Source: a virus
Length of the DNA: 64,000 nucleotides
Strand: one strand, 5' to 3'
IMG/VR virus record: IMGVR_UViG_3300020125_000051
Coordinates: 1-64,000 of that record
Position 1 is the first letter of the stretch; the number at the start of each line of letters is the position of its first letter. The notes below the pieces were generated by a model, which was not told the DNA's origin, made no database searches, and was given only the letters and a program-made list of their open reading frames with translations. Both the position numbers and the translations under genes were made by a program. Shown piece by piece: positions 1 to 64,000 of this stretch.

Positions 1-41
1 CTAACGGCATTATTTTCCTCTCACACTCTTTTAATTTAAAG

Positions 42-263
42 CTACTTACGAGGTTTACGAGCGCACCATGGTCGTTTTGCATAACTGAATATTGCGGATA
101 CCAATTGAACTTCTATGTCTCCGTTAAGAGATTTTACTCCAATTGGAATTCGCTGATTAGTCATTATAAGCAACCATACGTACCTAGTCTTCATCCGGTT
201 CAGTGGTAAGTATCCATGGTCCAAATTGGACACTCCAACCATAGGAGCTTCTAGAAATACCAA
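42..263 (-). CDS. Hypothetical protein, uncertain start
   Basis: Up to 73 codons, last gene of the left-arm minus-strand series in this window. The longest frame would start at a TTG; inner ATG codons (MVGVSN..., MTNQRI...) are alternatives and none has a clear ribosome site. The C-terminus is basic (RPWCARKPRK). No family recognised. It lies 32 bp after the preceding gene in the same direction, which fits a transcribed gene, but coding status is not certain. Confidence 0.4.
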   Translation of the reverse strand: MVFLEAPMVGVSNLDHGYLPLNRMKTRYVWLLIMTNQRIPIGVKSLNGDIEVQLVSAIFSYAKRPWCARKPRK

Positions 264-295
264 ATCCCCAAATGCCTTTATACGTTCTATATGTT

Positions 296-484
296 CTAAT
301 CTTGATCATAGAAAGGTTGCCCCATCCATTCATTGCCGGCCGCATCTATGTGCGTCTTACCTCTGTGATCCATGTCTAGAACACAGTGGTTACCTTCAAG
401 CCTAGGATGTGGCATTCCACACTTTTCTACTTCTCTTTCGCCGAAGTAGTCAAAGAAATCATCTAGTAGTGGTCTGCTGTCCAT
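296..484 (-). CDS. Small hypothetical acidic protein
   Basis: 62 codons, ATG start with AAGGTG spaced well upstream. His, Cys and acidic residues are frequent (EKCGMPHPRLEGNHC, DMDHRGKTHIDAAGNEW), which hints at metal binding but matches no family I know. The start overlaps the end of the preceding small zinc-finger-like gene by 26 bp, as expected for translational coupling. Confidence 0.6.
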   Translation of the reverse strand: MDSRPLLDDFFDYFGEREVEKCGMPHPRLEGNHCVLDMDHRGKTHIDAAGNEWMGQPFYDQD

Positions 485-575
485 TTTTCACCTTTCCATG
501 GTATTCTGGGCACGTTCGTTTGTGCTTGATAATACCATCTTTATCTGCTTTTTCGTAACAAATAATACATCTCAT
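459..575 (-). CDS. 38-aa Cys/His mini-protein
   Basis: Begins MRCIICYEKADKDG. A CxxC pair near the N-terminus followed by H17, C21 and H25 (HKRTCPEYH) gives a one-zinc-finger pattern. The ATG overlaps the stop of the membrane peptide upstream in an ATGA arrangement and the end overlaps the next gene, so it sits in a tightly packed operon. Function unknown; zinc binding is inferred from spacing only. Confidence 0.5.
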   Translation of the reverse strand: MRCIICYEKADKDGIIKHKRTCPEYHGKVKNGQQTTTR

Positions 576-682
576 GAAATCTCCAATTTCGATCTAATGA
601 GCATTTCCATGAAATAGAACCAGCGCAGCATAAGTATAATCACTGTGCCTAAAGCTTCCATATAAAGTAATGCTAGTACCAT
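572..682 (-). CDS. 36-aa membrane peptide
   Basis: MVLALLYMEALGTVIILMLR followed by an aromatic stretch; one hydrophobic helix covers most of residues 1-25, then a short basic tail. ATG preceded by GGAGACAAAATAAC. It is coupled by ATGA overlap to the following Cys/His mini-protein. No recognised family. Small phage membrane peptides of this kind can be host-directed, but nothing here proves a role. Confidence 0.5.
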   Translation of the reverse strand: MVLALLYMEALGTVIILMLRWFYFMEMLIRSKLEIS

Positions 683-702
683 GTTATTTTGTCTCCTATT
701 TT

Positions 703-752
703 AGTTGTGCAACACCACAGATGTCTCTAGTACATCTATGATGCAATACAAC
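703..752 (-). repeat. Intergenic hairpin, family A copy 1
   Basis: Outer stem AGTTGT/ACAACT and inner stem AGATGT/ACATCT flank constant motifs GCAACACCAC and ATGATGCAA on the plus strand. It sits exactly between the metalloprotease stop and the next gene's ribosome site. One of seven clear copies in the left arm; see findings. Confidence 0.75.
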
Positions 753-1306
753 TAACTAGCCTTACGTTGCTCCAATGGTGGCCAAATTGCACCAGGATGG
801 ACCGGACAGCCGGCATCATGCATAACTGAGCATGGACTACCGAAATTGTGGTCAAATCCCAATTCGTGACCAACTTCATGATTAACCACCATGATTGTCC
901 AATCAATTCCTTGCGCCATTTTATTTTTGTTTATGTTTACATAGCGTCCGTCATAAGTGGCGCACGAAACACGGTCATTTTCTGCTTCTGTGGGATATGG
1001 TTTACCACATAGCTCAGCAACATTAGTTTCATTAATTTCTCGAACAATAAAATCTGGACTAGTACCCGGCTTAGCTTGATGAATTCCAGCCCATGACCTA
1101 TCATCGTTCAAAATACAATAAACTTGATCTTCAAAATCAGAAGGACCGAGCGCAATATAACTCAGTCCCCAATTGTTTTTATTAGTACCAGGGTGTGTTT
1201 TACTACATGCAGAATTCTCCGCAATCACTGGTGCGGCTACTGTTTTCATAGGACCACAGGCAGTAAGTAGAAAAAGCACACAACCTAGTAAAATTCTAAG
1301 TTTCAT
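752..1306 (-). CDS. Secreted lipoprotein metalloprotease (metzincin, DUF3152-like)
   Basis: 184 aa. The N-terminus is a lipoprotein signal: KLR, hydrophobic core, lipobox LTAC with Cys17 as the lipidation site. Residues 143-153 read HEVGHELGFDH, the metzincin zinc site HExxHxxGxxH with Glu144 as catalytic base. A Met-turn candidate follows at CSVMHDAGC (about 159-167). Cysteines at 34, 64, 100 and 115 could form disulfides outside the membrane. Actinobacteria encode similar secreted proteins (DUF3152 type). Expected role: a membrane-anchored extracytoplasmic peptidase of the infected cell, perhaps acting on envelope proteins or receptors (inference). It overlaps the end of the upstream gene by 11 bp. 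Confidence 0.85.
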   Translation of the reverse strand: MKLRILLGCVLFLLTACGPMKTVAAPVIAENSACSKTHPGTNKNNWGLSYIALGPSDFEDQVYCILNDDRSWAGIHQAKPGTSPDFIVREINETNVAELCGKPYPTEAENDRVSCATYDGRYVNINKNKMAQGIDWTIMVVNHEVGHELGFDHNFGSPCSVMHDAGCPVHPGAIWPPLEQRKAS

Positions 1307-1457
1307 TCCAAAACTTTTCCAATTCTACTGGATCAATGGCAAGCTTCACCATTAAATCATGTTTCAAAGTAGCACGCCTAATCTCAATTTCATCTTCAAA
1401 ATTTAGCTTAGCGCGCCTTATGTACAATCGTTGGATGTCCTTAATGTCAATTTTCAC
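1296..1457 (-). CDS. 53-aa hypothetical charged protein
   Basis: GTG start preceded by AAGGAAACC. Sequence begins MKIDIKDIQRLYIRRAKLNF and alternates Arg/Lys with Glu/Asp, likely all-helical and soluble. The end overlaps the metalloprotease start by 11 bp, so both are probably made from one message. No family recognised. Confidence 0.55.
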   Translation of the reverse strand: MKIDIKDIQRLYIRRAKLNFEDEIEIRRATLKHDLMVKLAIDPVELEKFWNET

Positions 1458-1475
1458 TTTGGTTTCCTTAATATA

Positions 1476-1529
1476 GTTAATTGTACAACACAGTACTCAG
1501 TTACCTGAGTACCATGCAATGCAATTAAC
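1476..1529 (-). repeat. Intergenic hairpin, family A copy 2
   Basis: Outer stem TTAATTG/CAATTAA, inner stem GTACTCAG/CTGAGTAC, with the constant ACAACAC and ATGCAATGC motifs. The outer arm overlaps the stop codon of the DUF2786 gene. Confidence 0.75.
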
Positions 1530-2232
1530 TACCAATGGATTTGCGAGTTGTTCCACCTACGCGAGTCTGACCGATGTCAGCGTTTCTACCAGCAGTAGAA
1601 CCAGCCGCGTAAGCGCCAGCATGAGTAGCATAACTCTGACCAATTTTACTTGTTCTCGGGTATGCCTCGCGGAACATGTTACGTACCGCAACAGACTTCT
1701 CCATTAGTACAATATCCATCCCGCTGGATTCAGTCCGTACTTCATTCTGAGCGCGCGTGTACGCATCACGTACCCGCTGTGAAACAGTAGCCGCATAACC
1801 AGCAATCCAGGAGTGATTAAACGTCTTGCCGTGCACTCCCTTTGGCTTTACTGCACTAGCTAGCCCGTTGTTCATCTGAATGATCAACGAACCATAGAGC
1901 ATAAATACTCTCTCCTGATCATTCTCGAATCCGAATACACGAACGCGAGTGTGATCATCGATAACAATACTTTCACAACCAAAAGCCTTACCAATGTGGT
2001 AAAGAATTTTAGCCTTAGCCAATGCATAGGGTGCTGGAATCCGATAGGACAGATCCACCAACTTATAAGTTGGCTTTGCTTGTCCAGCTTCTAGCATGGC
2101 TTCTTCGATGCCATGCTTAGCCATCAGGAACGTAATCTTATCTACGATAGCGTTACGCTCATCTAGCGAAGTTGCCGGATCCTCTGCCTTAGCCATCAGC
2201 TTAAGGATAATATCTTTCCAATTCTTTTCCAT
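1525..2232 (-). CDS. DUF2786 domain protein
   Basis: 235 aa. Residues about 6-45 (ILKLMAKAEDPATSLDERNA then ITFLMAKHGIEEAML) match the DUF2786 pattern of KLLAKAE followed by a spaced LM..H.I, common in actinobacteria and their phages. The middle (60-160) is alpha/beta with no visible catalytic motif; the C-terminal 40 residues are Gly/Ala/Arg-rich and probably flexible. ATG preceded by a weak AGGATAAAA leader. Family function is unknown. Flanked on both sides by family A hairpins. Confidence 0.85.
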   Translation of the reverse strand: MEKNWKDIILKLMAKAEDPATSLDERNAIVDKITFLMAKHGIEEAMLEAGQAKPTYKLVDLSYRIPAPYALAKAKILYHIGKAFGCESIVIDDHTRVRVFGFENDQERVFMLYGSLIIQMNNGLASAVKPKGVHGKTFNHSWIAGYAATVSQRVRDAYTRAQNEVRTESSGMDIVLMEKSVAVRNMFREAYPRTSKIGQSYATHAGAYAAGSTAGRNADIGQTRVGGTTRKSIGS

Positions 2233-2264
2233 TTTTATCCTTTGTTAGTATTTTATCCATTTTT

Positions 2265-2312
2265 AGTAGTGCAACACCACGCTGGTTTTCACCAGCATGA
2301 TGCAACGCTACT
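2265..2312 (-). repeat. Intergenic hairpin, family A copy 3
   Basis: Outer stem AGTAG/CTACT, inner stem GCTGG/CCAGC around TTTTCA, with constant GTGCAACACCAC and ATGATGCAACGC motifs. Lies between the 2311-2757 stop and the DUF2786 gene leader. Confidence 0.75.
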
Positions 2313-2757
2313 AAATCTCGATCTCTATAATGCCTTCTAGCGCATCTTCAGCATCATTTAGTGCTTTTTTGCGGTCGATCAATTCCTCACCCAAATCTGG
2401 GTTTGCAATGACCCAGCGCACATGAGCCTCAAACTTATCAAAGTCGCTAGTCACACAATAGAAAATACTCTGAGCTTGTTCTTCAGTCAAGCCAAGAGTT
2501 GCCATTGCTGCATCTTCGAAAGAATATGCGTCACTGCCGTCAGGCATTAGTGGCCTATAACCACCATGAGCACGATCATTCACTTTGATTCGATTAGTAA
2601 GAAACTGGGCAGTACCAGCAAAGCAAAACGTTGACTTGCAAAGATCAACATTACCATCATTCCCATATTCTGGGATTACAAACAAGTTTTGATCCCACTG
2701 GTTACGATGTGCACGAATCCAGTCAAGCGTCTGCTCTACCAATTCCAAATTTACCAT
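2311..2757 (-). CDS. Hypothetical protein of a family frequent in actinophages
   Basis: 148 aa, MVNLELVEQTLDWIRAHRNQ. The order of a helical N-terminus, a Cys-containing FCFAGTAQ segment, then an ALGLTEEQAQSIF-type helix resembles small proteins often seen in actinophage early regions. No catalytic motif visible. ATG with AAGGATAAGTA leader. Family A hairpins lie on both sides. Confidence 0.7.
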   Translation of the reverse strand: MVNLELVEQTLDWIRAHRNQWDQNLFVIPEYGNDGNVDLCKSTFCFAGTAQFLTNRIKVNDRAHGGYRPLMPDGSDAYSFEDAAMATLGLTEEQAQSIFYCVTSDFDKFEAHVRWVIANPDLGEELIDRKKALNDAEDALEGIIEIEI

Positions 2758-2790
2758 TACTTATCCTTTGTTAGTTTTATTCCATTCCAA

Positions 2791-2849
2791 TTTAATCGTG
2801 CAACACACTGTCTGTGGCAAATCCCACAGGCAGCATGCAACGCGACTAA
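2791..2849 (-). repeat. Intergenic hairpin, family A copy 4
   Basis: Outer arms TTAATCGTG and CGCGACTAA (imperfect), inner stem CTGTCTGTGG/CCCACAGGCAG, constant GTGCAACAC and ATGCAACGC motifs. Confidence 0.7.
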
Positions 2850-3037
2850 CCTGATACCTTCGCGTTAATTGCAGTATTCACCAATTCTTCAACTTCATCT
2901 TTTGGAAGATTCAGTCTTGTCATTAGGTCTTCAATCATGTTATCATGCCATGTCCAGACCATAATGTTGAAGTGGCGAACCTCAGTTTCTACAATGTTGT
3001 CAATTTCTTCTGGTGTTAGTTGTTTCTTTGTTGCCAT
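2846..3037 (-). CDS. 63-aa hypothetical protein
   Basis: Starts MATKKQLTPEEIDNIVETEV; predicted helical with many Glu/Asp and a C-terminal LNLPKDEVEELVNTAINA helix. AAAGAGGTAAA precedes the ATG. No family recognised. It follows the 27-aa membrane peptide with a 1 bp gap. Confidence 0.6.
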   Translation of the reverse strand: MATKKQLTPEEIDNIVETEVRHFNIMVWTWHDNMIEDLMTRLNLPKDEVEELVNTAINAKVSG

Positions 3038-3038
3038 T

Positions 3039-3122
3039 TTACCTCTTTTTTGTTATGAAAACACATAATTCCATAGCAACTGCAAAAAGAAGTATTCCTG
3101 CAATTGTCCAAATTATTCCCAT
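3039..3122 (-). CDS. 27-aa single-pass membrane peptide
   Basis: MGIIWTIAGILLFAVAMELC then a KKR end: one hydrophobic helix with a positively charged C-terminus. The ATG overlaps the upstream stop by 10 bp (ATGGGAATAA) and it ends 1 bp before the next gene, which supports translation despite its length. Function unknown. Confidence 0.45.
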   Translation of the reverse strand: MGIIWTIAGILLFAVAMELCVFITKKR

Positions 3123-3370
3123 TTTGCTTTGTTCTGAGAAATATGTGTTCCACGAGATTTAAGCATCATTTCCAAGTTATCTACTCGGATCTGTGCCTGC
3201 TCCCATTCACGATCACGTCTAACGTCTTCATATTCCATCGCGTCGCCACCAGTAATGCATTTCGTGCAATACTTAGGTGGTCGACCACGTCGAGACGGAA
3301 TCATGAAGATTTCATTACATGCATTGCAGAATAAGCTCATTAGCTTTTCTGGAACTTCAACTGTTGTCAT
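3113..3370 (-). CDS. Small zinc-ribbon protein
   Basis: 85 aa. Residues 15-38 contain CNAC and CTKC pairs separated by a basic RRGRPPKY segment, a treble-clef or zinc-ribbon pattern common in small actinophage proteins. The C-terminal half is a charged helix (YEDVRRDREWEQAQIRVDNL). Nucleic-acid or protein binding is likely from the fold; the partner is unknown. ATG preceded by AAAAGGACAAAA. Confidence 0.7.
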   Translation of the reverse strand: MTTVEVPEKLMSLFCNACNEIFMIPSRRGRPPKYCTKCITGGDAMEYEDVRRDREWEQAQIRVDNLEMMLKSRGTHISQNKAKWE

Positions 3371-3389
3371 TTTTGTCCTTTTGTTATAG

Positions 3390-3442
3390 TTGATAGTTCA
3401 ACACCACAGTAGTGCGAGACTACTATGATGCAAAGCTATCAA
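3390..3442 (-). repeat. Intergenic hairpin, family A copy 5
   Basis: Outer stem TTGATAG/CTATCAA, inner stem AGTAGT/ACTACT, constant CAACACCAC and ATGATGCAA motifs. The outer stem includes the stop codon of the 21-aa reading frame before it. Confidence 0.75.
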
Positions 3443-3504
3443 TCCAGCGTTACACCAGTAATTCTAGATTTTAGTGTTCTTATTACTTTTTTAACTTGTG
3501 GCAT
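3439..3504 (-). CDS. Possible 21-aa basic peptide
   Basis: MPQVKKVIRTLKSRITGVTL plus D. The ATG forms a TGATG overlap with the stop of the gene before it, the usual sign of coupling in this genome. It is basic and possibly amphipathic. Too short to be sure it is made. Confidence 0.3.
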   Translation of the reverse strand: MPQVKKVIRTLKSRITGVTLD

Positions 3505-3713
3505 CAAGCATCCCAAGATGGTTCATTGTTAACTTTTGAACAACGCTCTACGAAACCCTGAAAACCTAGTTCTACCCAATCATGCTCTTCTAATGGAAGA
3601 CCACAAACCTCACACACTCTAGAGTTTACTAGGTAGTACTTAATAAACTCTTGATCTATGAACAATAGACCATTTAGCTTTTTCTTCTGTATTCCTACTC
3701 CTACGGTTGCCAT
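3504..3713 (-). CDS. Small Cys-containing hypothetical protein
   Basis: 69 aa. A CEVCGLPLEEHDW segment (about residues 34-46) pairs with a later Cys, giving a partial zinc site CxxC...H...C. The ATG overlaps the stop of the preceding gene (TAATG). No family recognised. Confidence 0.6.
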   Translation of the reverse strand: MATVGVGIQKKKLNGLLFIDQEFIKYYLVNSRVCEVCGLPLEEHDWVELGFQGFVERCSKVNNEPSWDA

Positions 3714-3883
3714 TAGTGCAAGCCTCGCATTTGTGAGGTACCGCAGTCGTGACAGACTCGCAGCATAACAGGTGCATTATCCTGCCGATGGTCAAACTCA
3801 GTGGCTTGTGGCACGCCAACCGTTACGGTGCGCCGATGCCAGCGTGACCAACGATGACCTAGACAAATTCCAAATATTCTCAT
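3713..3883 (-). CDS. 56-aa His/Arg/Cys-rich protein
   Basis: Begins MRIFGICLGHRWSRWHRRTV. A CHDC pair near the end plus Cys7, His10 and His16 suggest one zinc site; such CLGHRW...C..CG proteins are common in actinophages. Its stop overlaps the next ATG (TAATG). It is the first gene after a 240 bp gap and so may be the first of the leftmost operon. Confidence 0.6.
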   Translation of the reverse strand: MRIFGICLGHRWSRWHRRTVTVGVPQATEFDHRQDNAPVMLRVCHDCGTSQMRGLH

Positions 3884-4125
3884 TTTCTGTGTCCTTTTTG
3901 TCTAGAAATTTCTGCAAATTTCCGTTTTAAGTTAGATGTGCATATCGTCACGCATCGGTGGATGTGTAACAATAAACTCCGCTAACTTCTACATACATGG
4001 TACATCTTTTTTAATCTGGGTGCAAGGGGTACCACACTACCGGGTTATTTATTTCGTTGCCCAGCGTGGCGTACAGCCCGGCTAGCTGACCCGTCCAGGT
4101 CGGCTAGCTCGGCTGCGCGTCAAGA
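3884..4125 (-). promoter_or_regulatory. 240 bp gap with possible promoter
   Basis: No gene seen. On the minus strand TTGCAC (4025-4020) is followed after 17 bp by TACCAT (4002-3997), an acceptable -35/-10 pair placed to drive the genes from 3883 leftward. The upstream half (4050-4120) is GC-rich with two GGCTAGCT repeats around CCCGTCCAGG that can fold. Base composition differs from neighbouring genes. Confidence 0.4.
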
Positions 4126-4341
4126 TCAAATTACCTGAAAATCTGTACATTTCCAGTCATTAGGTAAGTTATTGTTATCATTGTTAAGTGAGAGCATTCT
4201 ATCCAATTCCTTGAATTTAATGGCAATCAGGTACATAGTTTTCATAAACTCACCTTCCGCCAAAGTCTGCTCCATTACACCCAGAAAGGTCCGGATTTCT
4301 TGGAGTAGTTGCTCCGTCGGTTGTTCATTTGTTCCATCCAT
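4126..4341 (-). CDS. 71-aa hypothetical helical protein
   Basis: MDGTNEQPTEQLLQEIRTFL, then charged helices and an Asn/Asp-rich loop. ATG preceded by AAGGAAATGAAAAT. The start overlaps the end of the upstream gene by 67 bp in another frame, unusually long for this genome, so one of the two boundaries may be wrong. Confidence 0.5.
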   Translation of the reverse strand: MDGTNEQPTEQLLQEIRTFLGVMEQTLAEGEFMKTMYLIAIKFKELDRMLSLNNDNNNLPNDWKCTDFQVI

Positions 4342-4538
4342 ATTTTCATTTCCTTTTCCATTAAAATGTGTGCGTTATACAGATCTTGAATCGTGCCACG
4401 AGCAGAAGCACCACAGGAGCAGGTCAATACGGAAATCGCCCGCCAAAGACCTACTTTGTGATACATTACTTGATGTGGCAAACCGGCAATTAGCCAATTA
4501 CTTGGCAATTGCAAGTTATGTGGTTGTGGTACATTCAA
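4275..4538 (-). CDS. Hypothetical protein with conserved Cys-Gly motif
   Basis: 87 aa. The core LTCSCGASARGTIQDLYNAH (about 38-57) resembles a motif found in small actinophage proteins where a CxCG precedes a helix ending in HxxxE. AGGGAGAATAATTGA precedes the ATG. Role unknown. The last 22 codons overlap the next gene and may be partly non-conserved. Confidence 0.5.
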   Translation of the reverse strand: MNVPQPHNLQLPSNWLIAGLPHQVMYHKVGLWRAISVLTCSCGASARGTIQDLYNAHILMEKEMKIWMEQMNNRRSNYSKKSGPFWV

Positions 4539-4564
4539 TTATTCTCCCTATTCAAGTTTCTATT

Positions 4565-4613
4565 AGGTGAATAACACCACGCTGGCACTTGTCCAGCATG
4601 ATGCAAAACACCT
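4565..4613 (-). repeat. Intergenic hairpin, family A copy 6
   Basis: Outer stem AGGTG/CACCT, inner stem GCTGG/CCAGC, constant AACACCAC and ATGATGCAA motifs. The inner stem equals copy 3 while the outer stem differs. Confidence 0.75.
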
Positions 4614-4788
4614 ACATTTTCTTATCCTTTTCAATTTCTCGCAGACAATTCAAGCAAGTAACTTCTTCAAGATTCTGAGAATAACTCTTAGGTCGGTACC
4701 TATTCCAGCCGTGCAGAGACTTCCCACAGGCAGTAATCTGATTCAACCCAAAAGATATATCGTAGTGTGTTTTAGATTTGGTTGCCAT
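4612..4788 (-). CDS. Small zinc-binding hypothetical protein
   Basis: 58 aa from MATKSKTHYDI. Cys residues in QITACGKS and VTCLNCLREI form a C...CxxC site. This layout (signature ACG near the middle, then TCxxC) occurs in many short actinophage proteins thought to bind zinc. The ATG overlaps the stop of the previous gene. Confidence 0.65.
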   Translation of the reverse strand: MATKSKTHYDISFGLNQITACGKSLHGWNRYRPKSYSQNLEEVTCLNCLREIEKDKKM

Positions 4789-5158
4789 CTTCATCACTTC
4801 GCTTTAGAACGTCTTCTTTGATAGGAATACCTGCTGCTTCAGCAGCACTACGTCGATGATAACCTACTTCATAATTATCATCTTCCAACCTAACGATTCT
4901 AGTACCAGGAATCTGGTACTTTACCTTAGGTGGTTGCACGCTTTCTACTGTGATGCTCTCACCAAAGTTATGGTCTTCTATCATACTTACTTCGTCCGTG
5001 AAAATTTCCAATTTTTCTTCATAATCACGGTTACGCTCGAATTCGGCTGCTTCCTGTGGGGTTTTGCAACCCGGGTAAGTTTTCGAATTAAATGGTACAC
5101 GATGCTCAACCGTAACTGTCTGACGAATTACAATAACATACTCGTTTTCAGTAGTCAT
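4772..5158 (-). CDS. 128-aa hypothetical protein
   Basis: MTTENEYVIVIRQTVTVEHR. Beta-rich N-terminal half, then acidic and helical parts. Not recognised. The start overlaps the upstream stop (ATGACTACTGA) and the end overlaps the next gene, placing it inside the 4612-5336 cluster. Confidence 0.65.
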   Translation of the reverse strand: MTTENEYVIVIRQTVTVEHRVPFNSKTYPGCKTPQEAAEFERNRDYEEKLEIFTDEVSMIEDHNFGESITVESVQPPKVKYQIPGTRIVRLEDDNYEVGYHRRSAAEAAGIPIKEDVLKRSDEDGNQI

Positions 5159-5336
5159 CGCTCTCGCTCTCTCGGTCGTCGCTCCATATAATATAGTTAT
5201 ATGGAAGGACTAGCGCACGCCAGTTAAAAGGATAATCTATATATGTGGTAGACAACGAGGCCCACCAAATTAGATTGGTAGTTACGTAAGCAACCACAAA
5301 AGTAGCAAAAAGTATGGCAAAAATAATACCAAGCAT
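5148..5336 (-). CDS. 62-aa membrane protein
   Basis: MLGIIFAILFATFVVAYVTT is a membrane helix or uncleaved signal, followed by a Trp/Tyr-rich outer segment and an acidic end (SDDRESESDDY). AAAGGTAAGTAA precedes the ATG. Likely an inner-membrane protein with the tail on one face. Function unknown. Confidence 0.6.
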   Translation of the reverse strand: MLGIIFAILFATFVVAYVTTNLIWWASLSTTYIDYPFNWRALVLPYNYIIWSDDRESESDDY

Positions 5337-5369
5337 TTACTTACCTTTCAAATTGACCAAAATTTTCAA

Positions 5370-5427
5370 TTAGTTGTGCAACACAATACTCGTCTGAAAA
5401 AGACGAGTATCATGCAACGCAACTAAA
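5370..5427 (-). repeat. Intergenic hairpin, family A copy 7
   Basis: The longest and most regular copy: outer stem TTAGTTG/CAACTAA, inner stem ATACTCGTCT/AGACGAGTAT, with GTGCAACAC and CATGCAACG between them. Confidence 0.8.
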
Positions 5428-5435
5428 TTTAATTC

Positions 5436-5591
5436 TTACTGTTGTCGTCGGCTCTTTGACAGAAACACCACAGGATCAGCCTTGCACTTGCCGGACTGAT
5501 TAGCTACAGCCCGTGCATATGCCTCATCCTGCAACTTGCGTCGATGATCCCGCATTGCCCGTTTTCCCTGTGGTCCGCTAAATACACTCAT
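5436..5591 (-). CDS. 51-aa basic hypothetical protein
   Basis: Start chosen at MSVFSGPQGKRAMRDHRRKL (GAGAAAAT leader). Arg/Lys-rich with one Cys and an SKSRRQQ end; it could bind nucleic acid, but no motif proves it. First gene downstream of the hairpin/tRNA-like region at 5.6-5.8 kb. Confidence 0.6.
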   Translation of the reverse strand: MSVFSGPQGKRAMRDHRRKLQDEAYARAVANQSGKCKADPVVFLSKSRRQQ

Positions 5592-5660
5592 ATTTTCTCT
5601 TTTCTGGTTCCGACTCAATTTAAAAGTGTCAATTTTTGAGGACTTTATTTGTCAACACAA

Positions 5661-5702
5661 ATAGCAGAAGACAGTTACTGGCGAGTAACTGTCTTCTGCT
5701 AT
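5661..5702. repeat. Perfect 19-bp inverted repeat
   Basis: ATAGCAGAAGACAGTTACT and its exact complement separated by GGCG. On the minus strand it is followed by TTTGTGTTGACA; no U-run, so not a standard terminator. May cap or attenuate the transcript entering the 5591 gene. Confidence 0.8.
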
Positions 5703-5709
5703 CATAAAG

Positions 5710-5775
5710 TGGCTACGGTAGGAATCGAACCTACTAACCCCGGACCGTAACTATTTTTACATAATTACGGTAGCC
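5710..5775 (-). other. tRNA-like element lacking a D-arm
   Basis: 66 nt on the minus strand. The 3' half is tRNA-like: a T-arm with GTTCGATTCC in the loop and stem, then GTAGCC pairing with GGCTAC at the 5' end and a final A. The middle is a single 9-bp hairpin (CCGTAATTA/TAGTTACGG) whose loop contains GTA, a Tyr-type anticodon. There is no D-arm. It may be a degraded tRNA or a tRNA mimic. Confidence 0.45.
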
Positions 5776-5944
5776 CGGCCCGCACGTTCGGAGGGTCTAT
5801 TTAGATACGTCCTAATAGTGCTATATCCAGGGATAGCCTAGAATGGCAGTTGATTTCGGACAATCTGCCAATGTCCTATGTTTTTGTTGCTTTTACCGAA
5901 TTGTCCATATTATTCCTTACCTTTCGGGTTGGATGGACATAGCA

Positions 5945-5970
5945 CGGTATGTCCCTTTCGGGACATACCG
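5945..5970 (-). terminator. Hairpin with GAAA loop after 5988-6755 gene
   Basis: CGGTATGTCCC and its complement around TTTC (GAAA on the transcribed strand), just downstream of the gene's stop. Strong stem but no U-run, so a factor-dependent end or RNA-stabilising cap is as likely as an intrinsic terminator. Confidence 0.5.
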
Positions 5971-5987
5971 CACTAAATCAACCCAAC

Positions 5988-6755
5988 TTACTCGTTGTCG
6001 TCTTCATTGTCCGCTTCGACCGGCTTGCCGGACTTCTTAGCCTTAGCTGCCTTTTCAGCTTCCTTGGCTGCCATGTCCGCATTGAACCGATCCGTTGCTT
6101 CCTGAATAGTCGTCGAAACCTGATCAACGTCTACGCTCTGCTCCTTAAGGAATCCCTGGTACTTCTCGATCAGCTTAGTAGTCTGTTCCTTACGACCAGT
6201 CCATAGCGCAAGCCGGGAACTAGTGTAAAGATCCTTGTACACCGCTGCGCCGAGAAGCGACAGGTTATCCTCTGCGGTGCGCGAGCTAGCGCGCTGGGCA
6301 CCGGTACCACGAGTAGACAAGCGCTCCTTACGGTTAGTCCACCATTCGGTAGCCTCATCACGCTTGATGTAAACTCGCGGTTCAGCATCATCCGGACCCT
6401 TCACAAGAATGTGCGGGATCCGCTCACGCTGAGCCTTGACAGTCTGGTAAACAGACTGCGGAACGACATAGTCATTCGCGTCAAGGTCCAGACCAGCGGT
6501 GATCTTAGCCTTCATTAGGGCCTGAGTCATGTGTGCAGCGAATTCAGTAACCGACATGGCGCCGTCCGGAACCTCTGCAACAGTCTCCACAGGAGCATCA
6601 ACAGTAGCGTCGCCGCTTCCGTCGGTTGCTGAATCCTGCGAATCACCACTAGTAGCTTCGGTGACGTTTTCGGTAGAAGTGTCGTCGGTTGCGGTAGAAG
6701 TGCCCGCAGTCTCGATACCCGCGAAAATGTCAACGTCAGTGTTACTCTGGGTCAT
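5988..6755 (-). CDS. Acidic-tailed hypothetical protein
   Basis: 255 aa. Residues 1-65 are Ser/Thr/Asp/Glu-rich low complexity, 66-215 a mixed alpha/beta core with a KRDEATEWWTNRKERLSTRG segment, and 216-255 a charged coiled coil (AAKEAEKAAKAKKSGK) with an acidic end. GAGAGGCAACAAA precedes the ATG. Higher GC than the neighbours. Not recognised. It is an isolated gene with its own hairpin at each end. Confidence 0.65.
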   Translation of the reverse strand: MTQSNTDVDIFAGIETAGTSTATDDTSTENVTEATSGDSQDSATDGSGDATVDAPVETVAEVPDGAMSVTEFAAHMTQALMKAKITAGLDLDANDYVVPQSVYQTVKAQRERIPHILVKGPDDAEPRVYIKRDEATEWWTNRKERLSTRGTGAQRASSRTAEDNLSLLGAAVYKDLYTSSRLALWTGRKEQTTKLIEKYQGFLKEQSVDVDQVSTTIQEATDRFNADMAAKEAEKAAKAKKSGKPVEADNEDDNE

Positions 6756-6841
6756 TTTGTTGCCTCTCTTGTTTTGTGTGGATCTTGTTTTTTCTTTGGA
6801 TCTTGAGCAGAGTGATCGTCCAGTTTTGAATGACCTGCTCT

Positions 6842-6876
6842 CTGCCTTACATGGTCCATTCTACCATGTAAGGCAG
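6842..6876. repeat. 13-bp inverted repeat upstream of 6755 gene
   Basis: CTGCCTTACATGG and its exact complement around TCCATTCTA, midway between two minus-strand genes. Candidate operator or transcript-end hairpin; no U-run. Confidence 0.6.
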
Positions 6877-6928
6877 GCAACATGCCAGTCTATTTTAGCT
6901 GTTTCCCAAGATTTTTTAGGTTAGAAGA

Positions 6929-7840
6929 CTAGAACAGGTGTCCTAGTCGGGTTAGGTGGTCTATGACCTTGATGCCCGGTTTAGCCGGAAAAATGATGTG
7001 TTTGGGTCGCCCGATGTTGCCATCACGGTAGGCACCCAAATTAATCAAACCATACTTAAATAAATAGTTTAGGTCGGTTCGGGCTTTTTGTCTCAAAAGT
7101 GCAGTTGGTACAAATCCTTTCAATACCTGCATTCCTGGTACATGTGAGACATTTAGCATTACAATGTTGAAGTCTTTATCCGGTTCTGCTACTTTTGCCC
7201 GAAAATCACTTAAACGTTGGGCACGCGGCACTAATGCATCTTGTTCACGTTGTGCTTTTTGTTCATTTTGTTCCTTTTGTTCCTTTTCTTGTGCTGTGTC
7301 ACTTGTGTCATATATTGGTGCTTTACCTTCTCTTACGCGGTTTTCGGCTGCATTTATGGCTTTTAGAATTACTTGCAGCATTTTGAGTGATCTGATTGGA
7401 ATAGTTGCTTTTACGAAGAAATCATCGGCGTCGTCCCAAGTGTTAGGATTGTATGCGATATCGTGCCCTGCGCGATCATTTATCTCTCTTATTACGTCTA
7501 TGGCCTGTTCTGCCTTGATTAGGCCATTGTTTACTAATTGTCCGGTTACTGTGCATAACGGTGGATCATAGTATTTGCTGCCGGCTAGGCAGCTTCTGTC
7601 GTGCATTTCCATTAAGTCTTGATTGTTCGAAAGTATCTTTTCGTAACTTACCTGTGGATCTGTGATGTTTAGTGTGTTGTCGTCCGATTTGGCCTGTTGG
7701 GCTAGTTTTAGGTCATAATAGCGTGATTCTAGCCATACGGCTAGCTCTAGGCTCATGTCGCCTAAGTGGTCCGCATATTCTCCGCCTTGTCCTATCTTAT
7801 GGGCGAAAAAGATGGTATCTCCGAGATTTACGATAGCCAT
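6929..7840 (-). CDS. 303-aa hypothetical protein
   Basis: MAIVNLGDTIFFAHKIGQGG. The middle (about 185-215) is a Glu/Gln/Lys run (QEKEQKEQNEQKAQREQ), probably an extended helix or linker between two folded halves. The C-terminal domain (220-303) has LNYLFKYGLINLG and GRPKHIIF parts that could be a winged helix. No family named. Weak ribosome site. Confidence 0.6.
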   Translation of the reverse strand: MAIVNLGDTIFFAHKIGQGGEYADHLGDMSLELAVWLESRYYDLKLAQQAKSDDNTLNITDPQVSYEKILSNNQDLMEMHDRSCLAGSKYYDPPLCTVTGQLVNNGLIKAEQAIDVIREINDRAGHDIAYNPNTWDDADDFFVKATIPIRSLKMLQVILKAINAAENRVREGKAPIYDTSDTAQEKEQKEQNEQKAQREQDALVPRAQRLSDFRAKVAEPDKDFNIVMLNVSHVPGMQVLKGFVPTALLRQKARTDLNYLFKYGLINLGAYRDGNIGRPKHIIFPAKPGIKVIDHLTRLGHLF

Positions 7841-8542
7841 TCCGTTACCTTACTCGTGATCTTATTGATAGACATGGGTCGATAGTACATATGTGCTATA
7901 AATCCAGGACAGTCAATATGATTACTGAGCGTTAGTGTGGATCTTGAAAATTGTTACGGAGAGTATTGGTAATTAACGCGCACATACGTGCTAAAAAAAT
8001 CTTTTGACGTGTCAACCGATGGCGCTTAAGGCTCTCGAATCGGACAGAAAACATCCGATCCCGATGCCGTAACCGACCCTAAGTGTACATCTGAAACGCG
8101 CCGACACGGTCACGGTTAGGTTGCAGTGCAGTTAAATAAAATATGAAATATGTTTTGTGATTTAGTGGTGGGTGGTTGGGGTATGAACAAATGCTTTTTT
8201 ACATATAGGGTCGATTAAGGTTTGCAAAAAGATTGCTTTAAAAACAAATGAAATATTTCAGAAGAAACAAATATCCGGTTTGGAAGGATTATTCGGGAAT
8301 TTCTTGCCAGGCATTCCGGGCCTTTTGACAACCTTAGAAAATAGGTATGATGTTCGTTGGTATATGAAAATTGGCATCGTATACGAGAGCAGATTGTGTG
8401 AAATGGGTTGATTGGGTGGGTTTGTCCAGGAAAATCGGACATGTCCGTTTTGGTAGGGTGTCGCGTTTGGAATGGGTAGGTGGTAAGGTCCTTCATTAGG
8501 TTCTTTACGGCAACTTGCCCAACTAATGCCCATCGTGCCCCA
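7841..8542. other. Non-coding stretch, about 700 bp
   Basis: No gene with a credible ribosome site. Frames on both strands are short and low in coding character. It holds a TTGAC-GT-GTCAA palindrome near 8002, an AT-rich part at 8120-8220 and several TGTCCG-type motifs from 8430 on. Possible promoter or remnant DNA; nothing firmer can be said. Confidence 0.5.
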
Positions 8543-8665
8543 CTATGCCCCCATATGTCCGTTTTGAAAAAATCTTGCGGGCTGTTTGTCCGACTGGATG
8601 GGAATTGTCCAATTTTTGAGGAGTTGGGTTGGTATGCCCAAATATGTCCGAATTATGACGACCAT
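8543..8665 (-). pseudogene. Possible relic related to the 10318-10491 gene
   Basis: A 40-codon frame without ribosome site contains LLKNWTIPIQSDKQ, similar to FLKNWAKAVQSDDL in the intact 57-aa protein. Both DNA copies share CCTCAAAAATTGG followed after 14 bp by (A/G)TCGGAC. Likely a decayed paralogue or a shared regulatory element; low certainty. Confidence 0.3.
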
Positions 8666-8697
8666 TCAAGATCATCTATGATCGATGATCTTGAATG
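8663..8697. repeat. 14-bp inverted repeat
   Basis: CATTCAAGATCATC and its exact complement around TATGATC, downstream of the 8725-9006 gene on the minus strand. Position fits a transcript-end hairpin. Confidence 0.6.
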
Positions 8698-8724
8698 ATC
8701 GTTACAATTCGGCTTTGTGAGGTT

Positions 8725-9006
8725 CTAGGATGCTTTGTCCTGATTGTCCGATTTGCTGAGTTCACCCCATATGAAGTTATATCCAGCCAATCGGGTGGAT
8801 GTGGACGGACCTGTCCTAGAAAGTCGGGCTTCGGTAGCTTCGTCCGCTATCTGGCAGTCTGTACCTTTCCGGTAGATAAGTCCGACTGCGTTGGGTTTGC
8901 GAATTCCACCCTGCTTTGGGCCGAATGGGTGCTTTGTCCGTTTTCCCTTCTTTTTGGTGGTATAAGGCATTGGAGGTAGATTGGGTGAATTGTCTTCAAT
9001 GTCCAT
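8725..9006 (-). CDS. 93-aa basic hypothetical protein
   Basis: MDIEDNSPNLPPMPYTTKKK. Proline-rich N-terminus followed by a Lys/Arg stretch (KKKGKRTKHPFG). GGAGACGAA spaced before the ATG, the same leader style as the genes at 11.5-15.4 kb. No family recognised. It has the GC level of its left-arm neighbours. Confidence 0.6.
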   Translation of the reverse strand: MDIEDNSPNLPPMPYTTKKKGKRTKHPFGPKQGGIRKPNAVGLIYRKGTDCQIADEATEARLSRTGPSTSTRLAGYNFIWGELSKSDNQDKAS

Positions 9007-9204
9007 TTCGTCTCCGTTGTCTTAGTTGATCTTGGTAGCTTGCGCGGCTCACCTGTGGTGGGTGGCTCACGCGGCCCGCTGTACGGGCGTCTGAGCGCTG
9101 TTGATCATGTTGCGGGTACCCTGACCAGGGTCCGCTTAGTTGATCATGTCCTAGACGCTCACAGCCAAGATCCGTACATGCGTGCGGATCATGACTGAAA
9201 CCGA
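9007..9204. other. Non-coding gap with GATCAAC repeats
   Basis: About 200 bp, no gene. On the minus strand GATCAAC occurs three times (after CAT, CAT and AA), with ACCCTGGTCAGGGT as a local palindrome. It is GC-rich compared with surroundings. Could hold the promoter for the 9006 gene. Confidence 0.45.
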
Positions 9205-9510
9205 CTAGCTGTAAAATCCTGAAATTCGGGTCATTAACCTGATTTTACTTTGATGTCCAGATGTGCTAGAACTGTACTTAACATCTGGAATGACCCATTC
9301 TGTCCCATTATACCATGCAATAGGCGTTTGGTACGAGTAGATCGTATAGACCACATTTGTCGCCTTTAGCTGATCTACTAGGAATGATGGCAAACGTCCG
9401 TATTGATACGGTTTGCACTGAGTGCCCCGTACATTACCAATATCGAACGCTTTGAAGTGATCGATACCAGCTTGCATGGTTTTGAGGGTAGTTCTGCCGT
9501 AAAGTGCCAT
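9205..9510 (-). CDS. Conserved actinophage hypothetical protein (YSYxTPIAW type)
   Basis: 101 aa, MALYGRTTLKTMQAGIDHFK. The combination GNVRG, GRLPSFL, YSYQTPIAW and a final KYSSSTSGHQSK matches a small early protein widespread in actinophages (recognised by pattern, not by search). Function unknown. The Thr-Pro-Ile-Ala-Trp strand and ending HQ suggest a compact beta fold. Confidence 0.7.
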   Translation of the reverse strand: MALYGRTTLKTMQAGIDHFKAFDIGNVRGTQCKPYQYGRLPSFLVDQLKATNVVYTIYSYQTPIAWYNGTEWVIPDVKYSSSTSGHQSKIRLMTRISGFYS

Positions 9511-9532
9511 TTTGTACTCCTAAATGTTGGTT

Positions 9533-9587
9533 TAGGTGGATTTAGTGCAAAACGGAGCAGATGTCCGTTTTGCACTAAATCCATCTA
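9533..9587 (-). repeat. Intergenic hairpin, family B copy 1
   Basis: 24-bp arms with one mismatch: TAGGTGGATTTAGTGCAAAA plus CGGA, loop GCAGATG, then the complement ending CCATCTA. The distal arm overlaps the stop region of the 9585-9803 gene. Confidence 0.8.
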
Positions 9588-9803
9588 ACGTGGCGAGTCG
9601 TACGTATCGAACGACCAACCCCATTTGTCCATTTGTTCGTACTTTGCGTGTGTCCAGTTGATTATGGTAGTAACGTCATCGCTTGTGTCAATTAGGAAAA
9701 AATGGCCGGTTGGTGTTACAATGGCAATTTTGTTCATTTCCGTCTTGACTAGAACGATTGTCCCGTTGTCGGTGGTTGCTACCGCTTCATACCTGTTTGT
9801 CAC
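9585..9803 (-). CDS. 72-aa hypothetical protein
   Basis: MTNRYEAVATTDNGTIVLVK: two or three beta strands, then a Trp-rich C-terminus (INWTHAKYEQMDKWGWSFDT). AGGAGACTAAGGTG leader. Resembles small actinophage proteins that begin TNRY/TTRY and end with a KW motif, but I cannot name a family. Confidence 0.6.
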   Translation of the reverse strand: MTNRYEAVATTDNGTIVLVKTEMNKIAIVTPTGHFFLIDTSDDVTTIINWTHAKYEQMDKWGWSFDTYDSPR

Positions 9804-9823
9804 CTTAGTCTCCTAAAGTAGTG

Positions 9824-9883
9824 AATTAGGTGGACATGCGGCAAAACGGCGCAATGTCCGTTTTGCCTGATCTCTACCTAATT
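9824..9883 (-). repeat. Intergenic hairpin, family B copy 2
   Basis: AATTAGGT and ACCTAATT outer arms, GGCAAAACGG/CCGTTTTGCC inner stem around CGCAATGT. Same outer sequence as copy 1 but a different inner stem. Confidence 0.75.
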
Positions 9884-10102
9884 TCCATATGAAGGCATTT
9901 CGCCCCACGTGTCCTGAAGTGAAGGAGAATCGTAGTGAAAGTCGTCTATGTCCTCAAAGTACGATTCGTCCTCTGAGTCCCAATCGCCTTGAATGGTGTA
10001 TTTGTCTTCATAGTCCGATTCGAGAAAATCGTCCTCGTTCATGAAGTATGCTACTCCTATCATGGTTTGATCTGAAATGTCCGTTTCATCCGGTAGTAAC
10101 AT
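9878..10102 (-). CDS. 74-aa very acidic protein
   Basis: MLLPDETDISDQTMIGVAYF then long Asp/Glu runs (ESDYEDKY, DSEDESYFEDIDDF). AAAAGGAATAAAA precedes the ATG. The charge pattern recalls DNA-mimic inhibitors encoded by phages, but that is only a composition-based guess. Confidence 0.6.
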   Translation of the reverse strand: MLLPDETDISDQTMIGVAYFMNEDDFLESDYEDKYTIQGDWDSEDESYFEDIDDFHYDSPSLQDTWGEMPSYGN

Positions 10103-10123
10103 TTTTATTCCTTTTGTTTGGAT

Positions 10124-10181
10124 TTAGGTGGACATGGAGTGATTGGGATGATAACATCCCAATCAAACCAAATCTACCTAA
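10124..10181 (-). repeat. Intergenic hairpin, family B copy 3
   Basis: TTTAGGTGGA at one end, TCTACCTAA at the other, inner perfect stem TGATTGGGATG/CATCCCAATCA around ATAA. Confidence 0.75.
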
Positions 10182-10187
10182 TCGTCA

Positions 10188-10328
10188 TCAATGAGACGGT
10201 TTGTCTTTTTCGTACAGCTTTGTGCTGTCAAAGCACAATTCGTCCTTTTCGTGCTGTCCATCACACATGGGACATGTGAGGCTATTGTACCTTTCTTCCT
10301 CATAATCCCGTTCCTGGTCATTGTCCAC
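10188..10328 (-). CDS. 46-aa zinc-knuckle-like protein
   Basis: GTG start with AAGGGG seven bases upstream. MDNDQERDYEEERYNSLTCP continues CPMCDGQHEKDELC, giving CxxC...H...C. Start and first codons overlap the end of the 10318-10491 gene by 11 bp. A longer frame exists in another phase over the same DNA, but this one has the ribosome site, overlap and metal-binding pattern. Confidence 0.55.
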   Translation of the reverse strand: MDNDQERDYEEERYNSLTCPMCDGQHEKDELCFDSTKLYEKDKPSH

Positions 10329-10491
10329 TGTTTGTCCCCTTCATTACGATCCTGCCCTTCCCTCCCCTTATGACACAATCTAGGTACAATTGCGCCAAAT
10401 CGTCCGATTGAACGGCTTTTGCCCAATTTTTGAGGAATCTATTAATCCTCTTGATTTGAGCAGGTCTGAGGGTAATGCGGTAGTTTCGCAT
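10318..10491 (-). CDS. 57-aa basic hypothetical protein
   Basis: MRNYRITLRPAQIKRINRFL; strongly basic, one amphipathic helix KRINRFLKNWAKAVQ. AAGGACAAGTC precedes the ATG. The segment encoding FLKNW holds one copy of the dispersed CCTCAAAAATTGG element. Overlaps the next start by 11 bp. Function unknown. Confidence 0.55.
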   Translation of the reverse strand: MRNYRITLRPAQIKRINRFLKNWAKAVQSDDLAQLYLDCVIRGGKGRIVMKGTNSGQ

Positions 10492-10524
10492 GACTTGTCC
10501 TTATTTGGTTGGGGTTATCCACTT

Positions 10525-10582
10525 TTAGGTGGATATGAACCAGGATGTCCCTTTTGAGACATCCTGGAACATAAGCACCTAA
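10525..10582 (-). repeat. Intergenic hairpin, family B copy 4
   Basis: TTAGGTGGA and CACCTAA ends, inner stem CCAGGATGTC/GACATCCTGG around CCTTTTGA. It abuts the stop of the 10583-11152 gene. Confidence 0.75.
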
Positions 10583-11152
10583 TTAGGCGACATCTGCCAT
10601 TTCGTCCACGATTGCCGGCCCTATGAAGGTTGGTACGGGTTTGGTGCTAGTTGTCCGCTTTGCGGGAACTTTCGGCTTTGTGCTTTTTGCCGCTACTGTG
10701 GCCTTTGCCGGAGTTGTCCGTTTTGCCGGTGCTGTCTGCTTTGTGGTGATCTTGGCGGTTGTCACCTTTTCGATCAATATGCCCGCTGCGAGCAACATTG
10801 GGGCATCTGTGATAAACACGTAGATTACCGCAGTTGTCCAATGTTGTCCGTTTCGTGACACAAAGTCTACAATGTGCCAACCTGACCCATACATGGCGAA
10901 TGCGCAGATTAGACCAAATCCGCCGTATATGACCGTTTTCATCCACTTAGTCCTAGGCGAAAAGTAACTAATCAGATGAGACGATAGAAAAGCCACAACT
11001 GGTGGCAAAGCCGACACAACGATCGAATCCCGGTAAAGTGCACCAGAACGGACATTTGCATAAAGTGAAAATGTCCCACAAATGGCCAATGTCGCGGTTG
11101 CCCACAACTTCCCCTTTTGTGCCTTCGTGCGTGGAATGGACGGAATGCCCAT
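10583..11152 (-). CDS. Four-helix membrane protein with Lys/Thr/Pro-rich tail
   Basis: 189 aa. Membrane helices at about 16-32, 42-62, 71-90 and 103-125, then a tail of repeated T/K/A/P units (AKRTTPAKATVAAKSTKPKV, TKPKVPAKRTTSTKPVP). The four-helix plus basic tail layout resembles DUF2637-type proteins of actinobacterial plasmids and phages. Probably an inner-membrane protein with the tail in the cytoplasm. GGGGCCTAAA leader. Confidence 0.65.
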   Translation of the reverse strand: MGIPSIPRTKAQKGKLWATATLAICGTFSLYANVRSGALYRDSIVVSALPPVVAFLSSHLISYFSPRTKWMKTVIYGGFGLICAFAMYGSGWHIVDFVSRNGQHWTTAVIYVFITDAPMLLAAGILIEKVTTAKITTKQTAPAKRTTPAKATVAAKSTKPKVPAKRTTSTKPVPTFIGPAIVDEMADVA

Positions 11153-11161
11153 TTTAGGCCC

Positions 11162-11223
11162 CTTTCGCTAGGGAAAGCACGGAATAGGCACAATGTCCTA
11201 TTCCGCACTTTTTCTAGCGAAAG
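11162..11223. repeat. Long hairpin, 27-bp arms
   Basis: CTTTCGCTAGGGAAAGCACG plus GAATAGG pairs with the sequence at 11197-11223 (24 of 27), loop CACAATGT. Lies just upstream of the membrane protein start. Confidence 0.75.
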
Positions 11224-11229
11224 TGCCAA

Positions 11230-11330
11230 GTATGTACCGATAGAGATGCATATGCCCCTAATTGTGGGCCTGCCGGCAATTGTCCGTTCTATCCCACTAG
11301 CCGGGCATATGCACCTTTAGCGGTACATAC
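11230..11330. repeat. Inverted-repeat pair without a gene
   Basis: 28-bp arms at 11230-11257 and 11303-11330 match at 25 of 28 (GTATGTACCG...GCATATGCCC). The 45 bp between them has no reading frame. Arm length and style equal those around the genes further right, so this looks like an empty cassette. Confidence 0.7.
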
Positions 11331-11347
11331 CTCCTATCTGTCACTGT

Positions 11348-11492
11348 TTAGGTCTCAATGTCCGATTCGCCCGCTTCTACCACTTCTGGAATGTTCCGGG
11401 CGACTATGTCCATTATAGCATACCCGATTCGGACATATAGTGCGAATCGGGTATTTTAAACTGTCGGGTAGCTGACAGTCGACAATATCCGC
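11348..11492 (-). promoter_or_regulatory. Candidate promoter with operator palindrome
   Basis: Minus strand TGCTATAAT (extended -10, TATAAT at 11417-11412). ATACCCGATTCG at 11420-11431 and its exact complement at 11443-11454 lie where the spacer and -35 would be; no good -35 is seen. The palindrome is a possible operator. A 21-codon frame starting inside the -10 is not credible. Confidence 0.4.
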
Positions 11493-11880
11493 ATATGTCA
11501 GGTTATGTGAAGGTATGACCGATTTTGTCCGATTTGTTAGTCTTGCACTACAAAGTACTCAATTTCGCCGATTTCATCGTGAAAGGTCATATCTTCCCAT
11601 TGGTCCGGATCTTCCGAATAGGCCGGATCGTCCTTTATGACCGAAATGTCGTGCAGAACCTGCACAAAATGGTCATAGCAGGACGAATCCGCATCTACTG
11701 CCATCTTCTCGACATTGTCGTACAATTCGGCTACAGCCGCCACAAAAGTGGACGCACTGCCCAAATGCACGTCAATCGGGCCATCCTCGCAAAGGTAATC
11801 AGAATACCCGAAACTCCACGAATCCGACATTTCGTCTCCTTTGTATCATTTCGGTCATACCCTCACAAAACCTGACATAT
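11493..11880. repeat. Inverted-repeat cassette 1 (arms around 11537-11830)
   Basis: Arms 11493-11522 and 11851-11880, 28 of 30 bases complementary (ATATGTCAGGTT... / ...AACCTGACATAT). Confidence 0.85.
11537..11830 (-). CDS. Cassette gene 1, acidic hypothetical protein
   Basis: 97 aa, MSDSWSFGYSDYLCEDGPID; acidic and probably compact, ending YFVVQD. Start set by GGAGACGAA before the ATG and by the inverted-repeat arm lying just upstream. No family recognised. First of the genes enclosed by private inverted repeats. Confidence 0.65.
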   Translation of the reverse strand: MSDSWSFGYSDYLCEDGPIDVHLGSASTFVAAVAELYDNVEKMAVDADSSCYDHFVQVLHDISVIKDDPAYSEDPDQWEDMTFHDEIGEIEYFVVQD

Positions 11881-12241
11881 CCGGATTTAGACTGCCTTGT
11901 CTCTTTTGTCTTATTTAGTCGAGTTGCCCGATTTTGCAAAGATCGCGCACTCTGTACGGTCCTGTCCCATCTGGATCGATTTCGTCATGCTTTGGGCAGA
12001 TTCGCCACCATTCGACGGTAATGTCCTTTTCGCTCCAATTTGGTGGATTGAGGTTTCCCTCCACATCCGTCACCTTTGTCACGATTCCGACGCATTGTCC
12101 GTCTTCGCACTTTTCGCACCCATCGTCGTATTCGTGGTCTTCGCACGGTGCGTCCCACTTTACGATGGTATCGACCTTAATGTCCATTTTGTCTCCTAAT
12201 GTCCGATTTGGGAGACAAGGCAGTTTAGACCCGGACATGTC
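11874..12241. repeat. Inverted-repeat cassette 2 (arms around 11915-12187)
   Basis: Arms 11874-11903 and 12212-12241, 26 of 30 complementary; the core ACTGCCTTGTCTC/GAGACAAGGCAGT is nearly perfect. Confidence 0.85.
11915..12187 (-). CDS. Cassette gene 2, Cys/acidic protein
   Basis: 90 aa starting MDIKVDTIVKWDAPCEDHEY. Cys/His cluster CEDHEYDDGCEKCEDGQC suggests a metal site; later VTKVTDVEGNLNPPNWSEKD and a WRICPKHDE segment. The layout parallels cassette gene 3 (MGLNVGTLV..., ...VRWVQICPYHLES), so the two are probably paralogues that modify a phage-encoded transcript or bind a ligand (unknown). Start chosen at GGAGACAAA-ATG; the longer frame would run through the repeat arm. Confidence 0.65.
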   Translation of the reverse strand: MDIKVDTIVKWDAPCEDHEYDDGCEKCEDGQCVGIVTKVTDVEGNLNPPNWSEKDITVEWWRICPKHDEIDPDGTGPYRVRDLCKIGQLD

Positions 12242-12244
12242 TGT

Positions 12245-12600
12245 CATATCCGGATTTAGGGTGGCATGTCCCTTTTAGGTTAGTTTAGTAACATTGTCCG
12301 ATGTCCCACAAAGAGTCCGAACTGTACGTTCCGACCGTTGTGAGGCTTTCCAGGTGATATGGGCAGATTTGCACCCATCGCACCTTTACGTCAAATTTGG
12401 GCTCATTGTCGATAAAGCCCAGCATTGTCAGACTTAGCACTATTCCGATGCATTGGTCCGTTTCGTCCTCTAAAAAGCAGGTTCTTCCTGTTTCGTGCAT
12501 TCCGCTACTTTTAGGAGGATTGTACGGTTGGACCAGGGTTCCTACGTTTAGTCCCATTTTGTCTCCTTTTGCGAGACATGCCACCTTAGATCCGGATATG
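12245..12600. repeat. Inverted-repeat cassette 3 (arms around 12285-12557)
   Basis: Arms 12245-12270 and 12575-12600, 24 of 26 complementary (CATATCCGGAT...GGTGGCATGTC). Confidence 0.85.
12285..12557 (-). CDS. Cassette gene 3, paralogue of gene 2
   Basis: 90 aa, MGLNVGTLVQPYNPPKSSGM. Shares with gene 2 the start (hydrophobic strand after MxxxVxTxV), a central QCIGIVLSLT/QCVGIVTKVT strand, and a final VxWxxICPxHxE. Both are 90 aa. AAGGAGACAAA precedes the ATG. The repeat arm lies between this start and the upstream gene. Confidence 0.65.
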   Translation of the reverse strand: MGLNVGTLVQPYNPPKSSGMHETGRTCFLEDETDQCIGIVLSLTMLGFIDNEPKFDVKVRWVQICPYHLESLTTVGTYSSDSLWDIGQCY

Positions 12601-12931
12601 TCCGAATGTAACCGTTTTAGCCCCACATGTCTGGTTTTGCCTGATTTGTTACATCTTGCGAGTAATGACCGGCTCGTCCTCTATGATCTCTACGTCCGTT
12701 TCAGCCATTACGTCCTCGATGCCCTGATTGTCGCGAATGTCCTCAGTGAGGTCTTCGTCCGAAATTTCCTTTTCGGGAAATCCGTCCCATCCGTCCATGT
12801 AGTCGTTAATTTCCATTTCGTACCGGAACGTGATGGTTCGCTCGATAACAACCTTATCGCCAGGCTTGTACATGTTTGTCTCCTTTGTCCAATTTGGCCA
12901 GACATGTGGAGTTAGAACGGTTACATCCGGA
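12601..12931. repeat. Inverted-repeat cassette 4 (arms around 12649-12873)
   Basis: Arms 12601-12634 and 12898-12931, 30 of 34 complementary; CCACATGTCTGG/CCAGACATGTGG is perfect. Confidence 0.85.
12649..12873 (-). CDS. Cassette gene 4, acidic beta protein
   Basis: 74 aa, MYKPGDKVVIERTITFRYEM. Same plan as cassette gene 8: VxIxRTIxFxYExxI followed by a LDG/MDGWDG turn, D/E-rich helix and a final strand. AAAGGAGACAAAC precedes the ATG. Function unknown; paralogy to gene 8 is seen directly. Confidence 0.65.
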   Translation of the reverse strand: MYKPGDKVVIERTITFRYEMEINDYMDGWDGFPEKEISDEDLTEDIRDNQGIEDVMAETDVEIIEDEPVITRKM

Positions 12932-12961
12932 TATGAGCGCTTACGTCCCTTACTCTCTGGA

Positions 12962-13268
12962 ATATCCAGATTTATGGAGCTATGTCTGGGTTGTCCGTTT
13001 TAGTCCTTTGCGACGTATCCGCGCCGAACGCGCAGAATGCTAGTTAATGCCCAGAATGTAGTGGTTTGGTCGTCTTCTGACATTTCGTCCGATTTGACGA
13101 TTTCGTCCCATACGTCCTGATACGTCCACGTTGACAGCATTCGTGACTGAATGTCCTGAAATACTGCCCTTTGTACCTTTGGGGTGGCTCGCCATAGTTC
13201 GGGTAGTTTGTCCATTTTTACCCACTCCTGTGGTGTTTGCCCAGACATAGCCCCATAGACCCGGATAT
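12962..13268. repeat. Inverted-repeat cassette 5 (arms around 13000-13215)
   Basis: Arms 12962-12990 and 13240-13268, 25 of 29 complementary (ATATCC...GCTATGTCTGGG). Confidence 0.85.
13000..13215 (-). CDS. Cassette gene 5, hypothetical protein
   Basis: 71 aa starting MDKLPELWRATPKVQRAVFQ; helical, with WTYQDVWDEIVKSDEMS and a basic end (RVRRGYVAKD). Start chosen because AGGAG lies nine bases upstream and because an upstream start 40 codons earlier would read through the inverted-repeat arm. No family recognised. Confidence 0.65.
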   Translation of the reverse strand: MDKLPELWRATPKVQRAVFQDIQSRMLSTWTYQDVWDEIVKSDEMSEDDQTTTFWALTSILRVRRGYVAKD

Positions 13269-20331: not shown

Positions 20332-20441
20332 AACAGACTATTTGGCAACGTTTATCTTATTGGCCGATGTTTGGTTGGAACCACTATGTTATTCGCAGAT
20401 GCACATGTCACAAACACTTCTGGCAAAGTTGGAGTGTTTAA
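20328..20441 (+). CDS. 37-aa hypothetical peptide
   Basis: MKQTIWQRLSYWPMFGWNHY then VIRRCTCHKHFWQSWSV: aromatic and His/Cys-rich. The ATG overlaps the terminase stop (ATGA) and its own stop overlaps the next ATG (TAATG), so the pair was preferred to the single longer frame in another phase. Confidence 0.45.
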   Translation: MKQTIWQRLSYWPMFGWNHYVIRRCTCHKHFWQSWSV

Positions 20442-20545
20442 TGATAAATGCGATTTATGGATTCATGTGTGGTGGTACTTGCGTTGCGCTTATTGTAGCC
20501 GCAATCGTCTATTACTATGCGTATAAGATGTGGAATAACTCATGA
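20441..20545 (+). CDS. 34-aa membrane peptide
   Basis: MINAIYGFMCGGTCVALIVA then AIVYYYAYKMWNNS: a single hydrophobic helix. Coupled at both ends (TAATG before, ATGA after). Function unknown. Confidence 0.45.
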   Translation: MINAIYGFMCGGTCVALIVAAIVYYYAYKMWNNS

Positions 20546-20898
20546 CTACTTGTCCAAGAAGAATGCAAGAGTGGGGACCATGGGAGAAGGCTGAGAACCT
20601 AGACCATTGGCGTAAAGATAAGACTTGTTCCTTCTGTGGGAGTCTAAATCCAGATATATTTTTGGATTTACTTGCTAAAGGAAGAGTAGCAGTTACACCT
20701 ACTGATAAAAATTATAAAGCTTACGTAGAAGGTCTAGGTGTATTCAGAAAATTTTATTTTCAACATTTCGATTTTGAGCAGCAAGATAAATTTCTCGAGA
20801 TTTATAATACTGATCCTAGACCATTTAGAATGTCTGATCCTGGATATTTTTATGTATTACCGTTTTTTGCTCATAGAAGGGAGGTAGGTCATGAGTGA
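20542..20898 (+). CDS. Conserved actinophage CSFCGSLNP protein
   Basis: 118 aa. MTTCPRRMQEWGPWEK and CSFCGSLNPDIFLDLLAKG form a zinc-binding pair of Cys motifs; PTDKNYKAYVEG follows. The pattern CPxRM...CSFCGS...TPTDKNYK is common beside terminase and portal genes of actinophages. Role unknown. It overlaps the portal start by 8 bp. Confidence 0.75.
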   Translation: MTTCPRRMQEWGPWEKAENLDHWRKDKTCSFCGSLNPDIFLDLLAKGRVAVTPTDKNYKAYVEGLGVFRKFYFQHFDFEQQDKFLEIYNTDPRPFRMSDPGYFYVLPFFAHRREVGHE

Positions 20899-22465
20899 TA
20901 ATTCGGAATATCTATCCATAATTGCTGAGTTAGAACAGAATGCTGAGACTCGAGAAATTGCAAATACTGCACAATTAACCAAACAAATTACTCTTAACGA
21001 AGCGTTGAATAGTTATGATTTAGTTAAGGCCGTGCATGATCCAGTTAATGGATCTTATGTAGTGATGGCCGAGCGTAACCCTAAATTAGACATAAATACG
21101 GCATTCAAGGAAATGGGTTACGTATCTCCATCTCCATTTACTTCTTGGACTCGTGACGAGCGTGTTCCGGAACTTAGAGATCAAACAGGTATTCGTACTT
21201 ACTATAACATGAAGCGAGCCGACGGCATTATTCGTGGCGCGTTAAGATTACTTAAGACTCCTGTTATGGCAGCTAGATGGTTCATTGAACCAGCTAGTGA
21301 TAGTACCTTAGACAAAAGCATTGCGGATTTCGTAGAACGAAACCTGTTTGAAGAGTTAAATGCACCTTGGTATCGTGTTCTTGAAGATGCGCTATTAATG
21401 TGTGAATATGGTTACATGCCGTTAGAAAAGGTATATGGACTAAACTCTGATGGTAAAATTGTACTAAAGAAACTAGCTCCACGACACCCACTTGATATTA
21501 TGCAATGGGAATATGACACAACAGGTGGGCCAAATGGTATCGTTATGGAACCTACCCAGGCGAACAACTTTGAGTCTATTTTTGTTCCTATTGAGAAGCT
21601 AGTTGTCTTTGTATTAGAGCAAGAAGCTGGTGACATGCGTGGAATTTCAATTCTACGATCTGCCTACAAGCATTACTACTACAAAGATACACTCTACAAA
21701 ATTGATGCTATCCAAAAGGAAAGACACGGAATTGGTGTTCCAATCATCAAAATCCCGCTTGGTGCCTCTGATAAGGACCGAGCACTTGCTGATGATTTGG
21801 GAAGAAACTTGCGTACCAATGAGCGTGCCCACATATCTTTGCCAATGAACTGGGAAGTGATGTTTGCTAAGTTAGAAGGTCAGCCAGTCGACTGCTTACC
21901 TTCAATAGCACATCACAATGATCAGATTATGCAAAATATTTTAGCAAACTTCTACAAAGATCCAAGTGCTAAAGAAGATTCAATGAACATGTTCTACAAG
22001 GGAACTCGTTACATTGCATCTACTCTAGCTGAAACTTTTAATCGTCATGTCATCAAACAACTTGTAGATTTCAATTACAATCGAGGAAAATACCCAATTC
22101 TTCGTGTTCGTAGAATTGGTGAGAACGAAGACCTACGTACATGGTCGTTTGCATTCCGTAACCTAGTTGGCGCTAACGCAATCTTCCCTGATGATCCACT
22201 AGAGGACTTCTTAAGAACAGAACTCGACCTACCACCAGCCGACAAGAAAACAGCACGTACGCCATTTGATCCTAGACAGCAACGTGCACAAGAACCTGGT
22301 CCTCCTGGTACTGTTGGTAGTCTTCCAACTCAAACATCACCTGGAAATACAACGAATCCAGCAAATAACACTGGATTACCTCATGTTGGTTTGCCTAGAC
22401 AAAAGGCACAACCACCAGTTAAACCTCCACAGAAAAACGCTGGATCTGATAGATCAGGAGGATAG
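20891..22465 (+). CDS. Portal protein (DUF935/Mu gp29-like)
   Basis: 524 aa. Forms the dodecameric ring through which DNA enters the head. Supporting features: ALRLLKTPVMAARWFIEPAS, then LMCEYGYMPLEKVYG, LAPRHPLDIMQWEYD, and a stem helix region around ADDLGRNLRTNERAHISLPM, in the order typical of the DUF935 portal family. The C-terminal 70 residues are Pro/Gln-rich and likely disordered. Lies between terminase and protease as expected. Confidence 0.85.
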   Translation: MSDNSEYLSIIAELEQNAETREIANTAQLTKQITLNEALNSYDLVKAVHDPVNGSYVVMAERNPKLDINTAFKEMGYVSPSPFTSWTRDERVPELRDQTGIRTYYNMKRADGIIRGALRLLKTPVMAARWFIEPASDSTLDKSIADFVERNLFEELNAPWYRVLEDALLMCEYGYMPLEKVYGLNSDGKIVLKKLAPRHPLDIMQWEYDTTGGPNGIVMEPTQANNFESIFVPIEKLVVFVLEQEAGDMRGISILRSAYKHYYYKDTLYKIDAIQKERHGIGVPIIKIPLGASDKDRALADDLGRNLRTNERAHISLPMNWEVMFAKLEGQPVDCLPSIAHHNDQIMQNILANFYKDPSAKEDSMNMFYKGTRYIASTLAETFNRHVIKQLVDFNYNRGKYPILRVRRIGENEDLRTWSFAFRNLVGANAIFPDDPLEDFLRTELDLPPADKKTARTPFDPRQQRAQEPGPPGTVGSLPTQTSPGNTTNPANNTGLPHVGLPRQKAQPPVKPPQKNAGSDRSGG

Positions 22466-22468
22466 CTA

Positions 22469-22738
22469 ATGCGTGCAGATCCACCTACTTCAGTTAGACA
22501 ACGCAGATTATCTGAATCTAGGCCAGATATTGCGACACATCGTCAGCGGACTGTCATAGAGCTGTCTGACCGAATGGTGAAAGGTTTTAAAAAGAACGCG
22601 CAAAGGATTGCGGCTAAGCAAGGAATGCCTTACGATCGGGCTGCGGCCATACTAGCTGCCGGTGCCCGGCGTGCGTCATCGGCCGCAAAACGTAAAAATC
22701 CTGCTCTTAAGAAGGTTAAGGGCAAAGCTAAATCATAG
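22469..22738 (+). CDS. 89-aa basic protein
   Basis: MRADPPTSVRQRRLSESRPD, ending KRKNPALKKVKGKAKS. Helical and strongly basic with an Ala-rich middle (AAAILAAGARRASSAAKRK). Between portal and protease; could be a DNA-binding or head-assembly factor. Not recognised. Confidence 0.6.
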   Translation: MRADPPTSVRQRRLSESRPDIATHRQRTVIELSDRMVKGFKKNAQRIAAKQGMPYDRAAAILAAGARRASSAAKRKNPALKKVKGKAKS

Positions 22739-22758
22739 GTTTGTCGGAAGGAGGGAAA

Positions 22759-23889
22759 ATGGGAACTAGTTCTAGCTTTCTTGTTGATGCTTTTACATTG
22801 ACTTTTGAAGAGTCTGATGGTAAGCAAAGTTCGTGGGTACACGCACTTGGGCTTGGTTCATTCAGGCACCCAACGTACGGAACCATCGATCTAACTACTG
22901 ATCGTATTAAGAACTTTGCAGATAGCGTCAAAAACAAGATTCGTGGAACAGTTGAGCCTAGCATCAACTACGTGCATGACAACAACAATGTCGCCGCTGG
23001 TTGGGTTAAGGACGCCGAGAGTCGTTCCGACGGCCTGTGGGTTTTTGTTGAGTGGGTCAGCGATGCTGCTAAAGCCATTTTAGAAAAGAAATGGCGTTAC
23101 TTCTCATCTGAGTTTACTGATGAGTGGGAAGACCCACAGGGTACTAAGCACAAGGATGTATTCATTGGTGGCGCGCTAACTAACCGTCCATTCATGAAGA
23201 ACCTTGTTCCGGTCAACTTGTCGGAAGACACTGTTGATATGGCTCTTGATTTAGTATCACTAATTAGCGGTGTGGACAAGGATTCTTTGAAGGGGGGTAA
23301 CGGTATGGAACTTAGCGATGCTGATGTTCAGAAGATAGTTGAAGGATTAGCCACAAAACTAGCTCCGACAACTACTCCACCAGTTCCGCCAGTACCGCAG
23401 GTTAGCCTTATGGATATTCCTGAGCTAAAGGCATTAGCAGAAGAAAACCCAATGGTTAAGCTTTTACTTGACCAGGTTGAGAAGCAGAATGCTGATCTTG
23501 CAAAGGGTGCAACTTCGCTTAAGGAAGCTGAAATTGCCCGCAAACTTACTGAGTTTGACCGGAGCAAGATTGTTCTAACGCCTGTTGCCAAGGAACTTAC
23601 TGAAAAACTGGCAATGGCTATTCCAGAGGCACTTTCAGATGACTTCTGGAAGCTTCTTACTGAAATGAAGCGTGGATCTTCATTCCTAGTAGAGCTTGGC
23701 GAGCGCACTGGCGCAACCGTAAACTACGGAACGCCAAAGTCTTATGTTAAGCAGTTCGACGAGCTAGCTGCGTCTCTAAAGTCAGAACACAAGCTATCTG
23801 ATGCAGATTCGTACGAGCGTGCAGCCTCACAGAACCCGGCGCTATACGCTAAGTACCGTGCCGAGCTAACGAACAGTGAGGTGAAATAA
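22759..23889 (+). CDS. Prohead protease fused to scaffold (Mu gpI-like)
   Basis: 376 aa. Start at MGTSSSF after GGAAGGAGGGAAA. Residues about 65-165 match Mu-type protease I: PSINYVHDNNNVAAGWVKDA, DGLWVFVEWVSDAAKAILEK, WRYFSSEFTDEW and IGGALTNRPFMKN, giving the His/Ser-type assembly protease. From about residue 183 a Pro-rich linker then charged coiled coils form the scaffold part. An internal start gives the scaffold alone (next entry). Confidence 0.85.
   Translation: MGTSSSFLVDAFTLTFEESDGKQSSWVHALGLGSFRHPTYGTIDLTTDRIKNFADSVKNKIRGTVEPSINYVHDNNNVAAGWVKDAESRSDGLWVFVEWVSDAAKAILEKKWRYFSSEFTDEWEDPQGTKHKDVFIGGALTNRPFMKNLVPVNLSEDTVDMALDLVSLISGVDKDSLKGGNGMELSDADVQKIVEGLATKLAPTTTPPVPPVPQVSLMDIPELKALAEENPMVKLLLDQVEKQNADLAKGATSLKEAEIARKLTEFDRSKIVLTPVAKELTEKLAMAIPEALSDDFWKLLTEMKRGSSFLVELGERTGATVNYGTPKSYVKQFDELAASLKSEHKLSDADSYERAASQNPALYAKYRAELTNSEVK
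23305..23889 (+). CDS. Probable separate scaffold product from internal start
   Basis: In-frame ATG (MELSDADVQKI) seven bases after AAGGGGGG, the strongest ribosome site in the gene. It would give a 194-aa scaffold: Pro-rich linker, then helices LADKLAP-like and QVEKQNADLAKGATSLKEAE. This nested arrangement is known from lambda C/Nu3. Confidence 0.6.
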   Translation: MELSDADVQKIVEGLATKLAPTTTPPVPPVPQVSLMDIPELKALAEENPMVKLLLDQVEKQNADLAKGATSLKEAEIARKLTEFDRSKIVLTPVAKELTEKLAMAIPEALSDDFWKLLTEMKRGSSFLVELGERTGATVNYGTPKSYVKQFDELAASLKSEHKLSDADSYERAASQNPALYAKYRAELTNSEVK

Positions 23890-24320
23890 TGGCTGGCTCT
23901 GGCGCTAATTTCGTTCTTGACAAGGCATTTAACTTACTATCTACTTACAACTCATCTGCTGCCGCAGGTGCACTTGCTAAGAGATTAGTTAAGTTTGCTG
24001 CTGGTGGTACAGTTGACCTTAACGTTGCTTCTAACACTCGTTCCATTGGTATCCTTATGGAGAACGTGGATGCGGTTAAGATTGCAACTGGTAAGGTTAT
24101 GGCCGATGTGCGTATGATTGGTATTGGTACCGTCAACTGCACAACTGCTGCTTCTGTGGTGCTTGGAAGCGTTCTTATGTCATCCACTGTTGGTGGTGTA
24201 CTACTTGCAGCTACCTCTGCCAACATCCCAATGGGATTAGCAGTTGGTATCACTGGTACTCTTGCCGATGGTAACGACATTCAGGTGCTATTCCTCGCTG
24301 GTCTACCGGCACTACCGTAA
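23889..24320 (+). CDS. Capsid decoration protein (candidate)
   Basis: 143 aa, MAGSGANFVLDKAFNLLSTY. Glycine, valine and alanine-rich strands (KFAAGGTVDLNVASNTRSIG, VGITGTLADGNDIQV) resemble DUF2190-like head decoration proteins encoded right before the capsid gene. Overlaps the protease stop. Confidence 0.65.
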   Translation: MAGSGANFVLDKAFNLLSTYNSSAAAGALAKRLVKFAAGGTVDLNVASNTRSIGILMENVDAVKIATGKVMADVRMIGIGTVNCTTAASVVLGSVLMSSTVGGVLLAATSANIPMGLAVGITGTLADGNDIQVLFLAGLPALP

Positions 24321-24341
24321 TCTGAAGGGAGGGAAATTTAA

Positions 24342-25322
24342 ATGGCAGTTTACAATCCAACTGGATCTGGCAACGTTCACGTTGATAAGATTCTTACCCA
24401 GATCAGTGTGGCTTGGCCAAACACAGGTTTAGTTGGCGAACGCCTAATGCCAAGTGTTGGAGTACTTAAGCAGTCTGATAAGTACTACATCTTTGGACGT
24501 GAAGGTTGGCTTCCAGAAGATGACAACCGTGCACCTGGCACAGTAGCCAATGAGATCGCCGGTCTTGCCGTGTCTACGGACACATACTACGCCCGTGAAC
24601 ACTCTCTTCAGATCCCGGTAACTGACGAAGAGCGTGATAACGTTGACTCACCACTAGCACCAGATCGTGACGCGACCGAACTAGTTACGTCTAAGATTAT
24701 GCTAGGCCGTGAAGTTGCTATTAAGACGCTAGTTACCACTACTTCTAACTATGCATCAGGTTTGAGCACAACTCTTTCTGGTGCTGCACAGTGGAACTCT
24801 GCTAACTATGCAACTTCCGACCCTATCTCGGACCTTCGCACTGGCAAGGTTGCGGTTAACGCCCGTATCTTCCAGGACCCGAATGTTCTAGTGGTTCCTT
24901 ATCAGGTTATGGCTGCGCTGGAAGACCACCCAGACTTCCTAGAGCGTATTAAGTACTCTGAGCGGGCTATCTTCTCGCCTGAGCTTCTTGCAGCAGTTCT
25001 TGGTTTCGAGACTGTTGTTGTGCCTGGTGTTGGTATCAACAATGCTAACCCTGGTGCTTCCGCCTCACTTGGTTACCTGTGGGGTAAGGATGTTGTTATG
25101 GCGTGGGTGCCTCCGCGCGCAGGTCTTAAGATTCCTGCCTTTGGTTATGAATTCACTTGGGGAACACAGTACGTAGATCGTTGGCGTGAGGAACCACGGA
25201 AGTCTGATCTAATCCGTGCATCTCGTCGCTATGACCTTAAACTGGTTGCTCAGGGTGACCCAGGTTCTTCGGACGCTGGTAAAGCAATTGCCGGATATGT
25301 CATCAAGGCCGCGATTGCCTAG
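24342..25322 (+). CDS. Major capsid protein
   Basis: 326 aa, HK97-fold capsid subunit by position and pattern. N-terminal NVHVDKILTQISVAWPNTGL, then PVTDEERDNVDSPLAPDRDA (E-loop/spine region), VVPYQVMAALEDHPDFLERI, VVPGVGINNA and YLWGKDVVMAWVPP, as in actinophage and Mu-related capsids. GGAGGGAAATTTAA leader. Expected to be among the most abundant virion proteins. Confidence 0.85.
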   Translation: MAVYNPTGSGNVHVDKILTQISVAWPNTGLVGERLMPSVGVLKQSDKYYIFGREGWLPEDDNRAPGTVANEIAGLAVSTDTYYAREHSLQIPVTDEERDNVDSPLAPDRDATELVTSKIMLGREVAIKTLVTTTSNYASGLSTTLSGAAQWNSANYATSDPISDLRTGKVAVNARIFQDPNVLVVPYQVMAALEDHPDFLERIKYSERAIFSPELLAAVLGFETVVVPGVGINNANPGASASLGYLWGKDVVMAWVPPRAGLKIPAFGYEFTWGTQYVDRWREEPRKSDLIRASRRYDLKLVAQGDPGSSDAGKAIAGYVIKAAIA

Positions 25323-25330
25323 GAGCGATT

Positions 25331-25630
25331 ATGCCTAAGAAAATCTTCGCTGTTACTAATGTACGAGTTGGCCCAGCAGACGACCAATACTTTGCAGCTA
25401 ATAGTGTGATTGATCCAGCTAAATTTACTAAAGAGCAATTACTACAGCTGCATGAGTCTGGTGCTATTGAAATTCGTGTTGTGGATGAAGAAGTTGCTCC
25501 TGACGGTACTGCGGTAACCGACGTAGTTCCTGAATCTACAGAAACAACAGATGCATCCACTTCTACAGAGTCTACAGAGTCAACAGACACAACCGCTTCT
25601 ATGGATTCTACGGACGATACAGATAGCTAA
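25331..25630 (+). CDS. 99-aa head-associated protein with Ser/Thr/Asp tail
   Basis: MPKKIFAVTNVRVGPADDQY; first 60 residues fold as beta-alpha, the rest is low-complexity TESTESTDTTASMDSTDD. Sits between capsid and connector genes and overlaps the next ATG (TAATG). Role unknown. Confidence 0.6.
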   Translation: MPKKIFAVTNVRVGPADDQYFAANSVIDPAKFTKEQLLQLHESGAIEIRVVDEEVAPDGTAVTDVVPESTETTDASTSTESTESTDTTASMDSTDDTDS

Positions 25631-26076
25631 TGGCTAGAATACAGAAAGAAGATGCGCAAGGGTGGGTAGAGTCAACTAAGTTGCCTCTATCCTCCCTTGA
25701 CATTGCCTTATTAACTCAAATCGAAGGCGAAGTATTAGCAAGATTAGCCACAGCTTATGATACATCAACTTGGCTTGATCAAACTTCTACTCCGCTGGTT
25801 GTTCGAGTCATTATTGCAAAAACATATGTGGCTTGGATTTACGATAGACAGTATAGTGAGAACCAAACTGGTGGAAATGATTACGCAGCTATGTTGCGTA
25901 CAAATGCTGAAATGTTAATAGTTGGCTTAGTTAATGGTACAATTGATATTCCAGGTGTTAATCCAACAGGTTCTATTCCAAGCTTCTATCCAAATGATGC
26001 ATCTTCTGCACAAGATCCGACACCAGATGATACATCATTAGGACCTGCTGCATTCTCTATGGGAAAAGTATTCTGA
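25630..26076 (+). CDS. Head-tail adaptor (candidate)
   Basis: 148 aa. Helical core WLDQTSTPLVVRVIIAKTYV, AWIYDRQYSENQTGGNDYAA as in gp6/DUF1320-like connectors that bind the portal; Pro/Asp-rich C-terminus. Position after the capsid supports this. Confidence 0.65.
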   Translation: MARIQKEDAQGWVESTKLPLSSLDIALLTQIEGEVLARLATAYDTSTWLDQTSTPLVVRVIIAKTYVAWIYDRQYSENQTGGNDYAAMLRTNAEMLIVGLVNGTIDIPGVNPTGSIPSFYPNDASSAQDPTPDDTSLGPAAFSMGKVF

Positions 26077-26077
26077 T

Positions 26078-26830
26078 ATGGCGAGTAATTTCCCTAGACC
26101 CACGCCATTCATGATTTCTGAAGCCGTAGTTCGCGGCTTAGCAATTCCTGCAATTGAAATTGATCCACGATTTAACTTTGTTCGTGGAGCTTATATATTT
26201 GCTAGTGATATCCAATTACTAGATTTAAAGCTTAGAACATTCAAGGATCCTCTTGAAAAATCTCGAGATTTAGTGATTATTCCTGCAATTAAGCAAAATT
26301 TTGTAGAACAGGGTCGACCACAATGGAAGCAATTATCTAAGAGAACTCTTTACAATAGACTTATTGAAGGCTATCCGCGTGGTCCAATACTTGATAAAAC
26401 TGGACGATTGAAGCGAGCTGCAACTAAGAAGAATATCTGGGCTATAACTAGTGCAATTGGCCGTCAAGGCTATGATATGTTACAGCTAAGAACAATTTAT
26501 TTTGATCAATTAGTTCCATATGGTCAATTTCATCAACTTGGAGCCAGAATTCCATCTGCTAGAAATATTGGTGGTTTGTCTGGACGTTTTGGTTCTACTG
26601 GAAATCCACTTATACCAACTAATATTAAATTCTCTAAGAGTGTAACTCCAGGTGGATTTGTAGAGCATGGACGTGTTGAATTATTCCCAACTAGTGGTGG
26701 TAAGCTTCCTGCACGCCCATTCATAGCTATAACATTACAAGATGAAGTTGAAATCTACAACCTATTTACTACACACTTAACTACTCAGGTCAATAAATTC
26801 TGGGGCATGAAGGGTGACAAGGGACTATGA
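26078..26830 (+). CDS. Virion morphogenesis / tail completion protein (Mu gpG-like)
   Basis: 250 aa. QWKQLSKRTLYNRLIEGYPR followed by ILDKTGRLKRAA and a final LPARPFIAIT match the W..LS..T...iL..tG.L...RPF order of phage virion-morphogenesis proteins. Acts at head completion or head-tail joining. Its end overlaps the next start by 4 bp. Confidence 0.75.
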   Translation: MASNFPRPTPFMISEAVVRGLAIPAIEIDPRFNFVRGAYIFASDIQLLDLKLRTFKDPLEKSRDLVIIPAIKQNFVEQGRPQWKQLSKRTLYNRLIEGYPRGPILDKTGRLKRAATKKNIWAITSAIGRQGYDMLQLRTIYFDQLVPYGQFHQLGARIPSARNIGGLSGRFGSTGNPLIPTNIKFSKSVTPGGFVEHGRVELFPTSGGKLPARPFIAITLQDEVEIYNLFTTHLTTQVNKFWGMKGDKGL

Positions 26831-27297
26831 CCGCACCTGGACCACACACTGACACAGACGAAACTGTTGCTGAAGCTATTTTTAATCTTGTTTTTGATGA
26901 TAAAGAAGATTTGGAATTAGAAGACGTATTATATGGAAATCATATAATAATTCCTCGTAATAGTGCCGCTGTTATCCAAGCTATGGGTAAAAACAGAGCT
27001 TTAGCTGGTGTCGCTGCACCAGGTGGTAGAACATTAAATACCTTAATGGTTATGATTGATCTTCACTGGTCAAAAGTTGGCGATGAATCTACGCAACGTA
27101 GATTATGCGATGCCAGAGGCACTGCGTTAGAACGTAAAATTCATGAAGATACTACCCTTGGCGGAATTGTAATTCATGGTTTCGTTAATCAGGTTGATCG
27201 TGGCGAAACTTTATTCAATGGTAGTATGTTCAGAACAGTAAGAATGTCTTACGCTGCTACTACTAAGACATACTTATCTCCTCCTGCTGCACCGTAA
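26827..27297 (+). CDS. Tail terminator-like protein
   Basis: 156 aa. Strand-rich middle (TLMVMIDLHWSKVGDESTQR) and FNGSMFRTVRMSYAATTKTY end fit tail terminator/neck proteins that close the tail tube. Evidence is mainly order: between morphogenesis and major tail genes. Confidence 0.6.
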   Translation: MTAPGPHTDTDETVAEAIFNLVFDDKEDLELEDVLYGNHIIIPRNSAAVIQAMGKNRALAGVAAPGGRTLNTLMVMIDLHWSKVGDESTQRRLCDARGTALERKIHEDTTLGGIVIHGFVNQVDRGETLFNGSMFRTVRMSYAATTKTYLSPPAAP

Positions 27298-27307
27298 AGG
27301 GGGCGCC

Positions 27308-27505
27308 ATGCACTTCGAAATAGAATCAGACAGAGAAATTTCTGTCCTTGGTGTTGGTATTTTAACACCTGGCGAGCCTCATCGGTTGACAGATGAGGAG
27401 CGCCAGATGTTCAAAATTTACTATGGCCAAGATGTAATTGGTGCAAACTTTGCACCATATGTGAAAGTAACCGCAGTTGTTGAAAGTGCCGAGGGAGGTG
27501 AATAA
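27308..27505 (+). CDS. 65-aa hypothetical protein
   Basis: MHFEIESDREISVLGVGILT. Beta N-terminus and acidic end (VESAEGGE). GGGGGCGCC leader. Overlaps the major tail start (TAATG). Confidence 0.6.
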   Translation: MHFEIESDREISVLGVGILTPGEPHRLTDEERQMFKIYYGQDVIGANFAPYVKVTAVVESAEGGE

Positions 27506-28773
27506 TGGCTAACGTTGGAATTGGTGCTGCTGGTATTGCCGGCGTAGCCGTAGAACAACTGACACCTGTAGTTGCACTTGCTGCTACTCCTGTCGCAGGT
27601 GGCGCACTTACTGCTGGTACTTACAAATACTACATTACTGCAATTAATGCCAATGGTGAGACCACTAAGTCTAATGAGCTTACTGGTACTACTGCGGCTG
27701 GTAACTTAACGCTAACTCTAACCTGGACAGCAGTAACAGGTGCTACTGGGTATAAGATTTATCGTACTGCGGCCGCTGGTGCCACTGACTCTGAACTCTT
27801 GCTTACTACTGTTGGAGCAGTTACCACATTCAATGATACTGCCGTTGGTGCACCTGCTGGTGCTTTCCCGACAACTAATACAGCAGTAGCACCAGGTACG
27901 TATGTTGCGCCGACTAAGTTCTTCTCATTCAACAGCGAATCAATTGCTGTAGTGGAAGAAACTGTTTTCCGCCGGCCAATCCGGTTGAGCGCGGACGTTA
28001 TTAGCGCTGTTCCTGGTAACTTCCACCCTGAGGGTGAACTCAACCTTGAATCCATGGAAGATGTTATCATCTGGTTCCTGTGGGCTTCGAGAACAGCAAT
28101 TGTAAAGACTGGATCCTCACCTAACTTTACATATACTATTACTCCAACTCCAGCAGCTGTGCCAAATAAAACGCTATCTCTAACGATTGTTAGAAATGGT
28201 GTTGTGTTCGGTTACACTGGAGTTTGTTTAAATAACTTCAAGTTTGGTGTTGACAACGGACTTATGACGTTCAGTACCTCTGTTATTGGACGTGATGAAG
28301 CTGTTCAGTCTCTTCCTGTGCCAACATTCTCAACAGTTCTACCATTCGGTGCAGGTACATATTCTATCGAAATTCCAACAGCTTCGCCAGTGCTTGACAC
28401 TGACACATTCGAATTCTCGGTAGAAGATAACGCTGAAGCTCAATTCAGACTTAAGAACACTGGCCGTGGTGCACAGTTTATTAAGTATGGCGAGCGCAGT
28501 TCAACCACCACAGTTGAACGTGACTTCGTTGATCGCACTGATTACGATGCGTTCAAAGCTATTACAGCGCAGTCTGTTACAATTACAGCCTCTAAGGGTT
28601 CTAACAACTCAATTAGCATTCTTGCGCCTGTCTCCATTAAAGATACCTACACTGTGGGCTTGAGTGGTGAAGGTGATTTAGTTCGTGCTTCTATTGCTTA
28701 CCAGAACATCATTGATGGTACTGGAAAGTCTTGGCAAATTGTAGTTAAGACACAAGAGGACATCATTCCATAG
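27505..28773 (+). CDS. Major tail tube protein with Ig-like N-terminal domain
   Basis: 422 aa. Residues about 25-130 form a fibronectin-like module (see 17125-17628). The remainder (140-422) is a tail-tube fold: EETVFRRPIRLSADVISAVP, LESMEDVIIWFLWASR, VKDTYTVGL-like strand at the end. Tubes of actinophages often carry such exposed domains. GGAGGTGAATA leader. Confidence 0.8.
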   Translation: MANVGIGAAGIAGVAVEQLTPVVALAATPVAGGALTAGTYKYYITAINANGETTKSNELTGTTAAGNLTLTLTWTAVTGATGYKIYRTAAAGATDSELLLTTVGAVTTFNDTAVGAPAGAFPTTNTAVAPGTYVAPTKFFSFNSESIAVVEETVFRRPIRLSADVISAVPGNFHPEGELNLESMEDVIIWFLWASRTAIVKTGSSPNFTYTITPTPAAVPNKTLSLTIVRNGVVFGYTGVCLNNFKFGVDNGLMTFSTSVIGRDEAVQSLPVPTFSTVLPFGAGTYSIEIPTASPVLDTDTFEFSVEDNAEAQFRLKNTGRGAQFIKYGERSSTTTVERDFVDRTDYDAFKAITAQSVTITASKGSNNSISILAPVSIKDTYTVGLSGEGDLVRASIAYQNIIDGTGKSWQIVVKTQEDIIP

Positions 28774-28782
28774 TGAGTAGAC

Positions 28783-29316
28783 ATGAATCCAATTTTATTT
28801 TGGATTTTATTTTCAATTGCATATTGGGCTCTAGCATTTTTACTAATCAAAAAGAAGATTAAATTCAACTTGGTATTTCCAAGTGCTAAGGAAATGTTTC
28901 AGTTATCTAAGGAGATTAAGGCAATGCCTGTTGGTGTAGTGCTTATTAGTACAAATAAGGTTGAGTTAACTCTATTGCCGGGTGGATACGTAACTGTTCG
29001 TCGAATGAATTACGGTGAAGAGTTAGATCGTACTGGCTTGGCAACAAAGTTTAAGATGGGGTCTACTAAAACCGAAAATGCCAAAGATTCGTTTGCTGGC
29101 GAACTAGATATTAACACCAAGGAAATTGCTCTATGGGATTTCGCTAATTTAATTGTTGACCACAATATTACAGACGAAAACGAAAGACTATTGAATTTCA
29201 AAAACCCTGCGGACGTAGCTAGACTTCATCCTTTAGTAGGTAAAGAAATTGGTGAAGCAATTGATGCTTGGCAGTCTCAGGCATTAGAAACGAGTGATGA
29301 AGTAAAAAACTCTTAA
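28783..29316 (+). CDS. Tail assembly chaperone, N-terminal frame
   Basis: 177 aa if started at 28783 with a membrane-type helix (MNPILFWILFSIAYWALAFL). An ATG at 28924 (MPVGVVLISTNKVELTLLPG) follows AAGGAGATTAAGGCA and gives the soluble chaperone typical of siphophages; this start may be the true one. The end carries AAAAAAC in the correct phase for -1 slippage into the next frame. Confidence 0.75.
   Translation: MNPILFWILFSIAYWALAFLLIKKKIKFNLVFPSAKEMFQLSKEIKAMPVGVVLISTNKVELTLLPGGYVTVRRMNYGEELDRTGLATKFKMGSTKTENAKDSFAGELDINTKEIALWDFANLIVDHNITDENERLLNFKNPADVARLHPLVGKEIGEAIDAWQSQALETSDEVKNS
29304..29310 (+). promoter_or_regulatory. Programmed -1 frameshift site
   Basis: A AAA AAC heptamer read in phase as GTA AAA AAC, six bases before the zero-frame stop. 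Slipping -1 opens an unbroken frame to 29546. Confidence 0.8.
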
Positions 29317-29546
29317 TTGAGCTACGAAAAGCGGTGATGGTACCAAACGCGAAGGTAGCTCAAGAAACACAAGCAATACTTAATACCATTAGAATTTGTG
29401 AAAAATTTAATACATTGCCTAGAGACGGAGGCTATTTTTCACAAGATAGCCTATTCGTTCATATACTACAAAATGTACTAGCTTGGGATGCGCAACGAGC
29501 AGAGCTAGATAGGAGAAAGCAACAATCAAAATTGCCTACCCAATAA
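29310..29546 (+). CDS. Tail assembly chaperone, frameshift extension
   Basis: 78 codons in the -1 frame: LLIELRKAVMVPNAKVAQET..., no stop between the slip site and 29546. The fused product would be 254 aa (207 from the 28924 start). This is the G/GT arrangement of lambda-like tails, placed as always just before the tape measure. Confidence 0.75.
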   Translation, partial: LLIELRKAVMVPNAKVAQETQAILNTIRICEKFNTLPRDGGYFSQDSLFVHILQNVLAWDAQRAELDRRKQQSKLPTQ

Positions 29547-29567
29547 TTACGAATTGAGTGGGTCAGC

Positions 29568-32500
29568 GTGCCATTTAGTGCAACAAGAGATTTATGGCTC
29601 GTCCTTAAGGCTCGTGATGAAGCATCACGAGCCATGGGTGCTTTCTCACGTGATATTCGCATGGTTGGCGACAGTGTTAAGCTAGCTAACCTACAAGCAG
29701 CTAGATCAGCATTAGTTAATCATCAAGCAATTCAACGTATGACTGGTGCATCCCAACAGGATATTCTAGTAACGCAGAGAAGAATTCAGCAACTTGATCA
29801 GCAAATTGGCCAAATGCGTGTTGCTAAAGCTGCAATGGAAGAACAACGAGTATCATCACAAAGACTCGCTTCGGCCTTGCAAGGTACTGCTGGTGTTGCA
29901 ACTGCTCTAGGTACCGGATTAGTTGCTGCTGGCGCTTTTGGTCTAATGGGTCTTAAGAAGCTAGTTGATGCTTCTGTGGACTATCAGAAGCAATCCGCCT
30001 TAACTGTTACTCAGGTTGATAAGTTTGCCATCTCTCTACAAGATATTGAGAAGATTGGTCTTAGAGTAGCTAATGCTGTTGGTGTACCATTCCAGGAAAT
30101 TCAGCCAGCGCTATTCGATATCTTCTCATCTATGGAAGTTGGCGCATCTGACGCTGAGAAACTTCTAACTGTATTCTCCAAAGCGGCTGTTGCTGGTCAA
30201 ACAGATATTCAAAGTGCTTCTAAAGCTACCATTGGTATTCTAAACGCTTTCCAATTACCATTAACTAGTATTAACCACTTAATGGATGTTCAGTTCCAAC
30301 TGGTTAAGGAAGGTATTGGTAGCTATTCAGACTGGACAGCAAAAATTGGCCAGGTAACACCATCAGCAGTTCGGTTTGGACAGTCAGTTGATATTATGGC
30401 AGCCGCGCTGGCGGCTTCTACCCGTACTGGTCAGTTAGCATCACAGTCGGCTGCTGCTGTTGCTCGTGCAATGGATGCAATGTCCAATCCTACCGCAATA
30501 GAAGCAATGAAGCAATTTGGAGTTAATGCTGTTGATGCTCAAGGCAACTTCCGTTCCATGATTGATATTCTGTTTGACTTTAGAAAACAACTAGATAAAA
30601 TTCCAGGTGAAGCTGCAAAGACAAAAGCAATTGTTGACATCTTCAAAGGTGCTGGTGGTACCATTCAGGCTCGAAGATTCTTGCAAAACATGCTTATGAC
30701 TCCAGGAAACCTAGAATTGTTCCAAAACATCTTTAAAACAATGAGTACTGAATCTGGTTCATTTGAACAAGCATATGAAACAATGGCAGGTACAGTTGCA
30801 ACCCAATCTCAACTAGTTGCTAACAAATGGGAAACACTAAAAATCGCAGCCGGAACAGCGTTGACGCCTTCATTCATGAAAGTTTTAGATATAGTTGGTA
30901 AAGTATTAGATAAATTCAACCAACTATCTCCCGCAACTCAAAAAACCATCATGACGATAATTGGATTATCTGTAGTTGGATCAATTGTAATTGGTATGTT
31001 GTTACTATTTCTTGGGTTATTGGCTGGACTTATTGCGGCTATTACTGTCGCTGGAAGCGCAATATTAGTTGTTACTGGTGTGATGGCTGGGTTAATAGCT
31101 GGTATTGTAGCACTTACAGTGGCTTTAATTTTAGCTTGGAAGAGAAGCCAAGAGTTCCGAGATTTAATAATGAGTGTTGCTGATGTAATTGAACATTTAT
31201 GGAAAGATATAATTGTACCATTTGCACAGGATTTAGCTGCTGGATTTGAAAAGAATATTCTTCCAGCACTAATTAAGTTCCGTGACATTATTAAAAATGA
31301 TGTTATGCCACTAGTAACGCATTTTGTTAAAGTTTTTGGTAGCGAATTTCTTGCTAGAGCTAAAGAAGCAGCCAACTTAATAAAAGACAAACTTGTATTT
31401 GCATTTGACCAAATTGGGCAAGTTTTAAATAAAATTGTTATACCTGCATTCCAGTGGTTAACTAAATTTTATAAGGAACACAAAGAGACTGTTGACCAAC
31501 TCATTAAAATCTTCATGCAACTTGCTAAATGGTTGTTCATCATTGGAGCAATCATTACTGGTGTGCTACTTGTAGTTTTTGGTGGTCCAATTGTTGGCAT
31601 TATAGTTACCTTTGCGCTTCTTATAGCTGGTATTGGTATTGCCATAATTTGGGTTGTCGAACGTGTTAAAGACATAATTGATTGGTTCAAGCATTTCGGC
31701 GAGCACATGAGTTGGCTCGGTGATAGGATCTCTGATGCTTGGAAGTTCATAAAAGATCAGTTTAATCGTGGAATTGATGCCATTCGAGCTGTTTGGGAAG
31801 AGTTTTGGAACAGTAGAATTGGTAGGTTCTTAGCATCAATACTAAATGTTATTAGTTCACTTATAGAATTAGCTGTCACTATTTGGGTTGCGGTATTCAA
31901 TTTCTTCCTTGATACTGTAACAACAGCATGGAATACTACTTGGAATGCTCTTTCTAGTGTTGTTCAAGCAGTTTGGGGATTCATTGGTCCATATCTACAA
32001 AGTGCTTGGGAAACCATTAGTGGCTTAGCTGTTAAGATCTGGACTCCAGTTAAGAACTTCTTTGTAGGATTATGGAATGATATTTCTAAATTTGTTACTG
32101 ATAAAGCTAGAGAATTAAGAGATAATTTATCTGGCGCTTGGGAAGACATTAAGACTAGAGTTGTAAATGCTTGGAATGATGTTCGGAAATTCTTTGATGA
32201 TACTGGAACTTGGTTAAGAGATGCTGGTAGAAATCTTATTCAAGGTTTCATTGATGGTATGACAGATAAGTTTAATGCCCTTGCGGATAAGATTCGAGAG
32301 TTTGCACAGTTCATTAAGGATCACTTCCCACACTCTCCAGCCAAGCGTGGACCTTTAGCTGGTAAGGGTGGAATGTTCTACGCAGGTCAAAACATAGTTA
32401 CTCAACTAAATGATGGTATTAACAGTAGATTATCAATGGTTGGTTATGGAACTTCGCTATTAGCTAATGCGGCAGGTAACAATGCAATAGCCAGCCAAGC

Positions 32501-32612
32501 GAATAGTGGTGGTGGAAATACCATTAATCAAACCGTTAATGTTAACACTCAAGAATTGAATCCAAGAAGACAAGCAGCAGAATTAGGCTGGTTACTCGCT
32601 GGGAGCATGTAA
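29568..32612 (+). CDS. Tape-measure protein
   Basis: 1014 aa, GTG start. Sets tail length and is ejected with DNA. Long amphipathic helices at 20-110, TIGR01760-type core (LTVTQVDKFAISLQDIEKIG to FKGAGGTIQARRFLQNMLMT), two hydrophobic segments near 465-530 and 655-700, then Trp-rich repeats (AWETISGLAVKIWTPVKNFF). At about 3 kb it suggests a tail near 150 nm if the usual ratio of 0.15 nm per residue holds. Confidence 0.9.
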   Translation: MPFSATRDLWLVLKARDEASRAMGAFSRDIRMVGDSVKLANLQAARSALVNHQAIQRMTGASQQDILVTQRRIQQLDQQIGQMRVAKAAMEEQRVSSQRLASALQGTAGVATALGTGLVAAGAFGLMGLKKLVDASVDYQKQSALTVTQVDKFAISLQDIEKIGLRVANAVGVPFQEIQPALFDIFSSMEVGASDAEKLLTVFSKAAVAGQTDIQSASKATIGILNAFQLPLTSINHLMDVQFQLVKEGIGSYSDWTAKIGQVTPSAVRFGQSVDIMAAALAASTRTGQLASQSAAAVARAMDAMSNPTAIEAMKQFGVNAVDAQGNFRSMIDILFDFRKQLDKIPGEAAKTKAIVDIFKGAGGTIQARRFLQNMLMTPGNLELFQNIFKTMSTESGSFEQAYETMAGTVATQSQLVANKWETLKIAAGTALTPSFMKVLDIVGKVLDKFNQLSPATQKTIMTIIGLSVVGSIVIGMLLLFLGLLAGLIAAITVAGSAILVVTGVMAGLIAGIVALTVALILAWKRSQEFRDLIMSVADVIEHLWKDIIVPFAQDLAAGFEKNILPALIKFRDIIKNDVMPLVTHFVKVFGSEFLARAKEAANLIKDKLVFAFDQIGQVLNKIVIPAFQWLTKFYKEHKETVDQLIKIFMQLAKWLFIIGAIITGVLLVVFGGPIVGIIVTFALLIAGIGIAIIWVVERVKDIIDWFKHFGEHMSWLGDRISDAWKFIKDQFNRGIDAIRAVWEEFWNSRIGRFLASILNVISSLIELAVTIWVAVFNFFLDTVTTAWNTTWNALSSVVQAVWGFIGPYLQSAWETISGLAVKIWTPVKNFFVGLWNDISKFVTDKARELRDNLSGAWEDIKTRVVNAWNDVRKFFDDTGTWLRDAGRNLIQGFIDGMTDKFNALADKIREFAQFIKDHFPHSPAKRGPLAGKGGMFYAGQNIVTQLNDGINSRLSMVGYGTSLLANAAGNNAIASQANSGGGNTINQTVNVNTQELNPRRQAAELGWLLAGSM

Positions 32613-34117
32613 TGTCGATTGGACTTAGCGATTACGAGTTTCAACTCGGTGATACTGGTGTGCGTCTTAATTCTGGATCGACTGTGCCTTTTGTGGACAT
32701 AAGTAAAGTATCCGGTTTAGACAATGCTCCGTATCGAGAAACCATTAGAGATCATGAAGGCGCAGATGGTGGTTTCATTGATGCAGAATTTGAAAAAGGT
32801 AGAGATATAATTCTTGAAGGTATGGTTTATGGAGACCTTACAAATGTAGAAAGTATTTTAGATTCTCTAAAATTAAATTTTGCTCCAGTTACTTCGCCAA
32901 TTCCTTTTTATATCAAGCCAGGTACAGTTAACGAACGTTTAGTATTTGTTAAGTCTCGTGGGGCTCGATATGATTGGGATACTGCCAGAAGAATTGGTTG
33001 TACTGAAATTCAATTCTTACTATTTGCTGAGGATCCACGTATATATGATGCAAACCTTTCCTCAGTAATAATTGGCTTTGGTGGTATTGCTGGTAATGGA
33101 TTAGCTTTTACAACTTATTTGGATACGTTTACTCGTGTTACATCGAGTGGTTTTGGAACTTCAAACTCTGGAAATACATATACACTTACCGGAACAGCCG
33201 CAGACTTCTCCACAGATGGTACTAAAGCTAAGATTACTCTAAATGCGTCCACTACGACGGTGTACACAGCACAGCCTAACGTAACAGCAGTAGTAAACCA
33301 GTACGCATATATTCAAGGTGCATTTTTATCTGCTACACCTACAGGTGGTAGTATCTCTGCACTGTTTGACCTACGTGCAGTAGACGCGAGCAATTATTAT
33401 CGAGCCGAACTTATTTGGACAACCTCGAATACTATTCAGATAGCTCTGAGCAAGACGGTAGCAAGCGTCAATTCTTCTCTCGTCGCTGCGACTACTGTTG
33501 GTGGATTAACCTCAGCTTCGCTCATTAACGTAAGAGTTGAGGTTACACAAGGCCAGAGCGTATCAACAACTAGTGCTTTTCGTGCAAAGGTTTGGGCACA
33601 AGGTACGGCTGAACCTACAGCTTTCAACGTTGAAGCATTTGATGGTGCTGTTACAGCTGCTGGTGGATTTAAGATTAATGCTGTTCGTAACGCAGGCAAT
33701 ACTAACTCAGCACCCATTATATCTTTTGATCAAACTGAATTAGACGAAGGAATAGGATTTAATCTAGACTTTGGTGGTGGCGCTGCTCCCAGTGGTACTA
33801 ACGTAACTAATATTGGGAATCGTGCTACACCAATCAATTTCATTTTGCAAGGACCAATTGATAATCCAGTTATTTTTAATAACACTAGTAGTCATAATTT
33901 ACAATTTGCAATTTCATTGAGTGCTAGCGATACTCTCACTATTAATACTCGGGATCGTACAGTTTATCTAAACGGAAATATAAATAGACGTAGTACTCTT
34001 GTAAATCCAGATTGGTTCTTTTTAGATCCAGGCACTAGCAATATTACATTTGGAGGATCTAGTGGTACTCCAGGTACAACTCAATTAACCATGCAATTTA
34101 GATCAGCTTGGCGGTAG
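32612..34117 (+). CDS. Distal tail protein with inserted lectin-like domain
   Basis: 501 aa. Residues 1-150 and 400-501 form the Dit-like split fold (DISKVSGLDNAPYRETIRDH; LTINTRDRTVYLNGNINRRS with WFFLDPG). Between them about 170-390 is a jelly-roll LamG-like insert (LDTFTRVTSSGFG..., ALFDLRAVDASNYYRAELIW). Such inserts bind sugars. First tail-tip gene after the tape measure. Confidence 0.75.
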   Translation: MSIGLSDYEFQLGDTGVRLNSGSTVPFVDISKVSGLDNAPYRETIRDHEGADGGFIDAEFEKGRDIILEGMVYGDLTNVESILDSLKLNFAPVTSPIPFYIKPGTVNERLVFVKSRGARYDWDTARRIGCTEIQFLLFAEDPRIYDANLSSVIIGFGGIAGNGLAFTTYLDTFTRVTSSGFGTSNSGNTYTLTGTAADFSTDGTKAKITLNASTTTVYTAQPNVTAVVNQYAYIQGAFLSATPTGGSISALFDLRAVDASNYYRAELIWTTSNTIQIALSKTVASVNSSLVAATTVGGLTSASLINVRVEVTQGQSVSTTSAFRAKVWAQGTAEPTAFNVEAFDGAVTAAGGFKINAVRNAGNTNSAPIISFDQTELDEGIGFNLDFGGGAAPSGTNVTNIGNRATPINFILQGPIDNPVIFNNTSSHNLQFAISLSASDTLTINTRDRTVYLNGNINRRSTLVNPDWFFLDPGTSNITFGGSSGTPGTTQLTMQFRSAWR

Positions 34118-35239
34118 ATGATGGCAGTTATTAATCCTTGTGGATTCTTACAAAATGCTGGTGCGACTCACACAGCGGAACAGGTGCGCAACTGGCATGG
34201 ACTGCTGACTGCTGGCCGAGCTAGTTCAACAAGTCTTGTTTCTCGTGGTGGTGTTAATCCTGCTTTAGGTAATCAATTACTTGTTACCCAAACTGGATCA
34301 CCTTCAATGGCAGTTATCGTAAAATCTGGACAAGCAACTATTGGTGGTTCTGAAGGTTCTAAGCAAGGCGTATACAGTGTACTAAATGATGCTGATGTTA
34401 CGTTGAGCATTAGCGCAGCCCATGCAACCTTAAATAGAATTGACCTTGTTTGTTTTAAGGTTGAAGATCAAGCTTATTCAGGTTCGGTAAATTCTAGTTC
34501 ATTAGTAGTTGTTACAGGTACACCAGCTAGTTCACCTTCTCCACCGACAGCCCCAAATAACTCAATAACATTGGCGCAGGTATCGATTGTTGCCAATGAT
34601 ACTTCTATTACTAATAACGAGATAACGGATAAGCGCCCGTTTATGGCTGCAACGGGTGGTGTTATTGTTTGTGCAAGTACCACGCGACCTACTGCTGGTA
34701 CAGTTAGTGCTGGTCAGCTTATCTATGAGACCGACACAACTAGCATTTTGCAAACAGACAATGACGGTACATCCTGGAAGAAAATTGGACCAAAGGGTGT
34801 AATCGCGCGCGTACAGCGTACCACTACGTATAGCTCGACAGGCGCTGAGATCGGCGTCCTTAGATTAGATAATGTTCCTGTAATTTCAGGAAATATCTAC
34901 TTATTGCAAGTACATGGTATGAACTTTACAGGTGGAGCAGCCAACCTGAGCGTTGCAGGACGTCTTCGGGTTAACTCGGCAGGTACGGCGACTACTGGTT
35001 CTACGCAGATTGCTGATACCGGTGATGAAGTCTCAACCTCATTTGCACCATATCAAGGTACACCACTAGCCGGTATCTACGTGCCCGGAGCTAACCAATC
35101 TCTGTCCGCATTGTTCTCAGTTGCGATTACAGGTGGTACAGGTACGGCGAGCTTTACAGGGTCTGCAACTAACCCTGTGAATTTCTTAATTACTGATCTA
35201 GGTACTGATCCTGGTACTAGCCTAGGAACGATTCTGTAG
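34118..35239 (+). CDS. Minor tail / receptor-binding region protein
   Basis: 373 aa. N-terminal MMAVINPCGFLQNAGATHTA and DLVCFKVEDQAYSG resemble upper baseplate-like minor tail proteins; C-terminal 240-373 is a compact beta domain, probably host-facing. No enzyme motif. Confidence 0.65.
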   Translation: MMAVINPCGFLQNAGATHTAEQVRNWHGLLTAGRASSTSLVSRGGVNPALGNQLLVTQTGSPSMAVIVKSGQATIGGSEGSKQGVYSVLNDADVTLSISAAHATLNRIDLVCFKVEDQAYSGSVNSSSLVVVTGTPASSPSPPTAPNNSITLAQVSIVANDTSITNNEITDKRPFMAATGGVIVCASTTRPTAGTVSAGQLIYETDTTSILQTDNDGTSWKKIGPKGVIARVQRTTTYSSTGAEIGVLRLDNVPVISGNIYLLQVHGMNFTGGAANLSVAGRLRVNSAGTATTGSTQIADTGDEVSTSFAPYQGTPLAGIYVPGANQSLSALFSVAITGGTGTASFTGSATNPVNFLITDLGTDPGTSLGTIL

Positions 35240-35247
35240 GTGATAAG

Positions 35248-35424
35248 ATGTATCATTTAGTTAAAGAAGGCCAAACAGAAGCATTATGTGGACAATATGA
35301 TGAAGAAAAGGATCAATTAGTTCCAGAAGCAGAAGCTAGAGATCCTAACGGTAGACACTTCAACTGTCCAAACTGTGACTATGTTCTACATGATGGTAAA
35401 CGACATGTGGAGTCACCACAATGA
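35248..35424 (+). CDS. 58-aa zinc-binding protein in the tail block
   Basis: MYHLVKEGQTEALCGQYDEE ends with NCPNCDYVLHDGKRHVESPQ; Cys14 plus CPNC and His make a likely zinc site. GTGATAAG leader; stop overlaps the lysin ATG. Confidence 0.6.
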   Translation: MYHLVKEGQTEALCGQYDEEKDQLVPEAEARDPNGRHFNCPNCDYVLHDGKRHVESPQ

Positions 35425-36377
35425 CTACTGTCTATGGTTGGGATACCTCATCCCATGACGATACACCTACTAGTTTAGATGGATTGTCATTCTTTACCTG
35501 TAAGATTACCGATGGCGACCATTGGTATGAAAACTCAACTGCAACCGCTAAGCTTACGGCGATGCGTGATTTTGGTTGTCCCATTCTTGGCACTTACCAC
35601 GTCCTGTGGGGTAATGCGTCAATAGCCAACCAAGCTGCTTGGTATATTCAAACAATGGATAAAAGAATACCATGGTGGCGTGATTTTCCATATTGGATTT
35701 GTCAATCAGATAATGAACCATTTGGTTATAATGTAAAACCAACAATATCACAAATTAATGAATTTCATGATAGAGTTATAGACTTATCCAATGGAAAATT
35801 ACCATTCGAACGACACATGGGTTATACTCCACAGTGGGTATATGGTGCTGGTGTAGCACAACAAAAGGTAGCTTGGTGGCAGTCTAACTATGGTACAAAT
35901 CCCACAGGATGGTATCAAACTGTCTACAATAACACAGTTGGAAATAGTTCTTCAAAGTGGAATGGTCCTAAAGAAATAATGTTTTTGCAGTATGGATCAA
36001 ACACCACTATCGCTGGTCAAACGACAAGCGATGCTAACGCTTTTCGTGGTAGCCTAGAAGATTTGAAGAAAGTATTAGGAGGAGGAGAAGACGATATGAC
36101 TCCCGAACAGAACACGATGCTATACAATACTGCCCAGCTAACCTATGAGGCTTTAATTTTGGGTAACGATACCATGGGTGCCTCATTATTCCTTGGTAAT
36201 CCACCAGTACAAACTGATGCAATACCGATTAAATTAGTACGCAAGGTAAACGATTTAATGACGAAAGTGACGGAACTCGAAGCCAAGATTGACGCTTTGC
36301 AAGCTGGCAGTGGTCTTACTTATGAGCAAACCGTACAGGCGGCTTTTGAGGGTGCACAAAAGGCTGAAACTGAGTAG
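35421..36377 (+). CDS. GH25-type lysin (muramidase) with C-terminal module
   Basis: 318 aa. Residues 1-210 form a GH25-like barrel: YGWDTSSHD (first catalytic Asp), SFFTCKITDGDHWYEN, PILGTYHVLWGN and FPYWICQSDNEPFGYN (second acidic pair). Predicted to cut glycan strands of peptidoglycan. A Gly-Glu linker (GGGEDD) leads to a helical 90-aa C-terminus that may bind the wall or oligomerise; an internal start may express it alone. Location among tail genes allows either lysis or entry use. Confidence 0.75.
   Translation: MTTVYGWDTSSHDDTPTSLDGLSFFTCKITDGDHWYENSTATAKLTAMRDFGCPILGTYHVLWGNASIANQAAWYIQTMDKRIPWWRDFPYWICQSDNEPFGYNVKPTISQINEFHDRVIDLSNGKLPFERHMGYTPQWVYGAGVAQQKVAWWQSNYGTNPTGWYQTVYNNTVGNSSSKWNGPKEIMFLQYGSNTTIAGQTTSDANAFRGSLEDLKKVLGGGEDDMTPEQNTMLYNTAQLTYEALILGNDTMGASLFLGNPPVQTDAIPIKLVRKVNDLMTKVTELEAKIDALQAGSGLTYEQTVQAAFEGAQKAETE
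36096..36377 (+). CDS. Possible separate C-terminal lysin subunit (internal start)
   Basis: In-frame ATG eight bases after AGGAGGAG gives a 93-aa product (MTPEQNTMLYNTAQ...), a coiled-coil/helical module. Several endolysins are known to use such internal starts to make binding-domain subunits. Confidence 0.5.
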   Translation: MTPEQNTMLYNTAQLTYEALILGNDTMGASLFLGNPPVQTDAIPIKLVRKVNDLMTKVTELEAKIDALQAGSGLTYEQTVQAAFEGAQKAETE

Positions 36378-36379
36378 GA

Positions 36380-37468
36380 ATGACTACATACCGTTACATT
36401 TTTGGAACGTTAGGCACCGAGCAGGTTATCGAAGAGATACCCTGCTATGGTGTCACTATGGATATGCAAATGAACCACGGAGGCCAATGGCAGGGTACTT
36501 TTCAATTAGACCAAACAGGTAAACAAAATGTAGACTTATTAGCTGCAACTGTTCCTGGACGTTGTTGGGTAGCAGCAGAACGTAATGGTATTCCAGTTTG
36601 GCTTGGATATATTTGGAGTAGAGTTTACTCTGCACAGTCAAAGTCAGTTCAAATGTTTGCACTAAGTTTTGAACATTATCCAGAAAAAAGATTGGTGAGA
36701 CAAGATATTACATTTGCAGCTACCGAACAACGTAACATTTATAGGTCATTGTGGACTCAGATGCAATCTGATTTTGGAAGTAACTTAAATATCAATGTAC
36801 CCGGCTCATTTACAACTGTAATTACTAAGGATCTTACTGTACTTGCTACAGACTTCAAGTACTATGACAATGTCATGTCAGGTATTGCAGACGCAGTAGA
36901 TGGATTTGACTGGTACATTGCAATTTCAAAGGATGGTACTAACTACCGAAAAGATTTGCTAATTGGTTATCCAACTCTCGGTAGTGGTGTAAGTGCTTCT
37001 ATGAATGTATTCGAGTACCCTGGTAATATAACACAATACTATTTGACTGAGTACATGTCTGATGCTGCAACTAACTTATTTGTGTTAGGTGCAGGTGAAG
37101 GATCAGATATGTTAGTTTCAGAATATGTAAATAGTCCATTGTTAATATCTGGATTTCCACGGTGGGATATTACAGTTAGTCGCAAAGATCTGAACGATCA
37201 AACAACCGTAGATGCTATAGCCAATCAACTTGGACAAATTAATGCACCACCCATTAATGTTATAAAAATAACTGTAAAGGGAAATTTAACTCCTGAGTTT
37301 GGAAGCTACACTCTTGGTGATGTATGTAAGATAGTAATTAAAGATCCAAGATGGCCTAACAATGGATTTAAAGGAAATAAGAGATTATTAAAATGGACTC
37401 TAACTCCTCAATCTTCAGATAATACTGAAGAAGCCGAACTAGTATTCCAAGGTGATCCAGATGTCTGA
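36380..37468 (+). CDS. Tail hub (Tal)-like minor tail protein
   Basis: 362 aa, MTTYRYIFGTLGTEQVIEEI. ReqiPepy6 gp37-like pattern: N-terminal barrel, VWLGYIWSRVYSAQSKSVQM, ADAVDGFDWYIAISKDG and a C-terminal LGDVCKIVIKDPRWPNNG. Forms the hub that plugs the tail tip. Overlaps the next gene. Confidence 0.7.
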   Translation: MTTYRYIFGTLGTEQVIEEIPCYGVTMDMQMNHGGQWQGTFQLDQTGKQNVDLLAATVPGRCWVAAERNGIPVWLGYIWSRVYSAQSKSVQMFALSFEHYPEKRLVRQDITFAATEQRNIYRSLWTQMQSDFGSNLNINVPGSFTTVITKDLTVLATDFKYYDNVMSGIADAVDGFDWYIAISKDGTNYRKDLLIGYPTLGSGVSASMNVFEYPGNITQYYLTEYMSDAATNLFVLGAGEGSDMLVSEYVNSPLLISGFPRWDITVSRKDLNDQTTVDAIANQLGQINAPPINVIKITVKGNLTPEFGSYTLGDVCKIVIKDPRWPNNGFKGNKRLLKWTLTPQSSDNTEEAELVFQGDPDV

Positions 37469-38156
37469 TAAATATAATACTGGACCAGACGATATTGTTA
37501 AGCGAATTTCAGACCTAGAAGCGAGAATATCTACGCTTGAACGTGTGCCTAGTTTAAGCAGTGCTTCTATTGATGCCGGTGGTCTTACTGTAAAGGGTGG
37601 CAACATTCGGGTAACTGACCCTAGTGGAGTTGTACAAGTAATACTTGGGTTACAATCCGATGGTTCATATGGATTAGGTGTATTAGAATCTGGTGCAGGA
37701 TTTCACCAAGTACCCTATGTATATAGTGATTTTATTCAAACAGGTGAAACTGCAACTAGCACTTCCTATCAAGATTTAGCTACTGTTGGTCCTCAAGTTA
37801 CCGTTCCAGTTAGATCAAGTGGCCGAATAGTTGTATTTGCTACTGCACAGATGCAATATTTGAGTTCTACTGGTGCCAATATAACTCAAGGTGGCGTATT
37901 TAACGTAGCTATGTCAGGTGCTAATACTAGAAGTCCTGTTGATGCAAGTGACCCATTAGTGGGTGTATGGACGCAGAACATGATTGTTAGTGCTGGTACT
38001 GATACCTTTACAAATATTATTGATATTACAGCACAGGCTACTTTTATAGGATTAACTCCTGGACTAACTACTGTTACTTTGAAATATCGTAGATCAGCCA
38101 CAGCAGCATCAAATACAGATTTTTTCCGTCGTGGGTTAACTGTAATAGCCATTTAG
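37461..38156 (+). CDS. Minor tail protein with N-terminal coiled coil
   Basis: 231 aa from MSDKYNTGPDDIVKRISDLE. A trimerising coiled coil (ISDLEARISTLERV) precedes GLTVKGGNIRVTDPSG, a motif of tail-tip trimers, then a jelly-roll-like C-terminal domain. A GTG three codons upstream is possible. Likely fibre or tip subunit. Confidence 0.65.
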   Translation: MSDKYNTGPDDIVKRISDLEARISTLERVPSLSSASIDAGGLTVKGGNIRVTDPSGVVQVILGLQSDGSYGLGVLESGAGFHQVPYVYSDFIQTGETATSTSYQDLATVGPQVTVPVRSSGRIVVFATAQMQYLSSTGANITQGGVFNVAMSGANTRSPVDASDPLVGVWTQNMIVSAGTDTFTNIIDITAQATFIGLTPGLTTVTLKYRRSATAASNTDFFRRGLTVIAI

Positions 38157-38169
38157 GAGGTGATAAGAG

Positions 38170-38520
38170 ATGCCAACTACGAGACATGATATAACTGTCA
38201 ATCAAGGAGCTGAGTTTACACTTAATGTACAAGCATTGAATGCTGATAGAACAGTTATGGACCTAACTGGATACACCGCAAAAATGCAAGTAAGAGATTC
38301 AAAAGGTGGCTCAACAATATACATGACCGCAAGTACTGCTGCGGGTACAATAACTATAAATGCTCCTGGTGGCATAGTTATGGTCAACGTAGGGGCGGAT
38401 CTTACCACACCTATGACATGGAATAGCGGTTGGTACGATTTAATAGTTACTGCAAGTTCAACTAATGTAAAAAGACTCGTTGAAGGTTTCGCCTCACTGA
38501 GTAAGGAAGTGACAGTCTAA
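38170..38520 (+). CDS. BppU-like N-terminal domain protein
   Basis: 116 aa. QGAEFTLNVQALNADRTVMD LTGYTAKMQVRDS matches the beta domain at the N-terminus of upper baseplate proteins that joins receptor-binding modules to the tail. AGGAGGTGATAAGAG leader. Confidence 0.65.
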   Translation: MPTTRHDITVNQGAEFTLNVQALNADRTVMDLTGYTAKMQVRDSKGGSTIYMTASTAAGTITINAPGGIVMVNVGADLTTPMTWNSGWYDLIVTASSTNVKRLVEGFASLSKEVTV

Positions 38521-39398
38521 TGGCTAATGCGTTGTTCGAACAAGCTCGTCAGAAGTTTTTGGGTGCCACCATTGACTGGGATGGCCAAACCTTCTCCGCA
38601 GTTCTAATGGATTTGACACCATCAACTTCTGATGCTGGTATTCGACAGATTACTTCATCTACTAACGCAACTCCTATCGTTGTTACTACTGCTGTGGCGC
38701 ATGGCTTCAGCAATGGTGATCTCGTTTATGTAGATGGAATTGCCACAGGAACAAGTGGCAATGGATTATGGACAATTACCGCAGCTTCTGGATCTGTGTT
38801 TAGTTTAACAGATCCAGTTTCGGGCGCTAACGCTGTAGGTAATGGCGTCGGCGCAGGTGGTTACTGTGTCAATTACGGTCAAACCGCATCCACAGTAAGT
38901 GATTTTTGGGATGACTTTGACGCATCACTTGTTGGTGGTGCATCTGGTAAGGTTAACCTTACAGGTGCTACTATTGCTGCTGGTGTGGCAGATGCTAACG
39001 ATGTTACCTTTACTGCAATTTCTGGTAACACAGTAGAAGCTATCGGTATCATTCGTGATACTGGTACAGCGTCTACTTCTGAAATGGTAGCAATCATTAC
39101 CGGCAAGCAGATTGTTACCTGTAATACTACACTATCTGCTGGTACTGCGTTACTTGTAGAACCGATTAAATACGGTATCCCGAACGGCACTGTGCTGGCC
39201 TTCTCAGGTGGGCAGAATGCTACACTGACCGCCTTGGCTAACGCTGGTGATCGAGTTTTGACCGTATCGTCAACTACAGTTAACATTGGTACACGAGCAC
39301 TTGCCCCGGCTACTGGCTCAGGTCTTCCTGTTACTCCTAATGGTGGCAACATTGTAGTAACATGGGACAATGGTGTCAACAAGATCTTTAAGCTATAG
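38520..39398 (+). CDS. Virion surface protein, probable tail appendage
   Basis: 292 aa. MANALFEQARQKFLGATIDW is a start seen in short-tail or fibre-attachment proteins. Followed by repeated beta segments rich in Gly/Thr/Ala. No enzyme motif. TAATG overlap with the previous gene. Confidence 0.6.
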   Translation: MANALFEQARQKFLGATIDWDGQTFSAVLMDLTPSTSDAGIRQITSSTNATPIVVTTAVAHGFSNGDLVYVDGIATGTSGNGLWTITAASGSVFSLTDPVSGANAVGNGVGAGGYCVNYGQTASTVSDFWDDFDASLVGGASGKVNLTGATIAAGVADANDVTFTAISGNTVEAIGIIRDTGTASTSEMVAIITGKQIVTCNTTLSAGTALLVEPIKYGIPNGTVLAFSGGQNATLTALANAGDRVLTVSSTTVNIGTRALAPATGSGLPVTPNGGNIVVTWDNGVNKIFKL

Positions 39399-39406
39399 GA
39401 GTATAA

Positions 39407-39997
39407 ATGAGTCTTCAGACTTGGGAAGAAACGCTTGTTTCCCAACGTGTCGATAGTCCACTACAAACTACTTTCACTACAGCCAAATCAATTTTTGGTG
39501 TTGATGGTACTGACCAGTCTGCGCACTGTAAGTATACAGTACCACCAAACTTTTTTGTGCCAGGAAAAGCACTTAACATTCAGCTTCGTGGTGATATTTC
39601 CAATATTGTTACTACTCCTGGAACGATTACGTTTCAGGTAATGCTTGGTGCAGTGATTGCCTTCACGTCTGGTGCAATCAACCTCTCGACTACTGCTCAC
39701 ACCACGTTACCATTCTGGCTTGATTTTGATTTAACATGTCAAGTTGATGGTGGTGGTACCCAAGCTAAACTTATGGGTCAGGGCATGATGATTTCAAATA
39801 CAATTGCCAACACTTCCGTTGCAGACTCAGTTGCTAACACACTACCAACATTGCTGCTACCAAATACTACACCTGCACAGGGCACTGGCTTTGATTCAAC
39901 TACATCACAAAAAATAGACATCTTCGTTGGATTCTCAGTTTCTAATGCTGGTAATGGTGTTCGGGCTCGGCAGTATCGCCTTCGCGCAATGAATTAA
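39407..39997 (+). CDS. Virion beta-sandwich protein
   Basis: 196 aa. AHCKYTVPPNFFVPGKALNI and FWLDFDLTCQVDG strands make a jelly-roll-like domain; a typical non-enzymatic tail-tip or head fibre domain. AGGAGTATAA leader. Confidence 0.6.
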   Translation: MSLQTWEETLVSQRVDSPLQTTFTTAKSIFGVDGTDQSAHCKYTVPPNFFVPGKALNIQLRGDISNIVTTPGTITFQVMLGAVIAFTSGAINLSTTAHTTLPFWLDFDLTCQVDGGGTQAKLMGQGMMISNTIANTSVADSVANTLPTLLLPNTTPAQGTGFDSTTSQKIDIFVGFSVSNAGNGVRARQYRLRAMN

Positions 39998-40039
39998 GAT
40001 GTTATCTTATTTGGCGGTGATAGGATAGGAGGTTAAGCA

Positions 40040-42037
40040 GTGACCTCAATCTCTAGTATTACCACCGCCACCAATAATGGTACATCAGCTACCATTTCGG
40101 TAACTACTAGTGAATCACCAGTTACCACTAAAGTCGGCGACTTAGTTATCGTCATACACAGCAATGACTTCTATACATTATCAGCCATGCCAACACCGAC
40201 GGCAACTGGATCTCCCACATTAACTAATATTGTCGACGCTGATGGTGGAACTAATCAGGCACATATTCGATCATGGCGTTATGTAGCTAATACTGCTGGT
40301 GCGCAAACAGTTTCTGTAACGGAAACTGGTGCGCATGATGAAGAAAAATTCATGGCTGTGTACGTGCTTTCGGGTGCAAATACCAGCAACCCGATTGATG
40401 GCACACCAGCTAGCAACTTCTCAACGACTCAACAAACCAATCAAGTCTGTAATGGTATTACAGTTACTAATTCTGATTCATTTTGTATACAATCATTGGC
40501 TGCTGGTACTGGTGTCGCTGCACCTAGCTATACTCCACCAGGTGGTACGACTAAACAATATGATCAAAATGTTGGTGGTGGTTCTCACGGTGGTGGAACC
40601 ATTCAACTGTCTGCTTCTGGTGCTACTGGTAACTTTACGTGGACTATTCCGCCATCTGGTACACCATATGCTTCAGTTACGTTTGCAATTGCTAATGGCA
40701 CAACACCAGCTGTATTGGGAATGCAATCTACTAATAGACACCCAGGACGTGGAACTGGTGTAGCAAGATTCATTCAAACCAGAGCATCATTCGAAACTGT
40801 TCAAACCGCAGTTGATCAAACTGTAACTGCTAATGGTATATCCGGTTCGGAAATACTAGGTAACACCTTAACAGCGCCCGCAATTCCAGCAAACGCAATA
40901 CCAGGGTCTGAAAGATTTGGCGCTGCGCTTACTGCGCCCAGCATTACCACAGGTATAACTACATCTGAAGGTCTTGGTTCACCAACTATAACACTTACCG
41001 TTACATCCAACTCAATTACTTCTAATGAAACTTTCGGTGCTGCTACTGTAGCTCAGGGTGTTTCTGACAATAGCATTACTAGCAATGAGGTTTTTGGGGC
41101 TGCCTCTGTTTCATTGACAGTTCCGGCAAATAGTATAACAAGCAGCGAACGTGTCGGTTCACCTGTGGTGTCTCTGACAGTAACCCCACAGGCAATAACA
41201 ACGAATGAGCAATTTGGTAGCGCCAGTGTCTCAATTGGAGTAAATCCACAAGGTATTACATCTAATGAGCGACTTGGTTCTCCAACAATAACACTTACGG
41301 TTACTGCTAATAGTATTTCAAGTTCTGAGATAGCTGGCAATCCGAATATCGCGGCCGCTAGCTCCGTTACGCCACAGGCAATTAACAGCGCTGAGCAGGT
41401 CGGTCAGCCGGCCGTAACGGCTACCTACACGATAAATGCTCATGGTATTCCGTCTAGTGAGTCAATTGGTAATTCAACTGTTACATTAACAGTCGCAGCT
41501 AATAACATATCAAGCAACGAACGTGTTGGTAATCCTGGTATCCAAGTTATCGTAGCAGCTAACGCAGGTAGTATTTCGTCTAGTGAAACGTTTGGTAATG
41601 CTACTGTATCTAGTACATATACTGTAACTGCAAATGGTATTACTAGCGAAAACAAAATTGGAAATGCGAGTGTAGCTGCGGCAGCCGTTATAACTGCTGG
41701 TTCAATTACTTCAAGTGAAACTTTCGGAAAACCTGCTGTAACAACTGGTGCTGTCACAGTACAAGTACAAAGTATTTCATCAAGTGAACAATTCGGTAGA
41801 TCCATTGTTTCACTAGGTTTACTTGCTTCAACCATTCAGGCACAAAGTATAACTAGTGAGAATAGATTTGGAACTCCATTTGTTGGACCAGAGGTAGATG
41901 ACGCTATTATCTGGCGTGCTGATAGAAACGTTGTTTATGTAGAAGATGCAGATGTAGATTCTACTGTGGCAATCGATGTTGTTGTTTATGAACGAGATGA
42001 CTTAATAGATGCAATTACTGGACCTGATGTAATTTAG
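40040..42037 (+). CDS. Large tail/fibre protein with about 15 short repeats
   Basis: 665 aa, GTG start after AGGAGGT. Residues 1-250 form a beta domain with WRYVANTAGAQTVSVTETGA and a Gly/His-rich loop. From about 270 to 615 a 20-26 residue unit recurs, consensus I(T/S)S(S/N)Ex(F/V)G(x)(A/P)x(V/I), e.g. SITSNETFGAATV, SITSSERVGSPVV, SISSSEIAGNP. The final 50 residues are a capping domain (IIWRADRNVVYVEDADVDST). Probably a long, stalk-like adhesive structure. Last gene before the terminator. Confidence 0.7.
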   Translation: MTSISSITTATNNGTSATISVTTSESPVTTKVGDLVIVIHSNDFYTLSAMPTPTATGSPTLTNIVDADGGTNQAHIRSWRYVANTAGAQTVSVTETGAHDEEKFMAVYVLSGANTSNPIDGTPASNFSTTQQTNQVCNGITVTNSDSFCIQSLAAGTGVAAPSYTPPGGTTKQYDQNVGGGSHGGGTIQLSASGATGNFTWTIPPSGTPYASVTFAIANGTTPAVLGMQSTNRHPGRGTGVARFIQTRASFETVQTAVDQTVTANGISGSEILGNTLTAPAIPANAIPGSERFGAALTAPSITTGITTSEGLGSPTITLTVTSNSITSNETFGAATVAQGVSDNSITSNEVFGAASVSLTVPANSITSSERVGSPVVSLTVTPQAITTNEQFGSASVSIGVNPQGITSNERLGSPTITLTVTANSISSSEIAGNPNIAAASSVTPQAINSAEQVGQPAVTATYTINAHGIPSSESIGNSTVTLTVAANNISSNERVGNPGIQVIVAANAGSISSSETFGNATVSSTYTVTANGITSENKIGNASVAAAAVITAGSITSSETFGKPAVTTGAVTVQVQSISSSEQFGRSIVSLGLLASTIQAQSITSENRFGTPFVGPEVDDAIIWRADRNVVYVEDADVDSTVAIDVVVYERDDLIDAITGPDVI

Positions 42038-42047
42038 CACAAACACG

Positions 42048-42084
42048 AAAAGGGCGGTCTTCCTCTAATGGAAGCCGCCCTTTT
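42048..42084. terminator. Bidirectional intrinsic terminator
   Basis: AAAAGGGCGG-CTTCC pairs with GGAAG-CCGCCCTTTT around TCTAAT, one bulged T. A-run on the left and T-run on the right let it end transcripts from both convergent blocks. Confidence 0.9.
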
Positions 42085-42086
42085 CT

Positions 42087-42527
42087 TTACAAAGATTTTA
42101 GTTTTTCTGTTGCTTCTTCCATCCATATCTTGTTCTTCATTCGATGTCGGAATAAAAGTCTCATCGCATCGTTTCCATGTGGATGACCAATATTATATAC
42201 ACCCATTACCTTGAGTTTTTTATCATCCCAGAAGCCTTTGCCATCACTTGGTGTTATCTTAATCACTTCTAAACAATTTAGTTGTGCATAAAGTTCAATC
42301 ACACCAATATACTCAACGCCGGTGAACACAACACCTTTCATGTTCTGGCGGAAGTGAAAAGCTTCGTAGATTATGGTTTTAGGTTGAAGTGCTGATAATA
42401 CATCATATAAAGTTTCATGCGGATGTGGATAAAGGTCTGCTCTTACTTCAAATGATCTATATTCATCACTTGTCTTGGTAGCGAATCCTGTGGTGGTTCC
42501 TGGGTCTAGCGCGCAAATGTCAGCCAT
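42087..42527 (-). CDS. RuvC-like Holliday junction resolvase
   Basis: 146 aa, RNase H fold. CALDPGTTTGFA puts the first catalytic Asp at 8; IIYEAFHF supplies the Glu; HPHGNDAMRLL gives the last Asp. Resolves branched DNA before packaging. Last gene of the minus-strand right arm before the terminator. Confidence 0.8.
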   Translation of the reverse strand: MADICALDPGTTTGFATKTSDEYRSFEVRADLYPHPHETLYDVLSALQPKTIIYEAFHFRQNMKGVVFTGVEYIGVIELYAQLNCLEVIKITPSDGKGFWDDKKLKVMGVYNIGHPHGNDAMRLLFRHRMKNKIWMEEATEKLKSL

Positions 42528-42750
42528 TTAGGTTTAATCCACCTCGCATTTTCTTTTTAGCTAAACTAAGTTTTACACGCTCTAAAAAGTCATCAGCCTT
42601 AGCTTTGCAGTTGCCACATCCACATAAATCTTCTATTGGTATGTTGATATGACAGGTATGACAATGAGCTGAATCGGCTAAACAGCACTTACAATTTGTA
42701 CATAAGGCTGTTAGAACTTCATTGTTAAGCTTAGTTAGTGATGCTGCCAT
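42520..42750 (-). CDS. Cys-rich zinc protein
   Basis: 76 aa with nine or ten Cys in 40 residues (CTNCKCC, CHTCH, CGCGNC), probably two zinc sites, then a basic KKKMRGG tail. AAGGAATAATT leader. Function unknown. Confidence 0.65.
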   Translation of the reverse strand: MAASLTKLNNEVLTALCTNCKCCLADSAHCHTCHINIPIEDLCGCGNCKAKADDFLERVKLSLAKKKMRGGLNLNG

Positions 42751-42752
42751 AA

Positions 42753-43097
42753 TTATTCCTTGGGATTGGTGGTTGCTGCACTAACTATATCCTTATCTGG
42801 TGCAGTCGTGATGGCTTCACCAGCAGCTACTATTTGAGGGTTATTAATTGGGTCAGGTACGTAGACTGCTACCCTCGCGTTTGGAGTAACAGCCGGTCGT
42901 GTCCAAACGGCTTGAATTACTGCAAGTATCGCGGCAATAAATCCAATTAACGAGTTTGGCACCTCAGGCGATAAAACTATGCCAATTGAAGATAGTAATA
43001 GTACTAACGCCATTATGGCACCACGCAATAATGCTGGGTCAAGATGAACTAACTTCCACCAAAAATTATCCTTAGGATTTTCCTGTGGATTCGTCAT
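42753..43097 (-). CDS. Probable holin
   Basis: 114 aa. Two helices, DPALLRGAIMALVLLLSSIG and LIGFIAAILAVIQAVWTR, joined by a short loop, then TPNARVAVYVPD and a soluble tail. The LRGAI..., VTPNARV pattern is typical of small actinophage holins. It lies 5.5 kb from the lysin, on the other strand. Confidence 0.7.
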   Translation of the reverse strand: MTNPQENPKDNFWWKLVHLDPALLRGAIMALVLLLSSIGIVLSPEVPNSLIGFIAAILAVIQAVWTRPAVTPNARVAVYVPDPINNPQIVAAGEAITTAPDKDIVSAATTNPKE

Positions 43098-43099
43098 TA

Positions 43100-43309
43100 T
43101 TACTCCTGTCCACGGTATATGGTTGGTAAATCTCTTCTCTTAATCTGTGATGGTGGATCTAATTCATTTGCAATAGACCGTAGAGTGTCAGCAACTACTT
43201 TTGCACTTTCAGAAGTAAAGTCATAAATAGTTTGCATATAAGAGGTAGCTCTTGGTTCATCTGGCGTTTCATCTGGAGTAAGTCGTTGAACTATTACTTT
43301 ATACATCAT
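43100..43309 (-). CDS. 69-aa hypothetical protein
   Basis: MMYKVIVQRLTPDETPDEPR;  one alpha/beta unit with ESAKVVADTLRSIANEL. Overlaps neighbours on both sides. Not recognised. Confidence 0.6.
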   Translation of the reverse strand: MMYKVIVQRLTPDETPDEPRATSYMQTIYDFTSESAKVVADTLRSIANELDPPSQIKRRDLPTIYRGQE

Positions 43310-43752
43310 GCCAAACCATCTATTCTTGTTTCATAGTAGATTACTGGCTTACCAAAATTACTTGGAAATGCAACTTTGGCATGTGGAAACATTGCTCTTG
43401 GTTCAATGGTAACTTCAAACTCTACTTCATGGGAAAGTCTTTTGAATCTTACTTTCTTAAATGGCATCCACCATCTACTAATATAAGTATATTTAAAGTG
43501 ATCCCACCAAGTACAATAATGTGTTGACGTTACAGTTTTAGTTCTTCTTATTGTTTGAGGTTCACCAGTTGCCGCAGTTAGCACATATGCTTTTAATGTT
43601 ATAACGAGTTGATCTAAAGATTGATCAAGCACAATCTTTGGATCTACACATACTTCTAGTTCTCTTCTGCTGACTAGTTTAGTAAACCCGACATTTTTCC
43701 ATTGAGCTAATTGTTCATGTGGCATTGTTGCTTCAGTTGGAGATTTATCCAT
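43306..43752 (-). CDS. 148-aa hypothetical protein
   Basis: Start at MDKSPTEATMPHEQLAQWKN (ATGGATAA overlap); two ATG codons upstream are alternatives. Beta-rich with aromatic WWDHFKYTYISRWWMPFKKV and SHEVEFEVTIEPRAM. No family recognised. Confidence 0.6.
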   Translation of the reverse strand: MDKSPTEATMPHEQLAQWKNVGFTKLVSRRELEVCVDPKIVLDQSLDQLVITLKAYVLTAATGEPQTIRRTKTVTSTHYCTWWDHFKYTYISRWWMPFKKVRFKRLSHEVEFEVTIEPRAMFPHAKVAFPSNFGKPVIYYETRIDGLA

Positions 43753-44029
43753 TGTCATTGCCATCAAGCATCAATCTATCTGCCAACTTGCGATGAATTT
43801 CGATAATACCAATTATCTTGTACCAAGGCAAATCACCGTCTGTGAATAACACAGGATGGTTAGTCAGTACTACTCCGTCATCAGTTATACGCTGAGACAC
43901 TGACAATATTACATACTCTTGCAGCATTTCACCTGGATCTACAACTCCATATGCTTCAAGAGCATTTTGAATTGCAGCAGTAAGTGCTTCATCGGCTTTA
44001 ACTTGCGCATCAGTTCTGTTCATTAACAT
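43745..44029 (-). CDS. Small actinophage protein (DUF7213-like pattern)
   Basis: 94 aa from MLMNRTDAQVKADEALTAAI; a second ATG two codons on is equally possible. NALEAYGVVDPGEMLQEYVI and a IGIIEIHRKLADRLM helix match a short family often found in actinophages; role unknown. AGGAAAA leader. Confidence 0.65.
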   Translation of the reverse strand: MLMNRTDAQVKADEALTAAIQNALEAYGVVDPGEMLQEYVILSVSQRITDDGVVLTNHPVLFTDGDLPWYKIIGIIEIHRKLADRLMLDGNDNG

Positions 44030-44342
44030 TTTTCCTAGTTCCATCCTCATTGAATAGTGAGCAATCACCTGGACAACACTGGTGATAGTCAGGCATACAC
44101 TCTGTGCATGACCATTGATTTTTTGCTTTATGTTTTGTATAGTGTAATTTCATTTGTACATTACAAAGTCGCCAGAAATGACCTTGCGTATTATTGCCAG
44201 TGTGATGACCACATCTAGCACATATTAGACAACGACAGGTATATCCACCATGACCGTCACTATAAACAGGTGGACGTTCTGCGTCACATCCTTCTACTCT
44301 TGGTACACCATGTTTATCTTTGATCAAATTGTTTGAACTCAT
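44010..44342 (-). CDS. Cys/His-rich zinc protein
   Basis: 110 aa. CRCLICARCGHHTGNN and CTECMPDYHQCCPGDC make at least two zinc sites. Overlaps the genes on both sides. Function unknown. Confidence 0.65.
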   Translation of the reverse strand: MSSNNLIKDKHGVPRVEGCDAERPPVYSDGHGGYTCRCLICARCGHHTGNNTQGHFWRLCNVQMKLHYTKHKAKNQWSCTECMPDYHQCCPGDCSLFNEDGTRKNVNEQN

Positions 44343-44685
44343 CTAACAATTCCTTCGCAAAATCTTCTTCACCAAAGAATGCACGTTCAAGTGTATCAAG
44401 TGGCATTACACATTCATTTAATTCAAAATCCCATAGAGATCCTTCCTTAGTACAGAAGAGTCCAAATGGATGATACATCTTGATTAGTTCTGGTGATATA
44501 GAATTTTCATGTTGTTGACAGGCGAGTACACCTGGGTAAAAACCTTGACCATCTAATGTATTCAACATAAAATGTCTTGTTACTGGAGATTTGTTACATT
44601 CGTATTCTGATTCAAAATTTGGACTTGAATTATAACCACAACTATTTCCATTCCAACCTCGCATAGGACCTACTCGGTCATCCAT
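44314..44685 (-). CDS. 123-aa hypothetical protein
   Basis: MDDRVGPMRGWNGNSCGYNS. Cys-containing N-terminal half, acidic C-terminus (FFGEEDFAKELLDEFKQFDQ). Starts inside the end of the previous gene. Not recognised. Confidence 0.6.
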   Translation of the reverse strand: MDDRVGPMRGWNGNSCGYNSSPNFESEYECNKSPVTRHFMLNTLDGQGFYPGVLACQQHENSISPELIKMYHPFGLFCTKEGSLWDFELNECVMPLDTLERAFFGEEDFAKELLDEFKQFDQR

Positions 44686-44861
44686 GGTTCATCCCAATCA
44701 AGTACTGGAATATCTTTGTGAAATCCTTGCAGCGAATTAACTACCCAATCAAGTTTGTCTGTCGGACATGTAGCTATTAATTCCGGCTCACGCATATAAT
44801 TTTCGGTGTATATCTCGTTGCCTTTAACTCTGAAGCATTTCAATGGTGTCATAGCTACCAT
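44670..44861 (-). CDS. 63-aa hypothetical protein
   Basis: MVAMTPLKCFRVKGNEIYTE ... CPTDKLDWVVNSLQGF. Small alpha/beta protein. ATG overlaps the previous stop (ATGGTAG). Confidence 0.6.
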   Translation of the reverse strand: MVAMTPLKCFRVKGNEIYTENYMREPELIATCPTDKLDWVVNSLQGFHKDIPVLDWDEPWMTE

Positions 44862-45058
44862 GGCAGTCCTCGCAAATCTGATTCATGTGCCCAATCTTGG
44901 GTATAGTTACATTTTTCAGTTGGACAAATCCAACCATCAACCGTAGCTTCTAGTACGTGGCTGCTATCATATCCACAGGTGTATGGATGCCTACGATAAT
45001 CCCGTTGGGATTCGTTTAAATTGTAGACTTGTTGCTCAGTCCACGGTGCTCGTGTCAT
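44855..45058 (-). CDS. 67-aa zinc-ribbon-like protein
   Basis: Starts MTRAPWTEQQVYNLNESQRD; CGYDSSHVLEATVDGWICPT gives Cys/His ligands for one zinc. Its leader is an exact copy of the thyX leader (21 bp). The longer frame begins inside the thyX gene and is less likely. Confidence 0.65.
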   Translation of the reverse strand: MTRAPWTEQQVYNLNESQRDYRRHPYTCGYDSSHVLEATVDGWICPTEKCNYTQDWAHESDLRGLPW

Positions 45059-45059
45059 C

Positions 45060-45080
45060 ACCAAGGCCACTTTCCTATTA
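45060..45080 (-). repeat. Copy 1 of duplicated 21-bp initiation region
   Basis: ACCAAGGCCACTTTCCTATTA on the plus strand, identical to 45772-45792; both sit just before a start codon and carry AGGAAAG. Confidence 0.85.
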
Positions 45081-45770
45081 TATAAAATCTTGCATAGTGT
45101 TTGGAGCCACAGCAATTAGTTGTTTTAGTATTTGTTTCGCCAATTCTTGAATTTCACCATCAGCAGCAGGATGATTTCGTTTTTGAATCACTTCGCGCCA
45201 AGCTCGCATGTTTCCAGTGACAATTAATTTAGTTTCTGTAGCATTTGGTAATACCGATCTAGCAACTTGACGTGCGTATTTGCGTGAGACACCTTGTTGA
45301 CTTAACAATTCGACAATAGACGAATATTTGCGTTTAGCATCTTCCATTGTATTTCTTAGTACTGTATCAAGAATATCATAGGTAGTTGATGAATTTAAAT
45401 TTGGAGGAATAATATATTTTGCTGCTGATTCATCTACATAACGCTGAGATAATTGCGAATAAGAAAGATGTCTGTGTCTAATTAATTCATGAGTTAGTGA
45501 TCTTGATATTTCAGCAATATAGAATGAAGCTGAAGCGTGCTCTAGCACCGATGCATGGTTACTACTAATAATGTTGGCTAAATAATTTTTATTGAGTTTT
45601 GTCTTTTCATTAGGTCTATCCCATGATTGATAACATAGTCTGCCTGCAAATTCGGCCAATAAATCTGCATCAGTAATATCACTATCAATTGGAAATTCCT
45701 GCGGAATCCAACCAGCAATTGGAAGTACTGGTAAATTTACCATTGTATAGGCTACTAATGTTACAATCAT
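45078..45770 (-). CDS. thyX: Flavin-dependent thymidylate synthase
   Basis: 230 aa. ThyX methylates dUMP to dTMP with FAD, NADPH and methylene-tetrahydrofolate. Signature RHRHLSYSQLSQRY at 98-111 is the RHRxxSxxxxSxRY motif; HELIR precedes it and RSVLPNATETKLIVTGNMRA follows. The ATG overlaps the previous stop (TAATG). Keeps thymidine supply high during phage DNA synthesis. Confidence 0.95.
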   Translation of the reverse strand: MIVTLVAYTMVNLPVLPIAGWIPQEFPIDSDITDADLLAEFAGRLCYQSWDRPNEKTKLNKNYLANIISSNHASVLEHASASFYIAEISRSLTHELIRHRHLSYSQLSQRYVDESAAKYIIPPNLNSSTTYDILDTVLRNTMEDAKRKYSSIVELLSQQGVSRKYARQVARSVLPNATETKLIVTGNMRAWREVIQKRNHPAADGEIQELAKQILKQLIAVAPNTMQDFI

Positions 45771-46096
45771 TACCAAGGCCACTTTCCTATTAACCAGCTA
45801 GGACGTTGTTCTTCATTGCTTGCTGCTCTAGGGTTATCTGGATTTAAACCCCATTCGTAACTCCAGTTGCAATCTTCATTTTCACAATATAGGTCACCAG
45901 CAGAACCACAGTTCATGCAAGATACCCAATGTCCATCGCCTCGCTGATAAGTGTGACAAGAGTTACCAACCCAAATTGGTGAAGTTCCACATTTTGGACA
46001 TGGTGCATCTATATATGGATCATATTTTCCTTCAACAAAAATCATTTGTGTTCGTTCTGGTTCTTGTTTTGTAGTCCTCTTTAAAAAATTCAACAT
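45770..46096 (-). CDS. Zinc-finger hypothetical protein
   Basis: 108 aa. CPKCGTSPIW, CHTYQRGDGHWVSCMNCGSA and CENEDCNW provide two zinc sites. Ends WLIGKWPW. Adjacent to thyX and polymerase; no known family. Confidence 0.65.
   Translation of the reverse strand: MLNFLKRTTKQEPERTQMIFVEGKYDPYIDAPCPKCGTSPIWVGNSCHTYQRGDGHWVSCMNCGSAGDLYCENEDCNWSYEWGLNPDNPRAASNEEQRPSWLIGKWPW
45772..45792 (-). repeat. Copy 2 of duplicated 21-bp initiation region
   Basis: Same 21 bp as 45060-45080, here overlapping the end of the upstream gene and preceding the thyX ATG. Confidence 0.85.
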
Positions 46097-48426
46097 TACA
46101 GATCACTCCATCGCTTTCCAATCGAAACATCTACTGCGAATGGTACGTAATCAGTAAATGTAGTAGCTGCTTTAACCATTGATTCACGAGCGATCTCAAT
46201 TACTTCATCTGCATTTTCTTCTTTACATTCAAAGATCATCGCGTCGTGAATAGTTAATCTAGTAATTGCTCGACCACGAAGCTTTGGCTGTAAATCAATG
46301 AGTGAAGTCAGGCAGATATCACTTGCAATTGATTGTGGTAGAAAGCTCAATCCTTCATTGAGAACGTCATGTCTGTTTTGATCAGTGATCAGCCAGAACG
46401 AACGTTTACGTCCAAATGGCGTGAGAAGATCATCACCATTAAGAATTTGGTTTTTAACGGCTGTTTGCCACTGGATAACCTTAGAAATTAGCGTGTTAAA
46501 CTCACGCATTAGAATCTTGGTTTCCGTGAGAGAAATGCTAGAGCCTTGTTGTTGTAGCTCCTGGCAAATAGCTTCTACACCGCGACCATAAGCATTGCCA
46601 TAGAAGATGGACTTCATGCTTACGCGATTTTCTTTACTCCATTTACCTACACCGTAGATATCATTGCAAAGTTCATTGAAGATATCACGATCTGGGTCGC
46701 GGAAGATATTAGCTAAATACTCGTCTTGCGCCAAAGTCGTAATAACACGACCTTCTGCTTGTTTGTAGTCAAGCTGAATAAGCACATTCGCTTCATCTTC
46801 CACGGTGAATTGATGCTTGATCCGCTTATCCCTGACAATATTTTGCATGTTCGGGTTCTTAGAAGCAAGACGGCCTGACGTCGTACCATGGAGTGTGTAC
46901 GTGGTGAATACCTTATCACCGTATATTCTTTTTTGGAAGCCTTTGACATACGTACCATTAAGCTTCGTTCTACGGCGATGTAAGAGAAGTTGACTAATGA
47001 ATGTTCTAACGGTTCCTGAGATTGCATCTTTTTGAAGTAGTCTTTCTAGGAGATCCTTATTTGTAGAAGGTAGAATCATACCTTGTTCGGCAAACCATCT
47101 AGTGATTTGCAACGGTGAACGCGGGTTTAGTGCCCTACCTGTGGTGTTTGCTATCTCACCTTCGAATTCAAATAGTTCTTTTTCTAAGATTGCTTGCAGT
47201 TCTATACTGTATTTTTCATCAAATGACATTCCAGCACGTTCTAAGAACATCAACGCATTGGATGCCTTGATTAAGAAATCGTGTTCGAAACGTTCTCTTT
47301 CGGTGAACCGCTCACTAAACAAACGCCACAGATCGTAGGTGACCGTGACATCATAAGCGTTATATTTGTATAGAACACTCCTCGGGATGTCAGCATAGTT
47401 TCCACCTCTTGGAATATATTTGTGAATCTCCGACTCCCAGTCCGGAGTGCCCAACAACTCAATCCCAAGCTTTTTAAGTCCATGCTGTCCGGGTCGTTCG
47501 TCAAGACAATAAGACATGAGCATTGTGTCGGCATAGGCTTCTAACTCACCGAAGTGGGGGTACAATCCTGCCAGGTCAAATTTAGCATTGTGCGCAATAA
47601 TAGGACGGGATCGTAAATATCTTGCGAACAAAGGCGAAACTTTTGCATCCGTAAGTCCACGTCCAGAGAATACGACTGCTTTTCCGGGTCTATAGCAGAT
47701 ACCCACGCATAGCAAACCATATTGATCTGGGTGGACGTAAGTGTTGTCTTTTTCAATGCCACACTCAATATCGATAACGATAGGTCCCTCAACTGTTTCC
47801 AGTCTTTGGATTGCTTCTCTAGTCGCATCTGGAGAGTCAAACGAAACGAATTGAGGCTCACTCCAATTTGCATATGTTGTTCCTCGTAATTTGGCCGTAT
47901 CTGATACAAATGATGGGAATGCGTCTGGCGCACGCAAGCAATATGCTGGATGCCAAGTTGCAACTACAGACACACGTTCGTCTTCTATATATGGTTTTGG
48001 CGCACCGATACGCAAAGATGATATTTTCTTCTTTGGATTAATTAAAGCGCTGGCTGCGGTACCTCCGACCGCTAAAATCTTTTCTACGCCGCTGTGAGCT
48101 AGCTCGGCATCGAGCCTAGGCTTGCACGCGGCGACCGCAGCTTTCGGTGGATCATCGTTATTCTCTGGTCTACACAAACAAATGTTGGTAACCATGACAT
48201 CTTGTCGATGATACCCATTGTGTTGAAGTACTTGATCTAGTAATTTACCAGATGGACCAGTAAATGGAATACCTCGAACAGCCTCATATGCGCCCGGCGC
48301 TTCTCCTATGATGGCGAGCTTAGCTCTTGGCTGTGGGTTTTGGGTAGGCACGAATGGTGCGGTTTGAAAAGGACATTCCCAACATTTAGCATATGGCGCC
48401 TTGGAATGGCGCATCTCATCAGGCAT
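46096..48426 (-). CDS. UDG-exonuclease-DNA polymerase I fusion
   Basis: 776 aa, the replicative polymerase. Residues about 1-185: family-4-like uracil-DNA glycosylase (GEAPGAYEAVRGIPFTGPSG, TNICLCRPENNDDPP, WHPAYCL). About 205-385: DEDDy 3'-5' exonuclease (IVIDIECG, IIAHNAKFDL, YNAYDVTVTYD). About 390-776: family A polymerase with TTSGRLASKNPNMQNI, motif A LIQLDYKQAEGR, O-helix KENRVSMKSIFYGNAYGRG and motif C TIHDAMIFEC. Leads excision of uracil next to synthesis on one chain. Confidence 0.9.
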   Translation of the reverse strand: MPDEMRHSKAPYAKCWECPFQTAPFVPTQNPQPRAKLAIIGEAPGAYEAVRGIPFTGPSGKLLDQVLQHNGYHRQDVMVTNICLCRPENNDDPPKAAVAACKPRLDAELAHSGVEKILAVGGTAASALINPKKKISSLRIGAPKPYIEDERVSVVATWHPAYCLRAPDAFPSFVSDTAKLRGTTYANWSEPQFVSFDSPDATREAIQRLETVEGPIVIDIECGIEKDNTYVHPDQYGLLCVGICYRPGKAVVFSGRGLTDAKVSPLFARYLRSRPIIAHNAKFDLAGLYPHFGELEAYADTMLMSYCLDERPGQHGLKKLGIELLGTPDWESEIHKYIPRGGNYADIPRSVLYKYNAYDVTVTYDLWRLFSERFTERERFEHDFLIKASNALMFLERAGMSFDEKYSIELQAILEKELFEFEGEIANTTGRALNPRSPLQITRWFAEQGMILPSTNKDLLERLLQKDAISGTVRTFISQLLLHRRRTKLNGTYVKGFQKRIYGDKVFTTYTLHGTTSGRLASKNPNMQNIVRDKRIKHQFTVEDEANVLIQLDYKQAEGRVITTLAQDEYLANIFRDPDRDIFNELCNDIYGVGKWSKENRVSMKSIFYGNAYGRGVEAICQELQQQGSSISLTETKILMREFNTLISKVIQWQTAVKNQILNGDDLLTPFGRKRSFWLITDQNRHDVLNEGLSFLPQSIASDICLTSLIDLQPKLRGRAITRLTIHDAMIFECKEENADEVIEIARESMVKAATTFTDYVPFAVDVSIGKRWSDL

Positions 48427-48433
48427 TAACTAC

Positions 48434-48730
48434 CTACTGTTCTACTAAAATTTTCTCCGCTGTAGAACCAAAAATCAAATCATTAGATCCTAGTAACTCA
48501 ACATCAACCCATAATAATTCATGGCCATCGCAGTAGACATAGTTTAATTCATTAGAAAGATCTTTAACAACTTGAGGTAGATTTGCACCCTCTCTTACGT
48601 TATCTTTCAACCATGCATTAACCTTTTCTTTCAAGGTTACTGTGTTGAATGGAATAGTGTCTAATGGTCCATGAAATTTAACAGTTATTCGATGTGTTCC
48701 GTGGGTAACTCTTATTCCTATATAAGGCAT
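48434..48730 (-). CDS. 98-aa hypothetical protein
   Basis: MPYIGIRVTHGTHRITVKFH. Strand-rich start, LSNELNYVYCDGHELLWVDV. Lies between primase and polymerase genes with short spacing; could be an accessory replication factor. Not recognised. Confidence 0.6.
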   Translation of the reverse strand: MPYIGIRVTHGTHRITVKFHGPLDTIPFNTVTLKEKVNAWLKDNVREGANLPQVVKDLSNELNYVYCDGHELLWVDVELLGSNDLIFGSTAEKILVEQ

Positions 48731-50961
48731 TATACATTTCCAATGTATCTCGGTTGTCCACCCATGTTGACAGCATAGGCAAGCCGACGCTGGACAATGG
48801 TAGTCATTAAAGACTCCATTCTCTTAGCATCCAACTTGAAGATTCTCATTATTTCAGATCTGGAAATTCCATTAGATCCAGCCTTGTTGATTATCTCCAG
48901 AATTGAATCAACCATACGTTCGTCTTGACTCTTGCCAACTCCATTAACGATCTCACTAGCGTATGTATACCAGTGACGACCATAGTAAATTGCATGTAGT
49001 ATGTCATCTAATTCAACTACTATATCTCCAGTCTCACCCTGACGCGACGCAGCTATTAACAATGCTGCTTTTAGTATTGATTTAGCTAGTCGGTCATACA
49101 TTGGTGTTAAATGACTTAATCCTGTTTCCATAGCAGCATTTGTAAGCGTTGTTTCTAATTCGTTGTATCTATCCCATGCCTGTGGGGTTAGCGTTGCATT
49201 AAATTCAGGTTTGATATTAGCAGATCTATTACCATCAGGCATTGCAACTAATCTAGGTGAATTAAAGTTCACATCTAATGTGAATAATTCTTCCTTGATC
49301 TTTTCTTTTTCTTCCATGTTGATTGCTACCGGCGGACCCACAGGACGTACTCTAGTGGGATCAGCCTTAGCGGTAATGAAGATAAATCTTGGTACGAAAC
49401 CGCTATTAATGTGTTCGTCATTAAGAATGGATACCATTTTGGTTTTGGTTGCACCAGCATAAATTATGAAGATTGGATTCTTAATGATGATCTCTTCTTT
49501 ACGAAGAAGACGCTTTAGATTATCTCCATCATATAGCTTAGTTAGATGTTCTGCCATGCCAGCCATATAATCTTTGTGAGCCATGGCATCTAGCAAACCA
49601 TTGAATTCATCACGGTGATAAATCGATGGCTTACCAGTACGATCCTTCATTGCTGAAAGAATACCTTCTGGTGAACCATCGGTACCCATGATGGCATCCG
49701 GATTAATTTCATAAAGTAGGTTTAAAGCCAACTTCATTGAAGTGGTTTTTCTGGTGAGCGTTGTGTCTGCAACGATCATGAACCACATGTTTGGGATTAC
49801 AGTTCCGAATGACGTAGGTAGGCGAACTGAGCCAGAAATGATAGCGCTCAATATGATGAACGCACCAGCTTGGTGATATTGTGGTGCTGAGTCTGTTAAG
49901 CTTGATGCCCAATCTATATATCTTTCGATGAAAGTTTTGCGAGCTTGTACTTTGCGTGTTTCTTCATCACTTATTAAGTCAGGTATTACTGCTGTGGGAG
50001 TTGGTACTAAATTGTGAAATTCAGCTTCTTTTACAAAGATTTTTTGAACTTCACTCCACATGTTACTTTGTGGTCGACCATCGCGCTTGTATTTATTACA
50101 CTTGGCATCCCACATGATAACGAATGTCTCTTCTTGAGACATTCCAGCTTCAGCACAAAGATTTCCTAGCTTCCATTGTGCTGCACTCCAGTCCTCATCG
50201 GTTTCTGGAACTAAGTCGAATAAGCCAAAGGCTTGTGGATTAAGGGTTCGACGATAGCGCTGGAGAATATCAATTGCTGACTCTTGTGGCAAGTCCTTAG
50301 GACTCGGCATAGAAGCTGTAGTGTGAGCAAGCGCTTTGTACATGGGATAAACGTCAAAATCTTTTGGTCTATATAGTGCAGTATTTGTTGCCTGCACAAT
50401 GACCATTGGAGCATTTTGAATATCACCATATTTGTAGTTTGGTGTATATGGGACTCTTAGTAGTTGTGTTAAATCCCAACCGCTACGGTCTGCTCCTTTA
50501 TTTGCATGGAAATAAGCAATTCTCATGCAAATTGATTCGGCTTCATGTGGGTCCATTGGTGACGCTAAACGCCACAGAGCCTGCCATCTTCCAGCACTTG
50601 TTTGCATTACAATGGAGGCCGGAACTTGCAAGAGATCAGGGCTACATTCGTCTAGGTCCGCCCATAACGATGTGCATTCAGAGACATCGTCCTTCTTGCG
50701 TCTTTGTACTTTTAGTAGTTGAGGACAAAAGTAGACGTGAGTTAGAGTATTAGCTTTTTCATTGATATCCTCACACATTTCGTGTAGTTGCTCAGGATAA
50801 TGAAAAAACTTCTCTTCGAAACTCCTATCTAAATGGCTTTTATACGCAATACAAACATAGCCAGATTCATCTCCAAATACTAATCTAAAGAAATCGCGCC
50901 GACGCTCTCGTGTAATTTCAACTGCGTCTCGGAAGGTGGAGTATGCTTGCATTTTTTGCAC
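48730..50961 (-). CDS. Primase-helicase (prim-pol plus DUF3987-like)
   Basis: 743 aa, GTG start after GGGG (or ATG three codons on). N-terminal RepB/prim-pol-like domain: SLWADLDECSPD, VMQTSAGRWQALWRL, DLTQLLRVPYTPNYKY. Middle: a wHTH-like segment. C-terminal about 355-600: ATPase with a variant Walker A (ADTTLTRKTTS) and IYHRDEFNGLLDAMAHKDYM as Walker B region. The last 60 residues form a winged helix (GISRSEIMRIFKLDAKRMES). Opens and primes the phage fork. Confidence 0.8.
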   Translation of the reverse strand: MQKMQAYSTFRDAVEITRERRRDFFRLVFGDESGYVCIAYKSHLDRSFEEKFFHYPEQLHEMCEDINEKANTLTHVYFCPQLLKVQRRKKDDVSECTSLWADLDECSPDLLQVPASIVMQTSAGRWQALWRLASPMDPHEAESICMRIAYFHANKGADRSGWDLTQLLRVPYTPNYKYGDIQNAPMVIVQATNTALYRPKDFDVYPMYKALAHTTASMPSPKDLPQESAIDILQRYRRTLNPQAFGLFDLVPETDEDWSAAQWKLGNLCAEAGMSQEETFVIMWDAKCNKYKRDGRPQSNMWSEVQKIFVKEAEFHNLVPTPTAVIPDLISDEETRKVQARKTFIERYIDWASSLTDSAPQYHQAGAFIILSAIISGSVRLPTSFGTVIPNMWFMIVADTTLTRKTTSMKLALNLLYEINPDAIMGTDGSPEGILSAMKDRTGKPSIYHRDEFNGLLDAMAHKDYMAGMAEHLTKLYDGDNLKRLLRKEEIIIKNPIFIIYAGATKTKMVSILNDEHINSGFVPRFIFITAKADPTRVRPVGPPVAINMEEKEKIKEELFTLDVNFNSPRLVAMPDGNRSANIKPEFNATLTPQAWDRYNELETTLTNAAMETGLSHLTPMYDRLAKSILKAALLIAASRQGETGDIVVELDDILHAIYYGRHWYTYASEIVNGVGKSQDERMVDSILEIINKAGSNGISRSEIMRIFKLDAKRMESLMTTIVQRRLAYAVNMGGQPRYIGNV

Positions 50962-50970
50962 GCCTACCCC

Positions 50971-51032
50971 TTAGTATAAAACACAGCCACCAATAGCTCT
51001 AGGTTAGAGCTATTGATGACTGCGTTGAACTA
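50971..51032 (-). repeat. Hairpin related to family A
   Basis: TTAGT/ACTAA outer ends, AATAGCTCTA/TAGAGCTATT inner stem and CACAG/CTGcGT middle parts, between the DUF669 gene and primase. Same three-part plan as left-arm copies but with diverged middle motifs. Confidence 0.5.
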
Positions 51033-51036
51033 ATTA

Positions 51037-51504
51037 TTATTTAGGAAGAAGAGTATTTCCGCTAGACTTACTCTTCACGTCGGCTGCCTTTTTGAAACCC
51101 TTAACCTCAAAACGCTCTGATAGTTCTGTACCATCATCCAATGTTCTTGCTGGCTGCTTGAATCCCTTAACTACAACTGATTCCCCTAGCAGCTTCTCAA
51201 GTGGTGGAACAGTAAAATCACCAGCGTTAGGATCATATCCAAGTGCCCGCATTAGCTGAGCAAGTGTGTAGAGAGAACCATCAAAAAGCATGATTGAGGA
51301 AAGAAGACTAGTACCAGCGTAGGCGCCTTCTTGAATGACTAGGGTTAGCTGCCAAAATGGCTTGCCAACATTGGGCTTACCCGGCTTAACGTACTTAATC
51401 TTACCATCCGTGATATTAACTAAATACTCACCAGATGGAGGAACTTCGCGTACCTTGGAAGTTGCTTCTTCATTAGTAAAATTAACTTTCAATGGCTGTG
51501 TCAT
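51037..51504 (-). CDS. DUF669-family ssDNA-binding-like protein
   Basis: 155 aa. PSGEYLVNITDGKIKYVKPG, KPFWQLTLVIQEGAYAGTSL and ERFEVKGFKKA match DUF669, commonly next to Sak4-type ATPases. Probable OB-fold single-strand DNA binding. Overlaps the ATPase gene by 23 bp. Confidence 0.75.
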   Translation of the reverse strand: MTQPLKVNFTNEEATSKVREVPPSGEYLVNITDGKIKYVKPGKPNVGKPFWQLTLVIQEGAYAGTSLLSSIMLFDGSLYTLAQLMRALGYDPNAGDFTVPPLEKLLGESVVVKGFKQPARTLDDGTELSERFEVKGFKKAADVKSKSSGNTLLPK

Positions 51505-52243
51505 TAACCTTTAGTCCTTTGACTGCGTTCCAGATGGCTGACATTGTTGGTTTTTGTATGACCTGAGCTAGTTTGTTAGTTCTATCTTTAGCTACAGTGT
51601 CTTGAGTGGCCCCACACAGTAACGCTCGTATATTATCTCCTTCATGTTCTATGTTGTAGAGATAAGCCACGATGTCTAGGAATCCAGCAACCTCATCGGC
51701 CACCTTGCCTGATAAATATGGCTTTCTTCTTATAGCACCTGTCATTTGATTTCTGTCTGTTTTGCCAAGTGCCGTAAAAATGGTGTTTACTGGTAAATCA
51801 CGGAAAGCTCTTACAAATTTGCGGGTTTGCTCAATGTTGATATTCCATTCTCGAATACCAGGAACATCGGCGTCACGCTCTTGATGTTCTTCTACCAGTC
51901 TCTTCATGATTTTGTCCATTGACATCTTCTGTACCTCAGTAAGACTGTCAATGACAATTGTGTTGAATCCATGATTACCCGCATATAGCTCGTCATACAC
52001 TAGTTGCATGTCTGACCAGGATTTAATTCTTATGGATTCAACATCTGGGTAGAAGTCTTTCAACGATAACATTCCGCCTTCAATGTCAAGGAATAATACC
52101 CTGCGCATTTCAGGCACATCATCTGATGATCCGGCCAGTGTAGTCTTACCAACACCACTATCACCATATACTAACATATTAAAGTGTGGTGGTTGATCAG
52201 ATACTTTTGTAACTGGCAAACCTGCGATTTTAGTCAAAGACAT
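51482..52243 (-). CDS. RecA/Sak4-like recombination ATPase
   Basis: 253 aa. Walker A YGDSGVGKTTLAG at 27-39, VLFLDIEGG strand, Walker B TIVIDSLTEVQ, and a KTDRNQMTGAIRRKPYLSGK basic loop. Sak4 proteins anneal single strands in phage recombination with an SSB partner, here the DUF669 protein. Confidence 0.8.
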   Translation of the reverse strand: MSLTKIAGLPVTKVSDQPPHFNMLVYGDSGVGKTTLAGSSDDVPEMRRVLFLDIEGGMLSLKDFYPDVESIRIKSWSDMQLVYDELYAGNHGFNTIVIDSLTEVQKMSMDKIMKRLVEEHQERDADVPGIREWNINIEQTRKFVRAFRDLPVNTIFTALGKTDRNQMTGAIRRKPYLSGKVADEVAGFLDIVAYLYNIEHEGDNIRALLCGATQDTVAKDRTNKLAQVIQKPTMSAIWNAVKGLKVNDTAIES

Positions 52244-52370
52244 CCAATATCCTTAATGTACCATTTGTCCGAATTGGTTGCTTTGTCTGTAATTTTCGTT
52301 GAATAGCTTAGTGTATCACCGCAGGTCAGCCAGCACAAGCCGTCTAGAGATCAGACTTCGTCAATTTTCA

Positions 52371-52523
52371 CTATTCGTTATCGTCGTATTCTTCTTCGTT
52401 TTCATCATCGTCATCGTCCTCATCTTCTTCGTTATCGAAGTCATAAGGACCGTCAGTATCCTCTTCTAGGTCGAAGTTGTCACTATCGACCATGGTCTTT
52501 ACGTTCTCTTCTGGTTCATTCAT
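52371..52523 (-). CDS. 50-aa acidic protein
   Basis: MNEPEENVKTMVDSDNFDLE and almost continuous Asp/Glu after it. ATGA-coupled to the preceding Cys-rich gene. Its charge could mimic DNA; otherwise unknown. Confidence 0.5.
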   Translation of the reverse strand: MNEPEENVKTMVDSDNFDLEEDTDGPYDFDNEEDEDDDDDENEEEYDDNE

Positions 52524-52654
52524 TTGGTTTCTTCTTTCTCTTTGTATATTTCTCTTACTGGACGGTGGCCGCAGTCACACCAAGTGCCACCCTTACAACG
52601 TACAGGTTGATAATCATGATCATAATTGCGGCAATGCTCACATACAAAATTCAT
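52520..52654 (-). CDS. 44-aa zinc mini-protein
   Basis: MNFVCEHCRNYDHDYQPVRC then WCDCGHRPVRE: CxxC...C...CxCxH arrangement for one or two zincs, and a Lys/Glu tail. Overlaps the acidic gene by ATGA. Confidence 0.55.
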   Translation of the reverse strand: MNFVCEHCRNYDHDYQPVRCKGGTWCDCGHRPVREIYKEKEETK

Positions 52655-52669
52655 ATCATGATCCCACCA

Positions 52670-52909
52670 TTACTCATTAGTGAGTATTACCTTGACGTAA
52701 TAAAGTGTTACATCACTTAGAACGTCTGCATACACATGCTCAACATTAGTAACTCTAAAGGTGCGTCGTGTGTGTCTAATTTGATCTAAGGTTACTAATT
52801 CATCAACTCTTGGAATTGGTCGATAAATAGAATCCGCACTGATTGGTGTTTTAGCTATTTCATTAAGTTTGGAATTTTCTTTGTCTAATGTGTAAAAGAT
52901 TATTTGCAT
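52670..52909 (-). CDS. 79-aa hypothetical protein
   Basis: MQIIFYTLDKENSKLNEIAK. Two alpha/beta units, DELVTLDQIRHTRRTFRVTN. TAATG overlap with the upstream gene. Not recognised. Confidence 0.6.
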   Translation of the reverse strand: MQIIFYTLDKENSKLNEIAKTPISADSIYRPIPRVDELVTLDQIRHTRRTFRVTNVEHVYADVLSDVTLYYVKVILTNE

Positions 52910-53118
52910 TAATCAGTTTCCTCAGGTTTTGTTTCCCATGATTCCGGTAGGGTAGTGTCGGGTGAGCCATGTGTTAATGCGCGCCGCTTCAAGATGATCG
53001 TAATAGAGACCACGACAAACGAGATGACTCCAGCAATAAGTCCCGTCCTTAGCATACGAAGCTTTAAGGGCACGGAACTTCCAGTAGGCTTTAAACTTGC
53101 ATCTTCCCGATTTTCCAT
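52909..53118 (-). CDS. 69-aa membrane protein
   Basis: MENREDASLKPTGS..., membrane helix LIAGVISFVVVSITIIL at about 28-45, then a basic KRRA stop-transfer and soluble Pro-rich tail. Single-pass topology; role unknown. Confidence 0.55.
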   Translation of the reverse strand: MENREDASLKPTGSSVPLKLRMLRTGLIAGVISFVVVSITIILKRRALTHGSPDTTLPESWETKPEETD

Positions 53119-53159
53119 CACACTGCCTCGGCACTTTCAGTTGAGTTACCCATGGCATT

Positions 53160-53627
53160 TCAGAAGCTACTCGCTTCCTCACTACTAAGGTTGAATTCAT
53201 CTTTTATAGATCCATCTGGGTAAAAGATTCTGAGTTTACGTTTTGTTTGTCGAGCATAGTTGATGGTATACCAAGTACCAGAGTGAAGTTTTGGGCTCAT
53301 ACTGTCTGGAAATGCAAGTAGTCTTTCACAATCATCAACTATAGCTCTATTTCTGGCTAGATATCCACGAGCAGTCATTAAATCATTCGAAAGATCAACG
53401 GCTATTGTTGATAAATAAGTTTTGTTAAGTGGTGGATATCCTATTATCCAAGTATAACCAACACCATTTAATAAAATTGTTAATTCTTCATCTACACCAA
53501 CACAACAGCCTTGGCGAAATGTTATTGGTTGTGAATGAATACTTAACACTCCACAATAATTCTCAGCTCCTGAGCGCTGTAGTTGGTTCATACCATGACG
53601 AGAACCAGTAACGCCTAGGTTAATCAT
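53160..53627 (-). CDS. SLOG/DUF2493-like nucleotide-binding protein
   Basis: 155 aa. LGVTGSRHGMN at the start, FRQGCCVGVDEELT and GYPPLNKTYLST, then ARGYLARNRAIVDDCERLLA and SGTWYTINYARQTKRKLRIF give a Rossmann-like SLOG domain as in YspA/DprA relatives. SLOG proteins bind ADP-ribose-type ligands or DNA; phage versions are little studied. Confidence 0.75.
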   Translation of the reverse strand: MINLGVTGSRHGMNQLQRSGAENYCGVLSIHSQPITFRQGCCVGVDEELTILLNGVGYTWIIGYPPLNKTYLSTIAVDLSNDLMTARGYLARNRAIVDDCERLLAFPDSMSPKLHSGTWYTINYARQTKRKLRIFYPDGSIKDEFNLSSEEASSF

Positions 53628-53698
53628 TTTGTTATCCTAAGCACCTTAATGATAAAGTCAAGAATCTTGTTAACGATATAAAGTAACCAAAGCTTCAT
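53624..53698 (-). CDS. 24-aa amphipathic peptide
   Basis: MKLWLLYIVNKILDFIIKVL then RITK. ATGA overlaps with both the gene before (MazG) and after (SLOG) argue it is translated. Could insert into the membrane; no proven role. Confidence 0.45.
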   Translation of the reverse strand: MKLWLLYIVNKILDFIIKVLRITK

Positions 53699-54042
53699 TC
53701 CGCACTGTCCGCGTAATCCTGTGAGATTCCATGTCCAATCGGATTAGCTTTGAAATCACGTTTCTTGACTTCTGTCCAGCGTGATTGAATTACTGTACTA
53801 AGATCAATGTCTGCTTCATTGGCAACATCACAAATCTTAATAAACACGTCGCCAAGTTCTTTCTTGATTTCTTCTTGCCATTCAGTGTATGAGCCACGAA
53901 CTTGTTGGTATTGTTTGAGAATGGCTCGACATAGCTCACCAACTTCTTCCGCTAGTCCTACTACGGCTGACATTGGTGTACCCTTGCCAAAGTTATGTTC
54001 TACCCATTTTTCTACTTCGAATTGGTAATCTTCAATGTTCAT
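53695..54042 (-). CDS. MazG-like NTP pyrophosphohydrolase
   Basis: 115 aa. LAEEVGELCRAI and ELGDVFIKICDVANEADID are the two Mg-binding helices (ExxE and ExxD) of MazG. Hydrolyses (d)NTPs to NMPs; phage MazG can alter ppGpp or damaged-nucleotide pools. Overlaps neighbours. Confidence 0.85.
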   Translation of the reverse strand: MNIEDYQFEVEKWVEHNFGKGTPMSAVVGLAEEVGELCRAILKQYQQVRGSYTEWQEEIKKELGDVFIKICDVANEADIDLSTVIQSRWTEVKKRDFKANPIGHGISQDYADSAE

Positions 54043-54178
54043 CTTTATCCTTAGGAGCTAACAATGGACGAAGCCTAGCTATTTGATGGTCTGTCAAAGG
54101 TGGCGCGTTATCAACCAACTTCTTGATATACTCATCAATGTCTATTACAGGCTTAGGCTTTGGCTTTGTCACGATCAT
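54032..54178 (-). CDS. 48-aa hypothetical protein
   Basis: MIVTKPKPKPVIDIDEYIKK then HQIARLRPLLAPKDKDEH. A QIARLRPLL helix near the end is typical of short actinophage proteins (tentative). Stop overlaps the MazG ATG by 11 bp. Confidence 0.55.
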   Translation of the reverse strand: MIVTKPKPKPVIDIDEYIKKLVDNAPPLTDHQIARLRPLLAPKDKDEH

Positions 54179-54186
54179 CCCAACGC

Positions 54187-54306
54187 TTATTTGTCAGACG
54201 CTGAATCACGCTTACCACCTGGATCCTTTATATCTTGATCCGTTCTACGTGGATTATCTTTCTTACCATCAGTTCTGGTGTGGTCTGGCTTCGGGTCTTT
54301 ACTCAT
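54187..54306 (-). CDS. 39-aa hydrophilic peptide
   Basis: MSKDPKPDHTRTDGKKDNPR then RTDQDIKDPGGKRDSASDK: very charged, no hydrophobic core, likely disordered. An in-frame ATG one codon earlier is possible. GAGGTGAA leader. Confidence 0.45.
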   Translation of the reverse strand: MSKDPKPDHTRTDGKKDNPRRTDQDIKDPGGKRDSASDK

Positions 54307-54310
54307 CATT

Positions 54311-54409
54311 TCACCTCACAACAAATAAGAGCATTCCAACATACACCACTAGTCCTCCACATCCCACAGTTAAGATGAGAGCAAGTATGAAGGATGCTAC
54401 GTATTTCAC
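54311..54409 (-). CDS. 32-aa lipobox-like membrane peptide
   Basis: GTG start overlapping the previous stop: MKYVASFILALILTVGCGGL then VVYVGMLLFVVR. One hydrophobic helix with a LTVGC sequence resembling a lipobox. Start codon and size make it uncertain. Confidence 0.4.
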   Translation of the reverse strand: MKYVASFILALILTVGCGGLVVYVGMLLFVVR

Positions 54410-54600
54410 TGAGATAGGGATTTTTCTGTCAATGCGCTTAATAACACTTTAACCATAGTAGCTAATGTAGATTCAATGGTTGGGCCAATTGCTTCCCAAC
54501 CGTTATCATTAGTACGGGCATAAGCATACCAATAACCATGCGGATATTGGTTAGATGATGCTGGATCAAAATCTAATTTAAAAGAATTAAATTCTGTCAT
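54406..54600 (-). CDS. 64-aa hypothetical protein
   Basis: MTEFNSFKLDFDPASSNQYP then HGYWYAYARTNDNGWEAIGP, a small beta domain plus helix. Start at 54600 avoids an 86 bp overlap with the nuclease gene. Not recognised. Confidence 0.55.
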   Translation of the reverse strand: MTEFNSFKLDFDPASSNQYPHGYWYAYARTNDNGWEAIGPTIESTLATMVKVLLSALTEKSLSQ

Positions 54601-54628
54601 GTCTTTTATGTCATCCTTAACTATAAAC

Positions 54629-55894
54629 TCACTCAGTACTCGCTTCTTTTTCCTCGTAATAATGTAGTTCTTTCTTCTCAAACATTGTACTAAGTGTATA
54701 CAGGTAATCTTCACCCATATTTTGACCTAGACAAGGTTGTCTAAAAGAACACCAAGTACAAGAGAATCGTCCTGGCTGTGGATAAACCCGAGGTTCATCA
54801 ATCATATCTAACGCTTCAAGTGCAATGACCTTACCGGCATTCTCAACTTCAGCTTCATTCTTATGAATTTGATGGCGCTGCGTAAATCCTGGACCTTCAC
54901 TAGATAACCAATGTAGGTATTCATCGTATAGACCCATTTGCCAACCGTTAATATCATGTTTTTGTATTGTCTTAAGCGCTAGTTCTGGCGTGGTCATCGT
55001 CAGCTTGTTGGTCGAGACTAGCCGACCTTTGTAGGCTCGTTTAAGCACCTCAGGTGCTTGTGGGAACGTCTTTTTTATCTCGACGTAGACGAATCCGGCC
55101 ACGGAAATTCCAAGCGTAGATAATGCCCAAATGTAAGAGACTATCTGGTCATCTAGCTGTAGGAAAGAAGCTTCTTGGTCTTCATCTAATAAACGTGCGG
55201 TTGTTTTCCAGTCGACAATCCAGTATCGTCCTAGTTCATCTTGGAATAATGCGTCGAGTCGACCGCCATACGTTACTGGCAAACCTTTCCAATATTTAGA
55301 ATTTTTACCAAGATCCAATAATGTTACAGTTTTACCATTATGATCAATATATTGTATATCCAAATCTTCCTTAGAAGATTCATGTTTAATGAATTTGGTC
55401 CAGCACTGACTACACTTACACCACAATTGTTCATTGGTGTCAGGATGCTTAATAGGAACTTCAAATCCTACTTCAACTCTGATTGGTGTCCAGCGCTTGT
55501 CATAGTGAGGTGACATGTTGTTACAGTAATACCGAATCATGTTCAAGCCTAGATCAACTCTAGTCTTATATGATTCGAGAATTGTCACATCTGGATCTGA
55601 ATTCATTTTTTGATAAGCTTTTAGCTGCTTGCTGCATCTCGTGCGAAATGCAACAAGCGCTAAATCAGTCCGAATTTCTAATGGAGACATCCAAGTTCGA
55701 GGTTCATAGAAAATCTCCATAGCTTCATGGAATGCGACTCCAAACTCCAGTGGTTCCGCTGTTACCTGTGGGTAGTACATGTCACGGTACACCCAATGCC
55801 AACGACGTCGACACGCACGAAAAGCTCGTCGCTCGGATGTATGTATCTGGTGAGTAAGCTTGTTATCAATATACCACTGGATGTCTTGAGTCAC
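54629..55894 (-). CDS. RecB/Cas4-like PD-(D/E)xK nuclease with Fe-S staple
   Basis: 421 aa. TSERRAFRACRRRWHWVY (Cys28), EFGVAFHEAMEIFYE (His), RYWIVDWKTTAR (Asp and Lys), QLDDQIVSYIWAL (QhxxY) and a final FSCTWCSFRQPC. One N-terminal and three C-terminal Cys in CxxCx5C form match the 4Fe-4S AddB/Cas4 nuclease type. Likely 5'-3' exonuclease giving single strands to the Sak4-like ATPase. Confidence 0.85.
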   Translation of the reverse strand: MTQDIQWYIDNKLTHQIHTSERRAFRACRRRWHWVYRDMYYPQVTAEPLEFGVAFHEAMEIFYEPRTWMSPLEIRTDLALVAFRTRCSKQLKAYQKMNSDPDVTILESYKTRVDLGLNMIRYYCNNMSPHYDKRWTPIRVEVGFEVPIKHPDTNEQLWCKCSQCWTKFIKHESSKEDLDIQYIDHNGKTVTLLDLGKNSKYWKGLPVTYGGRLDALFQDELGRYWIVDWKTTARLLDEDQEASFLQLDDQIVSYIWALSTLGISVAGFVYVEIKKTFPQAPEVLKRAYKGRLVSTNKLTMTTPELALKTIQKHDINGWQMGLYDEYLHWLSSEGPGFTQRHQIHKNEAEVENAGKVIALEALDMIDEPRVYPQPGRFSCTWCSFRQPCLGQNMGEDYLYTLSTMFEKKELHYYEEKEASTE

Positions 55895-56100
55895 TAATCT
55901 GGCCTTCCATAATTACCATCAACACGCGGATACAAGTGAACGTAATCTTCCCAAACTCTACCATAATTATTGGTTGACCATAGACAATATTCATCAGGTC
56001 TAAGTTCATATAGATCAATGAGTTTGACAGCACTTACAAAGTGCTCATCACCATCGTTTCGTGATATAACAAATCCACCATGTAATGCGTACTTAGGCAT
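55894..56100 (-). CDS. 68-aa hypothetical protein
   Basis: Starts MPKYALHGGFVISRNDGDEH after AGGAGCAAC. Contains IDLYELRPDEYCLWSTNNYG. Small mixed fold. Not recognised; coupled to the nuclease gene. Confidence 0.6.
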   Translation of the reverse strand: MPKYALHGGFVISRNDGDEHFVSAVKLIDLYELRPDEYCLWSTNNYGRVWEDYVHLYPRVDGNYGRPD

Positions 56101-56153
56101 GTTGCTCCTAGTTATATTTATGTCATTGCTCACCGAAATGAGCAATCACAAAA

Positions 56154-56336
56154 TTATAACCCTCTTGCTTCTATCCTAATTCTTGCTTGTCCTTCACTAC
56201 CAAAATCATAGTTAATGTTTTCAACAATAAATACAATTTCTGGATAATGCACAAAAGTAAGCCTTTGAAAGATGCCGTGTAGCATGATAATAGGCATTTG
56301 ATTTGGTGTTAGTTTCTTTTTCTTAAATGGCCACAT
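56154..56336 (-). CDS. 60-aa hypothetical protein
   Basis: MWPFKKKKLTPNQMPIIMLH. Basic start, then strands (FVHYPEIVFIVENINYDFGS). TGATG overlap with the previous gene. Unknown. Confidence 0.55.
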   Translation of the reverse strand: MWPFKKKKLTPNQMPIIMLHGIFQRLTFVHYPEIVFIVENINYDFGSEGQARIRIEARGL

Positions 56337-56593
56337 CAGTATAACTCACTGTGATCGTCAAACGATCTTGGAGTTTCAATCGGCTCTGAAATTGGCACTA
56401 CCTTAATAAATTCTTGTGGAATGATTTCGAAATTGTCTACGTATTGCAGAGCCTTAACGAAGTCTTCCCATTCGTTTTCGCGAAAAGTAAGTGTACCATT
56501 GCGGCCATGAGTTGTTAGTTCATCAGTACCAGACCATACATTAACATGTACGTGTCCACCCAATTTTTGCCATCTAAGTCGAAAGTGTGTCAT
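56336..56593 (-). CDS. 85-aa hypothetical protein
   Basis: MTHFRLRWQKLGGHVHVNVW. GTDELTTHGRNGTLTFRENE and WEDFVKALQYV form a small beta-alpha protein seen in actinophages. AAGGAAGCTTAATA leader. Confidence 0.6.
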   Translation of the reverse strand: MTHFRLRWQKLGGHVHVNVWSGTDELTTHGRNGTLTFRENEWEDFVKALQYVDNFEIIPQEFIKVVPISEPIETPRSFDDHSELY

Positions 56594-56595
56594 TA

Positions 56596-56763
56596 TTAAG
56601 CTTCCTTACCTCTATTAAACCAAGCTGTCCTACGTTTAGTTGCTGTTTCAAAAGCGGCTAAACAAGACATTAAATACTTAGCTAAGATTATGTCTGGTGT
56701 ATCTGAAAAGCTTTCTCTACTGTGTTTATTAAGTAAGTCTCTAAGCTCTTCTTCAAGAGGCAT
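56596..56763 (-). CDS. 55-aa conserved actinophage helical protein
   Basis: MPLEEELRDLLNKHSRESFS then DTPDIILAKYLMSCLAAFET and RRTAWFNRGKEA. The sequence RDLLNKHSRE.SxTPDxILAxYLxxCLxAF is widespread among actinophages, always near replication genes; unknown function. ATG preceded by AAGATG. Confidence 0.7.
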   Translation of the reverse strand: MPLEEELRDLLNKHSRESFSDTPDIILAKYLMSCLAAFETATKRRTAWFNRGKEA

Positions 56764-56998
56764 CTTCAACATCATCCAATTCTTCTATAGTTTCACCAAT
56801 GCAATCATCTTTAGAGTTAGCAGTTTGTGATCTACCGCAAATACTACAAACCCAATTATGTTCGAGTGGAGGCTTATAAGTTTTACGTAGTGCTATTAAT
56901 ATAATATCTGTTAGTGGCAACATTTCGTCCTCTGCCACATTTTTATAAAATGATAGTTCTCTTTCGTCAATTCTAAATGAATATACTTTTTTAGTCAT
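56753..56998 (-). CDS. 81-aa protein with Cys pair
   Basis: MTKKVYSFRIDERELSFYKN. A possible short helix-turn-helix/ribbon start, then WVCSICGRSQTANSKDDCIG zinc pattern. ATGACTAA overlap with the previous gene. Unknown. Confidence 0.6.
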   Translation of the reverse strand: MTKKVYSFRIDERELSFYKNVAEDEMLPLTDIILIALRKTYKPPLEHNWVCSICGRSQTANSKDDCIGETIEELDDVEDAS

Positions 56999-57254
56999 CG
57001 TCGCTAGGTTCTCCTGGACACTTAGATCCAATGCTTGAGTACCACATCTGGTCACAATGAAAACACATTGGACCTTCTATTGTAAGAAGATTTTCAGTAT
57101 CAAAGTTTTGTTGTGATCTTGCTGGTTCTTCTACTTTGAATACAGCAACAAAAATCCAAAGATGGCGACCCGCGTATTCAGGCATGGTAGCATGAATTTT
57201 ACGCGGGTCGCCTCTCTGAATAATTCCTGAATTTGTAATAAAAGCTTTATTCAT
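56991..57254 (-). CDS. 87-aa hypothetical protein
   Basis: MNKAFITNSGIIQRGDPRKI. Strands HLWIFVAVFKVEEP; CFHCDQMWYSSIGSKCPG end with a C..C...C group. Upstream ATGs at 57260 and 57266 also in frame; overlap ATGAATAA favours this one. Confidence 0.6.
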   Translation of the reverse strand: MNKAFITNSGIIQRGDPRKIHATMPEYAGRHLWIFVAVFKVEEPARSQQNFDTENLLTIEGPMCFHCDQMWYSSIGSKCPGEPSDDD

Positions 57255-58638
57255 CGTCATCCTCATCTAACTCTTCAAACGTTGGATCGATTTTGGTGTC
57301 ACCAATTAGTCGCTTGATCCAAGACCACTTCTGCTGAATTACCTTAATTCGCTTAGCATCAATGGTATCATTAGCGAGAATGTCAATTACTTGGACGGCA
57401 CTTCGTTGTCCGATTCGGTGGAGTCGGTCTTCGGCCTGGAGGTTAAGAGCATTTGACCATGACCGATCAATGAATACAACGGTACTTGCCGCAGTAAGCG
57501 TAATTCCAACCCCACCGGCAGATATAGTTCCAGCAAATACTTGAATTTTGCCCTCTTGAAAATTGGTAATAATTCTTGCCCTCTCATCGTTAGGGGTTTC
57601 ACCAATGAACTTCCCACAGGTAATACCTTTCTTTTCGAGTCGAGTGGCTAGAAGCTTAATAACTTGGGCAAACTGACTGAAAACTACAATCTGCTCATTA
57701 GTTGATTGAATTATCTCAACTAATGCGTCAATTTTGGCTGAAGGTTCGGACAAAAACATTTTGCCCTTATCTTCATCAAACTCAGCAAATGCGCAAGCAA
57801 ATTGCTGCAATCTGGTGAGTTGGGCAATCACCACAGGAGCAACTACAGCTTCATGTTCGTGCTCACCAATCCAAGCAAGCATGTTCTCTTTCATGGAATT
57901 GTAGGCACGACGTTGCTGTGGATGAAGATCAACTCTTACTTCTGTGTAATACTTTTCGGGAAGGTCGAACAGAACTTCTTCTTTGCGACGACGTACGTAA
58001 AAACCTTCCATTTGCCGCTGTAGTTCTTCGGCGTTGTTCACACCAATAATAGTCTTGTAACCGTTGAAGTTATCAAAGATGATATGGTTGTTGTAGTACT
58101 TCCAATAGCTACTCCAGAAATTCGGATATAGCCAATTCAAAATACTCCAAAGATCATCCGGTTTATCAAATGCAGGCGTTCCGGTTAGTGCTGTCTTGTA
58201 GCCTGTGGGAATTGCCTTCAAATGAACAGATTGCTTCGATTTTCTATTTTGTAATGCATGTGCTTCATCTGCAATAATATGGAACCACTTTACGTCTTCA
58301 AGTTCTGGAATTAAACGTAATGCTGGCCAATGCATAATGAATACATCATAAACATCATCTTCAAGCTCACTAGTGAAGTGAGTACGATCTTTGTTGTTTA
58401 TAGGTAAAATTCTAAGATCAGGTGCCCACTGGAACCATGCTTTCGTCCAGGTGGACACCATGGCCAGTGGGCACACGATCAAAGTCTTTAGTTTGTAATT
58501 AGGAAACTCTGCCCGGCGACGTAAATCAAGTGCAATAGCTTCGTGAGTCTTACCAAGACCCATATCATCACCGATGAGCACAGATTGTACGCGCTGTAGT
58601 TTGTTTACTGCTTCTTCTTGAAATGGAAAAAGTTTCAT
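57247..58638 (-). CDS. SNF2-family helicase
   Basis: 463 aa. GDDMGLGKT (Walker A, 23-31), ADEAHALQNR (DEAH), LTGTPAFDKPDDLWSILNWL, TISAGGVGITLTAASTVVFI and EDRLHRIGQRSAVQVI. DNA-stimulated ATPase translocating on duplex DNA. Phage versions may help recombination or remove host proteins (inference). GGAGGTGAGACAACC leader. Confidence 0.9.
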   Translation of the reverse strand: MKLFPFQEEAVNKLQRVQSVLIGDDMGLGKTHEAIALDLRRRAEFPNYKLKTLIVCPLAMVSTWTKAWFQWAPDLRILPINNKDRTHFTSELEDDVYDVFIMHWPALRLIPELEDVKWFHIIADEAHALQNRKSKQSVHLKAIPTGYKTALTGTPAFDKPDDLWSILNWLYPNFWSSYWKYYNNHIIFDNFNGYKTIIGVNNAEELQRQMEGFYVRRRKEEVLFDLPEKYYTEVRVDLHPQQRRAYNSMKENMLAWIGEHEHEAVVAPVVIAQLTRLQQFACAFAEFDEDKGKMFLSEPSAKIDALVEIIQSTNEQIVVFSQFAQVIKLLATRLEKKGITCGKFIGETPNDERARIITNFQEGKIQVFAGTISAGGVGITLTAASTVVFIDRSWSNALNLQAEDRLHRIGQRSAVQVIDILANDTIDAKRIKVIQQKWSWIKRLIGDTKIDPTFEELDEDDDE

Positions 58639-58657
58639 GGTTGTCTCACCTCCTAAT

Positions 58658-58972
58658 TTATCTTGTTTCCCCTCCGGTTAGTTGCTGTGATAATAGTGCT
58701 TGGTTTGCACGTTCTACAGCCTCATCGGAACGAGGTGGTAGTTTTGGAAAACTTTTAGCTCTATTGGTAGATGGTGGTGGCACTGTACCATCACGATTTA
58801 CCGTGATTACATAGGTTGTGTCGTACCATCTACATCTATTGTTCATGCACCTAAAAGTGTGCAATGTATTGCCGCGTGATCCTGGTTTTACACTCTCAGC
58901 TACGCCGGGAGTTTCACAAATAGGACAACGTCTGGCTTCATCGTATGTCGTGTCCACTATGAGAATGTCCAT
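58658..58972 (-). CDS. NrdR-like zinc protein
   Basis: 104 aa, start MDILIVDTTYDEARRCPICE. CPICE and FRCMNNRCRW make one zinc ribbon; the C-terminal half is Pro/Arg-rich and probably flexible. No enzyme motif. Confidence 0.6.
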   Translation of the reverse strand: MDILIVDTTYDEARRCPICETPGVAESVKPGSRGNTLHTFRCMNNRCRWYDTTYVITVNRDGTVPPPSTNRAKSFPKLPPRSDEAVERANQALLSQQLTGGETR

Positions 58973-59435
58973 CCAATTCCGCTGAAACAATTTTAATCGC
59001 AGCTTCCAAATTAGATACTCTAATTCGAAGATCAGCTAATTCTTGTAACGTTTGTTGCCATTTATTTGGCGCAATCCTCGAATTTGTGGAACCTTGACCT
59101 TCTCTAAAAGCGTTAAACTGTTCTACTGTTGGCTTATAGTGTAGCAGATAAACACTTTTGGAACTAGGTCCACCTCTTTTCAAAGAGGTGAAACAGCGCA
59201 TTGTATTTAGTAGAACTGAGGCATCGTTAACAGCCGAACTTGATAATCCAATTTCTTTTGATATACCATTACCTCTAACGTTTCCAATAAAAAGCTGGAT
59301 CAATTCATTTGGATTTTCTACTGGAAATCCATATTCAAGTAGATATTCGGCTTTAACTTCTCTACTGTTAGCAAACATATAGTTTATAATGTCTAATGCA
59401 TTTCTAAATGCAACAGTGGTGCCATCTGGGCTCAT
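58938..59435 (-). CDS. 165-aa possible wHTH plus coiled-coil protein
   Basis: MSPDGTTVAFRNALDIINYM, then GNGISKEIGLSSSAVNDASV reading like a recognition helix, and C-terminal ELADLRIRVSNLEAAIKIVS coiled coil. DNA-binding regulator or oligomer is suggested, not proven. AAAGGAAAAGTA leader. Confidence 0.6.
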   Translation of the reverse strand: MSPDGTTVAFRNALDIINYMFANSREVKAEYLLEYGFPVENPNELIQLFIGNVRGNGISKEIGLSSSAVNDASVLLNTMRCFTSLKRGGPSSKSVYLLHYKPTVEQFNAFREGQGSTNSRIAPNKWQQTLQELADLRIRVSNLEAAIKIVSAELDGHSHSGHDIR

Positions 59436-60305
59436 TTACTTTTCCTTTGTAAAGGGAACCGGGAATGGCTCACCACTACGCCATGAAATGGCACTACGAC
59501 GTGTTCCATTGACAAAATCATTCCAGGTTTTGATATAGTAAGCAAGATGCAAAACGGCATCTCTTCTAACACCAGTAGTACCCTTTGACCTAATTAGGTA
59601 ATTTCTAAGTACTAGAATTGGACTATCCTTGGTTAGATTCTCGCCTGTTCTAAGCGATTCCAAGAAATCTTCATGCTGTCCTTCTGGATAAGCACGCTCA
59701 CACACGTAATATCCTACAGTAGCGGCAGATGCAATCATGCCAACACCTACTAGTGGTGTACAATATGGAAGATATTCATCAATTCGAGACATCTGAACAG
59801 TTTTGAGAATCTGCTCGTTTGGTACCTTAACTCGCTTCCAGAACTTAAACTCATGCTCATCAAACAAGTAAAGCAAACGAGCACAAGCGGCTAGATGGAG
59901 TTGATTTGCATATCCAGCGATTGCAAGAATTTGCTGTGCAGACCGCGCAAGACCCATATCTAGATATTTGAAGATATCTTCATCTAGACCCCAAGTTACT
60001 TGGAATTGAATCTTAATCTTCGGTTGTGGTGGATATACGGTATCACCTTCGGTTGCACCTTCTTCGGCTGCCTGCACTAATGCAAGTAGTCGATGCTGTC
60101 CATCCGCCAAATGAGCTTTCTTGTTAAAGCCAATGCCTTGATGAGTTAGGCGCCAATTTCCCTTAAGCATTTCAAGTGCATAATTGTTTACTATTCTTAT
60201 ACTAACTGGTCGGTTTGTGCCATCTACTCCACGCTCGTAGGGTAGATTAGCTGCAAGAAATTCTTTAGCCTTATTAACGTCTATTACTGTAGTTTCTGTT
60301 TTCAC
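59436..60305 (-). CDS. ParB-like nuclease-fold protein
   Basis: 289 aa, GTG start after GGAG. NRPVSIRIVNNYALEMLKGN, WRLTHQGIGFNKKAHLADGQ and HRLLALVQA form the DGQHR motif of ParB-like proteins often seen in actinophages; an all-helical C-terminus follows. DNA or CTP binding is expected of the family; function here unknown. Confidence 0.75.
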   Translation of the reverse strand: MKTETTVIDVNKAKEFLAANLPYERGVDGTNRPVSIRIVNNYALEMLKGNWRLTHQGIGFNKKAHLADGQHRLLALVQAAEEGATEGDTVYPPQPKIKIQFQVTWGLDEDIFKYLDMGLARSAQQILAIAGYANQLHLAACARLLYLFDEHEFKFWKRVKVPNEQILKTVQMSRIDEYLPYCTPLVGVGMIASAATVGYYVCERAYPEGQHEDFLESLRTGENLTKDSPILVLRNYLIRSKGTTGVRRDAVLHLAYYIKTWNDFVNGTRRSAISWRSGEPFPVPFTKEK

Positions 60306-60501
60306 TATTTGTACTCCATGTACGCATTAACCAATAAATTGTAGTTCTGCCTATTCCAGTCATCATAGCTAAACCTGTTACTGGTTGAGTTTTTGCGGCT
60401 AGAACGAATAAATTTGCAACTTGTTCTCTGGCTTCTATAACTTCAGTTTCTGCTGTCTTTAATCGATTTACCGCCTCCATAAGAGCCTGATTAACACTCA
60501 T
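60274..60501 (-). CDS. Helix-turn-helix protein
   Basis: 75 aa, MSVNQALMEAVNRLKTAETE. C-terminal half PVTGLAMMTGIGRTTIYWLM is a Hin/MerR-like HTH; N-terminal helices form an oligomer stalk. Start at 60501 preceded by GGAG. Probably a small DNA-binding regulator. Confidence 0.7.
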   Translation of the reverse strand: MSVNQALMEAVNRLKTAETEVIEAREQVANLFVLAAKTQPVTGLAMMTGIGRTTIYWLMRTWSTNSENRNYSNRR

Positions 60502-60502
60502 A

Positions 60503-61228
60503 TTAGGCTCCAAAATTCTTGATTATATTAGTTGAATTGACGTTTAGCCAGGAATACTGAAACCAAGCACGAGTAGCTGTGGTACTAATACCACCAGATA
60601 GTGGATTACCAAAATTCAGATAAGCATTGTTTGCTGAAATTGGATTAGCCATGCCCTCTATGTATATCTGAACATTTTGTTCGTGCCGCTTTTTTGCTGC
60701 TTCTTCTTCTTGCTTTTCTTTTGCCCAAGCCAGAAGTTCCTCATCTGGTGGGAAGTTTTTGCATAATGTAGCAAAATTATTATAAAATGGTATATTATAT
60801 ACGTGCGCAACATCTAACAATGTTGTAAATGCCGGATCTGAATGCATTGGAAATCGAGCTATTGCTAGTATTTCTGCTTTTTCGGCTCGGAAACCTCTAG
60901 TACCTCTAGCAATTGTGCCAGTACCTTCAACCACACCAATTACCAAATGATCAGTGCTTAAACTTATACTACCGTAGGCTAAATCAGCTAAATCATCTGG
61001 TGAGTATCTAGCATAAAAACCACAGGTACATTTTGGCTCGAATTTGTGATTTGCAATTTCACCACATACAGTGGTGACTTTATTACACATTGCGTGATTC
61101 AGTCCTGGCTGCCAAGTATACCCAGCATTAATGGCATGTAAACCTGTCGCATTGACATGCCAAAACCGGTAGCCACGTAAGCTACCGGCAACTAGTGGTT
61201 TATCATCACTATACTCGTTCGAGGACAA
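60503..61228 (-). CDS. Conserved actinobacterial/phage hypothetical protein
   Basis: 241 aa. SDDKPLVAGSLRGYRFWHVN, PKCTCGFYA..., GVVEGTGTIARGTRGFRAEK and a ALAR-like strand match small proteins seen in actinobacteria and their phages (RGxR.W and GFRAExA motifs). C-terminal 80 residues are helical then Asn/Gly-rich. Unknown function. Confidence 0.7.
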   Translation of the reverse strand: MSSNEYSDDKPLVAGSLRGYRFWHVNATGLHAINAGYTWQPGLNHAMCNKVTTVCGEIANHKFEPKCTCGFYARYSPDDLADLAYGSISLSTDHLVIGVVEGTGTIARGTRGFRAEKAEILAIARFPMHSDPAFTTLLDVAHVYNIPFYNNFATLCKNFPPDEELLAWAKEKQEEEAAKKRHEQNVQIYIEGMANPISANNAYLNFGNPLSGGISTTATRAWFQYSWLNVNSTNIIKNFGA

Positions 61229-61337
61229 TGGGTTCCTCCTGAGGTACTTTTTCTAACCGCTCAGGTTCTACAGGTGCAGGAGTAGCATCTAGCTTTTCAT
61301 AAACTGCAACTTGAACTACTTCTCCAATGTCACACAT
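61209..61337 (-). CDS. 42-aa acidic protein
   Basis: MCDIGEVVQVAVYEKLDATP then EPERLEKVPQEEPIVLERV. Overlaps the next gene by 20 bp. Unknown. Confidence 0.45.
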   Translation of the reverse strand: MCDIGEVVQVAVYEKLDATPAPVEPERLEKVPQEEPIVLERV

Positions 61338-61360
61338 TTCATTCCTTTCTAAATATTATG

Positions 61361-61432
61361 TGGACCAGGCAGGAATCGAACCTACGACACGAAGATTAAG
61401 AGTCATCTGCTCTACCATTGAGCTACTGGTCC
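61361..61432 (-). tRNA. tRNA-Lys(CTT)
   Basis: 72 nt. Acceptor GGACCAG/CTGGTCC, D-arm GCTC/GAGC, T-arm GTTCGATTCC, anticodon loop CTCTTAA giving CTT. The anticodon stem GATGA/TCTTC has one T-T mismatch. No encoded CCA. Confidence 0.85.
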
Positions 61433-61493
61433 AATGTTAGCCTACTGCCATGATCATGTCAATAGCCTAACATACATTGATTAATTTAAATAC

Positions 61494-61967
61494 TTAAAAC
61501 CATGTGTAGTAGTCCCAGCGCTTTTCATACATAATAAGCGATGGTACGTAATTAGCTTCAATTTGATGCTTCCACATTAGCATTCGGCCAGTTCGACCGT
61601 TACCATCAACAAATGGATGTATATGCTCAAACCTTACATGTTCATGAATTGGATCTAAGGTGAACCAATTCAACATGTGTGTCAGCCAATCATCCATTCT
61701 TTCTTGAATTTCACGCCAATGTGGACACATTCTGCCACCAACAGTAACATTGTTGACACGGTATGATCCTGCGCCACCAGTTCTAGCCGGTAGTAGATTC
61801 TTCATGATAAGACCATGAAGATGGAGAATCATTTCTCCGGTAAATGGCATTGATTGCTTAATAAGCCATTGCCATGCGACTAAGCTTTGTTCTATTTCTC
61901 TTGGATCTGTAACACTCTCGATTAAATTCGATTGCGTGATATGTTCACGCATATCGAACTCACTCAT
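61494..61967 (-). CDS. Fic-domain AMPylase
   Basis: 157 aa from MSEFDMREHITQSN; the ATG lies in the overlap with the next gene. The catalytic motif HPFVDGNGRTGR at 117-128 follows HxFx(D/E)GNGRxxR, with His117 as base. An upstream MPFTGEMILHLHGLIMKNLL helix is normal. SNLIES at 13-18 resembles the autoinhibitory (S/T)xxxE(G/N) helix. Fic enzymes transfer AMP or related groups to target proteins, suggesting host modification in infection. Confidence 0.85.
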   Translation of the reverse strand: MSEFDMREHITQSNLIESVTDPREIEQSLVAWQWLIKQSMPFTGEMILHLHGLIMKNLLPARTGGAGSYRVNNVTVGGRMCPHWREIQERMDDWLTHMLNWFTLDPIHEHVRFEHIHPFVDGNGRTGRMLMWKHQIEANYVPSLIMYEKRWDYYTWF

Positions 61968-62250
61968 CATCGTCGTCGTCATCTGGATCCCAACCTAGTT
62001 CATCTTCGATTTCTTGTTTAGCTTCATAAAACTGTTCTTTGGCATAGATATCATCCATTTTAGATTGAACACGTATGGGTTCAATACCAAGTACTAGTCT
62101 TTCGTAGTTCATCTTAGATGGCTTACGACATCTACTACAAACCCACAGACCTGATGAAACGTCTAGCGTAAAACCATCTTGTTTCTGCCATACACCTCTG
62201 ATGATACAGTTACACCACGGGTGGATGTTCATTTCCAGTCTGTACACCAT
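61960..62250 (-). CDS. Small zinc protein with acidic end
   Basis: 96 aa, MVYRLEMNIHPWCNCIIRGV. CNC, then VCSRCRKPSKMNYERLVLGI; ends DPDDDDDDE. ATG chosen at 62250 (or 62232). Overlaps Fic. Unknown. Confidence 0.55.
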   Translation of the reverse strand: MVYRLEMNIHPWCNCIIRGVWQKQDGFTLDVSSGLWVCSRCRKPSKMNYERLVLGIEPIRVQSKMDDIYAKEQFYEAKQEIEDELGWDPDDDDDDE

Positions 62251-62326
62251 CAATAATGTCCAATTCTATTTTTGCCCAATAAGTTTTTGTAGTTCTAGTG
62301 TAATGATCAAATCTACTTTCAACATG

Positions 62327-62399
62327 CACCCGTAACTGGATTCGAACCAGCAACCTCATCCTTAGAAGGGATTTGCTCTATCCATTGAGCTATACGGGC
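62327..62399 (-). tRNA. tRNA-Arg(TCT)
   Basis: 73 nt. Acceptor GCCCGTA/TACGGGT, D-arm GCTCAATGGATAGAGC, anticodon loop CTTCTAA (TCT), T-arm GGTTCGAATCC. Reads AGA, frequent here and probably rare in a high-GC host. Confidence 0.9.
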
Positions 62400-62569
62400 T
62401 TTTTATTTAGCATTGCAATTTGTTCTTTACGCAGTTTATTGTCTGGCTTATGACCTTTTGCATAACCATCACATTTGTTGCTACCAAGTTCATCTTTCCA
62501 TTTAGTGCCATCCCACCAAATATCAATGGTACATTGCACACATTCTCTAGGTTTCTGTGTGCGTGACAT
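62390..62569 (-). CDS. 59-aa zinc protein
   Basis: MSRTQKPRECVQCTIDIWWD, then GSNKCDGYAKGHKPDNKLRK. Cys/His give a possible zinc site; a small WWDG motif. The stop TAG lies inside the 5' end of the tRNA-Arg, so mature tRNA processing would trim the message. ATG overlaps the next gene. Confidence 0.55.
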   Translation of the reverse strand: MSRTQKPRECVQCTIDIWWDGTKWKDELGSNKCDGYAKGHKPDNKLRKEQIAMLNKKPV

Positions 62570-62855
62570 TTTCAGGCAAACCTACTAATCTTCTCAATCG
62601 TCTAACTTCTTCAATCGAAAGTACATTTGGTATTACGTAACGACTATTTCTACACAATTCTTTACATTCAGCGCAACGACAACCGTGAGTTTTGTAACAA
62701 GTTAAACTTGGATGGATGTGTTGTAACACCTTTGGCTCAGATTTTCCGAATTTTCGCTTTTCTCTTTTTGTCGAGGCTAATTTTTTACATTCTATACAAC
62801 GACAACCATGACTCTCATAACAAGTCACGCTTGGGTGTCTATGTGGAAGTCCCAT
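62547..62855 (-). CDS. Double CYxxHGCRCxxC protein
   Basis: 102 aa with two copies of HPSxTCYxxHGCRCxECKxL (about 8-27 and 46-65), each a four-Cys/His zinc module with a basic helix behind. A third copy is the next gene. The module is common in actinophages and probably binds nucleic acid; no experiment is known to me. Confidence 0.7.
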   Translation of the reverse strand: MGLPHRHPSVTCYESHGCRCIECKKLASTKREKRKFGKSEPKVLQHIHPSLTCYKTHGCRCAECKELCRNSRYVIPNVLSIEEVRRLRRLVGLPENVTHTET

Positions 62856-63003
62856 TTTTTGGTTCCCGTGCTCTCGGACGTGTCAAAATAATTCCGGCCC
62901 GCTCGCGCTTCCTAGCAGCCGTGTTGAGCGCGCGGCACGCGACACATCGGCAGCCATGTTTCTTATAGCATGTTTCACTAGGATGTTTGTGTTTTCTTGG
63001 CAC
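62839..63003 (-). CDS. Single CYxxHGCRCxxC protein
   Basis: 54 aa from GTG: VPRKHKHPSETCYKKHGCRC then VACRALNTAARKRERAGIIL. GTG begins one base after the 3' end of the tRNA-Leu-like gene, so after tRNA cleavage it would be almost leaderless. A longer frame would pass through the tRNA and is rejected. Confidence 0.6.
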   Translation of the reverse strand: MPRKHKHPSETCYKKHGCRCVACRALNTAARKRERAGIILTRPRAREPKNGTST

Positions 63004-63004
63004 G

Positions 63005-63077
63005 TATGGATGATGGGAGTCGAACCCATAACTAACAGTTTTTGAAACTGTTTCCTCTTCCATTGGGATACATCCAT
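63005..63077 (-). tRNA. tRNA, anticodon CAA (Leu?), short variable loop
   Basis: 73 nt. Acceptor ATGGATG/CATCCAT, T-arm GGGTTCGACTCCC, anticodon stem-loop ACAGT-TTCAAAA-ACTGT, variable loop TAGTT (5 nt), A73. Anticodon CAA reads Leu TTG, but bacterial tRNA-Leu usually has a long variable arm, so identity is uncertain. D-stem is weak. Confidence 0.65.
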
Positions 63078-63352
63078 ATAACCAACAGACAGCTAGAATA
63101 CGTAACGCATCCAACCCGGTGGCTGCCTGTTGGAGTATTCAATTTGTTTTACATCCAGACGAAGTCATTTGGGTCGAACATTTTTCCTCATCCTTTCTAC
63201 TAATTTTTTGGTGGTGGGGACAGAGCCGACCTGATCACCTTCATTGTAGCTCAGACAGATACTCTCAACTAATAGCGCTATTTATTGAAAATAGAGCTGA
63301 ACAGCCTATGACACTACAATGTTATCCCCTTATTACATCGGCTAGGGCACCG
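63078..63352. other. Non-coding inter-tRNA stretch with inverted repeats
   Basis: No gene. CCAACAGACAGC and GCTGCCTGTTGG (63082-63132) pair with one mismatch; a second pair CATTGTAG/CTACAATG spans 63242-63321 and encloses CTATT/AATAG. Possibly relics of further tRNAs, but no T-arm can be placed. Confidence 0.4.
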
Positions 63353-63423
63353 CTCCATGACCTAGGTTCGAACTAAGACTACCGCATCCAGAGCGCAGCG
63401 TGCTACCATTACACCATCATGGA
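63353..63423 (-). tRNA. tRNA-Gln(CTG)
   Basis: 71 nt. Acceptor TCCATGA/TCATGGA, D-arm GTGTAATGGTAGCAC, anticodon loop CTCTGGA (CTG), T-arm CTTAG-TTCGAAC-CTAGG. No CCA encoded. Confidence 0.85.
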
Positions 63424-63431
63424 ATATTTAG

Positions 63432-63752
63432 TTATTCTGGTTCATAGAAATCACATTCAGGATCGCCTGGATCACATTCGTGTCCACAATAATCACAAGC
63501 TACATCATCTGCTTGGATGTGTCCATAGCCAGGTTCACGCTCCTGTGGTGCTTTGGGATTGACTGGCAATGGTGGACTCTGATTTAAAGTATTGTGCTTA
63601 CAGATACAACACTCTCGACACAAAGGCATACCCATGAGCATGTACTCTTCGTCTCTACAGATGTAGCAACTTACATAATAAACTTTGGGTTGTGAATAAA
63701 TATTAGGTGATTCTAGCATCCAATATGCTGGATCGCTAGATTGCATTTTCAT
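63432..63752 (-). CDS. Cys-rich hypothetical protein
   Basis: 106 aa, MKMQSSDPAYWMLESPNIYS. CYICRDEEYMLMG...CRECCICKHN and a final ACDYCGHECDPGDPECDFYE, i.e. two zinc-binding clusters. The ATG overlaps the previous stop (ATGA). Confidence 0.6.
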   Translation of the reverse strand: MKMQSSDPAYWMLESPNIYSQPKVYYVSCYICRDEEYMLMGMPLCRECCICKHNTLNQSPPLPVNPKAPQEREPGYGHIQADDVACDYCGHECDPGDPECDFYEPE

Positions 63753-64000
63753 AGTACATCCAAATCTGTAATATCTGGAATATGTTTATTTGGCACAATG
63801 CCCTGTTCATGATGAATTATAGCAACTTCAACTAACTGTTTTAGAATTTGTACTTCATCCCATGGTAACTGCAACATCTTGGCATAACCCTTTTTGTCAC
63901 TCCATAATAAAGCATATACATTTGGGTTTCCAGCACGTTCAATTAAGTCTACACTTTTATTGCGAACTCTATCACTGAAGAGATTTGTTTGCTTATCCAC
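63749..64000 (-). CDS. Hypothetical protein, probably cut by the window edge
   Basis: At least 83 codons. The last base of the window would be a GTG start (MDKQTNLFSDRVRNKSVDLI), but the frame may continue beyond. Contains LPWDEVQILKQLVEVAIIHH. Not recognised. Confidence 0.55.
   Translation of the reverse strand: MDKQTNLFSDRVRNKSVDLIERAGNPNVYALLWSDKKGYAKMLQLPWDEVQILKQLVEVAIIHHEQGIVPNKHIPDITDLDVL

What the first reader, a model, noticed from the sequence alone, without database searches (positions are those of the whole stretch)
703..5427. Candidate structured RNA family at gene junctions (family A)
Seven junctions (703-752, 1476-1529, 2265-2312, 2791-2849, 3390-3442, 4565-4613, 5370-5427) share one design: variable outer stem, fixed GCAACAC(CAC) on one side and (ATG)ATGCAA on the other, variable inner stem. 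Outer and inner stems change but stay paired (AGTTGT/ACAACT, GATAG/CTATC, AGGTG/CACCT; AGATGT/ACATCT, GCTGG/CCAGC, ATACTCGTCT/AGACGAGTAT). That is internal covariation among copies. They lack U-runs, so they are not plain terminators; processing sites, stabilisers or protein-binding sites are possible.
Basis: partly seen in the sequence, partly recalled or inferred. Interest (0 to 1): 0.8.

Follow-up and report, generated by a model that had tools for sequence, protein, structure and literature searches.

The report
Hairpin RNA punctuation between phage genes
In one small group of uncultivated bacterial viruses the gaps between neighbouring small genes are filled by the same kind of folded RNA hairpin, whose sequence keeps changing while its pairing is kept; it probably marks where the long viral message is cut or protected, but that has not been shown by experiment.

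Summary
Seven copies are real and far beyond chance, but the RNA lies on the minus strand, the strand of the flanking genes; the "fixed" segments are mostly paired, not loops. Each copy is a 51-57 nt imperfect hairpin: a lower stem, an invariant U·U mismatch flanked by wobbles (core UUGCAU/GUGUUG), a 13-bp upper stem, and a 4-7 nt loop. A covariance model from the seven finds about 31 more copies in four related IMG/VR phages, all on the coding strand at gene junctions. 19 of 21 pairs show compensatory changes. In 25 of 38 copies the upstream gene's stop codon is embedded at positions 2-4 of the element; the next gene usually starts 8-41 nt after it. A more distant phage (G031) has members plus a second subtype with the same architecture and a different core. 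No Rfam family matches, no U-run follows, and no RNase III is encoded. Elsewhere searched, only chance hits appeared. The best reading is intercistronic punctuation of a polycistronic mRNA, most likely a T7-like processing/stability site for host RNase III. Function is inferred. New RNA family of a known functional kind; interest moderate.

The parts
702..755 (-). copy 1; stop codon UAG of gene 752-1306 embedded at element positions 2-4; next start about 19 nt after the element
   Evidence: cmsearch 65.1 bits; fold -25.6 kcal/mol, z -5.4; stop/start distances
1478..1528 (-). copy 2; stop UAA of gene 1525-2232 embedded; next start (GTG) 20 nt after
   Evidence: 67.0 bits; fold z -8.5
2264..2314 (-). 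copy 3; stop UAG of gene 2311-2757 embedded; upstream of the PHROG_421 gene 1525-2232, whose orthologues in three other phages also follow an element
   Evidence: 73.8 bits; fold z -7.9; orthology
2793..2849 (-). copy 4; stop UAG of gene 2846-3037 embedded; next start 35 nt after
   Evidence: 60.8 bits; fold z -5.3
3391..3442 (-). copy 5; upstream of gene 3113-3370; its orthologues in G001 and G008 also follow an element
   Evidence: 67.6 bits; fold z -5.7
4564..4615 (-). copy 6; stop UAG of gene 4612-4797 embedded; orthologues of the downstream gene 4275-4538 follow an element in three other phages
   Evidence: 61.3 bits; fold z -6.3
5371..5426 (-). copy 7; stop UAA of ORF 5436-5618 ends 9 nt before the element; next start 34 nt after
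   Evidence: 71.6 bits; fold z -8.4
752..5618 (-). array of small non-structural ORFs (752-1306, 1525-2232, 2311-2757, 2846-3037, 3113-3370, 3504-3713, 4126-4341, 4275-4538, 4612-4797, 4772-5158, 5148-5336, 5436-5618) punctuated by the elements; several neighbours without an element overlap
   Evidence: ORF list; families

Best explanation
The elements are cis-acting RNA hairpins that punctuate a polycistronic, non-structural mRNA of this phage lineage. Each fills a gap between two genes, usually from the stop codon of the upstream gene to just before the ribosome-binding site of the next. Shown by sequence: the RNA-level hairpin on the coding strand, its compensatory evolution, the invariant U.U mismatch, the near-constant 13-bp upper helix, and the placement. 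Inferred: that the genes share one transcript; that the roughly two-turn imperfect helix is recognised by the host's double-strand-specific RNase III, as at the intercistronic sites of phage T7 early mRNA, so that the transcript is cut or trimmed into one- to few-gene messages with protected ends. Also inferred: because the stop codon usually lies in the lower stem, a terminating ribosome would open that stem for a moment, so processing could depend on translation of the upstream gene.
For: All 38 copies found are on the coding strand at junctions. In 33 copies 96% of cells pair and 19 of 21 pairs change on both sides (0 of 500 shuffles as high; slid controls fail). Outside the core G.U:A.C is 39:9, as expected for RNA on the coding strand and not for a DNA palindrome. 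U.U is invariant in 33 of 33; the upper helix is mostly 13 bp. It occurs at orthologous junctions: upstream of the PHROG_421 gene in all four main carriers with four different upstream neighbours, and downstream of one gene family in two phages with different downstream genes. An HNH/AP2 endonuclease gene in phage G001 is bordered by an element on each side. No U-run. T7 early RNA, about 7,000 nt, is cut by host RNase III at five sites, and R1.1 site RNA is a hairpin substrate cut into 47- and 13-nt products (PMC4858673). The phages encode no recognisable RNase III or dsRNA-binding domain, so a host enzyme would be needed.
Against: No RNA ends, cleavage assay or expression data exist for these phages. 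A sequence-conserved core (UUGCAU/GUGUUG) is not a known general RNase III requirement (own knowledge) and could instead be a protein recognition site. The host is unknown, so its RNase III was not examined.
Confidence: 0.4

Rival explanations
1. Protein-binding operator: a phage or host RNA-binding protein recognises the UUGCAU/GUGUUG core with its U.U mismatch and sets translation or stability of a regulon of small genes. The second subtype in G031, with the same architecture and another core, would reflect a co-evolved protein.
For: Sequence conservation inside a helix, invariant U.U; many copies beside many unrelated genes; second subtype with a different invariant core, UCAU/YUAA.
Against: No protein with a known RNA-binding domain was found in the array. 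The phage Ro60/TROVE protein co-occurs in four of the records, but Ro-carrying Streptomyces, Gordonia and Mycobacterium phages show no model match in the stretches searched.
Confidence: 0.24
2. Passive mRNA stabiliser: a barrier to exonucleases protecting the 3' end of the upstream or the 5' end of the downstream message, without cleavage inside the hairpin.
For: Strong hairpins at the stop codon; no U-run; pairing rather than sequence kept in most of the stem.
Against: A simple barrier does not need an invariant U.U mismatch or a near-fixed 13-bp upper helix.
Confidence: 0.14
3. Ribosome-linked element: the stop codon in the base of the stem sets termination, re-initiation or coupling between upstream and downstream genes.
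For: Stop exactly at positions 2-4 in 25 of 38 copies; UAG in 19 of those 25, against 82 of 328 genes overall.
Against: 13 of 38 copies have the stop elsewhere and still keep the fold.
Confidence: 0.1
4. Transcription terminator or antiterminator without a U-run.
For: Hairpin directly at stop codons; some actinobacterial terminators are thought to lack U-runs (own knowledge).
Against: No U-run; present at many junctions of one co-directional gene array, with little room for a new promoter behind each.
Confidence: 0.07
5. DNA-level element: operator or promoter-bearing inverted repeat like the ESAS of cluster K mycobacteriophages, or a mobile palindrome or recombination linker.
For: Many copies at boundaries of genes that are shuffled between relatives; position similar to ESAS (PMC3203893).
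Against: G.U excess over A.C on the coding strand; always in coding-strand orientation; terminal stems vary with compensation, unlike transposon ends; most start codons lie less than 25 nt after the element, leaving little room for a promoter; no 13-bp SAS.
Confidence: 0.05

Closest known systems
RNase III processing sites of phage T7 early mRNA (R1.1 and others)
   Same: Hairpins of similar size (R1.1 RNA gives 47- and 13-nt products) at which a polycistronic phage mRNA is cut into mono- and dicistronic messages by the host enzyme (PMC4858673).
   Different: Cleavage not shown here; a conserved sequence core and the stop codon in the stem; no sequence relation to T7 sites tested or claimed.
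ESAS of cluster K mycobacteriophages
   Same: About 50-bp inverted repeat with variable spacer in gaps between non-structural genes, just upstream of starts; a C.A mismatch next to a GUUGA stem in Anaya and TM4 copies when folded as RNA.
   Different: Its authors report that departures in ESAS do not support RNA pairing (PMC3203893), and later work finds promoter-like hexamers in it (PMC11373665); here pairing is kept by compensatory changes, and there is no SAS. Model R2 finds nothing in the TM4 and Anaya stretches searched.
Short inverted repeats of cluster O mycobacteriophages and cluster EG Microbacterium phages
   Same: Many copies, often in gaps upstream of genes.
   Different: Short, near-invariant palindromes of 17-18 bp (PMC4351075; PMC7302621), not covarying two-part hairpins.
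Rfam 15 families
   Same: None above threshold.
   Different: Only miRNA/snoRNA hits far below gathering scores.

Membership tests
T7-type intercistronic RNase III processing site | irregular hairpin of about two helical turns in the transcript | tested here: met
   folds and covariation
T7-type intercistronic RNase III processing site | located between genes of one co-directional gene array | tested here: met
T7-type intercistronic RNase III processing site | cleaved by RNase III in vivo or in vitro | not testable with these tools
   no RNA data; no RNase III encoded by the phages
ESAS (cluster K) | followed by the 13-bp SAS GGGATAGGAGCCC | tested here: not met
   0 matches in the window with up to 2 mismatches
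ESAS (cluster K) | repeat arms conserved as DNA, departures not compensated as RNA pairs | tested here: not met
   19 of 21 pairs compensated
ESAS (cluster K) | in gaps upstream of starts of non-structural genes | tested here: met
Intrinsic terminator | U-run right after the stem | tested here: not met
   1-4 T in the first 10 nt after each copy, none called as terminator
Any Rfam 15 family | score at or above the gathering threshold | tested here: not met
Ligand of a phage Ro60/TROVE protein | elements present in other phages that encode the Ro-like protein | tested here: not met
   stretches of Phredrick (100 kb), BearBQ (50 kb), LRRHood (50 kb) and L158-L164 have no model match; whole genomes were not covered

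The most novel reading that the evidence does not exclude
A lineage-specific RNA punctuation code: a phage- or host-encoded protein or nuclease reads a helix marked by a U.U mismatch 13 bp below the loop, with the stop codon built into the stem, so that cutting or translation of each small message depends on ribosomes finishing the gene before it. The mark has diverged into at least two cores (UUGCAU/GUGUUG and UCAU/YUAA) with the same geometry.
Probability: 0.15. Interest if true: 0.8.

Novelty: new variant of a known kind. Interest (0 to 1): 0.58.

Why it matters
It is a well-supported RNA family, absent from Rfam, found in uncultivated phages, with about 38 copies and a clear geometry. If it is a processing site, it shows a T7-like way of cutting messages in phages whose nearest named terminase relatives infect actinobacteria, and it offers a ready set of natural variants for learning what a double-strand RNA nuclease or an RNA-binding protein recognises. 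Similar-looking repeats in cultured actinophages (ESAS and others) have remained of unclear role since 2011; the covariation test used here separates RNA-level from DNA-level cases.

Tried and rejected
A blastn search of the first 8 kb against named phages gave no match. A single-protein search with the PHROG_421 gene found nothing. A strict sequence pattern found only carriers already known among 2.9 million viral contigs, and one chance hit (weak stems, inside a 187-aa ORF) among 84,980 bacterial and archaeal genomes. Several close relatives without matches are fragments lacking this region (G005 has no homologues of window 0-16.5 kb), so absence there says little. RNase III and dsRNA-binding domains were sought in the phages and not found. 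The Ro60/TROVE protein was followed as a possible partner because it co-occurs in four records and was largely set aside when stretches of Ro-carrying named phages lacked the elements. A lax stop-adjacent hairpin count did not discriminate and was replaced by stricter descriptors. The conserved 255-aa neighbour (5988-6755) was used to look for more carriers: none beyond the known ones.

Full report
What is there. The window is part of an 81,007-base virus record with terminase, portal and tape-measure genes; its terminase is closest among named phages to Arthrobacter phage Wollypog at 37% identity. The left end carries small non-structural genes on the minus strand. Seven of the gaps between them hold the elements. 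Read on the minus strand, the consensus is 5' UUAG-NN-G-C-N-UUGCAU-stem-loop-stem-GUGUUG-N-A-C-NN-CUA 3'. It folds as one long imperfect hairpin, better on minus than on plus.

More than chance. A covariance model from the seven gives them 61-74 bits; apart from the opposite strand of three copies, the next hit in the whole genome scores 17 bits. A descriptor that uses structure and the two U's only gives 11 hits on the minus strand of this genome, none on plus, and 2 hits in 20 shuffled genomes. Within the seven, 13 of 21 pairs change on both sides.

Homologues. Terminase relatives were fetched from IMG/VR and searched whole with the model. Phages G001, G007 and G008 have 8-10 copies each and G033 has one. 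On 33 copies at E up to 1e-4, 19 of 21 pairs are compensated, 96% of cells pair, and slid controls collapse; this alignment was fitted to the model, so on an independent alignment is the cleaner test. U·U is 33 of 33, G·U:A·C outside the core is 39:9, and the upper helix is mostly 13 bp. In the circular order of these genomes most copies lie about 13-21 kb upstream of the terminase (inferred). Several close relatives without hits are fragments that lack this region, as shown for G005. The refined model R2 found a further member in the more distant phage G031 (L134:15840-15900, E 1.3e-4). G031 also holds a second subtype with the same architecture: C·A, one pair, U·pyrimidine, then about 13 bp. 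This too covaries, 17 of 22 pairs on both sides in six copies, on an alignment and a structure that I chose.

Placement. In 25 of 38 copies the upstream ORF's stop codon is exactly at element positions 2-4, inside the lower stem. UAG makes up 19 of those 25, against 82 of 328 genes overall. The next start codon usually follows with a Shine-Dalgarno-like sequence 8-41 nt after the element (one copy at 87 nt, one with no start found; gene calls are from a simple ORF rule). Four copies whose stop lies elsewhere have UGG at positions 2-4, still paired. By gene family, the element precedes the PHROG_421 gene in all four main carriers although its upstream neighbour differs each time; it follows another family in two phages with different downstream genes; and an HNH/AP2 endonuclease gene in G001 has an element on both sides. 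So the element marks junctions and does not belong to one gene.

What it most likely does. The geometry, position and lack of a U-run fit an intercistronic processing or stability site. T7 early mRNA is the best-known case: host RNase III cuts it at five sites (PMC4858673). The phages encode no recognisable RNase III, so a host enzyme is assumed. This step is inference. The conserved core leaves room for a protein-binding operator; the embedded stop codon leaves room for a ribosome-linked function. The phage Ro60-like protein was tested as a partner by looking at stretches of other Ro-carrying phages, and the link was not supported.

Compared with what is known. No Rfam family matches. ESAS of cluster K phages occupy the same kind of place, but their authors found that left and right departures do not support RNA pairing (PMC3203893), and later work noted promoter-like hexamers in them (PMC11373665). 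The present element is the opposite case, RNA-level. Cluster O and EG repeats are short near-invariant palindromes. I therefore call it a new RNA family of a known functional kind (phage intercistronic hairpins), with an unusual stop-in-stem placement, and leave its function to experiment. The paper library holds open-licence papers only, so an earlier description elsewhere cannot be excluded.

Noticed in passing
window 5928-5987 (-), 11162-11223 (-), 9532-9588, 9823-9884, 8648-8712: Other long two-part hairpins, the first directly after a stop codon, some with a different shared core (AGTGCGG..CCGTGCT): probably a second family.
   Followed up: partly
L001:6238-7827 (-), genome 70238-71827: A 529-aa Ro60/TROVE protein (vWA_Ro60 5e-59, TROVE 1.7e-33; PDB 2nvo 1e-104) within a large tRNA array; also in G001, G008, G031.
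   Followed up: yes
window 5710-5775 (-): tRNA-like sequence with T-arm and acceptor stem but no clear D-arm (Rfam tRNA 19.4 bits, below threshold); might be a decayed tRNA or a Y-RNA-like partner of the Ro60 protein.
   Followed up: no
window 5661-5702: Perfect 19-bp inverted repeat with a 4-nt loop between the tRNA-like sequence and the first small genes of the array.
   Followed up: no
window 5988-6755 (-): A 255-aa protein conserved in the carriers (54-56%) and weakly in G031, with no significant Pfam or PHROG match and no named-phage homologue.
   Followed up: partly
L093:6072-6527 (-): HNH/AP2 endonuclease gene between two conserved array genes in phage G001, with an element on each side.
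   Followed up: partly
window 55620-55664 (-), 56110-56161 (-): Two further hairpins among the non-structural minus-strand genes; the second overlaps the stop of ORF 56154-56336.
   Followed up: no
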